Below are positions 1 to 64,000 of a stretch of DNA of 64,000 nt, in pieces. Below the pieces are notes generated by a model, which worked only from the letters and a program-made list of their open reading frames with translations, searched no databases and had not been told where the DNA came from. This DNA comes from Nannochloropsis salina CCMP1776 (lineage: Eukaryota; Sar; Eustigmatophyceae; Eustigmatales; Monodopsidaceae): the NCBI GenBank assembly GCA_004565275.1, contig SDOX01000009.1, forward strand, positions 763,175 to 827,174, written 5' to 3'. The position numbers were made by a program, and so were the translations under genes. Numbering within the stretch: position 1 is the stretch's first letter; every line of letters starts with the position of its first letter.

Positions 1-1470
1 GGAGAGAGAGAGGGGTCGTGGTCAAGGAGGGCACTCAAGGTAGAGGAAGGCGGCTGTAGCCACCGGACGTCTCCCCATACGTAGGCCCGGTATAGCTGTT
101 TATGCTTGACGCAAGGTCGGTGACGGTGTGTTGGTAGAGGGGTAGGAGAAAAAGAGGAGGAGGAGGAGGCAGAAGAGGAGAAGAAGAAGAAGAAGAAGAA
201 GAAGAAGAAGAAGAAGAAAGAGGAGGAGGAGGAGGAGGAGGAGGAGGAGGAGGAGGAGGAGGAGGTTGTGGTGCCAGAAGGAAGGGAAATGGCAACAACA
301 AGGAGGATAACAAGGGCTCCAAATCCATCGCGTGGAGAAGAGTAGGAAGACGTCGACGGAACATGGATGCACTTCGGTGAAAGACAAGACTTTGCTGTTG
401 AAAATGCCAAGGTCGAATCAAAATATTGCTGTTACTGAGAAGTGATGAACGGTGAATTGAACGACAAATGCAAGGATCCGCCGGTTTGAAAGCACAAGGC
501 TTCATCACATTCTTATGCCCAAAAGCTACAGTCCAATGATTACACATGGGAATCAAGAGCTGCGTTGATGGAAAATATCATGGCTGCTGACAAGTACATG
601 GGCCGACGTCAGTGAAGTGTGAGGATCACGCTCACCTCTTGTAATTCCCCTCTGATGATAGACCCGATTTCCACGTGTGATGCTAAACGCTGTTCGAGGA
701 GTCAATCTTGTGATCCGTAACAGGGAAAGCATTGGATCACTGATGGTCTGCCAGGGAAAAGTGAGCAAATTGGCAAGCTTCATCGGATGCAGTCATGACA
801 AGACCAATCTTCAGATACCGGTAATTTAATCCCCAAGAGCAAAAATTTCTCCCTGGCTCGTCGTAAATATGATTGATAAGGTAATTATGCATTTTTCAAC
901 CAAATTCAGGATTGCTGAAGACCAGAAGAGTATCCAATGCGTTATGTTTATGCAGATAATGGACATGGACTAGGCGAAATGACGATTCGCGCCAAAACCC
1001 CCGTGGCAGTAACCTTTGTCAAATTCATTCTTGCCCAAGCTATCATCCATATCAGTGGCAAATACACTCCGATCCATGAAAGTCCAATTACACAAATAGA
1101 ATCTTTTTAAGCATGCTCTCAAAAGCACTCGTGCCGCAATAATTCCACATTTTGCTTCGTTGTTTCCCCAGAGGGTTTGGACGTGGGGGGTCATATCGTC
1201 ATTCGCGCCAAATTTTCGTCAGGCGCCGCTAGCTCCCTGAGACGGCTGCCAAGCTTACTTTACTTTACGCCCGCGTTCAAAGCACACCCAACACTGCGAA
1301 CTCTGCCTTCCTTTGTTCATCTTCTCTATGGAATTCTTACATGTCAATGTACGCTGTCACAGGCCTTCTGGTCGGTGCTTTCCTTGGTGGTCGTAAGCCT
1401 GCCTGTTGCCTGAAGGACACGCGGAGAGATCCTCCAGCAGCCTTGGCTAGCCAGCCCCCTTCACGTAATC
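1..1470. other. Upstream region without a supported gene
   Basis: No reading frame here looks coding. The first 300 bases hold a purine triplet repeat that opens long but low-complexity frames on both strands. The rest is ordinary mixed sequence leading to the complex I gene. The 12-mer ATTCGCGCCAAA occurs twice (985-996 and 1201-1212). It resembles an E2F/DP binding site and could belong to the promoter of the gene that starts at 1471, but the 5' end of that transcript is unknown. Confidence 0.5.
128..265. repeat. GAA/GGA triplet repeat
   Basis: About 140 bases of almost pure purine: GAGGAGG runs, then about a dozen AAG/GAA triplets, then about a dozen GAG/GGA triplets. In one plus-strand frame it would encode Glu/Lys, in another Arg/Lys, and on the minus strand Pro, Ser or Leu runs. 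No flanking frame shows that it is coding, so it is called a simple repeat. Confidence 0.85.
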
Positions 1471-4400
1471 ATGGCCAATACCCGAATGCTAGCCCGACGG
1501 GCGTTCAGTACCGGAAACTTTGGCGTGGGCAAGCTTGAGCAGGGTTTCAAAGAGTTTGGGCCGGGGGGACGGTCTTCGGTGGCTGGAATCACGGCCTCTT
1601 TATTCGGCGGGTGAGCGAGGGGAGAGGGAGAAAAAGAGGGAGAGGTGTAGGGGGACGAAAGATTGGTGGCGAAAGAGCGTACGGAAAAGATGTAGATGTA
1701 CAATGAATAGTAGCTTCGATAGGATGCGAATTTGACGGCACGAGAGGGAGTCCAAAGAATGCTCCTTCCTGTCGCCCCCCTGGAACCCCTGTCCCCTCCT
1801 TAATTCTCAGCGAACATCCTTTTTTTCCCCTTCAGCACTGGTTTTCTGGGCAAGTATTTGCAGTTTGAATTGGGAAAGACCGGGTTTCGGTTGTACCTGG
1901 CCAACCGGGGCGACGAGCAGGATGTCCGTGCGTACAAAGTCGCGTTTGATTTGGGGCAGGTCAGCAAGGGAGTCGGGGAGAGGAAGGGAATGAGAGGGGG
2001 GAAAGACAGGGAAGGATAAGAGAGAGAGGGAGAGGAGGAAGGGCCAGGAATGGTGTTACGATGGCCGGGGGAACAACATTGAAGAGTGATAAGGAGGACG
2101 GAGAAGGCAGCACAGCCGGGGGGAGAGCAAAGGTCTCGGTTCAGGCTTTTTGCCCCTCGTGTGGTGGAGGCAGCTCCGAGCCTCCTCTTCCGTTCCAAGG
2201 GCTTCCCTTCACTCCCTTGCCCCGCTTCTTCTCGCATTTTCTCTCCCTTTTCCAGTGGGCTTCGGTTCCCTACAGCCTGCGGGACGAGGACTCGGTCAAA
2301 CGGGTGCTAGAGGGCAGTGACATCGCCATCAATTGCATTGGTGCGAAGGGAGGGAGGGAGGGAGGGAGGGAGGGAGGGGTCGCGCGAGTCTCTGGACTAG
2401 ACGCTTTACCTTCGGGTCCGCGACAGGGGTGGGATCGTCGCATTATCTGCCCAAGGGCAAGGAAACCCTCTCATCCCCCCGAACCAAGCAACAACAACAA
2501 CACTCACGGTACCTCTCTCCCTCTTTCCCGCCCTCCCTCCCTCCCTGTCCTTCCCCCTCCTCTCCGTCCCCAGGTAAATACTACGACACCAAGCACCTGG
2601 TGCCCCACCGAGACGCCAGCGGGAAGCTCTCCAATGTGAATTTTTCCCTAGAGGAGGTCCATATCGAGGCACCGGCCAAGGTAAGGCTGCCTCTGTCTCG
2701 CTTCTTCACCGCCCCCGCCCCGTGGTAGGGTATGCTCGTGCTGAAACCCTCCCTCCCTCCCTCCCTCCCCTCCTCCTTCCTTCCCCCCAGTTGGCCGAGC
2801 TGGCCAAGTCAGTGGGCGTGAGCCACTTCCTGCACGTTTCTGCCTTGGGGGCGGACAAGGACTCGTCCGTGCGATGGTTGGCGACGAAGGGACAGGTAGG
2901 GAGGGAGGGAGAGAGAGGAGGGGGGGGGCTGTGGGGACGAGACATGACGGCGTGTTTGCTCGTGTACGACGGGAAACGCGTCCGTGCAAGACCCGGAGCG
3001 CGAGACCATACCCGGATGAAGGAAGAAAGAGAGAGGGTGGGAAGAGGGAGGGGCTGCTGAGCCATCCCCTCTACATTCTCGTCCGAACCTTCCCTGGCCC
3101 CGCACGCACACCTCCTGTGTCGCCCACCTCCTTGCCCTCCCACCTTCCAACCTCTCTTTCCCCGCGCTGACAGGGCGAGGAGGCCTTGAAAAGCGTCTTC
3201 CCTCGGGCCACGATTGTCCGTCCGGGACGACTCTTTGGGCCCGAGGACCGGCTCCTGAACTGGTTTGCGCAGGTGGGGAGGGAGGGAGGGAGGGAGGGAG
3301 GGAGGGAGGGAGGATGAAAGAAGGGGTGGTTGCGGTAAAGTAGCGGGGAACTTTGTCTTGACTCGCGTGTCCTCCGGGTATGCTTACAATTCTCGCAGAA
3401 CGCGGCGTCCTTTGGGGTCATCCCGCTCTTCAACAGCGGTGAGTACATGCTCCGTTCGTGCTGTCTCCTAGGATCAAGGAGGGTACTTTTCCTGTCTTTC
3501 GCTTTCATGGCCCACGTACCTGTGTGCAGTGCGTCGTTCGTTCCCTCTCTTTCAGGTCCACCACCAGGACTCCTCACCCCACAATCCTGCCCTGGCGGTG
3601 TGTGCTTTCGCCGTGTCCTCTCCCCTTTGTCATTTTCCCCACGGCCTTCCCCTTCGGTCTCAACGCCGCACAACTCCTCCCTTCTCCCCTGGGGAGCACC
3701 CACTGCCTACCCCAACACGAACATTCGACCCAGCCACGCCGTTTCCGACCTCGTATACGTACCCCATCTCCCACTCATTATTTTGGTCATTATTTTGACA
3801 CTATTTGAATACAGGCAATGCATTGCTGCAGCCGACCTACGCCTCTGACGTGGTGGACGCCATGGTAAAGATCATCGAGGTACGAGTCGGGGGAGAGCGG
3901 GTCAGCGTGAAGGGGAACGGGAGGAACGGGAGGAACGGGAAAGGCAGCTATCCTAGGCGGATTCAGGACCTGGGTGCACGTTAGAAAGATTATCGGGCGG
4001 AAAGCAGCGTCCTGTAGCATCTCACCCGGCCTCGCCTCCCTTCCTCGCTCTCTCCCTCCCTCCTTTCTCCGTTGGTTCGTCTTCAGGACCCTGAGGATTA
4101 TGAGGGCAAGACCTTTGAGCTGGCGGGAGAGCACAACTTTACGTGGAGGGAACTCATGGACTTTACCTTCGATGTAAGGGAGAAGAGGGAGGGAGGAGGG
4201 AGGGGACGGTGTGCGGGTTGTGGACCGAGCCGGGAAAAGCTGTGGAGGAAGGAAGCTTTGCCGGGGGAGGGATGCGATGTCATGGTCCTCCCCGTTCTTC
4301 CTACTTGATGTCTCACATTCCCTTCCTTTCCCTTCCCTTTCCATGTCCTCGACTCGAAGATCACGTACCAAAAGCCCCGGGTGGTAGACCTCCCTCTGGC

Positions 4401-5033
4401 AGTGGGCGAGATGGCGGCCTTTGGACTCTCCCAGTTGCCCAACCCATTGTTGACCATAGACGATGCCAAGCTCATGTAAGCAATGAGGATAAGGGAAGGG
4501 AAGGGGAGCCTGGGAAGCTGCCCAGCAGGGCGCATGGATTGTCTCGAGAAACGGTAGCCGACCGGGGTTGTTGTCAGAAAGGATGTCATAAAACATCCTG
4601 ATTCACCAAGTGTGTAGTGTGTCTGTGAGGATGTAGGCCTGGCACCCGCACACACAAACGGTCTCGCCCCCGTGGCTCCTTCCGCTTCTGGCCCTAATTT
4701 CCCACGGCACCTGCCCTTCGCAATCATCGCACACAGGTCCACGGACGTCATTCTTGAGCCATCATCTTCGGCCATGACCTTCCAGGACCTCCATATCAAG
4801 CCCACACCGCTGGAGAAAGTGGCATTCAACTATCTTTACAGGTGGGAAGGGGGATGCTGTCGTACCCAAAGCAGGCAGACAGGGTCTGGGAAGTCGCTGA
4901 TGGGGATCGAGGTGTTATATGCGAAGAAGGAAAAGGGAAGGTAGCCATGGCCTAACCTATTTTCTTTACCCGCTTTACTCTCAGGTACCGAACCGACGGC
5001 GGTCATTTCCCTTACGCCGAAGGGTATCATTGA
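1471..5033 (+). CDS. NDUFA9: NADH:ubiquinone oxidoreductase subunit NDUFA9-like (39 kDa, complex I)
   Basis: Twelve exons join in frame to 373 residues: 1471-1610, 1836-1959, 2256-2340, 2574-2680, 2791-2895, 3174-3272, 3399-3438, 3815-3879, 4087-4173, 4360-4475, 4737-4841 and 4985-5033. The N-terminus is basic and short (LARRAF), as in mitochondrial presequences. Next comes the nucleotide-binding loop of atypical short-chain dehydrogenases, FGGTGFLGKYL, split by intron 1. Downstream stand the family signatures RGDEQDVR, HFLHVSALGA, IVRPGRLFGPEDR, QPTYASDVVDA and LHIKPTPLEKVAFNYL. NDUFA9 binds NADPH in the peripheral arm of mitochondrial complex I and helps stabilise its junction with the membrane arm; it is not thought to be catalytic. 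Length matches the family (about 375). Several introns contain GGGA or CCCT tracts. The ATG at 1471 is the only one that gives the presequence in frame with the Rossmann loop. Confidence 0.95.
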
Positions 5034-5762
5034 AGGAACTCGATCAGATGCATTCCTTATCAGGACTCTGGTTTTCAACCGGCGAATGGTTCATGTATTG
5101 TGGAACGGATATAAATTGCATGGATTATCGGAAAAGAAACTTGAAAATCGGCGGGGTATTTCACAGGGGGAAGAAGTGCAGACCTTCGAGATATCTTGCA
5201 CTTTGAGGAAAATGGGAATGGGTCAGGTTTTTGAAAGACGAAGAAACTGGCTAAAGTCAGAAGGGAAATTCGACATCAGATTATTTCTGCGATATTTTTC
5301 TTTGAATGTGGTGACATTGAAAATTTGTGCGACCACTTTTGCAACTGCGACCACTTTTGCAACCGTTCTATCAATCTTGGAAAGGACACGAGTGTGTCGA
5401 CGCTTACTTTCATGCGAAAGAAGAGAGAAAGCAACGCAGCATCCCCCGTTACAAAGACTGTGAGCGATTTGATGATATTTCTTTCTCGTTATGCATGATT
5501 GGAGGCCTTCGTGTGTACTGTGACTGCTAACCTTGTCCCTTGATTAATTTTTTGAATAGACTCTTAATGGGCTTGTGCATTGTAAAATTTATCGTATGAT
5601 TTTCACTTAATTGTGAAATTTTGATTGGCTTTACCACGGATGCTTTTCTGAATTCATTCCCTACTCTAATTTGTGACATTTGACCTCATTTTTTGAAAGA
5701 GGTGGTGCTTCATGAAGTTCACGAAATCTAACAACATGCACTCGCGAAGCGATGAGTGGTAC
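5034..5762. other. Convergent 3' intergenic region
   Basis: This AT-richer stretch separates the 3' ends of two convergent genes and should hold both 3' UTRs. It contains a perfect tandem pair of an 18-bp unit starting TGCGACCACTTTTG (5328-5345 and 5346-5363). The frames present are short and unlike any protein I know. Confidence 0.6.
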
Positions 5763-8147
5763 TTAAAGTTGCGCGCAATCCTCTTCTGTGATTCCATTTG
5801 GCAAAGTGTACCCAAACTCCTTCACGTCTGCGCCGAATATGTCCCACATTTGGCAAGCAATTTCTGGAGTATAGATGTCTTTGGTGTCGACAATGTGTTT
5901 GGTTTTTATCTTGTTCGCAAGGTCGCTGCCCCGGCGACCGCCACCAATGTCTTCAGCCAGGATGAACGCGCATTGAAGGTGACGATGCTTCTCTTTCGGG
6001 CTAGGCCCGTCATTGAGTCCTGAATGATGATGATGGAGAGGTCATGCACGATGCAAACCATGAATTTTTGATATACATGCCACTTGAAAGCAAGATGCTG
6101 TGGATCTGAGAAAAGCTGGCCAGCCGAAAGCTCTTCTCGACTGAATACCATAGCTCGCTTACCTATGAAGTCAGTGATATTGGACAAGATATTCATGCGC
6201 ATATCTTGGTCGAGCATGTCTTCATAGTACATGCTATAAATATTTTTTTCGGGCAACGTTTGCCGAACTGTCTTGAAAGACCTGATCATATCTTTGTAGA
6301 GCCCTGAAGTAGTATGGCAGAAGCGTCAACGTGCGTGAGAGTTGCACCAGTGCTTGACATTTGCATTCAAGCCTCCCAACCAGTCGCACTGGTCCGCTTA
6401 ATTCTCCTTTTACTCTAAGTGAACAAGTTTTTAATAACCCTCATTGATGGGATTCAGAGTTGAGCCACACAGGGCCGTACTTACTCGACATTTTCGAGAT
6501 CGCCACGGTCGCAAAAGCCTCCAAATCGAAGTCATCGGAAAGGAAAATATGTGCTTCGGTGGCGGTCCGACGATATTCGCTCCAAATTGCGTCGAAAGGA
6601 TTGCGCATGAGCAGAATGAAACGCCTGAATGCCTTGATGCCACCCCAATCGTTACACCGCCCTGGATGTGGAGGATATTCAATCCGGGGAGAAAGGTCAT
6701 AACAAGCTTTTGTTCATCTCCAGAAAAAGAAATTAATAGCATTGCCCCTTTTCAAGCCGCGTGAAGGATTCGATCGTCTTCCATGCGTCGCCCTACCGGT
6801 AACAGTGAAGAGCCTCCCAGGGGGAAAGTGGTTCGGATGAGCCTTCAGGACGCTGACCTGCGATGACCGGAGAAAGCAATTAAGAAGACGATTGGTGAGC
6901 TCAACTACCTGAGCAGGAAACAAAAGTTACTCATTCTTGTCCAATTTACACTCCATGACGTGGGACTTGGCCCCCACTTACCCTCTTGCTGCAGTGCCCT
7001 TGCCCTTCAAATTTGCTCACTTTCGCGGGACGCTTGGCCAAGAGGGTCCCGGAATGCACGCCCGTGCTGATGTCGATGAGGAGCCGTGTCCAGGTGTTTC
7101 CACTCCCTGTCAAAGTGGTGAGGGGCACGCAAGCAATGTGAGCCGAAAGCCTCGCGAGCGCAAGGGTGACCATGCGTTACCTGGGAAACTGTAGAGGATG
7201 GGAGGCACAACCTCCTCATCTTCGTCCAAAAAGCGTCGTTTGGCATAGCTCACTCTGCACTCTTCCAATGTGGGGACGGTTTCCCCTTTTGCTTGCTCTC
7301 CTTTTTTGCCATTTTCTTTTGCCGGCGTCGTTGGGAGCGTGGCATTTTCACCCTCTCCACCAGCTGCCAGCTTAGACGCGTCCGCAGCATGTTGCTCGAC
7401 TGAAACCTCCTTCTTATTCTCCTCCCGCGCTTTACCTTCATCGTCCTTCCTCTCCTTCTCCGCTTCGATCGCCTTTTTTGCCACTTTCTCCTTCTTTTCT
7501 GCCACCGCCCCCTCCTCCTCCTTCTCCTTTTCGTCCTCCCACCCCTCCTCCTCCTTCTCCTCTTCGTCCTCCCACCCCTCGTCGTCCGCGTACTCCTCGT
7601 CCAAGAAGTCCTCTTCCTCGTCATCATCTTGCTCAAACTCTCCTTCCCATTCCTCGTCTACGCCTTCTGCGCTCGTTTCGGCTCTCTCCGGAGGGTGCAC
7701 GCCGTCTCCCCCTTGCGTGTCTCCTTCTTCCTTTGGGCTTCCTTTCTTTTCCCCCCTTTGCTCCTCCACATCGGTACCTGTTGGATTCACCGGCGGGAGC
7801 TGCGTGGCGTTCTTCTTAGCGTCAATGACATCCTCTAAACGAAGATCTGTAGCTGTCTTCTCCCCCTGCGTCGGCGAAGGTGTGGTGGTCAAAGGATTCC
7901 CCGGTAGCAGGGTCGAACTCGGCAAAGCGCTCTCTACCCTCTGATCGCTTGATGACTTCAATTCATTCCTGGGTTCCACTACAACATTTCCGGCGGTGAT
8001 TAAGGATGTTCGTTTGAAAGATGGCTGCACTCTTTGCTTATACAGAAATGCGAGTCCAACACAGATGATCGTCGTCCCAATAAGAATACGACCGGTCTTC
8101 TTAGCGAATCTGAACCGCGGCTTGTCTTTATGGTTAGGTAGGCCCAT
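5763..8147 (-). CDS. Type II membrane sulfotransferase with long acidic stem
   Basis: Seven exons join in frame to 599 residues: 8147-7181, 7106-7021, 6857-6797, 6706-6485, 6396-6331, 6303-6163 and 6019-5763. Residues about 19-38 form one hydrophobic segment after a short basic tail, a signal anchor of Golgi enzymes. Residues 60-310 are a hydrophilic, very Glu/Asp/Lys-rich stem. The catalytic domain opens with PGSGNTWTR (about 323-331), the 5'-phosphosulfate-binding loop that holds the PAPS donor. It continues with RNPFDAIWSEYRR (about 406), the 3'-phosphate-binding strand and helix. This pairing is typical of WSC-domain-containing and related carbohydrate sulfotransferases. The enzyme should move sulfate from PAPS to a sugar hydroxyl in the Golgi; the acceptor cannot be read from the sequence. 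The 5'PSB motif is split by intron 1 (G|GG), and every exon junction keeps phase. Confidence 0.9.
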
Positions 8148-9863
8148 GCTCTTTGTTATGGCAGTGGTCGCCGCGTACTGTCATGGAGTGATGGTGCGTG
8201 ATCGTGCAAGGAGAACGTTAACAGATGGATGAAGTATGTCCCTGGGTCCTTCACGCGGTCAGCATTTGCTTTCACCTGCTTTATGGACACGGTCAGGGGG
8301 GAAATATGCAGTAATTCATGTCTGCAAGAAGATTAAAATCACAAATCACTGTCCGGCTGCTGCGGGGGGTAAACAGACTACAATATCTCGGGACATCAAG
8401 GTTGTGCCCTTGTTGAGCTAGTGGGCGACGTATGACGAATTAAGAGCAAGAGACACGCGCCCATTCGTTGGCCCATTTGCATGGGCAAAGATGTTCAGAA
8501 GAAAGACTGTCTATGCCCTAGCTTACGACCCTTGCACGCTGTACGATGAGCATAGACATAAGCGGGGCGTTCGAATTTAGGAGTGACATCCTGGTATGGG
8601 ATATACTTACCGCTTTCATACCTTGTCATGTTAGAAAGACTCGGAAAACATCGCTGCGAATTCATTCCTCCGGATTGTGTAACGGCTTCCGTAACGGCTC
8701 GTGGAATTTCGAGCCCCTTGTGAGTGCTTAATGCCTTTGCGGTATAGGCTATCAAATGATTATGGGAGCGATTTATTGGAGCGGATGAGGCGGGAAAATG
8801 TTGTCTTTGAAAGGCGCACGAGTGGTTTGAGGTTCCTAAATTGCCTTAGTGGTGAACGGTGTCGATTTGTCTGGCTCATAGCATGTCCTTGGTATCGACA
8901 TTGTAGTCCAGCGAGCCGCGGCTATTTGCTATTTAAGTATAAGACTTTCATTTCCTGTAACACCAGCGACTCAAAGGAAAAAAACTACGAGGAGTATGTG
9001 ACGCACCGTTCAACAGTGAACACTCCGTGCACTCCATCAATCACTGCCTTCCTACTTTTTGCGAGGCATCCATCGAGATTGTGTCTCCCAACACATTCAA
9101 CACTCACTCAAAGTAAAGCGGCACTCCGAGGCAAAGCGCATCGTTCAATAGATGTTGTAGAGTACGACATGCTCGATATTTGTTGGTCTATTTGTCACTT
9201 GAAGAAGGCATAGGGGGAAACGCCGTTCAGAAATTGACATTTTTTCCAAAAACTGTATGTTTGACACTCAAGATTTCTTCCCGAGATGAAATTTAATCAG
9301 ATCTGGCTCGATATCCTCACCATGTATGACGCTCCTCGCCAAAGCCTGTCCAGCAGGGAACCCTCTCTCACAGTCCGACAGAGGAAACTCTCCTGATCTC
9401 TGCCTCTTTTTCACCTCTTCCTTCCGCAAAGTTGACGATAAATGCTCGTGACAAGCTTTACCTTTGTAATTCCTCGGCACTCCAAATTACGTGGTTCAAA
9501 GAGGGCACGATTTCCGATTCATGCCCACACATGGTCATTTCGTGAGCTCATGTAGACGCAATGCATTATTACCATTACCAATTGATTGATAGTAGGGGTA
9601 ACAATTTGTAAAAAGGATAGGCAAACGATAAAAAGGCAACTTTAAAAAAAGAGAAAGACAAGCTGTCAAGCCTTGTTAGCTATGTATTCAACCATTTTCC
9701 TACTATTTTACATTCTATTATCTATTGCACGCTTGAGACAGTGTATTCAACATGTCCAAATGCCCAAGTCGATGCCCCTTCACATTCAATGCGCCTTTCA
9801 ATGCATTTTGCCAGAATCCCCGGCGACAGGAAGGGCACATCTTTGAGTGATGGGAAAGCCCAC
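8148..9863. other. Intergenic region 5' of the sulfotransferase
   Basis: It lies between the start of the sulfotransferase and the 3' end of the J-protein gene, both on the minus strand, so it holds the sulfotransferase promoter and the J-protein 3' UTR. The longest frame (8701-9213, plus) shows no domain, signal peptide or splice partner and is treated as chance. The stretch 9540-9740 is AT-rich. Confidence 0.55.
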
Positions 9864-11055
9864 TCATGCTATCACACATGAGCCTCCGGCACTGGCACTG
9901 TCCTCATTGTATCCCCGATTCGCCATCCGTGCCGCTCTGCGTGCCTTCATTCTTTCTACAATCAAATCCTTCTCTGCTTTGCCTCTCTTATACGACTGGT
10001 CTATGACGCTTTGGGTTTCTTTGGTTTTCTGTCGTACGAAGAACTGCGCGCCTTTGTTGTCTGGTCTGATGTCCATAAAAGGATTCCGCCTGAGGCATAG
10101 ATTGAGAATCATAAAGGGGAGGGGCCGGGGGGGAAGGGAAAAGGTAAGAAGAAACCCTGCATCATTTCGCAGACCCGATGATCAGTCGACGTAATCACAC
10201 CCTGCCTTGCCTCTTTGCCACGGTGAGCAGCGAGTATCATGACGAGGACATCGCAGACACCACCTAAGACTTCTACATCTCCACCCTCTTTTTCTTTCCC
10301 ACCCAATTCATTGCCATCCCCCCGTACCTCTTGACGAACGGTTCCTTGTGGACCCCCTCTCCCTCCCCGTAATGCCAAGCGTTCCATTCATCGTGGTCAA
10401 ATATCTTGAAGTCTGGCGGGGGCCGTGGGGCTCGGATGTCGCCTTCGCCCCCTGGATGACTGCCTCCGGGGCGATAGAACGTAGAGACCCGGGATATCCC
10501 CAGCTTGGAGTCGTATTTTTGCCGGGCATCTTGGTCCGAGAGGATGTTGTAGGCTTCTGTTAATTGCTTGAAAATCCGAGTCTTGTCCTCATTGTTACCT
10601 GGGAGCCACGAGCGACGGAAGGCAATCAGGAGGTTGAATGAAGGAAAGATGCCTGGGATGAGTGTACCAGCCATGTCGTTCCCCTCGTCTCTCAACAAAT
10701 TAAACGAGTCGCGCCCTTTGACCAGGCCTGACACCGTGGACGTGCGGTTTAAAGCATCCCCTATCGTACCACCACCCTCAATCCCTCCCTTCATACCGGT
10801 CACATCTGGATGCAGCTTCAAGGCAAAATTCTTGTACGCCACTTTGATTTCTTGGAGGGTAGCGGACCTGTCAAGACAAAGAAAACGTGCAGAGAAATGA
10901 GCGGGCGTCATGACGATAGGATGCTAGATCATCTCAGAGCATCACATAAAGCGTAGTTGAAAAAGACCCATTGACCTCTGTCCTCCAAGAAGTCATGACG
11001 ACTTTCACTGCGGTTGTCACCTGGAGACTTGGAGGATAACGTAGTAATCTTTCAT
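9864..11055 (-). CDS. J-domain (DnaJ/Hsp40-like) co-chaperone
   Basis: Exons 11055-11021, 10867-10797, 10598-10277 and 10089-9864 join in frame to 217 residues. The J domain begins at once (MKDYYVILQVSRSATLQE). It keeps the HPD tripeptide that stimulates Hsp70 ATPase and ends with FKQLTEAYNILSD and QKYDSKLG. Intron 1 splits the codon for Arg in VSRSA. A 198-base GT-AG segment (10599-10796) also reads through in frame. Its removal brings HPDVTG directly to NNEDKTR, the normal J-domain spacing, so I treat it as an intron; retained, it would give 283 residues. There is no Gly/Phe or zinc-finger region, so this is a class III (DnaJC-type) protein. The C-terminal 75 residues are basic and predicted helical, and the partner Hsp70 is unknown. 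An in-frame stop just upstream supports the start. Confidence 0.88.
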
Positions 11056-12234
11056 CCTGCCTTCTCAGATATAAAAATGGAGGTATTTTTGGCGGTAACG
11101 GCGGCGTCAAGACACGCCGTGAGGATATGTGTGAGGACGTAACACGCTGAAAAGTGCTTCAGTGTCTGTTTGACAGTGTGGAAGCTTGGTGCGGAAGGAG
11201 ACCTTCGTGTCGCAGAGCGCAGCAGCCACCAACCCTACAGCGTCACGAGATGATATAAATGATTTGCGCGCCGAAGACTCAGGCTGCCGCACCCACTGTG
11301 GAGCCTAGCCTTAACACGTTATGCGCCACTACACGGGTATATCGATGGTTGTCTCAACTTGTATTCAGGAGGATGACGACGAAGCCAGAAGTGCGCAAAC
11401 TTCTCCTGGTCAGTGCTTTTAGCACTCGGGCTTCTATGATTACGCCCCGCCAACAACGTGTGAAGATGCCTTCCTGATATCCTTCCTCACCTATCCCGTC
11501 ATAGTGTGACATGAAAAAAAATATTTGAAAGAGTGAGGACTGCGTGTTGGAGGCTCAGACATACGCTTACGACTGTCTGTAAGTATCCAATCCAATCTCA
11601 CGAATAATGGTTCGCGTATCCGGTAGAATAATTGTAAATATTTTGACAAGCAATTACCATTCCATGCTACGTCCATATGATGGACAAAACATCACTTGGT
11701 AAGAGTCCAGCACTGCATTGCCTACCTTTCTTTCATAAGTGGATGCACGCGCCAGGGAGATCAGCGACATGTTTCTTGTCCCCGCCTTTCTGCCGGTATG
11801 AAATTTAAAAACAGAAAACCGTTACAGGAGACATCGAGCCGTTGTTTGCCTCCCTGGGCCAAAGAAATTAGATATAAGGCCTTTGGAATCACTTTATAGA
11901 CACATGGGCGTAGTAGAAAGGTGTGTGTCATCTACGTTTTGGCTGTGTCGAAATCAGCGTAGAAGCAAGGCCTGAAGATGCCTTCAGGATCGAGCTAACT
12001 TCCTGAGGCCCTAGGTCTCTCTCCCCGGAAGCGACCAGGTCATCCATAATGCCTTCTATTATGCAAAATACCCTTCCCTGCGAGAGCGACATGTTTCCAG
12101 TACCCCTGATCATTTGACTTAAGACCATTTAGAGCACTACAGATCACCATGGCGGGATTGTGGGCAGCATGGGCGTGCATACTGTTTGACACATTCTTTC
12201 GTTCCCCCCATCATTCAGGATCTTTCTCAGACCA
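11056..12234. other. Bidirectional promoter region
   Basis: The region lies between two divergent genes, the J-domain protein (minus) and the securin-like gene (plus), so both promoters should be here. Short frames on both strands show no recognisable domains. A CTTTCTCAG sequence ends four bases before the ATG at 12235, so a 5' UTR intron is possible. Confidence 0.5.
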
Positions 12235-13445
12235 ATGTCAACCACGCGCCACATTCCAACCCTCCGCGATGAGAACGCGTACGGTGCTCACACTTTGCAC
12301 AAAGGGAACGCCGCGAATGTCGACCGTCCCCTGAAACCAGTGGGGGCTTCTTCCTCTGTGATTGGCCCTTCCGGTTTGACTGGGGGAAAGATAGTGGCTC
12401 GCAAGGCTCTGGGATCTCTATCGGGCTCGTCGCTTCCCTCCTCACACAAGACACCCGGGCAAGAGGAGGACCAAACACTGATCAAACAAGGCCTGGGAAA
12501 CAAAGTGTAGGTCTCAACGATGCTGCGGACGTGTCCTCAGGGGCCAGGCTGGCGAAGAGACGGAATGCTCATGCGTGGAATGGACGCATTCCAAACAATG
12601 CCTGCGCCCTTCTTTCTGACGCTCACCGAACCCCTCAACTTTCCTCATTTCCCCCCCTCCCCATCTTCTTTGGCCGTGGCATGCAGCCCTAAGCCCCGAC
12701 GGGCATTGGGAGAGATCACCAACAGGGTGGGACCAGGCCATGTCAGCAGCGGCGGCGGCAAAGACCCGTATTCCATGACCTCCTCCTCCTCCTCCTCCTC
12801 CTCCTCCTCCTCCTCTTCGCAAAAGCCAACCTGTCGAGGGAAGAAGGGATCGACCCCGGGGCTTTCCTCTGGTGGTCCTCCCTCCCTCTCGTCCTCCCTG
12901 CTTGCCGACCTACCGACCTTCTCGGATGAGGAGGAGGCAGGGGAGGAGGCAAGGGAAGTGGAGCTGGCAGCAGGCAGGCTCGGGGTCGAGGAGGAGAGAC
13001 TAGTGGCCTTGAAAAGGGCCGCCAGGGAGAGGGCGGAGGAGGAACAATTTCTGTCTTCCATCAAGGAAGGGGGGCGGGGTCCTGGGGAGTTAGGGAGGGA
13101 GGACGAGGAGGATGCGGCGTTTGACAGGGAAATGCAAAAATTGCTGCTCGCGGACATGCAAGGTAAAATGAAGGGCTTACAAGAAAGGGAGGGAGAGAGG
13201 GAGGGAGGAAGGGAGGGAGGGGGTCACCATGCAGCCCTCTGCCAACCCTCACCCTTCCCCCCGTCTTTGGCCTTCCCTCCTTCCCTCCCTCCCCCTCCCT
13301 CTCCCTCCTTTCTTTCTCTTTAGTCTTGGTGGCGAGTACGATACCGGCGATTGGGGACGAGGGGGAGGGCGAGGAAGGACACCCTGGGGAGCCTCCGTCC
13401 TGGGGCTCGGTGGTGGATGATCTGGATTTAGAACTCGACTTTTGA
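12235..13445 (+). CDS. Securin-like APC/C substrate (DEN box, D-boxes)
   Basis: Exons 12235-12506, 12687-13162 and 13324-13445 join in frame to 289 residues. Visible elements are a DEN tripeptide at 12-14 (LRDENAYG), RKALGSL at 56-62 and RRALGEITN at 95-103. The last fits the destruction box RxxLxxIxN exactly and resembles the one in B-type cyclins. A 13-Ser run, an acidic segment (FSDEEE), a charged helical region (about 140-220) and an acidic, aromatic tail (PPSWGSVVDDLDLELDF) follow. No cyclin box is present. Securins inhibit separase until the anaphase-promoting complex destroys them. They are poorly conserved and known mainly by N-terminal KEN/DEN and D-boxes followed by an acidic C-terminus; plant PANS1 uses a DEN box plus a D-box. 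This architecture fits, but the family call is inference, and another degraded cell-cycle regulator is possible. The donor of exon 1 (GTAGGT) was chosen because it keeps phase. Confidence 0.55.
12780..12816 (+). repeat. TCC triplet run coding poly-Ser
   Basis: About twelve TCC triplets encode a Ser run inside exon 2 of the securin-like gene, between the second D-box and the acidic region. Such runs are usually disordered linkers, and the copy number may differ between strains. Confidence 0.85.
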
Positions 13446-14323
13446 GGCAGAGGGAGGGAGGGAGGGAGGGCAGAGGGCAGAGGGCAGAGGAAAAGGGGGC
13501 GAAAAGGTCTGGTCGATCGATCGCTGGCTCATCCACGGACAGAAGACTGAAGGAGATGGAGGAAGAAGAAGGGGAAGACCGGAGGAAAGCGGCGATCCGC
13601 CTGCATACGGCGGGTCGGCAAGGTGACGGGCAGGGGCAGCAAAGGGAAGCCAGGTCCTCATAAGGGATGTGTAATAGCTTGTACAGCATGCAGGTGGACA
13701 AGAGGAGGGGCACATGGAAGCAGGGAAAACAATGACACGGGGCGGTGGGGGAAGGGGAGGAAGAGGGAGAGGGCAGCTAACCGTCGAGCGTCGCCCGCGT
13801 GGCAGGGAATGGACGCGGCAAATCTCCCAGAGGCTCGCGGAGACTCCCAAACTTTAAAAAGGCGGCCCTTGATTCGGAGCCGAAAGCCTGGTCAAAGACA
13901 AGGGAGGGAGGGGACTGGAACGACATGGGCCGAAGCTGAGCTCCGAGAGGAGGAGGGGGGATGTGGTAACGGATGGGGCTGTTTGTGGTCGGGCAGGAGG
14001 ACAGGGGCGGGCGCCGAAGACACCAAGAAGAAGGAGGCACAGACGCAAAGGAAGAACTTAACGTATTTGAAATTAGGTCCCACCATGTGCCCACGAGGTG
14101 GGGGGATAACGAGGAAGAAAAAGCGGGAAAAGACTTGAACACGATGACCGTAGCCGCGTCTTCCTGTCGTTATTCTCCTTTATCGATTTAATTTGCCGTT
14201 TGGGGTCATTGATTCTCGCTGCTCTATCACTGCACCCCAAGTAATCTGGACATTAGCCATTCGCCTCCGTCTCCTGCTTTCCCTCCCCCGATGTTTCTCA
14301 CCTCATTCTCTGCTCCAAAGCAC
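13446..14323. other. Convergent 3' intergenic region
   Basis: This purine-rich sequence lies between the 3' ends of the securin-like and PGAP1-like genes. Overlapping frames run on both strands, but they come from GGA/GAG-rich composition and show no conserved motif. On the minus strand a GT donor inside the last codons of the PGAP1 frame (GTGGGAGGG at about 14384, and GTGAGT at about 14325) could splice into this region. The true C-terminus of that protein may therefore lie here. Confidence 0.5.
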
Positions 14324-17300
14324 TCACCACCTCTTCACCTTCCCCTCCCTCCCTCCCTCCCTCCCTCCCTCCCTCCCACCTGGCCAGGCCACCCTCCCTT
14401 CCCAAGCCAGAAGCAACCACACCCCCGCCTCGATCATGTTCTTCACGTGGTATGGCTCATCCATTCCCGCCGGCATCCCCCATCCCACCACCAACAACAA
14501 CAGAACCCCCAGCCCTGCCTCCGCCCACCCCACGTCCCCGCTCCATCCCTCTCTTGATTTTTTCCCCCCTCGTCTACTCCTCCAAGCGAGGTCCGAGCCG
14601 CCGCAATGCTCGCAGGTGCATTGACAGAAAGAACAGAGGTCGTGGGGCACAGGGAGGGACGGGAAAAGGGAGGGAGAATGGTCTTGGTGGAGGGAACAGT
14701 CGCAAGAGAAGACGCGGAAGTCGGGTCCGAGGGAGGGAGGAAGGGGGGGAGGGAGGGAGACCGCTCCATGGTGGACAGGGGGGTCGCATTCCACATAGAG
14801 GGCTTGTGGACCGCCATCGGGGTGCACGCAGGAAGAGCAATGGCCGTGGAGGGGAGGTGGGGGGCGGGGGCGAAGGAGGGAGAGAAAGAGGGAGGGGGAG
14901 GGCGAGGGGGCGAAGCTGGTTTCTTTCCCGTACAAGGAGAAGAACAGGATTCGACTCAAATGGAGGACGTAAGGAAGGAGACGGAGGAGTGGGAAAGGAG
15001 GGGTATGGAAGATGGAAAGAGGGAGGAGGGAGGGCGGGAGGGCAGGGCAGCTGACGGCACGGAAGAAGGGAGCTAGGAGGATGTCCAGCTGGGAGACGAA
15101 CTCACCAAGGAGGAGGGGAGGGAGGGGCAGGTAGAGAAGGAGGAGGTGCACGGGCGAGCGGGGCGAGGATCGGTGGGTGTGGGCGAGCGAGGAGGAGATG
15201 GGGAGGAGGAGGAGGAGGAGGAGGAGGAGGAGGAGGAGAAGGAGGGCCGTGCAGAGGGAAAGGTAGAAAAAGGCGTGGATTTGTGCGGACAGAGAAGGAG
15301 GGGGGGAGGAAGGGGCGAGGGGAAGGAGGGAGGGCGGAATGGAGGCCGCGAGGTAGAAAGCCAGGCCTCCTGCGGTCAGGAGAGGAAGAGAGGGAGGACA
15401 AGAAGGAGGAAGAGAGGTGGAGGGAGGGAGGGGAGAGAGGGGGAGGGGGGGAGTTGGACCTCCCTTTTCCCTCTGCCTTCCTCTCCGCCAACCCCAAGCC
15501 GCCATGAATGCACAGCTAGGACGACCACCACTTTGCACCAAGGTGACGACGAACGAGAGAGAGCGGACCCAAAAACGGAGCACAAGGGGCCTTTCGCTCC
15601 CTCCTCCTCCTCCTCCCCCTCCTCCTCCTCCTCCTCCTCCTCCTCCTCCTCCTTCCCTCCATGCCTGGTACGTGTCCACGGCCAGGGCCCCGGTGAGAAG
15701 GAGGGGGAAGAGGGCGTGACGGACAAAGGGAAGGAAGGGAGCAGGGAAAACCGTGCGCAGAAAGCGTTCCAGCCCTGACCACAGGGAAGCCCTCTCACCT
15801 TCCCTCCGTTCTTCCGCGCTATCCTCCCTCCCCATCAGAGCCAGGCAGGCGATGGAGGTAATGGCCAACGTCACCCAGAGAGGAAAGGGGGCCAGGCGGT
15901 GTTCCACCAGAAGGCGGAAGGCCACGGCGCGAAACGCGGTCAGGAGGGAGGCAGGGAGGGAGGGAGGGGGGGAGGGAGGGAAGGAGGTCGGCCTTCCATT
16001 CGCGAGGAGGAAGGTGTGGAGGTGGGGGGCTTCTGCGGTGAGCCCGACGAAGGCGGGGGAGGAGGGGAGGGAGGGCGGGGCGGAGGAAGGAATGGAAGGA
16101 TCAAGGAGGTGGGCGGCCAGGGCGTTCAATTGCTCGGTGGGGGAGGAAGGCGGGATGGAGGGAGGGGCGGAGGAAGGGAGGGAGGCGATGAGGGACTTGG
16201 TAATAGAGGCAAGGAGCTGCCGGCACCAGAGGATGGCTAGATGATCGACGGCAAAGGCCACGTGCGGCATGGCCGTCGTTGTCAAGGCGAGGGAAGGCGG
16301 GGCGGAGGAAGGGGAGGAGGGCGGGAAGGAGGACAGGGAGGTCCATACCAGGGTGTCGCGGAAGCCGCCCGAGATGCTGACCTGTACGAAGGGTGTGGTT
16401 GAGGCAGGCGCGTCCTCGACCCCGCCCGCCCTCAATCCCTCCCTCGGTCCCTCCCTTTCCCTTGGCTGATTCTCGACATCGTCCGGTGACCCTTCGCGCC
16501 ATGCAGAGGCTTTCCCGGACATCCACGACCTCTCCTCTTCTTCCCTCCCTTCCTTGGCCGGGCACCTCCCATCATCCTTCTCCCCTTCCTCCCTCTCTTC
16601 CGTCGCCTGGCACCTTCCATCATCCTTCTCCTCTCCCTCCCTCTCTTCCTTCGTCGGGCACCTCCATTTCCCCCCTCTCGGGAAAAGACGAAGGGCCACA
16701 TTGAGCATCAGATGCAGCCCTTCCGTGGCGCGGCGCACCCCTACCCTCCAGCCCCCTCTGTTCCATGTCCGACGAGGAAGGCGAGGATGACGCTCCCCGG
16801 TATGATGGAAAAGGACCTCGTAGAACTCAGCCACGGAGGCCTCCAGGCCCCAGGGCGGGGCCCGATGGGGGCTTCCCAGCGTGACCAGCACGTCCTTCAT
16901 GCGGCTTTTTTCGTCCTTTCCGCCCTCCTCCAAGGCGAGCAAGAGCATACCCGCCTTGGCGACCAAGCCCCCATAGGAGTGCCCCACGACTATCACCCTC
17001 CTCCTCCCCTGGCCGCGTTGGGCGTGCCGTTTCCGCAACGTCCGGACCGCGTCCTTCACGAAGACTGCCTGACGCCACAGGGTCCGGCCGTGCAGTGCGC
17101 AGGCTTCTTTTTGGAAATCGACCGAGTAGTAATGCAATGTGTGGGAATTGATCGAGCGGTTGCTTCTGGGAAAGCCCGCCTCCTCAGTGCCCCTGGCGTC
17201 TGTCTCGCCGAGCCCAGCCGCCTTCATTCCCATCCCGCCCGATCCCCCCATCTCTTCCAATGGCCCTGCCTTTCCCTCCTTGCCCCTGTCTCCCTTATCC

Positions 17301-17890
17301 TCCTCCTTTGCCCCTACCCCTCCCTCCACCTCCTCCTCCCTCCCGCCCTCCACCTTCCCTTCCTGCCACACCTTGCCCGCACCCAATTGCGCCCCAAAAA
17401 AGCCCCGCTCCGAACCATTTCCACCCCCTCCTGCTTGCCTGTCCCCCCCGTCCCCGTCGTTCCATGCGCTCCTCTCCGCCTCCACTGCGTGTTGGTGCAA
17501 GGACCTTCCCTGCCGGTAGCTGCCTGCGTGGCCATGCACGAACAACACAGGCTGTCGCTCCCCCGGGTCCGCGTGCTCGATTTTTCGAAGCGACCACAAT
17601 CGGTACGCCCCCAAGTGGCCTCCAGTCCGCACACCATCTCCTTCCCCTTGTAAGGGAACCTCCGTGAACATGGGCCGGCTGTAGGTCATGCCGCAATGTT
17701 GGTGTGTCCGCTTTAGCGTCCATGTCACGTCCATCCACCCGACAAAGACGACGAGCCATGCCAGACAAAACCCCCACAGAGAGAGGCATCGACAAAATAA
17801 ATGCAGGACATGCACATGTCCTTTGAAGGAGGAACCGTGCGGGGGGTAAGCAGTAGGAGGAGGGGAGGAGCGAGAGGAGGAGGAAGGCAT
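14324..17890 (-). CDS. PGAP1: GPI inositol-deacylase, PGAP1/Bst1 type
   Basis: One uninterrupted frame of 1188 residues, although its neighbours are rich in introns. A hydrophobic anchor lies near residues 31-52. The lumenal lipase domain follows with VLFVHGHAGSYRQGRS, YSVDFQKEACALHGRTL, the nucleophile elbow VVGHSYGGLVAKAG (Ser near 300) and VTLGSPHRAPP. Farther on, TTTAMPHVAFAVDHLAILWC matches the conserved SADHLAxVWC-like region that carries the catalytic His. The C-terminal half has several Leu-rich membrane segments. PGAP1 removes the acyl chain from the inositol of GPI-anchored proteins in the ER, so they can leave for the Golgi. Low-complexity inserts (Gly/Glu, Pro/Ser, poly-Leu from CTC repeats) explain the extra length against the usual 920-1100. 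The last 30 residues are a GGREGG repeat like the starts of introns elsewhere in the window, so the C-terminus may be spliced differently. Confidence 0.87.
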   Translation of the reverse strand: MPSSSSRSSPPPTAYPPHGSSFKGHVHVLHLFCRCLSLWGFCLAWLVVFVGWMDVTWTLKRTHQHCGMTYSRPMFTEVPLQGEGDGVRTGGHLGAYRLWSLRKIEHADPGERQPVLFVHGHAGSYRQGRSLHQHAVEAERSAWNDGDGGDRQAGGGGNGSERGFFGAQLGAGKVWQEGKVEGGREEEVEGGVGAKEEDKGDRGKEGKAGPLEEMGGSGGMGMKAAGLGETDARGTEEAGFPRSNRSINSHTLHYYSVDFQKEACALHGRTLWRQAVFVKDAVRTLRKRHAQRGQGRRRVIVVGHSYGGLVAKAGMLLLALEEGGKDEKSRMKDVLVTLGSPHRAPPWGLEASVAEFYEVLFHHTGERHPRLPRRTWNRGGWRVGVRRATEGLHLMLNVALRLFPRGGKWRCPTKEEREGEEKDDGRCQATEEREEGEKDDGRCPAKEGREEEERSWMSGKASAWREGSPDDVENQPREREGPREGLRAGGVEDAPASTTPFVQVSISGGFRDTLVWTSLSSFPPSSPSSAPPSLALTTTAMPHVAFAVDHLAILWCRQLLASITKSLIASLPSSAPPSIPPSSPTEQLNALAAHLLDPSIPSSAPPSLPSSPAFVGLTAEAPHLHTFLLANGRPTSFPPSPPPSLPASLLTAFRAVAFRLLVEHRLAPFPLWVTLAITSIACLALMGREDSAEERREGERASLWSGLERFLRTVFPAPFLPFVRHALFPLLLTGALAVDTYQAWREGGGGGGGGGGGGGGGGGGSERPLVLRFWVRSLSFVVTLVQSGGRPSCAFMAAWGWRRGRQREKGGPTPPLPLSPLPPSTSLPPSCPPSLPLLTAGGLAFYLAASIPPSLLPLAPSSPPPSLSAQIHAFFYLSLCTALLLLLLLLLLLLLLPISSSLAHTHRSSPRSPVHLLLLYLPLPPLLLGEFVSQLDILLAPFFRAVSCPALPPSLLPLSIFHTPPFPLLRLLPYVLHLSRILFFSLYGKETSFAPSPSPSLFLSLLRPRPPPPLHGHCSSCVHPDGGPQALYVECDPPVHHGAVSLPPPLPPSLGPDFRVFSCDCSLHQDHSPSLFPSLPVPHDLCSFCQCTCEHCGGSDLAWRSRRGGKKSREGWSGDVGWAEAGLGVLLLLVVGWGMPAGMDEPYHVKNMIEAGVWLLLAWEGRVAWPGGREGGREGGREGKVKRW

Positions 17891-18476
17891 TCAAGGAGGA
17901 GAAAATGAGCTGAATTGACCCCAGCAGCTGCGCAAGCTCGTCCCGATGCCAAAGTGTCAAATATACGCAGGATCTCCACAGCTTTTGCTGTATATGTGTG
18001 TGTGCGTAGAATCGTGCCCAGGGAGGTTGAGAGCAAGTTAATTGTGAGATAAAGCTTTCCCTCCCCATCACGTGCGAAACAATGTAAATGTAGCTAAGGT
18101 CCTCTACGACTTTTTCATCTATGCAGCACAAAAACATTTTTCTCCCCTTCAATTAGAAAGGTTTTGCCCCTACGGTCGATGTCCTCCGTGGAGGGGAGTC
18201 GCCGACGGCACACCGAGAGGCCACATTCACTTCTTATAGGACAGGGTGGGATGAGGAAACGCATTAACGAGCAACCCTACCATCCCCAAAACACTGGACA
18301 GAATGTTACACAAGCACAGAACGATAGTGTTTGGGTGCGGCATGCTGTTGTTGCCTGAACTGTGTCCATTTTTAGCTTCAAGAAAGACGCGTACAGTAGT
18401 GTGGGATAGTGAACAATTTGTTTTAATGTCCATCCTCCGCTCCCCATCATCCCACAGGCTTCATTACCGTTTTCGT
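17891..18476. other. Bidirectional promoter region
   Basis: These 586 bases separate the divergent starts of the PGAP1-like and acidic-protein genes. A frame open from an ATG at 18303 continues into the plus gene and could extend it N-terminally. The sequence also has an acceptor-like CCCACAG at about 18451-18457, so a 5' exon or UTR intron may lie here. Confidence 0.45.
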
Positions 18477-20504
18477 ATGGCTAGCGAGGTCAATGCATAC
18501 CTGGCCGGTCTGTCTGGGGCTGAAACCTCTTGGTTTACCTTTCTTACAGCCTTCGCTAACCTCCCGCCTTCGCAAAGGCCCCCGGACGTCCGCCTTCGGC
18601 TCCTGCATCGCGTGTATAAGGATTTAAGCAGCAAGACAAGTTGGGAAGACGTGAGAATCGTATGGCGGGACATCTGCGATAGCGGTTCGTGGAAGCATAC
18701 GCCTTTCTATGAAGGAGGTGCATTTTTCGTTGAGGGGATTTTCACGCGTCGCCCTCGAGAGTCTCGAGAAGCCGCCGTGGCGGAGGCCAAAAAGAAGCTA
18801 GTGAAAAAGAAGAAAGCAAATTTCAAGAAAATGCTCAAGAAGAAGAAAGAAGAGAGGAAATTGAAGCGTGAAAAGCGGATAGCTGAAGAAAAGATGAAAC
18901 AAACGGAAGCACAGAATGTGGAGAAAGGAGAAGACGAGGCAGGCGAGGTGAAGGAAGATATGGAGAAAGAGGGAAACGCCGAGGAGCTGGGAGAAGATGA
19001 AATCCGAAAAATATTGGAAGAATGTGGGAATGAAGATGCCGCGGATGAGTGTGGAAGAATAGGAGGCATGAAACGCCCGAGGCCAACACAGGAGGAGGGG
19101 AAAGAAGCAGAGGCGGAGATGGTGGAAGAAGGGGGAGAAAAAAGAGTAGAAGAAGAAGAAGATGATGATGATGAAGGAAACGGTACAGAAGAAGACCCAC
19201 AAGAAAAGGAAGATGAGGAGAAGGAGGATAAGGGAACGCGTCAGGAGGGGCTGACTGAAGAGAGGGGTCTCAGCCGGCCGCGGAACGGGTCCGACGGCCA
19301 AGGGGAGACAGGCACTGGACAAGAGGAAGTCGAAGAGGAGGTAGGGAGGGAGGACGGCCATGAGGAGGACGTACGTCAGGTGGAGGGACAGCGGGGAAGC
19401 GATGGGGAAGGATGGACGGCGATGGAGATGGAGGAAGGAGAAGAGGACGGGAAGGAGGAAGAGGTGCCCGGTAGCAGTAGTAGGGACCACCCGGTCGAGC
19501 AGAAGCCGCACACGAGCCTTTCCCTGGCCATGGTAGGCGTGACGCTAAGCCCGACAGGTTCAACAGACACGACGCGCGATCCGCTCGCCGCCGCTGGAGG
19601 AGGGGAGAATCTGCTGGCCGCAGAGGGGGACGAAGCCTCCAGGGCAGGCGTCCCAAGAGGCGGCAGACCGACGGAAGTAGGGATAGACTCGTCATTCCCA
19701 TCCACCCATGTGCCTGCCAAGGGCAATGGACCAATAACCCCAACGACGGTCTGCGAAACTGCGGTCCCAGTGACCCCACAAGCGTCGTCTGCGACGGCCG
19801 CAGGACCCTCCCTGGCGTTGACCTACCAGTCCTCCGCGAGCAGGGCGGACGCGTACTGTGATAGACCAGCGGAGGCCATTCCAGCACCTGCTCAGGGCGC
19901 TCGAAGTCCTCTGTCCAGTCACCCGGCGGAGCCTCCCACCTTCCCTCCCTCCCTCCCTCCCTCCCTCCCTCCCTCCCTCCCGTCCTGCCCTCCGCCCGAA
20001 GGCATCGGGGTTGACGGGACAGGCCCCGCGACGGAGGCACAAACCGGGGCAGAACACACGGCGATAATGTCCCAGCTGAATGCAAGTCCTTCCTCACGAG
20101 ACCCCTCATCCACGACCCCAGCGTCCTCTCGCCGTTCACAGAGCGCTCAGAAGCGCGCCAAAAAGGCGGGCGCATCGCTTCCTTCCTTTCCCCCTGCCCT
20201 CTCCCCTTCTTCCCCTGCTCCCTCCACGACCCCACTCCTTCCCCCTGTGCCTGCGGCCGTTTTCCCCCTGGCGTTCAATGAATCATTGGATGCGGGGAAA
20301 TTGGTAGCTCTGGCGGCGTACGCCGCCGGGCTTCGCGGCCCCAGCGGGGAAGGCGACGGGAGGGAAAACATCTCGGTTCCTCCCCTCTTGATTGCGTTGT
20401 GCAACGAGGTGGAGATTATTTATCAGGAAGTGCGTCTGGGTTTGGCAGAGCCAACGGACAAAGAGGCCAAGCTACGCAAGAGTGTGCAGGCTGTAAGGAA
20501 ATGA
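18477..20504 (+). CDS. Unrecognised acidic, Lys/Glu-rich protein
   Basis: A single frame of about 675 residues from the ATG at 18477; the frame is open from 18303. I do not recognise the family. The first 100 residues are globular-looking (AYLAGLSGAETSWFTFLTAF; WEDVRIVWRDI). A strongly basic Lys run follows (KKKKANFKKMLKKKK, about 110-130) that could act as a nuclear or nucleolar signal. Next come about 250 residues of Glu/Asp/Lys-rich, probably coiled or disordered sequence, then a Pro/Ser/Ala-rich stretch. The C-terminal 80 residues again look folded (ESLDAGKLVALAAYAAGL; LCNEVEIIYQEVRLG). The order of a folded end, a charged middle and a folded end is like that of many nuclear scaffolds, but no function can be assigned. 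The CCCT tract at 19940-19980 is kept in frame as Pro/Ser. Confidence 0.7.
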   Translation: MASEVNAYLAGLSGAETSWFTFLTAFANLPPSQRPPDVRLRLLHRVYKDLSSKTSWEDVRIVWRDICDSGSWKHTPFYEGGAFFVEGIFTRRPRESREAAVAEAKKKLVKKKKANFKKMLKKKKEERKLKREKRIAEEKMKQTEAQNVEKGEDEAGEVKEDMEKEGNAEELGEDEIRKILEECGNEDAADECGRIGGMKRPRPTQEEGKEAEAEMVEEGGEKRVEEEEDDDDEGNGTEEDPQEKEDEEKEDKGTRQEGLTEERGLSRPRNGSDGQGETGTGQEEVEEEVGREDGHEEDVRQVEGQRGSDGEGWTAMEMEEGEEDGKEEEVPGSSSRDHPVEQKPHTSLSLAMVGVTLSPTGSTDTTRDPLAAAGGGENLLAAEGDEASRAGVPRGGRPTEVGIDSSFPSTHVPAKGNGPITPTTVCETAVPVTPQASSATAAGPSLALTYQSSASRADAYCDRPAEAIPAPAQGARSPLSSHPAEPPTFPPSLPPSLPPSLPSCPPPEGIGVDGTGPATEAQTGAEHTAIMSQLNASPSSRDPSSTTPASSRRSQSAQKRAKKAGASLPSFPPALSPSSPAPSTTPLLPPVPAAVFPLAFNESLDAGKLVALAAYAAGLRGPSGEGDGRENISVPPLLIALCNEVEIIYQEVRLGLAEPTDKEAKLRKSVQAVRK

Positions 20505-20941
20505 ACAGGGGAAATACCTGGCGGTCCCTATACGTATGTATGTATGCATGTATATCTATATGTGTGTGTATATATGTATCCTTGATCCTCTATAAATTTC
20601 TCTCACTTTCATTCTCTATATCTATGTATAACCGTGTCTTAAAGATGCTTCACGGTACGAATGGGCGCTGGGGGTCCGGAGACCACAATAGGTGTTTTGT
20701 AAATTTCGCTGGAAAACGCACGTTTATTTTGCGTCTAATGATTTATCATGAACGTGACGGTGTGGTGCTGAGAGGGGCCATCCCCGTCCTGTTTGAAGAT
20801 TGCCTCGCGCACGAAGCACTGAGCCCGTTGTTTTGATGCGTGGCAAAATTGCGAGAGCGAGCGCAGGAAGCAAAGGCATGTGTCTTAATTAAAAGTGTCC
20901 TCCGGGCTCGCCAAGAGAAAGCTTTTTGCACAATGGGATAT
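20505..20941. other. Convergent 3' intergenic region
   Basis: It lies between two convergent stops. A TATG/TGTA-rich stretch (20530-20630) resembles a 3' UTR. Nothing coding is seen. Confidence 0.5.
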
Positions 20942-23350
20942 TCATTTACCCGTCTTCTCTTTCCCTCCCCCGACCTCCTTCTCGTCATCTGCTTCCTCCC
21001 CTCCCGCGTCCCTCACCCGACAAGCGACCAGAGCCAACACTGCTTCGGTTTCCACCAATACATCTTCCCAGCCTACTGGTTGCGAGAGACCTCCGCTCTT
21101 CCCTCCCATGAGTTTCCGGGCGTGAATGCTCATGCTGCCGCCGCCGCGGTCCCAGAGGCTGGCCGCGTACGAGCCAAGCATGTGTAAGCTTTCGCGCCAT
21201 TTTCGAAGGCGAGGTCGGCCTTGCACCCACTCCACCACCTCACAATGCCGGCTCTCCCCGCCCTTGCCCATGACCTCCGTCCCGCTCTCCTTCCTCCCCG
21301 CCCTCCTCGTCATTTCCTCCGCCTCCTCTCTCTCGGCCAGCAGGTAGTCGAAGCGGCGCATCCGTGCCGACAAGGACAGTCCCTCCTCCTTACTGTACCG
21401 CACCCCCACCCCTCTCCCTCTTCCTCCCTCAGACCCGACCTTCTCCCACACTTCCCCAAAGCGCGAGACCCCTGTTTGAGCCGCCAGCACCCCTATGTGC
21501 AGCTTCACCACCCTGTCCTTCCCCCCCCCCTCTCCCTCCCTCCCTCCATGTGTAATATAGACCGCGTCAGCGTGCGAGGAATTTGGCGCGAAAACGTGGG
21601 CATGGAAACGGGCCAGGCCCTCCCCTCCGGGGTAGTTCCGGCGGGCTGCGGCCAAGAAGAGAGGGAGGGGGAGCAGGCTGCTCGTGACCACCAGCCATCC
21701 CAACAGGGAAGCGTGACGAAGGAGGAATGACAGGGGCCGGGAGGAGGGGGAAGAGGGAAGGATCGCTTCCACGGCCGTCTCTCCTCCTTCCGGCTGCTTT
21801 GGCTGATGCTTCTCCCCACATGCCTTTCCTGCCTCTTGTGTCTCCGCCTCGACTCCCTCCTTCTTCCGTTTCCTTAACGACATCCTCGTTCTCCTCGACT
21901 CCACTCCAAGACCTGGTCTCCCTGCCTGGCCCATTCCCCCCCTCCGACCCCCCTCCCTTTCCTCCAATCGCGCCCACCCAATGGCTGCACACAAGTTCAA
22001 AACGGGCAAGGCAGGAAAGATGAAGCGCAGCTCCTTGTGTGGCAAGAAAGAGTACAGGGCGAGGTAGAGGGCCACGGGGAGGAAGAGGAGGAGGAGAGGC
22101 TCTAGGTCGAGGCGGAGGGGCTGGGGGAGGAAGGGGAGGGGGACGGAGACAGGGACACCTCGGTCCTTGTCTGCCTCGTCCAGACTTTCCCCTTTCGCCC
22201 CCTCGACTCCAGTGCCCCTCCTTTCCTTCCGTCTGACCAAGAGGCAGCATGGCCAAAGGAGGGGGGAGGTTAGGAGGGAGCGAGGGAGGGCGGAGGAGAC
22301 GTACCAATGCCAGGGGGAAGCGCCCCATTCGATGGATCTGTTCTCGACCGTATTAAAGAAGAGGACGACGCCCTCGGGCCAAAGCAAAGGGCATGCGGAG
22401 CTTTTCTCTTCCCTGCCTGCGCGCCAGAAGTACGAGTCGAGGAGGACGCTCAAGGCGATCCCTGCCCCGCCGAAAAGGGTGCCGAGGAGGAGGAGCTGGG
22501 ACAGCTTAAGGTGCCGGCGGAGGAGGAGAAGAAGGAGGAGGGGCAACGCCAGGACGATGACATCGCACCGGAAGAGGGCCGTGGCCCAGGCAAGGTAGAA
22601 GAGACAGCGGGTGGGGGCACGGTCCAGGAGGGAGGCATACGCAAGGAGGACGAAGCCTAGGGCGAAGGTGTTGGGCAGCGTCCGGGACAAATAGAAAGGG
22701 AGATGGAACTGGGAAAGGGTGAGGAGGAGGAGGCATTGCCCCGTGCGGGAACCGAAGCGCGAGGCGGCCGCTTGTCGGAAGCGGAGGAGAGCTACCCAGA
22801 GGAAGAGGCCTACAACGACGCGCACCCCAAGTTGGACCGGTAACTTGGTGGCGGGGCGGAGGGAGGGAGGGAGGACGTGGAGCACAAGGTGTAGGGGTAG
22901 GGCAAGAAGGAGGGGTCCCCAGAACGTGCGGGGGACGGCCCCGGGAAAGAACCGGTGATCGTACGCAGCGAGGGAGGAAGGGGGGAAGGCAGGAAGGAAG
23001 AGGATGTCATGGGTAGCCTGGGTGTTGAAGCTTTCTTCCACCTAGGACGGGGGAGGAGGGGTAGAGAAACATGATGGCGTTGGAAGAATGAAGGGTGAGG
23101 GAATGCAAAGTGAAGGGATATTGGGAGAGAAGGAAGTGGGGCCAAGGGCGAGAAAAATAAGGAGAGAAAGGAGTAGAGAAGGGAGAGGGCCTGCAATACG
23201 CCAGCACTCAGCCAGAATGATATATCGCACAACCAACCGGGTCCTTTTACGTCAATGTACCTTATTGTAGGGGCATAGCCAAATATAGGATAAAATGACG
23301 GCCAGCAGGAGCAGGTCTAAGAAGGTAATATTCCCAAGAAAACTTGCCAT
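20942..23350 (-). CDS. ALG12: ALG12 dolichyl-P-Man:Man7GlcNAc2 alpha-1,6-mannosyltransferase
   Basis: Exon 1 (23350-23261) encodes 30 residues with one membrane segment ending CPYNK. It joins in phase to exon 2 (23041-20942), which opens VEESFNTQATHDIL. The joined PYNKVEESFN is the GT22-family signature of the first lumenal loop. Other ALG12 marks are FFPGAVPRTFWGPL, SQFHLPFYLSRTLPNTFAL, ALFRCDVIVLAL, LDSYFWR, FFNTVENRSIEWGASPWHWY and YSFLPHKELRFIFP. The C-terminal part has NYPGGEGLARFH and VLAAQTGVSRFGE. The enzyme adds the eighth mannose to the lipid-linked oligosaccharide in the ER lumen, using dolichyl-phosphate-mannose. The frame gives 729 residues, longer than the human 488. A hydrophilic insertion and a charged C-terminal extension account for the difference, and the last 40 residues are low complexity and could be spliced otherwise. 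Confidence 0.93.
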
Positions 23351-24528
23351 GGCTGCTCTTGCATTCACGGTTGCCCCGATGGCCAACAATCTTTCTCAAC
23401 AACTTTGAAGAAATGTTTCTTCTCTTATGTGCAGGGATGCTTTCTCCTCCAGGAAACGCTCAATATTCCTTGGTGCTGAAGCTCCCGTTGCACAGACAGA
23501 CAGTCATAGGGAAAAGGCACTCGCAGCATAGAGGGTCTCATTCCATTGCTTGTAAGACCGCATCAACGTAAAAATCTGTAGCGTGTATCGCAAATATATG
23601 AGATCAGACATCTGCACTGCCGAAGTCCTTGCCGACTTGTAGAGGTAGCGACTCCTTTTTTGCAACATTTGTGAATGCACAAACCCTTGAAAATGCCTAC
23701 GATCTTCATGACATATCCGTTGACGTTTCCGCGAAGCAGCACTCATGAATAAGCATTAATCACAACACGACCTACGACACTTGTATACCATTCTTATTCC
23801 CTTGATTGTTTTCGTATGAAGGTCGTCGCGCGACAATGAATATGACCGCGTGGTAATTTTGATATCGGGCTGTGCATTCAATTAAGGGCGTTTGCTGGCG
23901 GCCGTTTTGCTCGTTAAATTTGATTCAAAAAAGCGAAAACGACAGAAAAAAACAACCAATGACTTTGGCATCGGGGCAGCCTGACTACCCCTCTTACGCG
24001 TGACAATTGGACTGTTTCATTCCATTGGAATGATCGATAGCAACATTTCTTTCCGAAGCGCTCAGGTGTCTTCGAGGGCGGGAGGGGTGGTACAGGTGCG
24101 CTCGCTCATATCCCGGGCTATCATGGGCACTTAATGAGACAGTGAGGTGTCCCGCATATTCGGAGGGCTTTTTCTCTCTCGTAAGCTGTAATTTTGCCGC
24201 GAAGCCCGTATTCAGGTATCGGCAGAGCGCTTTGTCAAAGGTCATGCAGGCAGGATTTGGTATCAGGCGTGAAGACTTGACTTTCGGCATACCAAGAATG
24301 AGGAACATTAAGTTACGGCATTCGTTTCCTTTTCATCGTACATATTACTCAGCACGGTCACGATTCACGGTTTTGTACGCACGCAGGCTGAAAGCTTCTT
24401 CGATCCGGAAACAAGGTGGATGAAAGACATGCATACAGGAAGGATCTCACTGTAGTCGACCTGGCAGGCCTTGGGATCCGGCACTATACCTGTGCACATT
24501 TCATTCGCTTCTCACATCCGTCCACACA
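23351..24528. other. Bidirectional promoter region
   Basis: The region separates the divergent starts of ALG12 (minus) and the glycosyltransferase-sulfotransferase gene (plus). Small frames (such as 24142-24423 plus and 23504-23746 minus) have no recognisable features and are taken as chance. Confidence 0.5.
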
Positions 24529-27500
24529 ATGAGACGGTCTTACCTGACGTCTTTCCTCCTCCTGCTGGGCGTGACTTTTATCAATCTATTGGTACTTATA
24601 TGCTGGACGCATTTCTCAGGCTCGACGCACGAACCCTATTTCCATCTGCCACGACCATGGAATCCGGCCTCGAAGACAGCGGGAGGGGCACAGGAGGGAG
24701 GAGTTCCGAGGAGGACGGCAGCAGTATCCAAAAAGGAGGTCGTCCGCGTGTTCATGGATTTCCCACAGTCGCGGGCGAGTTGGGGCATTGCCCACAATCG
24801 TGCTTTGGAAAGCATCCTCAGTCATTATCCGCGAGCGGAAGTGGTGGTTTTGGTAACGGCTCCAAGTAAGGAAGGAAGGAGGGAGGGAGAAAGGGAGGGA
24901 GGGGGCGTGGAGATGACGGAGTAGGAACTGGGAGGGAGAGAAAATGTGAGATAAAGTACAGGAAGGAATGGGTCCGAGTGGATTGCACGGCCCCGTCCTC
25001 TCCCTTCCCTTGCTCCTCCCTCCTGCCTTTCCCCTCTCTGTATGAACGGGCAAAAAGCTACGTGGGCACCGTGTCAGACTCGAAGATGAGGCACGCATGG
25101 GGTACTCTCCCCAATGACTCACTCGATCGCCCCCCCCTAACTCGACAGGAGACCACGCGAAGCTTGCCTTCGCCGATGCCCTGGGGGCGACCCATTTCCA
25201 ACGCTACCAGAAGCGCGGGTACAATGTCTCGGTGCAAGTCATCAACGGGGCCTCGTTCCTGAACAATGCCGGCGTGGATCCTGGTGAGCTCACCCCAGAC
25301 AAGGCGGTCTGGGATGAGGCATCTCTTTTCTCCCTCCCTCCCTCCCTCCCTCCCTCCCTCCCTCCCTCCCTCCCTCCCTCCGGTCGAGTAATTTTTTTCC
25401 GTATGAAACCTCCCACAATCCCTCCCTCCCTTCCTTCCTTCCCCTCCCGTCGAGAAACATCTTTTATCATGCGGTCTCCCCCCTCCCACCCTCCCTCCCC
25501 CCCTTCCTCCCACTCTGTTCGAGTGATTCTTTGTTGATGCACTCGCTTGGCTCCCTCCATCCCACCCTTCGCTCCCCTCTCCCCCGCTTCAGACCTTCCC
25601 GGACAAGATTGGTACCGGCATGCGTTGCGCAAGCCCGCGCTCTCGGGGGCATCTTGCGTTGGGTGCTACAACCCTGCGAATGCGTACGTCGTGGGGGGCG
25701 AAGGCGGGGAGAGAGGAAACGTCTGGGGTGGGCTCTGGGCCAACGTGCTCGGCGGACGACCACGCGAGAGTCTCAGGAGTCGATGTTCCTCATCTTCGAT
25801 GACAGCTCTCAGCGTCCTCTGGCTTTGTCGGTGCCGCGGCCCGCATTCTCTTCTTCCATTCTTCCTTCTCACCCCTCTCACCTTGCCGTCTTTTTCCTTT
25901 TCCTCAGGTATGCTTCCAAGACATTAGAATACCAAATCTCTTCAGCCACCTTCCCTCTCCCACTGCTCATGTACATCCGCCTGGCCCACCTCTGGAGAGA
26001 AGGAGGGTACTACACGGATTTCAACGTCTTGTGGCATCGCCCCTTTCCCCCCGCGCGGTGAGTGGCGTAGATAGGGGATGGGAGAAGCGGAGGATGGGAA
26101 GGAATGGGAGGAGGAGGGAAAGGCATGTGGACAGCAGTACGCTTGAAAATCACAGCGGTGGATGCCGTTTCCCCCTACATCCGTCCCGAGGACTGCGATT
26201 TTTAAACTCTTCCTCCATTTCATTTCTTTCTCTCACTCTTCTATCTCTGGGGACTCTCTCCCTTCCTTTCAAACACCTCCTTGCTCTCTTCCGCTTTTCA
26301 TTTCCTTTTCCTGTACCCGCATTGCTCTTCATTTCACCACTCTCTCTCCTCTATCTATCTATCTCTCTCTTCTCTCTCTCTCTGTCGTCTTGGCCCTCCC
26401 CACCCGCTCCCTGCTTACCGCCTTGTCTTCTCATTCCTTCTCCTCATCCTTTCTTTCTCCTTGGTATTCCCAACCAGGTACTTCGACGTCTCCCTACGTG
26501 CCTGTTCGCCGGTCGACAAGGAAGGCCTTCAAGCGCATGTAAATACATTGCAGGAATCCTTCAATAGGACAGGGAAAGAGCCCCCACAGGAAATGGTAGG
26601 GAGGAAAAGAGGGCCCGAGGGAAGGAGAGAGGACGAGCGCATGCAATGTAGGGGGGTCACAGGATGGGTAGGAGCCAGGAGCAAGCGTGGAGAGGATCTC
26701 AGAGAGGGACGTGGCGGGTGTGGCGAGCCTCGCTTGTCCATGGCAGATAAGCGCACTCCCCTTCCAGGAACTTTGGAGAGAAAAACCTGGTCGTGTGTTT
26801 GCTTAAAGGCTCAAGAGGAGAGAAGAGGCGAGAGAGCGATCGTTCTGCATGCATACATACTATAGAAATTCCTAGATCTCGACCAGACAGAAATTAATGG
26901 GCTCAATTGCCTTCGTTTCCTGGGAGTGATGGAAGCAAACCACGACAGCAGGATTATTGTGAGTCGTTCATCATCACCAAAATCACCATCTCTCCACCGT
27001 CATTTTCTATGCCACACAGCGGATGTCCTTTTCGACACCACCCTCGGGAGCCTTTCCGTCGATGCACATGCATTTCTTGAAGCACGATCCCGTCCTAGCA
27101 TGTAAGTGAGAGGAAGCAAGGGGCTCAAAGTCGACATCCAGGGAGAGGGCGTTCCAGAGGGTCCAGTCGACACGTGTCGAAAGCATGCAGAGATCGAGGA
27201 AGGAATGGGAAACGTAGGGAGGAGAGAAAGAGGGGGGGAAATACGGAGGTTTATGTAAACGCAGGGATGAGGACTCACCAAGCACATGCACCGCAGGCGC
27301 CATGCTCAGACTTGGGGACCCGGAGAACGAAAAATGCTACGCGGAGAGCGACGATGTGAGTCGGTGGGCGCTTGTCGCACGCATCGCGCCGCGCCCGAGT
27401 ATCTTGGCGCTGGGCTTCCTCTCTCACTCTTTCGTTGTTGCAGGCTTGCTTTTGTCTAGTCGACTGCTTTCCTGCTCTCCGTCGATGTGGCTTTCCCTCT

Positions 27501-30500
27501 TTTGTTTCGGTTTCGTTCCGTCATGTCTGTCGAGTGTTTTTCTTCTCCCCTTTCTCTTTCTTGCTGCCCACCCGTCTTCGTTGCATGTCTGTCGAGTGTT
27601 TCCTGTGCTCGAAGCCACTGCGCCAGATGCCGACTGCTGCTTGTGTGTTTTATTCACTTCCCTTCCCCTACCACCTCCCCACCCTTGTCCCTTCCTCCAT
27701 GCCCCGTCAGTACGGTCGGGAGTGCGTCATCGCCATTATGAACAGATGCATCGTCCAAGAGAACACCACTCTGGCTGAGAAAGAGCTCTGCGTCATACAG
27801 GAACGAAAGTCGCCGGGGCAACTGCCCGCTTCTTCGTCCTCTCCCCCGCGGGCCCCTTGCCCCCCCTCACACTACAGCACGATGCGCGTGCGACAAGGCC
27901 ATGTCGTCGAGTGGTTCAATTGCGACCTGAGGGCGGGCATGTCACTTCCGTTGGCGGACGATTGGAGGCAGGACCCCCGTGTGGTAAGGAGGATAGGAGG
28001 TTGGAAGGGGTAGGGAGACGGAGGTACTGGGAGCAGTGTGCCTGGTGGGAAAGGATAGGATGGAAATAATGCATCAGGGAAGAAAGGAGGGCAAGTCCCA
28101 GATCTTAATGTGCATGGCTTATCCTCTTCTGTCCATCTTCAGATCCGCTCGCACGCCTTGTGGATGGGCCCGTACGTCAGCATGGGTGTCATCCCCACGC
28201 CTACCTCCATGTTTCGGTGGGATAACCCTTTCTCCATTCCGTCCACCCACCCGGACTCCCTGTACGCCCGCGCGACTGCCGACGTGATTGCGTTGCACAG
28301 TTGGGCTCCTGCACAGTCCTGTCCCAAATTGGGGTTGGAGGCTGGGGTGCAGAAGGCAGCGGAAGGGAGATGTACCTATTCGGAGTACATCGAGGGCACC
28401 CGAATCTGTGCGCCGTCGTTCTTTATCCCCGGGGTGCAAAAAGGGGCGTCGACCTTCCTCTTTGCGAAGTTGAGCCGGCATCCGCAAGTGCTCCAGGTGG
28501 GTGGTGGAGGAAGGAGGGAAAGAGGAAAGGGGGGAGAGAGGTGGGGGGACAAGTGAGGAGGAGGCAATTCTTTTGCTCCTTTTTTCCTTTCGAGGCGCTT
28601 CTGGTTCTCTTCCGTCGCTGCAAAGCAACATTATACGTCTTAGTCGATGGCTTTTTCCTCACACTACCGTTCTCTCTCGTCCTCATTTGACACTTGATCC
28701 GCCCATCTGTGGCCCAAGTGTGCATCTCCCAGCCGGCTTCCTCTATCTCTCTTACCCCTTCTTCGTCACTTCCAATTGGATCGCGCCAGCCTGACGAAAT
28801 GTCTCTCCCTCATTTCCCTGCTTTTCCCCGATTAGTCCATCGCCGGGTCGCAATATAAGGAGGTCGGCACGTATACCACACGCCGGGACCGGTACCCTTA
28901 CCGCAGCGAGTTCTATCCCTATACTGCGCCAGGGGTAAGTTGTCGCCCGACGTGGGGATGGAGGCGGACCTTACTCGGAGTAAGGGTATGACGTCACACG
29001 TGCCTGTGTCAGGGTGACAGCCCTTACGTTGGCAGGAAAAACTTTCAAATTTTGATGTCTGCGGTGTTGTTACGTGGAGGTTTTGGTGTTGGAAGCTTGT
29101 GCATGCTCGTTCGATCGGTAGAAAATTGAGATAAAGAGCCTTAAAGTCAACGCATCCTTCCCCTGTCTCTGCATGCCTTCTCGCCCTCCTTTCACCGTCG
29201 AGTCCGACACTTGCCGTCTCGAACTGCTCGCAGGAGACTCACTCGGTCGTCGCATCACACACATGCCTCCCTCTCACAATCCTCCGTCCTCTCCGCCCCT
29301 CCTCAAACCTCTCCCAGGAACCTTTCCATGTCGGAGACGCCTCGGTCCCCTACATTTCCAGCTTGCAGGCTCCCGAGCTGATTTTGAAAGACAATCCTCG
29401 CGCCAAATTTTTGTTTTCCCTTCGCGATCCAGTGCTTCGTGCCTGGAGCGACTATAGATACCAGAAATGTAAGTCCTACAGATATGTCGCACTCCACATT
29501 TCTGTATTCATCGTTCATCATTCATCAGCGGTTGTGACCCAATCAGTTGGGAATCCACCTTTCAACAATATCTCCCATTTTCAACCTTCACCTGGGCGTT
29601 GACCCCATGCTTCGTCTGAATCTATACCCAAGACTTAACACGCACTGGACGTTTCTCGATGGTCTTGTTCATCACACCCTTGCTTTCCCAGCTCTGTACA
29701 GTACAAAGGGTTGGACCTTCAAGGAGGTCGTTCGAAAAAGCATCCAAGAATTGCAGGTGCGTGCTTGCAACGATGACAGGGGCGACGGAAAAAGAAAGGA
29801 AGAATGAGGCGTAAAGGAGAAATGTACTTTCTCGTAGGAAAATAACTTTTTATGTTCATGTCCTTATGAATGAACACCCCATAGGACTGTTGTGCGCAGA
29901 TTCCTGAAATCGAGCCTCAAGGCGAAAAGGAGAAAGAGAAAGAGTCAGCAAAAAAAGCTCAGCAGCAAAAGAATCGAATGAGTCGAGATTTGCGAGAGGA
30001 GGATCAAGATCACTGCGAAAGATTGGATGCTTACGCCTTTTCTCGCTGCAACCAGTCCGATCCGGGACGCATCGTTTCTCGAGGTCTGTACGTCATTTTT
30101 ATCAACCATTACCTAGAGCACGTCGCCGCGGACAATTTGCACGTTGTGACAGTAGAAGAAATGAAGGTGCGTGGGAGAGAGTAGATTTAGATGGGATAGG
30201 ACGCAAGGGGAGCGACATGGCGGGGTTAGGCCTCGACATAGCACCACGGCCTCGTCCGGGCGCACGTGTTACCTGGCGACAGATGTCCCTCCTCGCAATC
30301 ATTTTTACCCGGTGCCTTTCCTCCTTTCCATTCATGTTGCAGGAAAATCCAGTCCTAACCCTCGGTCGCGCGGCCTCTTTTCTGGGGCTCTGTCCGTACG
30401 ATTGGAGCCGCGAAGACCTCGATCCTGTCCTCGTCACCGGATACAAGGGACCGGCGAAGGAGGATGGGGGGCTTGACGAGGAGATAGAGAGGGAACTCCG

Positions 30501-30633
30501 GGCGTTCTACCGTCCGTTCAATGCCAGGCTTTACGAAGTCCTTGGACGGAATCTAGGGTGGGAGAAGGAGGACAGGAACGCGTCTATGGAAGAGACCGGT
30601 AGAAGGAAGGATGTAAGACTAGCAAATACATAA
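24529..30633 (+). CDS. Predicted bifunctional glycosyltransferase-sulfotransferase
   Basis: Fifteen exons join in frame to 859 residues: 24529-24865, 25149-25283, 25593-25683, 25908-26057, 26478-26595, 26866-26958, 27020-27101, 27297-27355, 27711-27983, 28143-28496, 28836-28934, 29318-29468, 29692-29756, 29885-30166 and 30343-30633. Residues 5-27 are a signal anchor. The first catalytic region contains LMYIRLAHLWREGGYYTDFNV (about 208-228, quoted in two overlapping parts: LMYIRLAHLWREGG and GGYYTDFNV). It resembles the RxxxLxxxGGxYxDxD core of GT32-type sugar-DXD transferases, with Asn in place of the second Asp. The second opens with FFIPGVQKGASTFLFAKL (about 537-554, PAPS 5'-phosphosulfate loop) and has FSLRDPVLRAWSDYRY (3'-phosphate site) and GLYVIFINHYLEHV. 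It ends with FYRPFNARLYEVLGRNLGW, a C-terminal motif of heparan-type sulfotransferases. Such an enzyme would add a sugar and sulfate in the Golgi. Exon 6 has an alternative acceptor that also keeps frame. Confidence 0.8.
25328..25382. repeat. CCCT tetranucleotide tract in intron 2
   Basis: About 13 copies of CCCT lie within intron 2 of the fusion gene, with more CCCT-rich sequence up to the acceptor. Similar tracts fill introns of several other genes in the window. They make overlapping false frames on both strands. Confidence 0.85.
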
Positions 30634-31159
30634 TATGTAGAGCTTTGCATGGAAAGGGTACAGGGATTCTACTTTTCTTGACCCGAAACAGTACTTTTGG
30701 GCTGCGCACGAGCCGTGAACTTCGCTCTGCGGCGTTGCATTTCACTTTACATGAAGGACGCACACATTGAAGAACAAAAATAATCAGCAAGGCACACGTT
30801 CGTGACTTTGGAAGCGACGGTAGGAATAGATGAGGGGGGAAAAGTATCAGGAAAGTCCACCATTGGGCCGAGCGAATTTTTTAAAGCAACGACAGGACCT
30901 TGCGGACGTCCCATTTCGAATGAATGTACTTCAATTTCTGCTTTGACTACGGGCGCTCAGGGAGCGCGACATCCCTACACAACGATTCAGGCGCGGGACG
31001 TTTATTGCTCACCTCGCCCAAACTTACTTATCGCGGACCATGCGTTTTTCTGTGCGTGTTTTCTCCCTGTTAAATTCCCAAAACACCCTGTGGAGACTCT
31101 TTGACTGCTACCCTGTCGACATGTCACCTTGACGTTCTCCCAGAGTATTCCGCGTGATC
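30634..31159. other. Convergent 3' intergenic region
   Basis: It lies between the stop of the fusion gene and the stop of the antiporter gene on the other strand. Nothing coding is seen; it should hold both 3' UTRs. Confidence 0.5.
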
Positions 31160-33239
31160 TTACTGGCCGGGTAACGGTGGCTTCTCGAAGAAGAAGGCGA
31201 AACCACAGAAGCCGTAGGCGGTAATAAGCAAGGACCCTAACAACCAATTGGATTGCGCGTTGAGCAAGACCGGCTGGACGACAATCAGGCTCATGATCAA
31301 TGCGATGATCTGGTGGAAAAAAGTGCAAAGCGGTCAGAGCTTTACATGGCAAGGATGAAGGATCGAACTTTCCAGGGGCCTTCGTCCTTTATCTTTTTTC
31401 GTACGAAAAGTGCATGCGCAAGGACGGTACCTACCTCAATGGGCGGGAATTCAAGCGTCATGTCCTGCCCTAAGGCCCAGCCTGCGAGCGTGAGGGACGG
31501 AATGACCAAGAGGGCGATCTGGGTCGAGCTACCGACCGCAATGCCCATCGCCAGCTCCATCCTGTTCTTGGCCGCGACCGTGACTGTGGACCGGGGCACA
31601 TGAGGGAGAAGGCATCAGGGAAGATCACGACGTGAGCATGCCGCGCGCGTTGGGGGCGTGATGTTTTTCTTTTCCCAAAAATGCGTCAGTCCTGGCCCCC
31701 AAAGCCCTCATAAAATGCTCCTTCTGAGCAGATATTCTCATTTCCAAAGGTTTTTGAGAGACAAGTGGATGCACTTCGTTTGACATCGTGCAGCAAACAC
31801 ACGTCCTGTCCCGCCAGCCGAACCACCCAGCCTGCCCTCCCTCCTTCCCTCCCTCCCTCCGCTTTCCCTCACCTGCGGTCATGTGCTCGGTGGCATTTCC
31901 TACCAGCGGCAAGAGAATGACGCCCACGAAGGTCTTGCTCATCCCGTACGCATCACTCATGCCATCGATAGATGTGACCACCAGGTTGGAGAAGAAGGAG
32001 ACGATGAGCGCGACGACCAAGAGGCCCGCCATCGACCCCCACAGGCCCAGGTCCACATGGTCCTCATCCCCGTCGTCCTCCTCCTCCAGCGTTCCTGCTG
32101 CCGCGTCGCAAGAGCCGGAGTGGGTGTGCTGGCTGTGGCTGAGGCCCACGGCGTCGCAGACGTAGTGTGTGTGGTGCGGGCAGTGGAAAGGTTCCACCGG
32201 CAGCCCCGACAGGGAGGGAGGGAAGGCGGGTTCCACGTTGAGGGTCAGGACGGTCTGTGGGGGCAGGGAGGGGGGCAGGGAGGGAGGGAAGGAGGGAGGG
32301 AGCGAGGATGAGCTGGAGGGAGAGGCGATATCGTGCCTGAATCACACGCACCTTGCCGTTGCCACCCTCCTCGTCCTCCTCCTCCTCCTCTCCCTCCCCC
32401 CCGCCCTGGTGCTCCCCCTCGAACAAATGCTTGTGCGTGACGAGTTGGAAGACGATGAGCTGCAAATACATAGACAGGAGGAAGAAAGCCGCACCCGGGA
32501 GATGAGGAGGATGTGGGCCTTGCTGAGTTTGTAGGTGTGTCTGAGGAAGAGGGGTGGGGAGGAAGGGGCGGAAGTGGGTGCATCGGCCTCCTTATTGATC
32601 CTTTGGGCATAGAAAGCATGGCGTTCTGCCCCTCGATTCGTCTCCTTCCCTCCTGTCTACCCTGCCTGTTCCCGCACTGTCTGTTCCCGCCCTCCCTCCC
32701 GCCCTCCCTCCCGCCCTCCCTCCCGCACCCGATGGGCGTGGGGATGACCAGGGCCAGACAGGCCAAGAACAAGAGGGAGAGATTAGCCACCCCCGCCATG
32801 CTGTTGAAGCGCTGTTCCTTGTGGATGATCCCGCCCACCAAAAAACACGAGCCCGTGATCAGCAACAAATTCGAGAGGATGGAGCCCAGGAGGGAGGCTT
32901 GAACGACGCGGATTTCTCCGTGAGAGAGGGCCTGAACGCCGATCACCATCTCTGCAAAAAGAGAGGGAGGGAGGAAGGGAGGGAGGGAGGGAGGGAGGGA
33001 GGGAGGGCAGGAACGAGGAGTGTTGGCCACGACCCGGAAGATGCTGTGAAAGATGGACAAGGTCCGCAGCACGCTCCCCTCTCTCCCTCCCCCCTCCTCC
33101 TCCCTCCCTCCTCCCTCCCTTCCGCACCCATCAAAATTCCCAAAGAGAGCGGTTGACCAGCCCCCCGATCGTATCACCGAGGTGCTCCGCCACCTCCTCT
33201 GTCAGGTCCGCCCAGGATGGCGGGCGGGGGATCAGGCCT
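31160..33239 (-). CDS. CAX-family Ca2+/H+ antiporter, 5' half not in one frame
   Basis: Exons visible from the 3' end are 31160-31309, 31435-31583, 31873-32254, 32352-32540, 32729-32951 and a part at about 33138-33239. They encode family hallmarks: TEEVAEHLGDTIGGL, EMVIGVQALSHG, QASLLGSILSNLLLITG, VFQLVTHKHLFEG, LLPLVGNATEHMTA, AAKNRMELAMGIAVGSS and a C-terminal membrane pair. The two acidic GNxxE helices that bind calcium are recognisable. CAX proteins load vacuoles or the Golgi with Ca2+ or Mn2+ using the proton gradient. The last three exons are clean. In exon 32352-32540 the upstream LSKAHILLISR and downstream GAAFFLLSMYLQ stand in different frames, one base apart near CCCGGG (32494-32499). 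Near 33140-33160 the GGLVN and ALFGNF parts are likewise one base out of register. Either the sequence has small errors or this is a young pseudogene. The N-terminus was not found. Confidence 0.75.
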
Positions 33240-35877
33240 GGGGGAGGCGGGGGAGGGCGGGAAGAGGGCGGGGGAGGATGATGGGCATGCGAGTGCAAAA
33301 ACGGCGGTTTCACTAAACTCGAACTTGCCCCGCGCCATTTTCAAAGTGACTTCTCTGAGCCCCTTTCTTCAGCTCGCTTGATCCCTTTTGCAAGCCTTCC
33401 ACCCCTGTCACTGCCATCGCCTTGGTCCGCCCTCCCTCCCTCCCTCCCCCTCCCCCCTCCCTCCTCCCTCTCCCATCCTAACCCGATATATCAACCGGCC
33501 TTCACCAAGGAGAGACCCAGGAGCATGAACAAACGAAAGGTATCCCAAACCCCCCCCCTCTTCCTCCTCTCCCTCCTCCCTCCTCCCTCCCTCCTCCCTC
33601 CCGTCCTACCCAGAGCGACTTTGGGGGTAGAGCACGAGAGGGACTCATCGAGGGACTCGTTGCTTTCGCGCCGAGAGACCGTCTCCATCGCGGTGCATCC
33701 TTTTCGATGCGCTCTTTGCTGCCTGAGTCCGAGGGGGAAGGAAGGGAGGGAGAAGGTACGGGCCCGGGGGGGGGGGATAGGAAATGGAGTGTTCAGGCTG
33801 AGTGCCACGACCGCTCAGTGGCTGTTGTGGGAGGTGGTAGTTTGCAACTCGAACGCTACAACAAGAGGAGCTCTCGCCTCCGTCCTGTTCCATCATGCGG
33901 TGCACCCCGTGGCGTCCCCTTCTCCATATCCCTCCCTGTCGCCATCGGCTTCATCGCCTGCATCATACTCCCACGCTTTATATATTTACACAACACACAT
34001 CACTTTCCCGTGTCAACACATCACCGTCTTTATCCCATCCCGCACACATGCTTTGTTTTGTTTCCGTGTGTCCATTCAGTCATGTAAATAAGAACATGAG
34101 CAATGCACTGAGAACGTACCTGTCCCGTGTCCCTCCACTTTTGTCGATGGAACCATTCCCATTGCATCCTGTGTCTGCCCCGGGGGGCTGAGTCGAATTG
34201 GGGGTGACGGGGGAGCTGGGAGACCTCTCTCGCCGCACACTGGGACCCGCTGGCATTTTTCGGCGTCAATTAGGCCTTTTTTGTGTATGCTCGTGGGTTT
34301 TCTTTTCCGCTGGCCTGGGTCATGCGCTGTCTTTAGCGTGCGCACGTGCCAATGCTAGCTTTATGATGCTGTCTTTCCCCGAGGACACTTAAAGTGGCCC
34401 GTTGATGGAAATATGCAGCCTTCGAGGCGTTACTCTGAGACACGCCTGTTCTCAGACTTTTGGTCCTATATATCGATGCAGAAAGCATATGGCGTGAGCA
34501 ACCGTGTCGGAAAATCTCCTTGTAATAGAGCTTCCGAGACGGATGAGATCACATCCACGACAGCATGTCGTTCGTTCGATGTGTTACGGCCCTGTGATCA
34601 TCCTCCTCATGGTACAAAGCCGAGTGGCTGAACTTGTTTGGAACCGGACAGATTCGCTCTGCCGTGTCCGTAAATCCATCCCGACAGGCAAGCCGACAAT
34701 ATAACAATGTGGTCTTAACCAGAATCTTTCGTCTTCAACCACATATCTATCTCGTTGCTGATGAGGTCAGACACTCCGTGCTCGGCAGCGCCGGGGTTAT
34801 CGTCGCGCGTGCATATTGAAACACTTCTGTTGCAACGACAGCTGTAGAGACAAATTTTGGCGTCAATTCTTTCGAGGCAAATTCTCAGAAATATAAAGTT
34901 TTACACACAAGTGCCTTACGACTCGAGACAAACATGAGTGTTGCCAGCCTTCAAGAATTTAATGTGATTTTAATGGACACACGCACGCCCATCTTACCCC
35001 TGCACGGGAGGGGAGACGTACGATGTTTTAAAAGATCTTTAAAATGTCAGTGATTCTTTCCCGTTCATATTTCGCGGGTAGAGGGGTCATGATTCCCTCG
35101 AACGCAGGCGTAAGTTACAAAGAACTGCAAATTAATCGCTGCTTGTCATCCAAATATGAGTTTATGGTTATCTCGTTCGTCTGTGCAGTGTTGTGTCATG
35201 AAATGGGCAAGACTCGCGGGGATGTTTGGCATTAGGGCCTTCATCCCTCTCGCCAGCAACTACGGGAATCTCGTGATGGATTGCGCCCCTCTCAGGGCGA
35301 TGACGATGACGCTGTATGATGGATTGCGCCTCCTCCACCGCGATGACGATGACGATGTATGATGGATTGCCCCCCTGTGATCATCGAGGAGGATGATGTC
35401 TATGATGATAAATGCCCCATCCTTTCTTCGTTTCCTCTTCTTGACCTTCTGCGGGCCTGCGTCCCGCCGTGTGCAGCCGAGGCGGGCCATGACCGTCTTC
35501 AAACCCTCAACTAGACCTGGCATTGGACTCCGTGGCCGCTGAGAAGCTCCCATATCAGGAATCGATCCATTTTTGCTCGCAAACATGCTCGAATCTTGCC
35601 GATGGGGTTGTTTGGATGTTCACGTCAGCATGATTCAAAAAACCAGGGCATCCGCACGGTCCTTACCAAAAAGGGGTGCGACGAATGTGCAACATTTGGA
35701 AGATACATCACTCAAGCATGGTCTAATCTCTCGTTCACGTGCTATCTCCACTGCCGATGCTTCATTTTTAGGAAGCCTCCTGGGACCGACTGCTTTAGAT
35801 ATTCTAATTTTAGACCTCTTCCTTCCTTGCGCCCCCAGGAGACAGGCTTTCCAAAGAAAACCGGGCGCGCGTTTATC
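33240..35877. other. Long intergenic region, possible 5' exon of the antiporter
   Basis: This region lies between the divergent antiporter (minus) and secreted-protein (plus) genes. On the minus strand near 33610-33690 a Ser/Arg-rich frame beginning METVSRRESNESLDE ends at a GT donor and could be the cytosolic N-terminal exon of the antiporter, but no phase-checked partner was found. The rest shows CCCT-rich tracts (33430-33600), AT-rich stretches and a short tandem repeat, and no supported gene. Confidence 0.45.
35275..35395. repeat. 43-bp tandem repeat
   Basis: Two units of 43 bp (35275-35317 and 35318-35360) share the ends GATGGATTGCGCC and CGATGACGATGACG and differ mainly in the middle; a third, partial unit starts at 35361. 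It is not in a recognised gene. Confidence 0.8.
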
Positions 35878-37439
35878 ATGGGTGTGGTACAATTTTCAAG
35901 GGCACTAGCAGTATCTTGCATCATGTTTTTCGTGGGGGTGGAAGCCTTTCCGAAGCTCTTGACCGAAGGCAAGAAATGTGCGACGCCTCTAGCGGTAAGT
36001 GACACGACTTGAATACGCTCACTTCCCATACACGCCTGAGAAAGGAAAATCCTCATCGACATTTCCTTGTACTGCCACGCGTGCAGATCGGGCAATCGAT
36101 AATGGGCGCACCGGTCGAATTGGGAAAAGACGAAGTTGTGACGGTAGGGAGGGAGAACAAGGGGCATGGGGCGGGGGGAAGGGAAGGAAATGAGGCACGC
36201 CTCCGCCCATTGCATGGCTTCTGACCCTGCGTTTTTTCTGGTATATTTTCCAAGGTCACACGGGCTGATGGCACGGCGATGAAGAGTGGGGATGCCTATA
36301 AGCCGGGAGAAACGCTCACAATCGGGTTGCCTCTCAACAGTACGAAGGGGAGGGCGGGATGGAGGGAGGGAAGGAAAGAAGCCTTTCTTTTTTTTTGTTC
36401 CAGTCATTCAGTGTGCTGGCACGTGAAGATAATGACGCCAAAAGATATTTTGCTGGCTTTCCCATGGGATGAAAGAAGCCATTCGAGCCCATTTCTTGTC
36501 CCACCGCCTGCATTCACTCCCATTTTTCCCTACCATGGCTCAGTCTCCGGCCAGCTCTCTCACCCTGCCCTCGCTCTCCTCCCTCCCTCCCTCCCTCCCT
36601 CCCTCCCTCCCTCCCCTCCGACCCGGCAGTCCCGGCTGTTTTCGAGCCTGGGGGGGCGGCTTCGTCGACGGGCTCTGCGGCGACCGGCGGATCCTGCCCA
36701 ACGTCGATGGCTTTGCCGGTGAGAAGGGGCGGGACGGAGGGACAGGGTTGGAAGTGCCTGGAACACCGACGTTGACGGGGGAATCGTATTGGTATTCTAT
36801 ACGGTCTCTCGAGGCGACTGATCCACGCCCTCCCCCCTTCCTCTTCCCCCCCCCCCCGTCCCTCCTTCCCCAGAATACAAGGCTCCCAAGGACGGGCTGG
36901 ACGTGATGATATGGGCCGGCTTTGCGGCCAAACATGGGGCGGTCACCGTGACGCAGGGTTTCCTGCTCAAGGGTAAGCAGGAGAGCGGGGGAAAAGGAAA
37001 GGGGAGGGAAAGAGTGGGGTGTTAAGACTGGGGGGCAGCGAAGGAATGATGGATTTGGATGGTGTCATAGATGGTGGGAGGATTCGGTGGGGCTCAAGAT
37101 CTCTGGGATTCGGTGGGGCTCAAGATCTCTGGCCGTCCTTTCTCCCTCCCTGGCTTTAACGACTCAACCTGCCCGCCTGCCCTCCCTCCCTCCCTCCCTG
37201 GCTTTAACGACTCAACCTGCCCGCCTGCCCTCCCTCCCTCCCTCCCTTCCTCCCTCCCTCCCTCCCTCCATCCCTCCCTCGCAGGTGCCAAGGGCACGCG
37301 CGCTTTTCCCCCGGGAGTGGCTCCTCCCCCACCCTCTGCCTCCACCACCAACGTGGCCAAGAAAGGAGGCGCCGCTGGGAAGACCAGCACAGATCCTGCC
37401 AAGGAGGAAAACGAGGGGCGGCTCCGGGGGGGAATGTAG
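35878..37439 (+). CDS. Small secreted protein of unknown function
   Basis: Exons are read as 35878-35994, 36087-36143, 36255-36339, 36630-36718, 36874-36972 and 37285-37439, giving about 200 residues. The N-terminus is a signal peptide (RALAVSCIMFFVGVEAF), so the product enters the ER. The mature part contains YKPGETLTIGLPL, CFRAWGGGFVDGLCG and LDVMIWAGFAAKHG, followed by VTVTQGFLL. The tail is Pro/Ser/Lys/Gly-rich. The spacing of a PGE turn, Cys pair and a WxGxxxxxGxVxVTxxF strand is vaguely like a Reeler-type beta sandwich, but I do not assign it. Phases agree at all junctions except exon 3 to exon 4, where the canonical GT-AG join leaves the next exon one base out of frame. Either that junction is different or a base is missing. 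Intron 5 (36973-37284) holds two tandem duplications. Confidence 0.6.
37081..37246. repeat. Two adjacent tandem duplications in an intron
   Basis: A 26-bp unit starting GATTCGGTGGGGCTC is perfectly duplicated (37081-37106, 37107-37132). Next to it a unit containing TGGCTTTAACGACTC is duplicated with a 48-bp period (from 37151 and 37199). Both pairs look identical, so they are recent. They lie in the last intron of the secreted-protein gene. Confidence 0.9.
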
Positions 37440-38597
37440 ACGTATGGGGGCAGGGAGGACAGAGAAGAAGGAAGAAGGGGGCTGGGGTGTACATGTCAGG
37501 CTGTATACCGACGGCGAAGAATCAAGCACTGTTCGAAGAACAACCAACAAAGTGGTGACTCGCGATCAAAGTATAAGAAAAGCTTGAGGGTAGCACGGGA
37601 TGTTTGATGAATTGGGAGGGTCTACGAGGCAGTTCACACAAAAAAAGAGACGGGACACAACGGAGAAATCCGAAAAGAATGTTAGGTAATGTGCATGGTA
37701 AAAAAGAATAGATGCATCGTGGAACGAAGGATTCGACGGCTGCTACCGAGGATCAAGGCCGTTTGAAACGGGTTGCACGGATGGTTCAGACCAGCACTGT
37801 ATGATTTCACCATGATCGGTCAGATCGAAAAGACTGCAACAAACAAGAGAGATGTTGTCACTTTCGTTTGTTGTGCGCCTCAAGTGTCATCTTCAATCTT
37901 CTGCTTTAGGTGATAGCTCAAGGCGGTACGGCGATGACGACAAATATCTGCAGCAGCGACCCCTTGCCGAACTTAATTAGCAATGGTGAATAGAAGTAGG
38001 TCTAACGTTGCCTTTTATGGTATTGGTAGGTTTTAAAAACCGAGAGAAATGCACATGTCAGCAATTCATGCAAGAGGCCGTCGATCGGCCCATGGACTGA
38101 GCCCTCCATGTTTCATGGCCGCACTCCAAGGGAAAATGCGACCACGAACCAATGTCAAGTTTTTATGATAAGCCCTCTTCTCTTCCTTTTAGATCTCTCA
38201 TGAGGGTACGTTCAGCAGGGATTTACTCGCAAAGAAATGTGGTGTTTTTGTTGCCTAACCCGTGGGCTATTGAACCTCCTCACTCCCTCCCTCCCCCAAA
38301 AAGTAATATGTGGCTCTTGACCGCTTGTCATGTCCGTACATTTCCCATTCCTGTGTAAATGCTGCAAGTAAGTGAACGCGCAGGATCCATACATCTCCTG
38401 TACTCTTACAGCATTTTATTGTTCCGGCGTGAACATGTCTCAAGGTTTTCAGCTTTGCTTTTCGAGAGAAAGCACCTAGAAGCGATAAACGGGACGAGTG
38501 CTTTGTCATACGCCAGTGTGCATTATCTCATCCAATAAGAAGATAATACCCACTCTTGTGACCTATGCACATTATTTTTCATACAGTCTCGGAAAGT
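37440..38597. other. Intergenic region between two plus-strand genes
   Basis: It should contain the 3' UTR of the secreted-protein gene and the promoter of the SET-hydroxylase gene. The short frames (38152-38358 plus, 38267-38509 minus) show no features. Nothing else is supported. Confidence 0.5.
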
Positions 38598-41500
38598 ATG
38601 GTATCAGGAGCGTCGAAAAAGAAAAAGAAAAAGGCAGCAGCAGCCCTTTCCCTTGCTGGCCCGACCTCCTCCCTCCTTAAAGCCGTGTACACACGCCTAG
38701 CCAACACACTGCACGCTCAGTTTGGCCTTGTATTAGTACAAAACAAGGAAAAAGGGCGCTATTGTCGCGCTCCTCCGCAGGGTTTTGAGCCCGGTCGAGT
38801 GCTTTTGGAGGAAGAAGCTTACATGTAAGTGCTGACCGTCTCCGCAGAGTACCTTTATGGTCGATGGAACGAGCGAAGAGGCCATTAAAAAGATCCAACG
38901 CTCCCATTTACGATCCTATGTTTTGTTTGTGTATACACAAAAATTTGGGACCGAACAGACTGTCCACATTTTCCACATGTACAGATGGGGCAACGGGCAC
39001 GCGGAGTGGTGTTTGGAGTGCGACACTCCCAGTCATGCGAGCCCGGCCTGCCCTCGGATCCGTGCGAGCTATCCTCCTTCCATTGTTCCTTTGCTGCCCG
39101 CAATCGAAAATTGGATGATGGAGGACCTAGAGCGGGTACAGAGCTTGGACCGGGCCAGGGCGTGGATCAAGGTAATGGAGAAGGATGGGAGGAAAAGGAG
39201 GGAGCAAGGGAGGGAGGCAGGGAGGGATGAAAGGAAAGGAAGGCAGAGGAGGAGAATACGAGACGTGCATGGAGGTGCCTGGGTTCAGAGAAAAGCGTCA
39301 AACAGCGTCCTACGGGAAGCCATGGGGGAGCAGTCAAAATGGCGCGAAACAGGAACCTTGATGTAAGGCCCTCCCACCCACCACCACGACGCGACTCAGG
39401 CACTGATCCGCCTCCGTGCGGAAACGAAGGAGGGAATGGCAACGGCAGGGGAGAAAGAGAAAGAGGGCGGTGGATGGCTGGATCCGCTTTGGGCGTTGAC
39501 AGCTTGCAACCTCGAGCAGTGTCTGCAGGACGCGAGAAAATTGGCTCACAAGTGAGGGAGGGAGGGAGGGAGGGAGAGAGGGAGGGAGGGAGGGAGAGAG
39601 GGAGGGAAAGGGAAGCCAAGATAGAAAGGAAGGAGAGCCTATGCATGGATGGTGTATCCATTGATTTCATTCATGCATGCGCGTCTTTGCCTTTAATTCC
39701 CCTTCCTCGGTCTTCCTCCAGGTTCCCCCGCCTCCTACCCTCCCCTCCTTCCTCCCCCTCCTCCCCTTCCGCCGCCTCGATCGCTGTGGCCGGTCGCCTC
39801 CTTGCTCTGCTCAACACCAACTCGCATGAGCTTGAGGAGCTGGGCCCCGGTTCCGGCCTCTTCCTCCATGCCTGCCTTCTAGAACATTCCTGTCTGCCGA
39901 ACTGCGCCTTTGCGTGAGTCGTCTCCCCTCCCTTCCTCCCTCCTTTTTTCCCTCCTTTTTCCCCTCCCTCCCTCCTGTCCTGTCGTGCTCCCTCTCTGGT
40001 GCTCGTCTCTCGTTCTTTTGGCGCTTCACATGGCGCCTTGCTTGGGATCTGTCTTCTCCCCGCCCGCCCTCCCCCAATCACCGCGAGCCTCCCACTGATT
40101 TCCCCTCTTTGCAAATCCTCCCCACCCATTTCTTTACCCTGAATACAAGCACCTACGGGACCAAATTACGCTTGGTCTCTCTCACCGCCATCCCGCCCAA
40201 CGGCTCTCTCTCGATTGACTATGCCAATCTTTATTACTCCCCTGGTGCGAAGGGGGGGAGGGAGGGGGGGAGGGAGGGGGGAGGGAGGGGGGAGGGAGGG
40301 GGGAGGGAATGGGCCAGGAAACAGGGGAAGAAGGGAAAAAGAGGATGGGCAACAAAGACGTTCGTGCATGTGACCAGGTCGATTCCCTGCTCTCTTACCC
40401 TCAGTCGCCGCGCGACGGGCCCTCCTTCAGGAGTCCTACGGCTTTTTCTGTCAATGCGTGGCTTGCCAAGGCCAAGCGCCCGACCGGTCCCGTGCTTTTC
40501 GCTGCCCTGCCTCTCTTTCTCCACCGCTTCCTCCCTCCTCCCCCGCCTGCAGTCGCCCGGGTGCGAGGGCGGCGTAGTATGTCCCTTTGGGGACGAGGAG
40601 GAAGGGAGGGAGGGACGACCGCATGAGCCCAGCGTGCCGACGAGATGGCGGTGCCTGCGGTGCATGCGAGAAGCAAGTCCCACGGAGGTCCGTGGGAAGC
40701 CGGCCCCCCTCCCTCCCCCCCTCCCTCCCTCCCTTCCTGTCTCCCTCCCTTCATCCTCCCCCTCTTGTTCCTCTGGGTCGGTTTCGAAGTCGCTTGCTTC
40801 TTGGCTCGCACCGCTGAGAGACCTCCGCATAGCATCCGAGGTTTGCCTCCATTCCTATATCGCTGCTTCCATCCTCCGTCATCCAAGTGTTATCAAGGTC
40901 TTTATGTTCCTCTTTCTATATATTGGTAGATTGCGGCCTTCCAGGCGGCGGAAGAGGAGATTTTGGGAGCCGAGAGCGAGGACGAGGGCAGCGACGAGGA
41001 CGAAGAGAGAGGAGACAGGAGGAAGGAAGAAAAGGAGGAGGAGGAGGGGGAGGAAAAAGGCGGGAAGGAAGGGGAGAGGGTAGACGAGGGGAAAGTAGAG
41101 GCCGTGGAGGAGGAGAAAGTGGATTCCCTGTTGAGGACGCTGCCCTTGGTCCATCCGACCCACTTTGCGGTTTTGAATGCAGTGGAGGTGGGAGGGAGGG
41201 AGGGGGGGAAGGAGGGAGGGAGGGAGGGCACGACAGGGTTCGGAAGCACGAGAGGGGGCAAGGGGTGGAAGGAAAATGTGTCATTCGCCTCCTGCCCGTG
41301 TCCCTCAGCCCTTCCTTCTCCATCTTGTATAAGAGCACCGCCCACCGTCTGATACGAGACCCGTCTTCTCAGAGCGTGCGATATTGGGAGCGCGTCCTAA
41401 CTATTGTCAACGAAGGCCTCTCAGACCTGTACCCTCCTCCGGTGGGTGCTTAGAAGGAAGAAAGGGGGAGAGGAGGGAGGGGCGGAGGGAAGGCGAGGGA

Positions 41501-44500
41501 GGACGGAATTGACGGGATTGAAAACTTTGCTTACCTCCCGCTTATCCCGATTGTGCTCGGGATAGGGAGGAAAAGGATACGCACATCATCCAGAGCTCGC
41601 CATACTGCTGGATCGCGTCGCCCAGGTACCTCCTTCGCTCTTTATTTCCCTTTGGTACTTCCCTCCCTGCTTCCTGATCTTCCTCTTCTCATCTAATACA
41701 AAGACAACGTCCTTTCTCCTCCCACTCTACTGTCTTTCCTCTTCCACGTCTGGTCGCTGACATGGTCTGATCGCCCACCGCCTCCCTTCCTCCCTCCTTC
41801 CCACCCTCTTGTCCCCCATCCGCCCTTTCCTATCTAGGTGAAAGCCTCGGCAGGGGATACAGAGGGAGCCAGGCAATGCTGGGCCGCGGCCTATCAGTGC
41901 GCCTCTCTGCTGACAGGCCCGAACTGGGTCCCCACCATTGACTTACGCCGGTATGTTTCCCTCCATTCTCCTTGTATGTTTATCTCCATTCTCCTTGTAT
42001 GTTTCCCTCCATTCTCCTTGTATGTTTATCTCCATTCTCCTTGTATGTTTCCCTCCATTCTCCTTGTATGTTTATCTCCATTCTCCTTGTATGTTTCCCT
42101 CCATTCTCCTTGTATGTTTATCTCCATTCTCCTTGTATGTTTCCCTCCATTCTCCTTGTATGTTTCCCTCCATTCTCCTTGTATGTTTCCCTCCATTCTC
42201 CTTGTATGTTTCCCTCCATTCTCCTTGTATGTTTATCTCCATTCTCCTTGTATGTTTCCCTCCATTCTCCTTGTATGTTTCCCTCCATTCTCCTTGGGCA
42301 TGGATTGTTGAAGAACCTCGTATCATTAACCCCATTGTTGGCAGACGGGTACTCGCATTGATCCTCGTCCGTACAGCGCCAGGTTTTCTCTGCTTGTTCA
42401 TGGATGGGGCTGACTTCCTCCGCTTCCCTTTTCTGCCTGCTTCATGTTCCACGAATGGATCCGTGTCACTGCATGTATCGCGCACATACCTCCCTGGACA
42501 CATCTATCTCTTCTCTATTCCTCCCCCCCACCCCTCCTCACTCCCTTTCTCGTTCCCTCCTTTTCCCTTTCATTTCCCTTTCCTCCCCTCTAGCCTCGCG
42601 GAAGACCCACCTTCGACGAGAGAGGAAGTTCTCTCTTACTATAACGAGAGAGAGAAGATCCTGAACCAGATTTCCGACGACATGAAGGAGGAAAAGGTAA
42701 AGAGGAAAGAGAAGGAGCGAGGGGAGGAGTTAGGAAAAGAGAAATGTGTAGGATCTACGCTTTCTTTGTCAGAAAAACTGCCGAATTGGGCTCCAGAAAT
42801 AGAAGGCTCGGGAAAAGGCAGGAGAGCTCCAACGGTGGATGTTGCCAAGGCTTGTACAGCCTCCCGTCACAAGCTCAGTCGACCGACGCGTCATTCCATA
42901 CATTCTAACCTGTCTATCGTCCAATCAGATGGTGGGCAAACATAGTATTGAACTAGATTGGAAGGCATTGAAGGTGCGGCTTGGGAGCGAGGAAAGCCGG
43001 GGAGCGCTCGAGACCCAGGTGAGGATCTGGGATGGATAGAGGGGTGGGGAATGCGGGGTAGATTGAAAAGAATATGCAAAGGTGATCACCATCTCACCCT
43101 TGTTCGGGGCGCAATGGCCACATAATGATGAGCTTTCAAATTGACCTCCCTGTCTCGTCCTCCTTTCTACTTTCTCCCCTTCCCCATCACCCTACCTCCC
43201 TTTTGCTTGTAGGGGATGGTCATCCTTGACAATGCATTTGGAGAGACAGGCGCGAAGGCCATGCGAGAAGAGATCGTCTTTTTGGCTGAAAGAGGCTTGA
43301 TGACTCCAAATCAAACACGCTTTGGCCCGCATGAGGTGCGGTACGAGGAAGAGATAGGAAGAAGATGGAGGGGATGTATATATACATGTGTGCATGTCCG
43401 TATATATTCAATGACTTTGCATGGATATGCCGTATATTGATGTGTACACGCCTTCCATTTTCAAGCTGCACAACTCTCCTCTTGTATGTATATCACCTCT
43501 TACTCTGCGTATTTCCATCAGGTGTTTAGAAAGCCGTTCATATGGGAGGCGGACATGCACGACCCATTACTACGCGCAAGAGTCCCCATCTTAGGTGAGG
43601 AGGAAAGTGTTAAAGAGGGGAGATAGGCCGGCATTCCATGCAAAATTTCCTACTAAGCCTGGAAGACACGTGTAGACATGTCCGCTTCCATTTATTTTCC
43701 GTTCCTTTTGTTCCCTCCACAGCCTGTACCTTCCTATGCGGTCAGTCATTTGGCAAATTTAGCTCTGACTCTTCCTTTTTTTCTGCCTTTCTCTCATTTC
43801 CCATTCCCGCCTTCTCGGTACTTCTGCCTATTCATCAGGCTCCCTCCTGGAGCGGGAGGCTTTGACGGAAGGCCTGACGCCTGCCCTTCCCCCTGGCCTG
43901 GGAGGCCTGCGAAGAGGGATGAAAGGGCGGGCGCTCAAGGTCCAGCGAAATGGAGGAGGAGGGGGCAGTTTTGCGTGGCACTACGATAATCCAGGCAAAG
44001 GCAGTCAAAGAAGACTTACTTGCTTGCTATATTTAAACCCGGGATGGTAATGTTTGAGAGGGGGGAGGAAAGGAATAGGATGGGTAACAAGGAGTGACGA
44101 TGAAGAGCTCAGTGCTCAAGTATACACTCTGACACATCGCTATATCCAAGCGACCTCGACGTTCGTTGTTTCGAGATTCTTTGTCCCATACCCGAATAAC
44201 GCCTGACAACATGTCTGGATCGCACAATCGACACCTTTATCAATTCTATGCACCGCATCATCCCCTAGGTGTCAGGAGCATGGAGGGGAACTGGTCTTGC
44301 AGCCCTTTTTGGAGGGGTCTCCCACCGTGATAGCACCCTTGATGGACAGGATGGTCATTTTTCGGTCTGTCATACTCTCCTTCCCTCTTCCAATCGTCTG
44401 TCTTGCCCATCTTTCTCTCCACGATACCATTTTAAGTATTTTCTTTCTCAGAATCGTCTCTTTTGCCCCTGTAGCCTTTCCCCCATCCCGTGCACTATCA

Positions 44501-45516
44501 CTATTTCCCTTTTTATAAGTAGACCCGCCCCTCTCACTTTTCCAATCCCTGTCTAGGAGCGATGCTATGCTTCACCGCGTAATGCCTGCCCACCATGAGC
44601 GTTACTGTCTGACTGTTTGGCTCGACGGGGATCACAACGTTAATTCTGAACGAGATCTGCAGGTAAAACCAGTCCCCTCTGTCGTGACTTTTCGCCCTGT
44701 CTCTTTCCCTTGGTTTCCATCCAATGTGATCCTAGGTCCTCTCTCATTTCCCGCTTTCTTCTTTCTCACGTTTTCCTAAGTTCAGCTCCATTGTGAAACT
44801 TATTCCTCGTGTCAGTCAGAACAAAAAAGAGGGCAAGTTTTTATTTTAAAAAAAAGACTCTGGTTAGATACTTAAGTCTATTCTCACACCGTTCTTCACT
44901 CCGTTTCACACGGCAGCTCCGTTTCTCTTCCGCCGAAGCTGCCGACCCTGAAGTTCTGGCTCGAAAGCTTCGATTTTCTCCTTCTCAGCGCTTGGTGTCG
45001 CGTGCTGTCTATGCAGAGGAATACCAAAAAAGTTTGCGAGAGTGTATGGCGGGAGACACACCAGGTGAGGTGAAGAGGGGAGGGCAAAAATCAGTAGTAA
45101 GAGAATGAAAGCCATGATTTAATTTGGTTTCTTTGCTACGTATGCTTGGAGACTCATCCTCCACCACATTCTGTCAGAGGTGATAGGCTTTGACTGTTTC
45201 GTTTTCTTGTTTGGACTTATCAGCTCTATCCCCTCGTTGGGAAGCAAAGCAGTCTTAGGAGGGGAGAGAGGGAAAGAGAGAAGCTTGGTTAGTCGAACTA
45301 GATTCTCGCCATATCCTTTAGTTGCGTGGAATTTCTTTCGGGTCGGATAAGATTAACGCGAGTCTTCTCCAATCTTTGTAACTAGGTGCCAAAGAGATGC
45401 TGGCAGCCCATGACGATCACGTGCAGGCAGTCAAGCAGAATCCTGCCATGCAGGCGCTCGTGGAGACGTTGAGAAAACTAAAGAAAGGAGCGGGAGACGT
45501 AGGGATGAATATGTAG
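38598..45516 (+). CDS. SMYD-type SET methyltransferase fused to a 2-oxoglutarate/Fe(II) dioxygenase
   Basis: Twenty-one exons join in frame to 914 residues: 38598-38824, 38985-39171, 39400-39551, 39722-39913, 40150-40244, 40405-40493, 40553-40687, 40790-40840, 40930-41187, 41334-41441, 41566-41625, 41838-41950, 42594-42696, 42929-43018, 43213-43335, 43522-43594, 43839-44046, 44269-44364, 44557-44662, 44917-45064 and 45386-45516. The SET part has PGRVLLEEEAY, a short Cys module (CLECDTPSHASPACP), LLEHSCLPNCAF (about 240), ISIDY-like LSIDYANLYY and the post-SET YGFFCQCVACQ. Helical repeats follow. From residue 591 a dioxygenase domain follows with GMVILDNAFGE, the iron ligands in WHYDNPG (about 732) and LHRVMPA (about 793), and RYCLTVW, whose Arg should bind 2-oxoglutarate. 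This half resembles prolyl hydroxylases. No stop or promoter space separates the halves. Exons 40405-40493 and 40553-40687 need a GC-AG intron or a one-base change. An ATG at 38565 would add 11 residues. Confidence 0.78.
41951..42295 (+). repeat. 23-bp minisatellite, 15 units, filling an intron
   Basis: Fifteen head-to-tail units of exactly 23 bp fill the 5' part of an intron (41951-42593) of the SET-hydroxylase gene. There are two unit types, GTATGTTTCCCTCC or GTATGTTTATCTCC, each followed by ATTCTCCTT. The types alternate for the first eight units, then mostly the CCC type follows. Each unit begins with a donor-like GTATGT and continues with pyrimidines, and none contains AG. Confidence 0.97.
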
Positions 45517-46479
45517 ATGTGTGCGGACAAAAAGGAGGGGAGGGGAGTTACAATGTTTGGGAGGAACCATGGGCATGGACTTTTGGAACAAAACACTTGG
45601 GGTGTAAGTAGCCTGCAGACGGAGACGAGAGTCATCCGTCATACTTCATTGCTGACAATCAGGATTGATTTTCTCGATAGTTACGTGCGTAGCGCTTTTA
45701 CAGCCGCAGATCTCATTCCAGCCTTTCCTCGTGTATTTATTGGTTTTATCTCCCAAGCATTAGTGCCTACTTCGCTCTGTATCCTTCAAGATATGAACAC
45801 ATCAACCACACAAGCGCCCAAGAAATGTGCCGCCCAAGAAATGTGCGGCTGTCTTTTGGACCTTACACACCTCGTCACTCTTGTGATACAATCACTTGAT
45901 AGTGATATAGTAACGAGACCACGGCCCCTTTCAACAGCGATAGTTCTGCTCACAGCCTTTCTTCTACCAAGACACTATGAGAGCTGCCCAAGCAAGGTGG
46001 CTTAAAGTTCAGAGACAACTTTTGTCGTGATTTTTCAGCTGTGGATTATTTCTTCAACACTTGTCTCCTTTTCCCTGATGATGCTTTTATCGCTTGTAAC
46101 TCTGCAGTGGACGTGCAGAAGAGTGCTTTAGAAGTGAATGAAAGACGTTTTCTACCTTCCGCATCGTAATGGCCTCGTCATGAATCATTTGTGGCGTATG
46201 GGGCCCCCTCTTTGTTTTTCGCTCTCATTTTCCCGCTATTTTGCTTTTACTCCATCAAGAACAGTTCGTTTTTTCCTCGCTCCCTCTTTCCCTCTCTCTA
46301 TTTCCTTTGGTGTCTCCGCTCTCTATAAGCGATTGCATGTTTAATTATGTCGACGCAGTGCCACCGCCAGCTGCCTTGCTTATTCCAAGCACAAGTCGTC
46401 GCCCTCCCTCTTCAAGTCGTGCTTTCTCCGCCTTCCCACCCACGTGCCCGCACCACTCCGTCCCCTAATTCTTTCTTTT
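45517..46479. other. Convergent 3' intergenic region
   Basis: It lies between the stop of the SET-hydroxylase gene and the last exon of the minus-strand gene that follows. A 16-bp direct repeat (GCCCAAGAAATGTGC, near 45817 and 45833) is present. Frames here show no motifs. Confidence 0.5.
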
Positions 46480-49049
46480 TTAATCTATTCCTCCCATCCC
46501 TCTCCCTCCCATTCCTTCTTTTCTTCCCTTTCTTCTTTTCCGTGCGTCACTTCCCTCCTCGTGCCAGTCTTGTCTGTCTGCTTCCTCTCTCGTCGCATCG
46601 TCTCCTTCCTCCGAGTCCTGGTTCCCGTCCTCCCCCCATTCACTGCTCCACAGGCCGCCTCGCATCCCCAAGGAGTCTTGTAACAAGAACGCGAGCAGCA
46701 AAGAAGGGGCAGATTTTCGCACGTAAGACAGAGGAAAGATCTGGACCAAATCACCTTCGCTATGGCAACGTGGATGGGAAGGAGGAAAGGGCAGGGCAGA
46801 GAATTGCATGGGGTTTGGTAGATGGTGTATGATATCAAATTTCCCCCGGCCGTTATGCCTGGCTCTCCCTGTTTTTTTCCATTTGCGTGTCTCTCTGAAG
46901 TCCTTCCCCTCTCTTTGCTTTCCTCCTTCACTTACCAATCCACAGCCACCGTGGGCTCCTCCCGGAGACTTTGCTTGGGGAAGATCTGAAGCACATCCTT
47001 GATCACCAAGTGCGGCAGGGGCATCACCTTCGTCTCTGATTCCCCTCCTTCCTCCTCCTTCCCTCCCTCCCCATCCTCGTCCTCTTCCTCTCCCGTACTT
47101 TTTCCCCCTTCCTTCTCCACCGCTGCGCATTTCTCGCCCGTGAGCCTGGGTTCTCTTTCAGATCCCTCCAGCATGTTCAGGCTCTCAATTCTTCCTCTTT
47201 TTCCGGTGGTCGTAGCAGGAAGAGAAGAAGATTCAGAGGGGGGGGTTGGACAAGGCGTACCAACGCCCACCCCGGCCGAACCGTGGGAAACAAGAGCAAC
47301 ATCGTTGACCGCATGGGAAGCGATCGGAGGAAACGTGGTAAGGAGATCTCCCTCTATATCCCCCGGTTTCTCTTTTCCATCCTCCCTGTCCTCTGAACTT
47401 TCCTTGCTTTCTCCTTCACCTTTCCTCCCTTCTTCTCTGGCTTTATCGATGCGGTTCCTCGTTGTGCTTGCCCAGAATGTCTCGCACGGCAACAGACAAA
47501 ACAAGTCATCCCCCATGTCGTTTTCCTTTCCACTGTGTTCCCCCCCTTCCTCCCCCCATCGCGTGGTTGCCTTCTCACCTTGCAAGCTCCCACACCAACG
47601 GACTCCCTGCTTCTTGCGGAGCCTATCGAGTAATTTCCTCTTCCATTCTCGTCCACCCGTATGGCTTCCTTTTCTAGCTTCTCTCTCCCCTCCTCCTTCC
47701 TTTCCCTCCTCCGGCCTCTTTTTTTTCAGTTTTCCCACGACACCATCCTGATTTTGCAGAGCAATACTACTATTTAATCCTCCACTCCATCCCCTCTCTC
47801 TCCCTTTACCTTCCTTCCTACTACCAGCCTCCTGAATCTTTCTTTCCCTCGCCTCTTTGTCCCTACCTTCCCCCCTTCCCTGCTCCTCTCTCTCGCCCGA
47901 CCTTGGTACTTTATTCATACCTTCCCCTGCTCGCTCACCACCCTCCCTCTGTCGTGCCTGCTGTAAAAGCTTAAGCCATCCCCATACCGTCCGAGGTGTT
48001 TCGAGTCCCAAGTTTCTCTTTCCAACCCGTCTTCCCTTCCTGCCTCCAACCTCCCCTCCCACCCATCCTGACAACCGCACCAACTCGCGGTCAAACGCTG
48101 GAGCAGCCCATCCTCGAAAAGTGAGAGGTGAAAAATGGGTGGGAGACTCGCGCAATGGGTGCTTCGATGTAATCGGGGAACATATCGGACGGGGTAGGGG
48201 GCTTGGAACACACGCAGAGGGGCCCGTTGCATGCACAGAGTCCCGTGACATTTGGCTTCCACTGTCCAGGACCAAAGGGGACGCAGGCAATTTTGGGTCT
48301 GCTGTTGATTTGATGGAGGTGGGCAGAAATTCCGAAGAGGCGTAAGATAGGGAAGAGAGAGGGCTTTCGGACGTGGGCCCATGCTGGCTCATTTGATGTT
48401 GCTTCCTTCTGCCTTCACTACCCTCGTTGCCTGCTGCTTCCTGCCGCTGGCATTGCTGATCCTTCTCGCTCTCCCGGATCATGATATTTAGGAATGCATC
48501 TTGGGGTCTTTTGCGGTATAATTTGGGTTGCTGAGGAGGAAATGCAGGCTTTGACAGTCTACCATTCAATCTCCCCACCTGTGGCGTCCGCAGTTTTCGC
48601 AATGTATACGGACGTGAAATCGTCGACGCCACGCCGCCTTTCTTTCCAACGATTGTTGCTTTATCTTCTAACGATCGGTCTATCGGTCTTTCTTTCCCCT
48701 TTCTATATCTTAAAAGATTTTGCTCATTTTGAGAAAAAGTGCGGAGCGGTATTCTACGATCCCTGAGCAATCGACTTTTCCTGTGTCCCAAAATCTATGA
48801 CAATGCGGAGCAAAATGCAAATTAAAGACCTATCTTAGTTTATAATTAATTGCTACAAGAGGACGAGAGAGCAAAGTGAAGTGTACTGGCAGTATGGAGG
48901 CAGGGACGGAATATGCGTCTTACCTCCTTCCTCGGTTGCTTCCACCTCGGACGGAACGTCACGTATTCATCATCCACCACATCGAAGACGTCAACCGCAT
49001 CCTTGGTAAGCGTAGAAATCTGATTGTACACCTGTGCGCCGGAGGACAT
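46480..49049 (-). CDS. Unrecognised basic, low-complexity protein
   Basis: Three exons (49049-48924, 48794-46936, 46759-46480) join in frame to 754 residues. Exon 1 encodes MSSGAQVYNQISTLTKDAV and ends RWKQPRKE at a GTAAGA donor. Exon 2 is a single 619-codon frame, Arg/Lys-rich at first (HRKSRLLRDRRIPLRTF; YTLRKLRTPQVGRL), then Ser/Pro-rich and finally Glu/Gly/Lys-rich. It ends at a strong GTAAGTG donor that overlaps its stop. Exon 3 continues with LVQIFPLSYVRKSAP and a charged tail. I do not recognise the family. The basic, disordered composition would suit a nuclear or nucleic-acid-binding protein, which is inference only. Without exon 1, the first in-frame ATG of exon 2 would come about 100 codons later. 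Confidence 0.6.
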
Positions 49050-51110
49050 CGTGATCGGTAGGTTGCTGATGGCGGTCTTTTGAGTTGTGGGGGTCAGTAG
49101 GTGGGGGGGTAAGGACTGTGACGGTACTGAAAAGGCGGCATATTTAGCATATCATCTTTGCAATAATGTTTCATCCCCGATTTGGAACGCTCCTTTAAAA
49201 AACTTTTCCGCTATCGTGAAAGCTATTGAATCATCCAGCCAAAACACGAGGGATAGATCGTCGTAGTCTCAGGAAAAGAGCACAGGACCGGTGACGGGAG
49301 CTTCCATCAAGGAGACGATGCTTTCTCCTTGAGCCTGGCATCGGGGGGGTATTTACTAGGCCAATTTTTTGACTAGTGACCGACAACTTCAGCCAAGGTT
49401 CTATGTATGCACACACACATACTCAGTTGCAAAGATCACAACGCATCTTCCAAGTAGAGGCTTCGATCCAACCAAACAAATTGAAGTTTCTCCTGCCAAC
49501 CAACTTTTCGGTCCTCGTCAATAGGATTATTTGTCACCATTGTCAAAAGTAGAAATTAAAGAGACACAAATGATTGATCAAGCATAGGAATTCTGCGAAA
49601 CAACGAAAGCAGGAGTACGTGAGCTTTCCATGTGACAGAAGCGACAATTTGCACTCTTGAATACCTTTGAGTGATGGTGCACATATCCATTTTATGTTTC
49701 AAGGATGAAGGAGATACTTTCCTCGACTTCGTGATTTATGCGATCAATGTGACCTAATTGAGTCGGACGGATTGCCTCCTTAGGTCCATCGCACACCCTT
49801 TGTGGCGGTATGTCTTAAGCGATGAAACCTCACCAAGGTTGCTGCCTTTTTAACGTAAAATACGGTACAACGCAAAATGCTTTCTATTCCCGACTTTCCC
49901 TCACACTTGAGCTCATCGTAGCAGGAAACGTTGTACGACCACTCATCCTCTCCGGTAAAACACAGGCGAGTCATGGCATTCCGGCCTTCTAGCGGGAAGG
50001 TGGTGGCCAGGAAAGAGGCCTCGGCGACCTCACTACAAAAATCTTCCCCCGTCTCTCTCGATACGAACTCAGTACGCCGACGATTCGCATCGGTAGGGTT
50101 TCCACCCTGGTTGCTGCTCCGCAGGAGTAGAGGAGTCCAGTGCCTGTGGTCCTTATCAGCGAAGCCCAGGCAGGACGAGCTTGCACGCGCTCTTCGTCGA
50201 ATAGGAGGCCTGTTGTCACTTCTGGACCGCCATGAACACGCAAGACTAAGCCTATATCGGAGGCGGGGAGAGATTATTTCATCATGTCCTGCCATGTCCG
50301 CCTTCTGTTTGTTGGTCCCGCGGTAGGGTTCGCGGGTTCGAACGCGGGCACGGCATCTAGCGCGGAGCCTGCCCCTGAAATCGTGCTCCCAAGCCGCTGG
50401 ATGAATTCAGGGTAGTGTAGAAGGAGATGAGAATTTGAAACTTATGAGACACGGAACTCCAGCCCTAAGAAAGCGAGGACATGACTCGCAACAATGTCAC
50501 TATAGATGCTGAAGGAGATAGCAGGAGGCGGTGGATCGCAAGGGTTGGGAAAAACTGCTGGGTTGTATCTCAAGAGGAAAAGGGTTTCTAATTGGAAGAA
50601 AAATTGAACTGAAGGTCACTACCATGTTGAACGTATTGGGCAGTGAGGAGCCAAGCTACAGAAAGTAAGTCGGGGGGCGGGGTAGAAATAGAAAAGGAAG
50701 ACGTGGGGAAAGGATGCTGCAATTGGTCGAGTTCGTCGCACGAGGATGCCTGAACAGACGGGGCTCTTGACGCACATCCCTCCCTAACGAGGGTCCACCG
50801 GTTGGCGTGTCTTCTTTACGACATAGACTGACGGCTGCTCTCATTTCGGGAAAAAAAAATCGGCAATTTGGGTGCTACCTCATGCCTACTTGACACTTTC
50901 ATCAAAGTCGAGGGTTCCAACTCTAGCCTCAATTTAGAAAAGACAGGAGACACCAATATGTTTCTTGTTGTCGTGTTTCCTTCCCACCGGCGCGCACTCC
51001 GCCTCCCTTGCCTTTGCCTCCACTGCCCTCACGACGTTTCTCTCGCCTCCCGGACCCTCCGCTGATGTCTTTCCTCCTCGTTGCCCCTCCGACCGCTCCC
51101 CTCTATGTAT
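49050..51110. other. Intergenic region with one weak frame
   Basis: Two kilobases lie between the start of the basic-protein gene and the 3' end of the plastid-protein gene, both on the minus strand. It holds a minus-strand frame described separately (49780-50295) and otherwise nothing that looks coding. The segment GGGTTCGCGGGTTCGAACG (about 50326-50344) recalls a tRNA T-arm but does not fold into one. Confidence 0.5.
49780..50295 (-). CDS. Weakly supported hypothetical protein
   Basis: An ATG-started frame of 171 codons. The first 60 residues are Arg-rich and look non-coding. From about residue 78 (FVSRETGEDFCSEVAEASF onward) composition becomes balanced, with four spaced Cys (DFCSEV, RLCFTG, VSCYDE, LKCEGK), so that part could be a real exon of a small Cys-containing protein. 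A CAG-like acceptor precedes it, but no upstream exon or homologous family was recognised. It may be chance. Confidence 0.25.
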   Translation of the reverse strand: MAGHDEIISPRLRYRLSLACSWRSRSDNRPPIRRRARASSSCLGFADKDHRHWTPLLLRSSNQGGNPTDANRRRTEFVSRETGEDFCSEVAEASFLATTFPLEGRNAMTRLCFTGEDEWSYNVSCYDELKCEGKSGIESILRCTVFYVKKAATLVRFHRLRHTATKGVRWT

Positions 51111-53599
51111 CTATTGGTTGTCATCCTCCAGAAGCTGAAATTCGTAATCCAAGTCTGTGAGTACGGAGACGCGTTGTAAAGCAAGGGGGCAGAGAGAAGG
51201 TGAGAGAGGGAGGGAGGGAGGGAGGGAGGGAGGGAGGGAGGGAGGGAGGGAGTGACCCTCCCGAGATGGAAGGGACGCGGCCTCTATACAGAAGGTCGAC
51301 GGAAGGGGGCTGGGAGGAGAAAAAATCGGAGAAAGAGAGTGAAAGAAGAGAAAAAAAACCCAGAGGGAAACATCGCCGTGGACACCACGGGGAAGGAAAG
51401 GAAAGGAGGGGGATTGCCGCACTCACCGCTCTCCAGGACCCAATCAAACACCTGCTCCGCCTTATCGCCCACCATAAGCTCCCACGCCCCCTCCTTCCCT
51501 GCCTCCCGCTCGCCCACCACGAAATAGGGTTGTACGAACTTCATCACCGTGAAAGTCTTGTCCTGGTGTACAGGCAAGGGCAGCCGAGGGAGGGAAGGAT
51601 CGGGAGGGGTGGGTGCCTTCGTCTTCCTGGTCAGGTCGCCCGACAACGCCAAGCCGGCAGGAAAAGAGAGAGGGAGGAAGGGAGGGAGGGAGGGAGGAAG
51701 GGAGGGAGGGAGGCCAACCTGGTAGGTAAAGTCACAAATAGGTTCCGCCATGTCCTCCAGGTCTTCCTCCTCGTCCTCCTCGTAGGAGTCGTCGCGCGCG
51801 TCGAAGTCGTAGTAAGGAGCCTCGCTCTTGGCGCCCGGGGGAGGCGCCGGTCGGTCCGCGAAGTCCGGGTCGATCTGAGCACAGGGACAAGGGCCAATGA
51901 AAGAGGGAGGGGGGGGGGAGGGAGGGAGGGGAGGGGGAGGAGGAGGAAGGAGGGAGGGAGGGAGGTTCTGGGTCAGACCGGGCGCATTCCGCCATCCATT
52001 CGTTTTCAACCCTTTCCTGCCCCTCTCTCCCTCCTCCCTCCTCCCACCCTCCTTCCCTCCTGGTCTCACACCCACCTGCTGCTCAAAAGGCAAATCCCCT
52101 TCGCCCTCCTCCCCCTCCTCTCCCTCCCCTTCCCCCCCAAATTCCCCATCTTCGTCGTAAATCTCCACGTCGCCCTCGATAGTCAGTGTTCCCGCCGACC
52201 GCAAGAGGGTCGCGCCCATGTCCGTTAAGGTAGCTTCCACCTGCAGGGGGAAAACAGGAGGTCGAGATGGACGAGGATGGAGCACGTTAGGGAAGAAAGG
52301 AATAAGTGCGGGCCTCTCCCTCGTTCATGCCCATTCTGGCTATTGTGTGTGCGTCGCGGTCACTCCATTTCTCCGGAGCCACATTCCTGAGAAAGCGCGC
52401 TAGAAACGGGACCAAGAGAGCCTCCTTCAAGGTTAAAAAGTTACGCATGGGCCAAGATGCGTACATAAAACGGCGGAAATAGAGGTGAAGAGGGGAATTG
52501 GAAGGGAGAAAGGGAGAAAGGGAGGGAGGGAGGGAGGGAGAAAGATAGGGAGAAAGGGAGGGAGATAGGGAGGGAGGGAGGGAGATAGGGAGGGAGATAG
52601 GGAGGGAGGGAGGGAGGGAGGGAGGGAGGGAGGGAGGGAAGGGCTTACGGTTGGCAGCATCTCGGGCAGGCGGGCGTCGAAGCCTAACTCCAGGGCGTTC
52701 ATCTTATCGTCCACAACAACTACAGGTGTGTCAATGGGTAGGCCGATCATGAATTCCTTACCGCCGCGTGTCACGAGCTGGGGGGGGGGAGGAAGGGAGG
52801 GAAGAACGGAGGGTGGGGAGAAGAGGGGCGAGGAGGATGGGGAGGGAGAAAGTTGGAGGCAACCCCAGGCGGATACTTTGCAAGCGATTCCTGCGCGGTC
52901 GCACCACCACGAAGTTAATTGAAGAAAATGGGGAAAGTGTGTCGCAAGGCCCATCTCAATATTCCGCCTTTCTTCCCCCCGCCCATCTTCATGACCTCTC
53001 CTTCAAGTCTTTTTTGTTACTTACCGTCTCTGCCGTGCAATTTATTGTCGCCAGGTTCTTGCTGTCTGTAATCAGCAAGAATTCAGTCTCGTCGTCTTCG
53101 TCCCAGTGCCGGATCTGCATCTACAATGGAGGCAAGATGCGAGGGTGGGGGAACAAACAAGGTGGGAGAGAGACTTTATTCCACTGGACGCAACCATTGA
53201 GCAGCGGACAAGACACTTTGACATATGGACATCGGCATCCACCAATTTCAATCTGACTGCTTACCTCTTGGGGCGCTTTTTTCTTGTCGTTCCCCCCGCC
53301 TTTTCCCTTCGCCATCCAAAAGGGCTCGGGGATCAGTGCCCGAGTGCCTACGCCCCGGGTGAACCACGATTCATGAATATCAATGTAGTTGGAACATGAG
53401 TACGCGATACAAGAGCGATCAACGTGCTAAAAATTCCCACTACATTTAAAAGCTTACTTGTTGTTGCCGACAAGTGCTGCCCGCATTGCTGCTGCTGCTG
53501 CTGCTGCTGCTTCGAGTGAGCTGCAAAAGGCAAGGCCGGACCCCAAAATGCAAAGGACATGGAGGGGGCCAAAAAGGCCATGACCATGTAGAGTTTCAT
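51111..53599 (-). CDS. Plastid-targeted DUF3727-like protein
   Basis: Eight exons join in frame to 316 residues: 53599-53458, 53347-53265, 53120-53025, 52777-52649, 52240-52076, 51874-51719, 51562-51427 and 51154-51111. Residues 1-17 are a signal peptide (MKLYMVMAFLAPSMSFA). It is followed by FWGPALPFA, which fits the Phe at +1 of heterokont plastid presequences, and by a poly-Gln run. The body has LLITDSKNLATINC, FMIGLPIDTPVVVVD and a segment ending SAGTLTIEGDVE, the pattern of DUF3727: a short acidic strand, a LxPxDTPV core and a TLTVxG end. A second, related module follows an acidic linker (FTVMKFVQPYFVVGE). The family occurs in plastids and cyanobacteria, and its role is not established. 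The exon 1 to exon 2 join completes the transit region in phase, so I prefer the ATG at 53599 over the ATG at 53313. Confidence 0.78.
52505..52640. repeat. GGGA/GATA tetranucleotide tract in intron 4
   Basis: About 135 bases of (GGGA)n interrupted by AGAAAGGGAG and GATAGGGAG units lie in intron 4 of the DUF3727-like gene. On the coding (minus) strand it is a CCCT-rich tract just after the donor. Confidence 0.85.
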
Positions 53600-54559
53600 G
53601 ACCTGCTTGTGGTCATGTGTCTTTCCGTGAGTCTGTGTGACGGCTTGGGCATTTATCGCGGTGGTTGACGTGTAGCACGAAGTCGAGGAAAAGAAGAAGA
53701 GCCTTGAATATCTCAGGAAGGCCGTTGATTCGCTTCCTACAGAGTCCCATTTTTCCTCCACACATGGTTCCGAAAAGCAATAAAGCATCCGTATCTCAGT
53801 TGAACTTGGAAAAAAGTCACGAATTTACTTGGGTGCATTCCAGTGCCACTTTAACTCTTGCTTGTTCATCTTTCACCCACCAAAGGCCTTCTGTCAACCT
53901 CCCGGTTACTAAGCACATTTCACTCTATCAGGTCTAACATTGTTCAGGCACGCACAGCCTCGTCATCGATGGCGGAAACGACATAGAAAATTGAAGCACA
54001 ATGCTTGGTTTTTTGTAGCAGGGAAGCCCAGATATCTTCTATCCCTGCCCATATTTGATCCTAACATGTGAATATACTCAGGCCCATGTAACCATCATCC
54101 TGCCAAGCCATTTATGTTGGCATCCGTACAACATGATAGGTGAAACAAAAAAAAAGCTTACAGTGAGCTAAGAACAGTTATTTTGGGTTATTTCTTCACA
54201 ACTCCACATTCAATCCCAAATATGGCTACGTATAAATAATAATCAACTTTTTTTCCTCCTCGTGCAGGCGCTTCAATTGTTCCACACAAGAATTTTATCG
54301 CACACCGCTCCTCCCCAATATGTCTCCTTGTCTTACTTTCTACATATAAGGCTAACTTAATGGGGGAAAATGGACGCGAGAGCCCACGAAAACATCACGT
54401 CGTCGTAGCTTGTAATATAGATGAAAATAGATAATATATAAATCAGTTCTGTTAACCCATAGAGCAGCATAGTAAGAGGCCGCATGCGAGGGATGTTGTC
54501 TGGCTAACATCTCGATGGTGTCAATCTTTCCCTTATCGCAGCCTGTGGCCACCGTTTGC
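53600..54559. other. Intergenic region
   Basis: It separates the start of the DUF3727-like gene from the 3' end of the first Cys-rich gene, both on the minus strand. The part 53940-54450 is AT-rich, as expected of a promoter and 3' UTR. No coding signal is seen. Confidence 0.5.
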
Positions 54560-55576
54560 TTAGGCCGTCGCGCACTTGCTCTCGAGCGCGGCGCGTGCTC
54601 CCGGGCATTTGGCATCCAATGCAGGGGCTCGGCTCTCGAGGTCCGTGACCTTGACGATGCGGTTCAACTCGCCAAAACAGCAGCTGCTGTAGTAATCGCA
54701 TTTCGTCTCCAAGTCGTCGGGCTTGGCCGCGATCTCCGCCATGACCAACTGGGCACAGAATTGACCGCCAGCGGATTTGGAGCACCCGAACTCGGCTACA
54801 AAGCCATCAAAGGTGACCGCCATGTCCTCGTCCTCATCCTCATCCTCGTCAACGTCGTCCATGGGAGTGAAGGTCGCCTTTTTGCTGTCGCACCAATTGC
54901 GCCATTCGGTCACGGCCTTGTCGAAGCTGGGCCCACAGGGGGTCGCGCAGAAGGCTTCCAACGCCTGGAGGACAAAAGAAAGGGGAGGTCAGGGGAGGTC
55001 AGAGGTGTGGATTAAGGGTGGAAAAAATGCCAGCCATGTCAACATTCTGAGGCAATCCTAGATTGGGAAAGCATGGCAGCTCATCATTTCCTGTCACAGA
55101 GTTTCAAATTTCCTCTTACAAGTTCTCGGCTTTCCACGTCCCTACCTTGACCTGGCCCGCCAGGGGCATCAGGTTGAACTCAGCGGTGCTGATGGTGTCC
55201 GAGAAAGTAGTCCATGCCGCCCCACATTTCGCGTCCTCTGCCAGAGCGTCGAGGCTGGCGTCCAACTCAGTCTGGGGCGGGTGAGCGGAAGGGATAGGGT
55301 ATTGACGAGGAAAGAGGATGCTTTTCATTGGGAAAGTTGTGCGACGAAGGATCCGACTGATACCGACTGTTCCTCTCGTACCATTCCACATTTTAAAAAG
55401 AGAAATTAAAGACACTTTCTGAGCATTTATTTTTCACTCACCGCATTGCATGAGCGCGCCACCATGGGAGTGGCAGCGGCTTGTAAGCCCCGAAGGGTAA
55501 GCGTCTCGGTGGCAGCAGCGCCGGCGGCAAACATAAGGAGGCTCATGGAGGCCATGTAGGACTTGTTGAAGAGCAT
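54560..55576 (-). CDS. Secreted Cys-rich protein, tandem paralogue 1
   Basis: Exons 55576-55442, 55271-55146 and 54964-54560 join in phase 0 to 221 residues. The signal peptide is MLFNKSYMASMSLLMFAAG, followed by ATETLTLRGLQ. Exon 2 encodes a helical segment with one Cys (EDAKCGAAWTTFSDTI). Exon 3 has ALEAFCATPCGPSFDKAV, WRNWCDSK, an Asp/Glu run, FDGFVAEFGCSKSAGG, CDYYSSCCFGELNRIV and KCPGARAALESKC. The family is not one I know, but the same exon plan, the lengths of exon 2 (126 bases) and the Cys positions return in the gene at 58338-59960. The two are paralogues in tandem. The protein should be exported or held in the cell wall; the even spacing of Cys suggests disulfides. Function is unknown. 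Confidence 0.83.
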
Positions 55577-58337
55577 GGTTGAAGAGGTTTTTTGAAAGGC
55601 TTGCTTTACGTGATTAGATGTGGTACAAACATGAATGAGTGTGTGATTGGGCTTTCAATTTAGGTAGTCATTTTTTGTACAACGGCGCACACATTTGTAA
55701 GGAATCTTGCGAATAATCCGATTATGAATCCCAAACATGAATTAAAACGGGGATCTGATGTGAGATCGGATACGGATACTACATAATAAAAAACTTGTAG
55801 CTTGTATGTTAGATCGATTTGTTCATCGTGACGAAGGATGCAAAGAGCTGAAGCTTATCCGAAACAAGAAATCATAAATAATGGGAAGCAAATGAAAATC
55901 CTACATGACGAACATGCACACAGCTCTGCAGCGTCCCTGACGAGATGTTGAACGTCCTTGTTCCGAGAGAATCCCCCTTGAATACCCGCCCAGATGTTGA
56001 ACATCTCTGTTCCTACTAAATTCCCCGCAAGTACCGGAGGAAGAGCTGTTCCGCTATATCACGCGGGACCAAAATATATTGTCAGAATCTTTGAAATCTT
56101 TTCGAGGAGTCATACAAACAATGAAAGGCTTTAAAAGTGTTGAACGTCTCACAAGGTTATGTAGTTATGGCTGGAAGTATCCAAACTTGACGACCTCCGC
56201 AGGGAAGCCCCCAATATTTTTGGGACTCGGTATAGCTCGTTAGAAAAACCTCAATCCGAAATCCCTATACGTAACTGGAGTATATCAGAAACAGCATTTG
56301 GTGACACATGAAAAAGGGTCCCGAAGGAGTTTCCAAGGAACGTTTCGCTCGTAATGCTCTGGTATTCGTGCTGTTTCATGTGCTCAGCGTTTGACGTCGG
56401 GGTAAACGTTCATTAAAGACAGCTTCCGTAAAGCACCGGCGGCGTGAGAAATCGATTTCTCCATGACTGTTTCTTCACTTTCACATGGCGGGGATAGCGT
56501 AGCTGGATCCTTTCGTGTGCTTCAATCGGGCGAGAAATATCATTTTTTGTAAAGGACAAGTGCCACCAGGGCCTACTCGTATACTCCACGCTCTATGAGA
56601 CCTTATCCTCACGCATGATACATGCACAATGACGACGTGTGAAGACAGCCTACCTTCAAAAACAGGTCCAAATCGATTAAATATGCTGAGCATCGCCCGC
56701 TTGCTGTTCTTTGTTGCCTGTGTCATGACATTATTTACGGTGAGTTTTAGAATGCTTGAAAAGGCATGCTGAGATCGATACCATGCGGGAGGAAGATTGA
56801 TGGCCTCAGCCATGTAAGATCAGCATGACCACTATTTCTGTCGCAATATCAACCCTCCTTACACCTGAGCACTCTGTCAAGAGTTATCATGCTATAAGCT
56901 TCCGAAAATTGAATAAATTCCACGCCGGCAGAAAAGGATATCTGACATACATTACTGTTGTGCCTATCTTCATAAATATAGACAAGCGCGGCCGGCTCCG
57001 CCCACGGACACCGCGAGCTGCGTGGTGGTTTTGCTGGGAATGTCCGTCGTAACAATCGCGCCGCCCGGGCGGAGATGCGGAGCGATGCCGGAGGGCGTCG
57101 CATGGAGACTGTGGAGGTCATGACAACAGGGGTCGTCCACCCCCATCGAGTCTTGCGTGGTGGATTTGCCGGAAACGTGCGTCGCAACAATCGCGCCGCC
57201 CGGGCTGAGATGCGGAGCGATGCCGGAGGGCGTCGTATCTGAGCGTCCTTATGAGTCGGTGAAGGGGAAAAAAAGACCGCGGCAATCCTTAGGTTCAAAC
57301 TTTTTTCACCTCAATGCCACTCAGAATGTGCTTAAGAAGATATATATGATGCATGGTTCTATACTATGGAAAAGTTTTTTTGACCGAGAGGTGTCGAAAT
57401 GACACGTATTGCCTTTACAAAAATTATGACGTGCACAAATTTGGACTCGAAACCTATGATTGGCTTTTCACTTGTGCAGAGAGGTGCTCTTGAAGAGTTG
57501 TGGAAGTTGTAGTTTGCGGCGTAGAGTTCCACGTGAATACTACTAAACATATGCACAGAAGAAGAAAATCTCGACGATGTGAACATCTTCAATCACCAGA
57601 CCGTATGTTGGAGACTGCCTTCCTATGTTCAATTCCTTCGGCACCCTTCACAACTCCTGGTACCCGACTGACATTGCTCTCGGCAAGGGGTGTGGAGAAA
57701 AAGTAGTAGGTAAAAACCATTTTCTGTGGATGAGAGTGATTGTCTGCATGCGCGGTGTGCTGCTTGCCTCATCTTTAACGACACGTCCAAATCTCAACCC
57801 AAAAAAAAGAGAAAAAACAAATAGACTAATCTTCCTCGCTCAAAGCTTCCGCACATTCTCCTTTTAAATTTTAAGAGCACCATTCTTCCCGTAAAGTCCT
57901 TCACTTCGCCTACTGTGGTTCTCTAAGCACACATAACCTGAACCTTCCTTATGCAGCCTTGCAGCCTGTCTTCCAGTTTCTCTGACATCTTACATTCTCT
58001 CATTAGTACGATATCCTCTTCTCCATTCCCTTTCTGTCACCTCGTGTATTGCCCTCGCGCTATATATGCATCACCTCTACCAACAACCTCGATGCCCTCC
58101 TTCGCTCCCTCCGCGTCCTCAACCGGACACCTTTCCGACACCTTCCAAGAAAATTCCAAGAACGTTCCAGCTTCACACCTCCATTTCATGCAATCCATCT
58201 TCCTCGCTATCCATCTTCCAAGCAAGCAAGAGAGGCCAAGAACACACCCATGCGTCCTCGTCTGCACCTCCTTGTCGTCGACCTCTGTACAGTATAGCCA
58301 GCCTCAGCGTGAGGCGCTACTCTTTGTCCCTTTCTTC
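55577..58337. other. Spacer between the tandem paralogues
   Basis: Apart from the coding-like repeat at 56982-57242, I see no gene in these 2.8 kb. An imperfect direct repeat starting AGATGTTGAACGTCC and AGATGTTGAACATCT lies near 55940 and 55992. The parts 55680-55910 and 57250-57420 are AT-rich. Confidence 0.5.
56982..57242 (+). other. Coding-like frame with a 27-codon repeat, gene unassigned
   Basis: After an ATATAG that could be an acceptor, the plus strand stays open for 86 codons to a TGA. It holds two copies of a 27-codon unit, RGGFAGNVRRNNRAARAE followed by MRSDAGGRR (57021-57101 and 57156-57236), separated by 18 codons. The copies differ at eight bases. In this frame every difference is a synonymous third-base change, the mark of selection on a protein. 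The reverse strand is also open but one of its changes is not silent (Lys/Asn). No ATG starts the frame, so it would be a terminal exon or a relic. The peptide is Arg-rich and not recognised. Confidence 0.45.
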
Positions 58338-59960
58338 TTAGGCACACTTTGTCGTTAAGGCCGCCGTCGTGCCCGGGCATTTTGCTTCCAGCATGGCTGC
58401 ATGCGCCTTTAGGTCTGTCAGGGTCACCAACCGATGCATTTCTCCAAAGCAGCAGCTTGTGTAGTAGGCGCAGCGCGTGGCCGTGTCTTCGGGTTTCGCC
58501 ATCAATTGGTCCATGACCAGTTTCGCGCAATATTCTCCGTTGGGACCCGCCGACTTGGTGCACCCGAAGTTGGAGACGAATCCGTCGAAAGAGTACATGC
58601 CTCCCATACCCCCGCTGAGCGGCACAAACGACGCTCGGTTCAGGTCGCACCAGGTGCGCCAGTCGGTGATGGCTTTGTTGAAAAGCGGACCGCAAGGGGT
58701 CTGGCAGAATGTATCAAGAGCCTAAGCGTAAGGAGAGAAGACAGGCGGGAAGGGGGGTCAGTACATGGAAGGCAGGAAAGGCTCTTAGTCTTTTCGACCG
58801 GTGGAGCGGAGGGAAGACAATCAAGGAAGGGGATGAGGTTCGGTGTCTTCCAAAGGCCGGCGATCCACCGTTATCAAGTCCATCCCGCGCATGCAGGTCG
58901 ATGGCCGCCTTTTTCCTCTCCCTCTTTTCCCTTACCACCCCTACTGTGCACACATCAAGGGCGGTGCCTCTTATGCCTTCTCTTGCCTCATTTTCATCCT
59001 TCTCTTTTGGCTAGACAACACCATGATGACCACATTCCCGATTTCCGTATCTCCTCGCAGTTAGCCTACCTTGACTTGATCCGGAAGCGGCAACCCACTG
59101 AAGTTCTCTCCCTCCAGCGTGGTGGAGAAGGTGGTCATGGGGGCTTGACATTGAGGTACCGTAGTCAAGGCGATCAGGCTTTGATCCAGCATGGTCTGTG
59201 GACGTGGAGGTGGTGATAAGTGTGATGAACCAAAAGACAAAGTAGTTTCCTCCGGACAAAAGGTGCCCTCCCTCCCCCCTGGGAAAAGCTACCAGGCATT
59301 AAATGCTTAAGACCCGTATCAACATTGACCATGCCCCGCATGTCTGTCTGCAGAGACTTCGGACAGACACACATCTATGCAACCCTTTGGCGGCGACGCA
59401 TCGGTCGTACAGGCACTTACCATGTTGCACAAGGCCGATACCAGAGGTACGGGACGCGTCGCCTGCCCCGCACCAGCTTGTGCTCCCGGTTGCTGCATGC
59501 CCGGTTGCTGCATGCCCGGTTGCTGCATGCCCGGTTGCTGCATGCCTGGTTGCTGCATGCCTGGTTGTTGCATGCCTGGTTGCTGCATGCCTGGTTGCTG
59601 CATGCCTGGTTGTTGCATGCCCGGTCTATTCATCCCATTTTGGCCCATCCCGCCCGCGCCTGCTCCCCCTGCGTTGGCCATGCCTCCGTTTGCTTGTTGG
59701 CCCCCGTTGTACTGTTGAGAAGCTCCAGATTGCTGTGCCTGGCCCATTCCACCGGGTGCATTACCAGGTGCCACACCTTGGACACCGGCAGCCTGCTGGG
59801 TTCCGCTCGCTTGTTGCAATGTGGCTTGCTGCGGTACTCCAGCCCCTTGGGTGACTCCAGGTGCTTGCAAGCCTCGCAGGATATTCTTCTCTATAGCAGT
59901 GCCACGTGCAGCAAACATCGCAAGGCTCAAAAGAGCCATGGCGCTTTTCCGGTACAGCAT
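58338..59960 (-). CDS. Secreted Cys-rich protein with PGMQQ repeats, tandem paralogue 2
   Basis: Exons 59960-59421, 59195-59070 and 58721-58338 join in phase 0 to 349 residues. The signal peptide is MLYRKSAMALLSLAMFAARG, followed by TAIEKNILRGLQ, close to the start of paralogue 1. Exon 1 is extended by a Gln/Gly/Ala-rich region and nine PGMQQ pentapeptides. Exons 2 and 3 match paralogue 1: exon 2 is again 126 bases and ends LPDQVK. Exon 3 has FCQTPCGPLFNKAITDW, WCDLNRASF, FDGFVSNFGCTKSAGP, CAYYTSCCFGEMHRLV and KCPGTTAALTTKC. Cys positions are shared throughout. The repeat region may be flexible or adhesive in the wall or mucilage; this is inference. The gene lies upstream of its paralogue on the same strand, so it arose by tandem duplication followed by repeat expansion (or loss in the other). 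Confidence 0.83.
59488..59625 (-). repeat. 15-bp tandem repeat coding PGMQQ
   Basis: About nine copies of a 15-bp unit (plus strand GGTTGCTGCATGCCC or GGTTGCTGCATGCCT, one or two with TTG) encode PGMQQ on the minus strand within exon 1 of the second Cys-rich gene. The unit keeps frame. Confidence 0.95.
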
Positions 59961-62533
59961 AGTTGAAGTCTGTGGGGTACTATGTATTTATGAGGATGGC
60001 AAAAAGTATGAGTTACCAAAGAAATAAATGAAAACATCGGTGCACAAAAATGCCACGTGGATACGTGACTCGTTGGATTAGCGCAAGGCTTAGTGAATGC
60101 TTCCAAGAAAGGGAATGAGTGCGAAGTATGATACGAAGATGAGAAGGCCTAGTATAGATACGAAGGGCAAAAATGGACAAGTCGCACACACAATCAAGAA
60201 TACAACCCGTAAATTTCCGCCCCTCTTTGAATCGTGCATCACCCAAAATAACAGCCAGTATGGTGCAGATACATGGGAATAGCTCGCATCGCAGTAATCG
60301 TGCCGCATTTGGAACAGTCGCTTACCCGTTCGTCACCCCGTCCTTTCACTTGAACACGTGCGTGTTCCAAATCAAATCTATCTTTGCGTTGCAAATATAT
60401 ATAGCACTATTCCAGGGACACAATGCACGGCAGCGTCAATATTTTGAGCAAGACAGCTCTAACAGCGTGGGCGTTCGTACCGAAGGGCTGTGGGAGTCTC
60501 CGAGGATAAGCATCCTCAATCATGGAGCCGTGCTACATTTTCCATTAAATGAGGGCAACGGCTTGAAATATTTCTACGTGAGCTTGGGTTTCCAGTCGCG
60601 TTGCCGTTCGCGTGAAATGTCCCACATTACTCCTTTCTTTTTTGCAATTTGATCACTTTGTCAAGATAGGAGACCTAGAATATCGTAATTTAGGATAGAA
60701 AAGTAACTTTTTTACGCTCTTCACATCAAGCACACGGCAGGAGCATGTTGAAATTATTGTTCCTTTGTTGAGCTCCATTGTCGGTCATTTACATTTATTG
60801 TCTGTGCATTGCAAATGATCAAACTATCTATGAAAACATATGAGCACTTAAATAGCTAATACGTGCTTCGTAGAAAATTTTAGTAGAAAAACTCAGAAAT
60901 TGAGGCCTTCCTTGACTCCTAAGTAGTGATCGATATAACAAATACTCAACCGTACATATGATCAGTCGTAAAATTTCCAATAATAATAACTTCTATGCGA
61001 TGTCTTTTAATCATTACTAAGGGAAAATCTAATTCGTGTGTGCTATTTGTCAACGAGCAAGCTGCTCAAGCAGCTCGTCTAAAAAAACAACACACTATAA
61101 TTGAAGAGAGGCATTCTATCAGAGTCTTTACGCAGTAAGAATGTTCATCCGAGTTTTGGGAAGCCGCGCACCTTGTAAAAGAGCTTTTCTTCGGACTCAT
61201 ATTCCGATTAATTTCATTTGAGGCAAGAGAAAATATGCACGCGGGTGATGTCAATCATATGTGTTCAGGTCGGCGTCTTGACAAATTTCTATAATTTGTT
61301 CGAAATCCCTGCTCACAAGATGCTTTCATATAATGGCATCAGAAAAATGTCCTTGAAAGAGGTCATAACGAGAAGCATGGCACAAATAACGTGTGAATGC
61401 CAGCTTGTCTTAGGCTCGATAGATGATCGGGAAGAGCTTAGCTCCGATCGACTCGACCCTGGTCAGTAAACGACCGAAATTGCGAAAATTAGGAATCTGA
61501 AATAGCTGCAATGCTTGCTCTGACTTTATTGCAAGATACCTTACAGTAGATTGTTGTTGCAAATTCAATCATTAAATGCAGGTTTTGATGCGACCAACGG
61601 AGCGCTGCGGGTAAAATGTTGCACCTTTACTTAAACGACAAGAGGCTTAACTTCCATACTTTTCCAGGAGACTTGAACAAAATATTTTGTATAAAAATTG
61701 TAATATTGTATCAAACCTGCAAAATAATCCTGCCACCACACAACCCTCTTTTTGTGATGGCGCGCCACATGTGCGCCTTTCAAATTTAGGACTTACCTTG
61801 ATTTTAATCCCATTACTGGGACCTTGAACGATTTTGCAAGACAACTACCGACAGGAAGGTGATTTACATGAGTTTAACTACTGACACAACGCCACAACGA
61901 CAGAAAATTCCAGCATCCGTCCCGGGCTCAACAAGGGGAGCAGGTGCCATATATGGGCCAAAGAACAACACGCGTACGTAATGCCTTCAAGCCATGTTAT
62001 CATTTCTTCTTTACTGTCGTGTGCAACGACGGAAACATAAGCATTTTAAAAAAGCCTAGCCATTCTATATTATGCTCATATCAACGAGCCATCTACTCTG
62101 TGTTTCGCGTTAAATTGTGCGTCCCATCTTCTCTTTCCAGACCTCAATTACCCTGCTTCAACGTTTGGAAAACTGCACGCGCCACATACCCTACGGTGAC
62201 TCCCGTTGGCTTCATTTTCCATCACTTTTTCATATTTCATTCCTTGAAGTTTATCAGAGCTATTTTCTGCTCGCAGCAGCGCTGTCGACCCTCGTGGTTC
62301 CATGCAGCCAGTAAATTACAGGAGCAGACGAGGAGGAGGTAAATAACAGATAGTCAACCGTCGTGATGCCATGTGGCGAATTTTCACGCTCCAATAGGAC
62401 ACACTCAGGCACATATTCTATCACTATTTGTATAGATCGACATTCCCATCGGATCCATTTATGTTCAACCTCCCCGCGATACCCACCCGCTCCTCCATGC
62501 TTCCCCTCGTCGGCCCGCCCTCAGTTTCCAAGC
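59961..62533. other. AT-rich divergent intergenic region
   Basis: These 2.6 kb separate the start of the second Cys-rich gene (minus) from the partial plus-strand gene. Base composition is clearly more AT-rich than the genic parts. A frame at 60173-60652 (plus, 159 codons) has no signal, domain or splice partner and is treated as chance. Nothing else stands out. Confidence 0.5.
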
Positions 62534-64000
62534 ATGCAAGCATCTGATCGCGAAACCAGCTGCAGTGCGCCTCCATCGCTATACTTTTCTCCTCAGGAGC
62601 TGGCTGTTGCAGCCTCCACTTCTTTTGAAGCTGTCGCTCGTTCCTCCTCAATGGAAACACGAGCTCGGCTAATGAACACTACGCCATGGTGGGGGAGTGG
62701 CAATATGGTCCATCAATCTGATTCAGACAGGAAAAGCATCGATGAGATTGAAGCGTTACGAAGAGAGCGGCAAGAAGAAGCCGACGCGACTGCCTGCATG
62801 CGCAAAGTGTGGGCGGTCCTAGACCGTCGGGCTGCTATCCATGCATTGGCAATTCACCTCTCGCATGATGGGGAGTTGGACGGGGGGGAGAAGGCGAGGG
62901 AATGCTCCACAATAAGGAAGATTCAGCCGTGTGCCTGTGGTCGACCTTACATCGGATTCGACGTGCTACCACAGGTAAAAGATGGGAAAGGAGGGGAAGG
63001 AAGTACCCGTGGGGTGGAAAAGATGGGCGATGGGAGAAGGCGCTCTTAGCAGTACGCTCTTCTAATATGTACCACCTGTCTATCCCTTCTCTTCGTCTTC
63101 ATTTTTCACCTCCGCCTCCTCGCCCTCGATACCAGTACCTCGTCGATGCCCTCGAGTTTTCGCGCCACAACTCTACACCCAGACATCTACTTCAGCACAC
63201 GAGGGGCACGCAAGGCTCAACAGCGCCTTTGGGTCCATCTCCCTCATCTTGGAATCCAGTCTCGTCTGGCTCGTCGAGGCGCACAAGGGAGAAAGGGTGG
63301 GAAACAGGGCGGGAGAGAGGAGGGGGCGGCGGGGAGGGATCGGACGTTGGGAAAGGAAGGGAGGAAAGTGGAAGAGAGCCCTCCTCTGCTCGGTTCATCA
63401 GTGGCACAAGGTTTGAAGGGAAATTTTGCGGCGCCGAAGAAATGGAAGGTCGAGGTAATACGACATCGGAGGAGGGAGAAAAGCTGGGAGGGCGGGTAGC
63501 AAGGGCTCCCGCCCTTCTCTTGGATAAGAGGAAGCCCGACGAGGGAGGCGTCGAGCGCGAGGAGAAGGAGGAGAGGAGTAAGGGGGGATTCAAGGGCGGC
63601 GAGCCAGCTGGCCCCAGGTCTCCGAAAGGGCCTTCCAGCTATTCTCTACCACTATTTGCCTCTCCTTCTCCCGTATCGGCCTCATCTTTCCGCTCCCGGT
63701 ATGAAAGAGGAGAGGCACGTGGGGGAAGGTGGGCGGGAGAATTGAGTGCAGGCGGTGGGAAGGAAGCGGGGGATGGTCCATGGGAAGGCAGGGGTGAAGA
63801 AAGGGGCAAAGGCGCAAGGAAGAGAAGTGGCGGACGGAGAGGAGGAGGAAGAGGACGAGGAGGAAGTCAGAGTGGAGGCGGGCCGGCGTCTTTCCCATTG
63901 GCTATCCCTGCTTCGATATATCGCCAGTCCCAGCTTCCTTTCATTCCACCCTCCTCTACGTCAAGCCAGAAATACCCTTCCACATCCTCCTGGCTGCCCA
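62534..64000 (+). CDS. Partial gene, unrecognised protein with RGG-rich region
   Basis: Exon 1 (62534-62974) and exon 2 (from 63136, open for 865 bases to the window edge) join in phase 0. Exon 1 encodes YFSPQELAVAASTSFEAVAR, SIDEIEALRRERQEE, VWAVLDRRAAIHALAIHLSH and CACGRPYIGFDVLPQ. Exon 2 continues YLVDALEFSRHNSTPRHLLQ. It then becomes Gly/Arg/Glu-rich, with an RGG-like tract (GGRRGGGRGRGG) near 63830-63870. RGG tracts often bind RNA, but no folded domain was recognised, so no function is given. The long stop-free frame against GC-rich but mixed sequence supports coding. The frame of exon 1 is open back to an ATG at 62363, so the start is uncertain, and the 3' end lies outside the window. 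Confidence 0.5.

Follow-up and report, generated by a model that had tools for sequence, protein, structure and literature searches.

A predicted gene of Nannochloropsis salina that may fuse a decayed SMYD-type module to a PHD/EGLN-type prolyl hydroxylase

The locus at positions 38598-45516 (+) of the window analysed here, a 64,000-nt stretch (C93:763175-827174) of the 26.5-Mb, 103-contig genome of Nannochloropsis salina, raises the question of whether a SMYD-like part and the prolyl hydroxylase that directly follows it are made as one protein or belong to two genes. We consider it an evenly balanced proposition that one transcription unit would make a single fused chain of about 912 residues, composed of a decayed SMYD module and a PHD hydroxylase (Table 1).

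Table 1. Features of the gene model in window coordinates or protein positions.
Feature	Position	Strand	Basis or remark
SMYD-like half, exons 1-13, residues 1-582	38598..42696	+	Pfam, SMYD and paralogue alignments
Worn MYND	C85, C88, C98	+	alignment with paralogues
Exons 4-5, SET C-terminal half, EHSC for NHSC	39722..40244	+	comparison with the genome's SMYD-like loci
SET C-terminal part	residues 239-277	+	Pfam match
Exons 6-7, post-SET	40405..40687	+	homology suggests removing 40509-40552 (GC..AG, 44 bp); exact join uncertain
Post-SET CxCxxC	C300, C302, C305	+	alignment with paralogues
Acidic insert	exon 9	+	
TPR-like helices	exons 10-12	+	weak support
Intron 12, 643 bp, longest in model	41951..42593	+	15 copies of a 23-bp repeat
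Exon 13, linker AEDPPSTREEVLSYYNEREKILNQISDDMKEEK	42594..42696	+	in-frame coding score of +7.7 bits
Linker helix	exon 13	+	by eye
Junction intron 13, 232 bp	42697..42928	+	donor AAG/GTAAAG, acceptor AATCAG/ATG
Prolyl hydroxylase half, exons 14-22, residues 583-912	42929..45516	+	Pfam and 6iuq alignment

The gene model was built by reading frames from the sequence and then joining exons, which gave 22 exons in frame and an open reading frame of 2739 nt (912 aa) that runs from the ATG at 38598 to the TAG at 45514-45516, is continuous once spliced and contains a single, terminal stop. The in-frame chain described in the initial annotation does exist, with its counts of 21 exons, 2745 nt and 914 aa corrected to these values. 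A hexamer model whose training set comprised 49 ORFs lying outside 38-46 kb ranks the modelled frame best of three in 21 of the 22 exons, with exons 16, 17, and 21 slightly below zero. This training set included one highly repetitive ORF in locus L041, a 959-aa open frame (L041:7124-10000, minus strand) that is mostly repetitive (64% of its 12-mers occur more than once) and runs off the end of the locus. Retraining on 48 of the 49 ORFs again placed 21 of 22 exons best in the modelled frame and left exon 17 alone below zero; the conclusions on exons are unchanged, and the exons of the model are real. The 18-nt exon at 43723-43740 can be skipped with the frame kept. Between exons 6 and 7, the homology-guided join 40508/40553 has no GT donor, and 13 alternative GT-AG joins would preserve the frame at the cost of lost or changed residues at this point; given these joins, a candidate frame break of the SET half (40509-40552) was not upheld. 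The genome also contains 34 matches to the light-harvesting family PF00504, and many introns, which very probably mark it as that of a photosynthetic eukaryote.

The second half of the model matches PF13640 with E 3e-19 in the full model (6e-20 when the 330-residue half is searched alone) and aligns with a 345-residue chain deposited as 'Prolyl 4-hydroxylase' (PDB 6iuq; E 5e-72) at 46% identity over 317 aligned residues, spanning positions 4-320 of the half and 10-326 of the chain. Residues H731, D733, H791, and R800 of the full model (H149, D151, H209, and R218 of the half) have identical counterparts in 6iuq and presumably serve as the HxD...H triad and the 2-oxoglutarate-binding arginine. 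The half thus contains the 2OG-Fe(II) domain with HxD...H and R that characterizes the PHD/EGLN type, and EGLN2 and EGLN1 are matched over about 85-110 residues with E values of 1e-15 to 1e-10. By these alignments, exons 14-22 are predicted to encode a prolyl hydroxylase of the EGLN/PHD type that has kept its catalytic residues, and the original description of an Fe(II)/2-oxoglutarate dioxygenase resembling prolyl hydroxylases is borne out. The algal half and 6iuq have in common both the HxD...H...R set and a C-terminal extension, whereas the deposited chain, native length aside, is too short to include a SET part. EGLN1 and EGLN2 (PHD2 and PHD1, the HIF prolyl hydroxylases) share the catalytic core; unlike the algal model, in which a SET-TPR-like part precedes the hydroxylase, EGLN1 has a MYND finger in that place. 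Searched against its own genome, the half matched only its own exons (8 of 8 matches, E up to 0.1), and seven other PF13640 loci are present.

The first half is related to SMYD proteins, but in a worn form. The match to SMYD2 and SMYD3 covers residues 216-314 (E 3e-8 to 8e-8), and alignment with three paralogues shows G53-R54, H244-S245-C246, P248-N249, Y277, and the post-SET cysteines C300, C302, and C305 to be invariant. Of the two domains named in the initial annotation (SET and 2OG-FeII_Oxy), the hydroxylase was recovered as above, but SET reached only 18.5 bits in the full model (19.0 with the half alone) against a cut-off of 22.4, in a match that covers the C-terminal part of the domain only. 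The proposed SMYD-like SET domain with helical repeats is right in outline, by the SMYD2/SMYD3 match and the post-SET cysteines; for the repeats there is a weak TPR_12 match (E 0.1) that does not reach the cut-off of the family. A SET domain split by a MYND finger, as in SMYD proteins, was not found: no MYND match appeared among Pfam families up to E 1, and C85, C88, and C98 alone of the finger align with the three paralogues. Nor is the NHSC motif present, the residue before H244 being E, where N occupies this position in all four SMYD-like loci compared, out of a genome with 13 SET matches. The N of NHSC contacts SAM. The algal half resembles SMYD2 and SMYD3 in its SET C-terminal half and post-SET cysteines, and differs in its three aligned MYND cysteines, its EHSC and, in the model, the attached hydroxylase. 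The four loci compared (L033-L036, on contigs C70, C56, and C72) are matched by the first half over the SET and post-SET regions with E values of 3e-12 to 2e-4, differ in having kept the N, and include a 515-aa ORF (L034) that, by eye, ends without a hydroxylase motif. We infer from these substitutions that methyltransferase activity of the first half would be weak or absent, which makes it doubtful. The coupling of methylation and hydroxylation on one chain that had been suggested is further weakened by EHSC and the reduced MYND finger.

Whether the two halves are joined depends on intron 13, whose splicing we infer from sequence signals. The join of exon 13 to position 42929 is in phase 0 in the spliced model, as originally stated; the donor scores 6.4 and the acceptor 4.5, and a branch-point-like CTAAC starts 24 bp before the intron end. 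Window-wide, 4.6% of 3068 GTs and 9.1% of 4121 AGs score as high, with scores that are partly circular because they were derived from about 20 introns of the same gene. Of 1851 other ATGs on both strands of the window, 121 (6.5%) have a donor-acceptor chain that is in phase and no worse than this one, 14 have a good acceptor exactly at the ATG and 3 combine the two; the junction is therefore better than chance, yet not decisive. Also in favour of a fusion, intron 13 has a negative hexamer score in all three frames (-7.3, -31.2, and -19.7 bits; -4.9, -29.4, and -17.8 bits after retraining). On the other side, it is open in the upstream frame up to a TAG at 42943-42945, 14 bases past the ATG at 42929. 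It is the longest of the 6 introns, out of 21, that have no read-through stop, and its read-through frame scores -0.06 per codon, sixth from the top of the 21 and more coding-like than all eight introns downstream of it (-0.38 or lower), a mild sign against a plain intron. The one-chain reading of the initial annotation is in keeping with the open spliced frame and the phase of the junction, but two-gene layouts remain.

That the locus comprises two tandem genes, in which a SMYD-like gene would end in or near 41951-42945 and a prolyl hydroxylase gene would start at the ATG at 42929 or at an in-frame ATG at 42682 in exon 13, is a real possibility, though not the reading we favour. Candidate ends of the first gene are intron 12, an alternative terminal exon at 42773-42802 and the TAG at 42943-42945. 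Two acceptors within intron 13 (42873 at 6.2 and 42772 at 5.5) outscore the modelled one, and the latter leads to the stop at 42800-42802 that would close the alternative exon; the frame of exon 14 is open upstream to this same TAG, with an extra ATG at 42839. Since the 6iuq alignment begins at the fourth residue of exon 14, the ATG at 42929 is placed as the start of a stand-alone enzyme would be; in a fusion, this agreement would have to be coincidental or due to the retention of an ancestral start codon. Against two genes stand the C at -3 of this ATG, where a purine is preferred by a general rule that may not be this organism's, the coding score of exon 13, and the splice-site-like, in-phase ends of intron 13. 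Spacing bears on both sides. Among 46 neighbouring strong-ORF pairs in 238 kb, the smallest gaps are 366 bp for convergent pairs (n=12, including one of 530 bp with the repetitive L041 ORF that does not set the minimum) and 333 bp for divergent pairs (n=14); a boundary at intron 13 would have at most 232 bp, less than any of these 26 gaps, which argues for fusion. The tandem pairs (n=20) include gaps of 150 and 285 bp. We discount the 150-bp gap (L050), which probably represents an intron within a single gene, with no Pfam match for either piece; the 285-bp gap separates, on one strand, a GTPase with a KH domain that ends in a stop codon from an ELP6 match, which are therefore two genes by family, if the ATG of the second start is taken correctly. 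By comparison with this pair, 232 bp is tight but near the spacing that two genes manage in this genome. Intron 12 could serve as an alternative gene boundary, for which its length would be ample. The exclusion of two genes for want of promoter space, as argued in the initial annotation, consequently fails on the 285-bp tandem pair, the 643 bp of intron 12, the alternative exon and the start of the 6iuq alignment.

An improbable further arrangement is that of one mRNA with two proteins or mixed isoforms, in which intron 13 would sometimes be kept and spliced copies would give the fusion. In copies with the intron, the first ORF would stop at the TAG at 42943-42945 and overlap the second by 17 bases, an ATG...TAG overlap (42929-42945) that is consistent with such an arrangement. 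Nuclear mRNAs with two ORFs are described for green algae (PMC11892635), a precedent from a group that may not be the host's. That source attributes translation of the second ORF to leaky scanning, with few AUGs ahead of it (PMC11892635), whereas the first ORF here is 1746 nt long and contains 18 ATGs in any frame.

As an observation apart from the gene boundary, the 5' part of intron 12 (41951-42296) is filled by fifteen 23-bp tandem copies of GTATGTTTCCCTCCATTCTCCTT; the array begins at the intron 12 donor, and the consensus copy therefore repeats the donor-like GTATGT. Elsewhere in the window, a long ORF at 14333-17767 (minus strand) has a PGAP1-like match (PF07819, 3e-39) and another at 20945-23041 (minus strand) an Alg9-like mannosyltransferase match (PF03901, 2.5e-45), with a 688-aa reading between them that has no Pfam match. 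Both families are tied to GPI-anchor or glycan assembly. Two seemingly related sets of cysteine-containing reading-frame pieces lie at 54563-55579 and 58356-59960 (minus strand), with a hydrophobic N-terminus followed by LRGLQ and, in one set, many GMQQP repeats; the piece at 54563-54973 has no Pfam match. A repeated peptide containing LRGGFAGNVRRNNRAARAEMRSDAGG is found at 56988-57230.

The same architecture was sought in sequence collections and in the literature. Searches with the hydroxylase half confirmed no relative in viral contigs (1 pattern match, not upheld), and none was confirmed in genome contigs (45 pattern matches, none upheld) or in viral contigs by two-sequence alignment (46 pattern matches, none upheld). 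No fusion was found in phages by tblastn, where 2 of 50,697 records matched, both of them Acinetobacter phage MD-2021a and over 25% of the hydroxylase half. By description these collections hold viruses, bacteria, and archaea, and the misses therefore say little about algae. A SET/SMYD-prolyl hydroxylase architecture is unreported in the titles and abstract openings of the matches listed by a narrow search in which subscription journals are mostly missing; similarly narrow searches found no paper on 6IUQ or on EGLN-like structures in stramenopiles and, for gene spacing in Nannochloropsis, no paper with that name.

Under the favoured reading of one fused chain, the fusion would most likely have arisen through transcription across two neighbouring genes, with the last donor of the first gene becoming joined to an acceptor immediately ahead of the second gene's start codon. 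The N-terminal part would derive from a SMYD-type protein through decay of its MYND finger and of the cofactor motif of SET; because of this decay, a substrate-binding or scaffold role, provided by the SET remnant, the post-SET cysteines and the TPR-like helices, is more likely than that of an active methyltransferase. The C-terminal part would act as a prolyl hydroxylase of the PHD/EGLN type, dependent on Fe(II), O2, and 2-oxoglutarate, and the SMYD-derived module may present substrates to it. A self-targeting enzyme of this kind, in which the module selects the substrates of the O2-dependent hydroxylase or still methylates them, is a rather doubtful proposal. In protists, oxygen responses involve PHD-type enzymes, and Toxoplasma PHYb affects translation elongation (PMC6437050); given the latter effect, a translation protein would be a reasonable guess for the substrate. 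If the two parts are not fused, the locus is a useful example of an in-phase splice that makes two tandem genes look like one. If they are truly fused, a SMYD-derived targeting module would be built into an O2-dependent hydroxylase, and the substrates of algal PHD-type enzymes could be approached directly through it.
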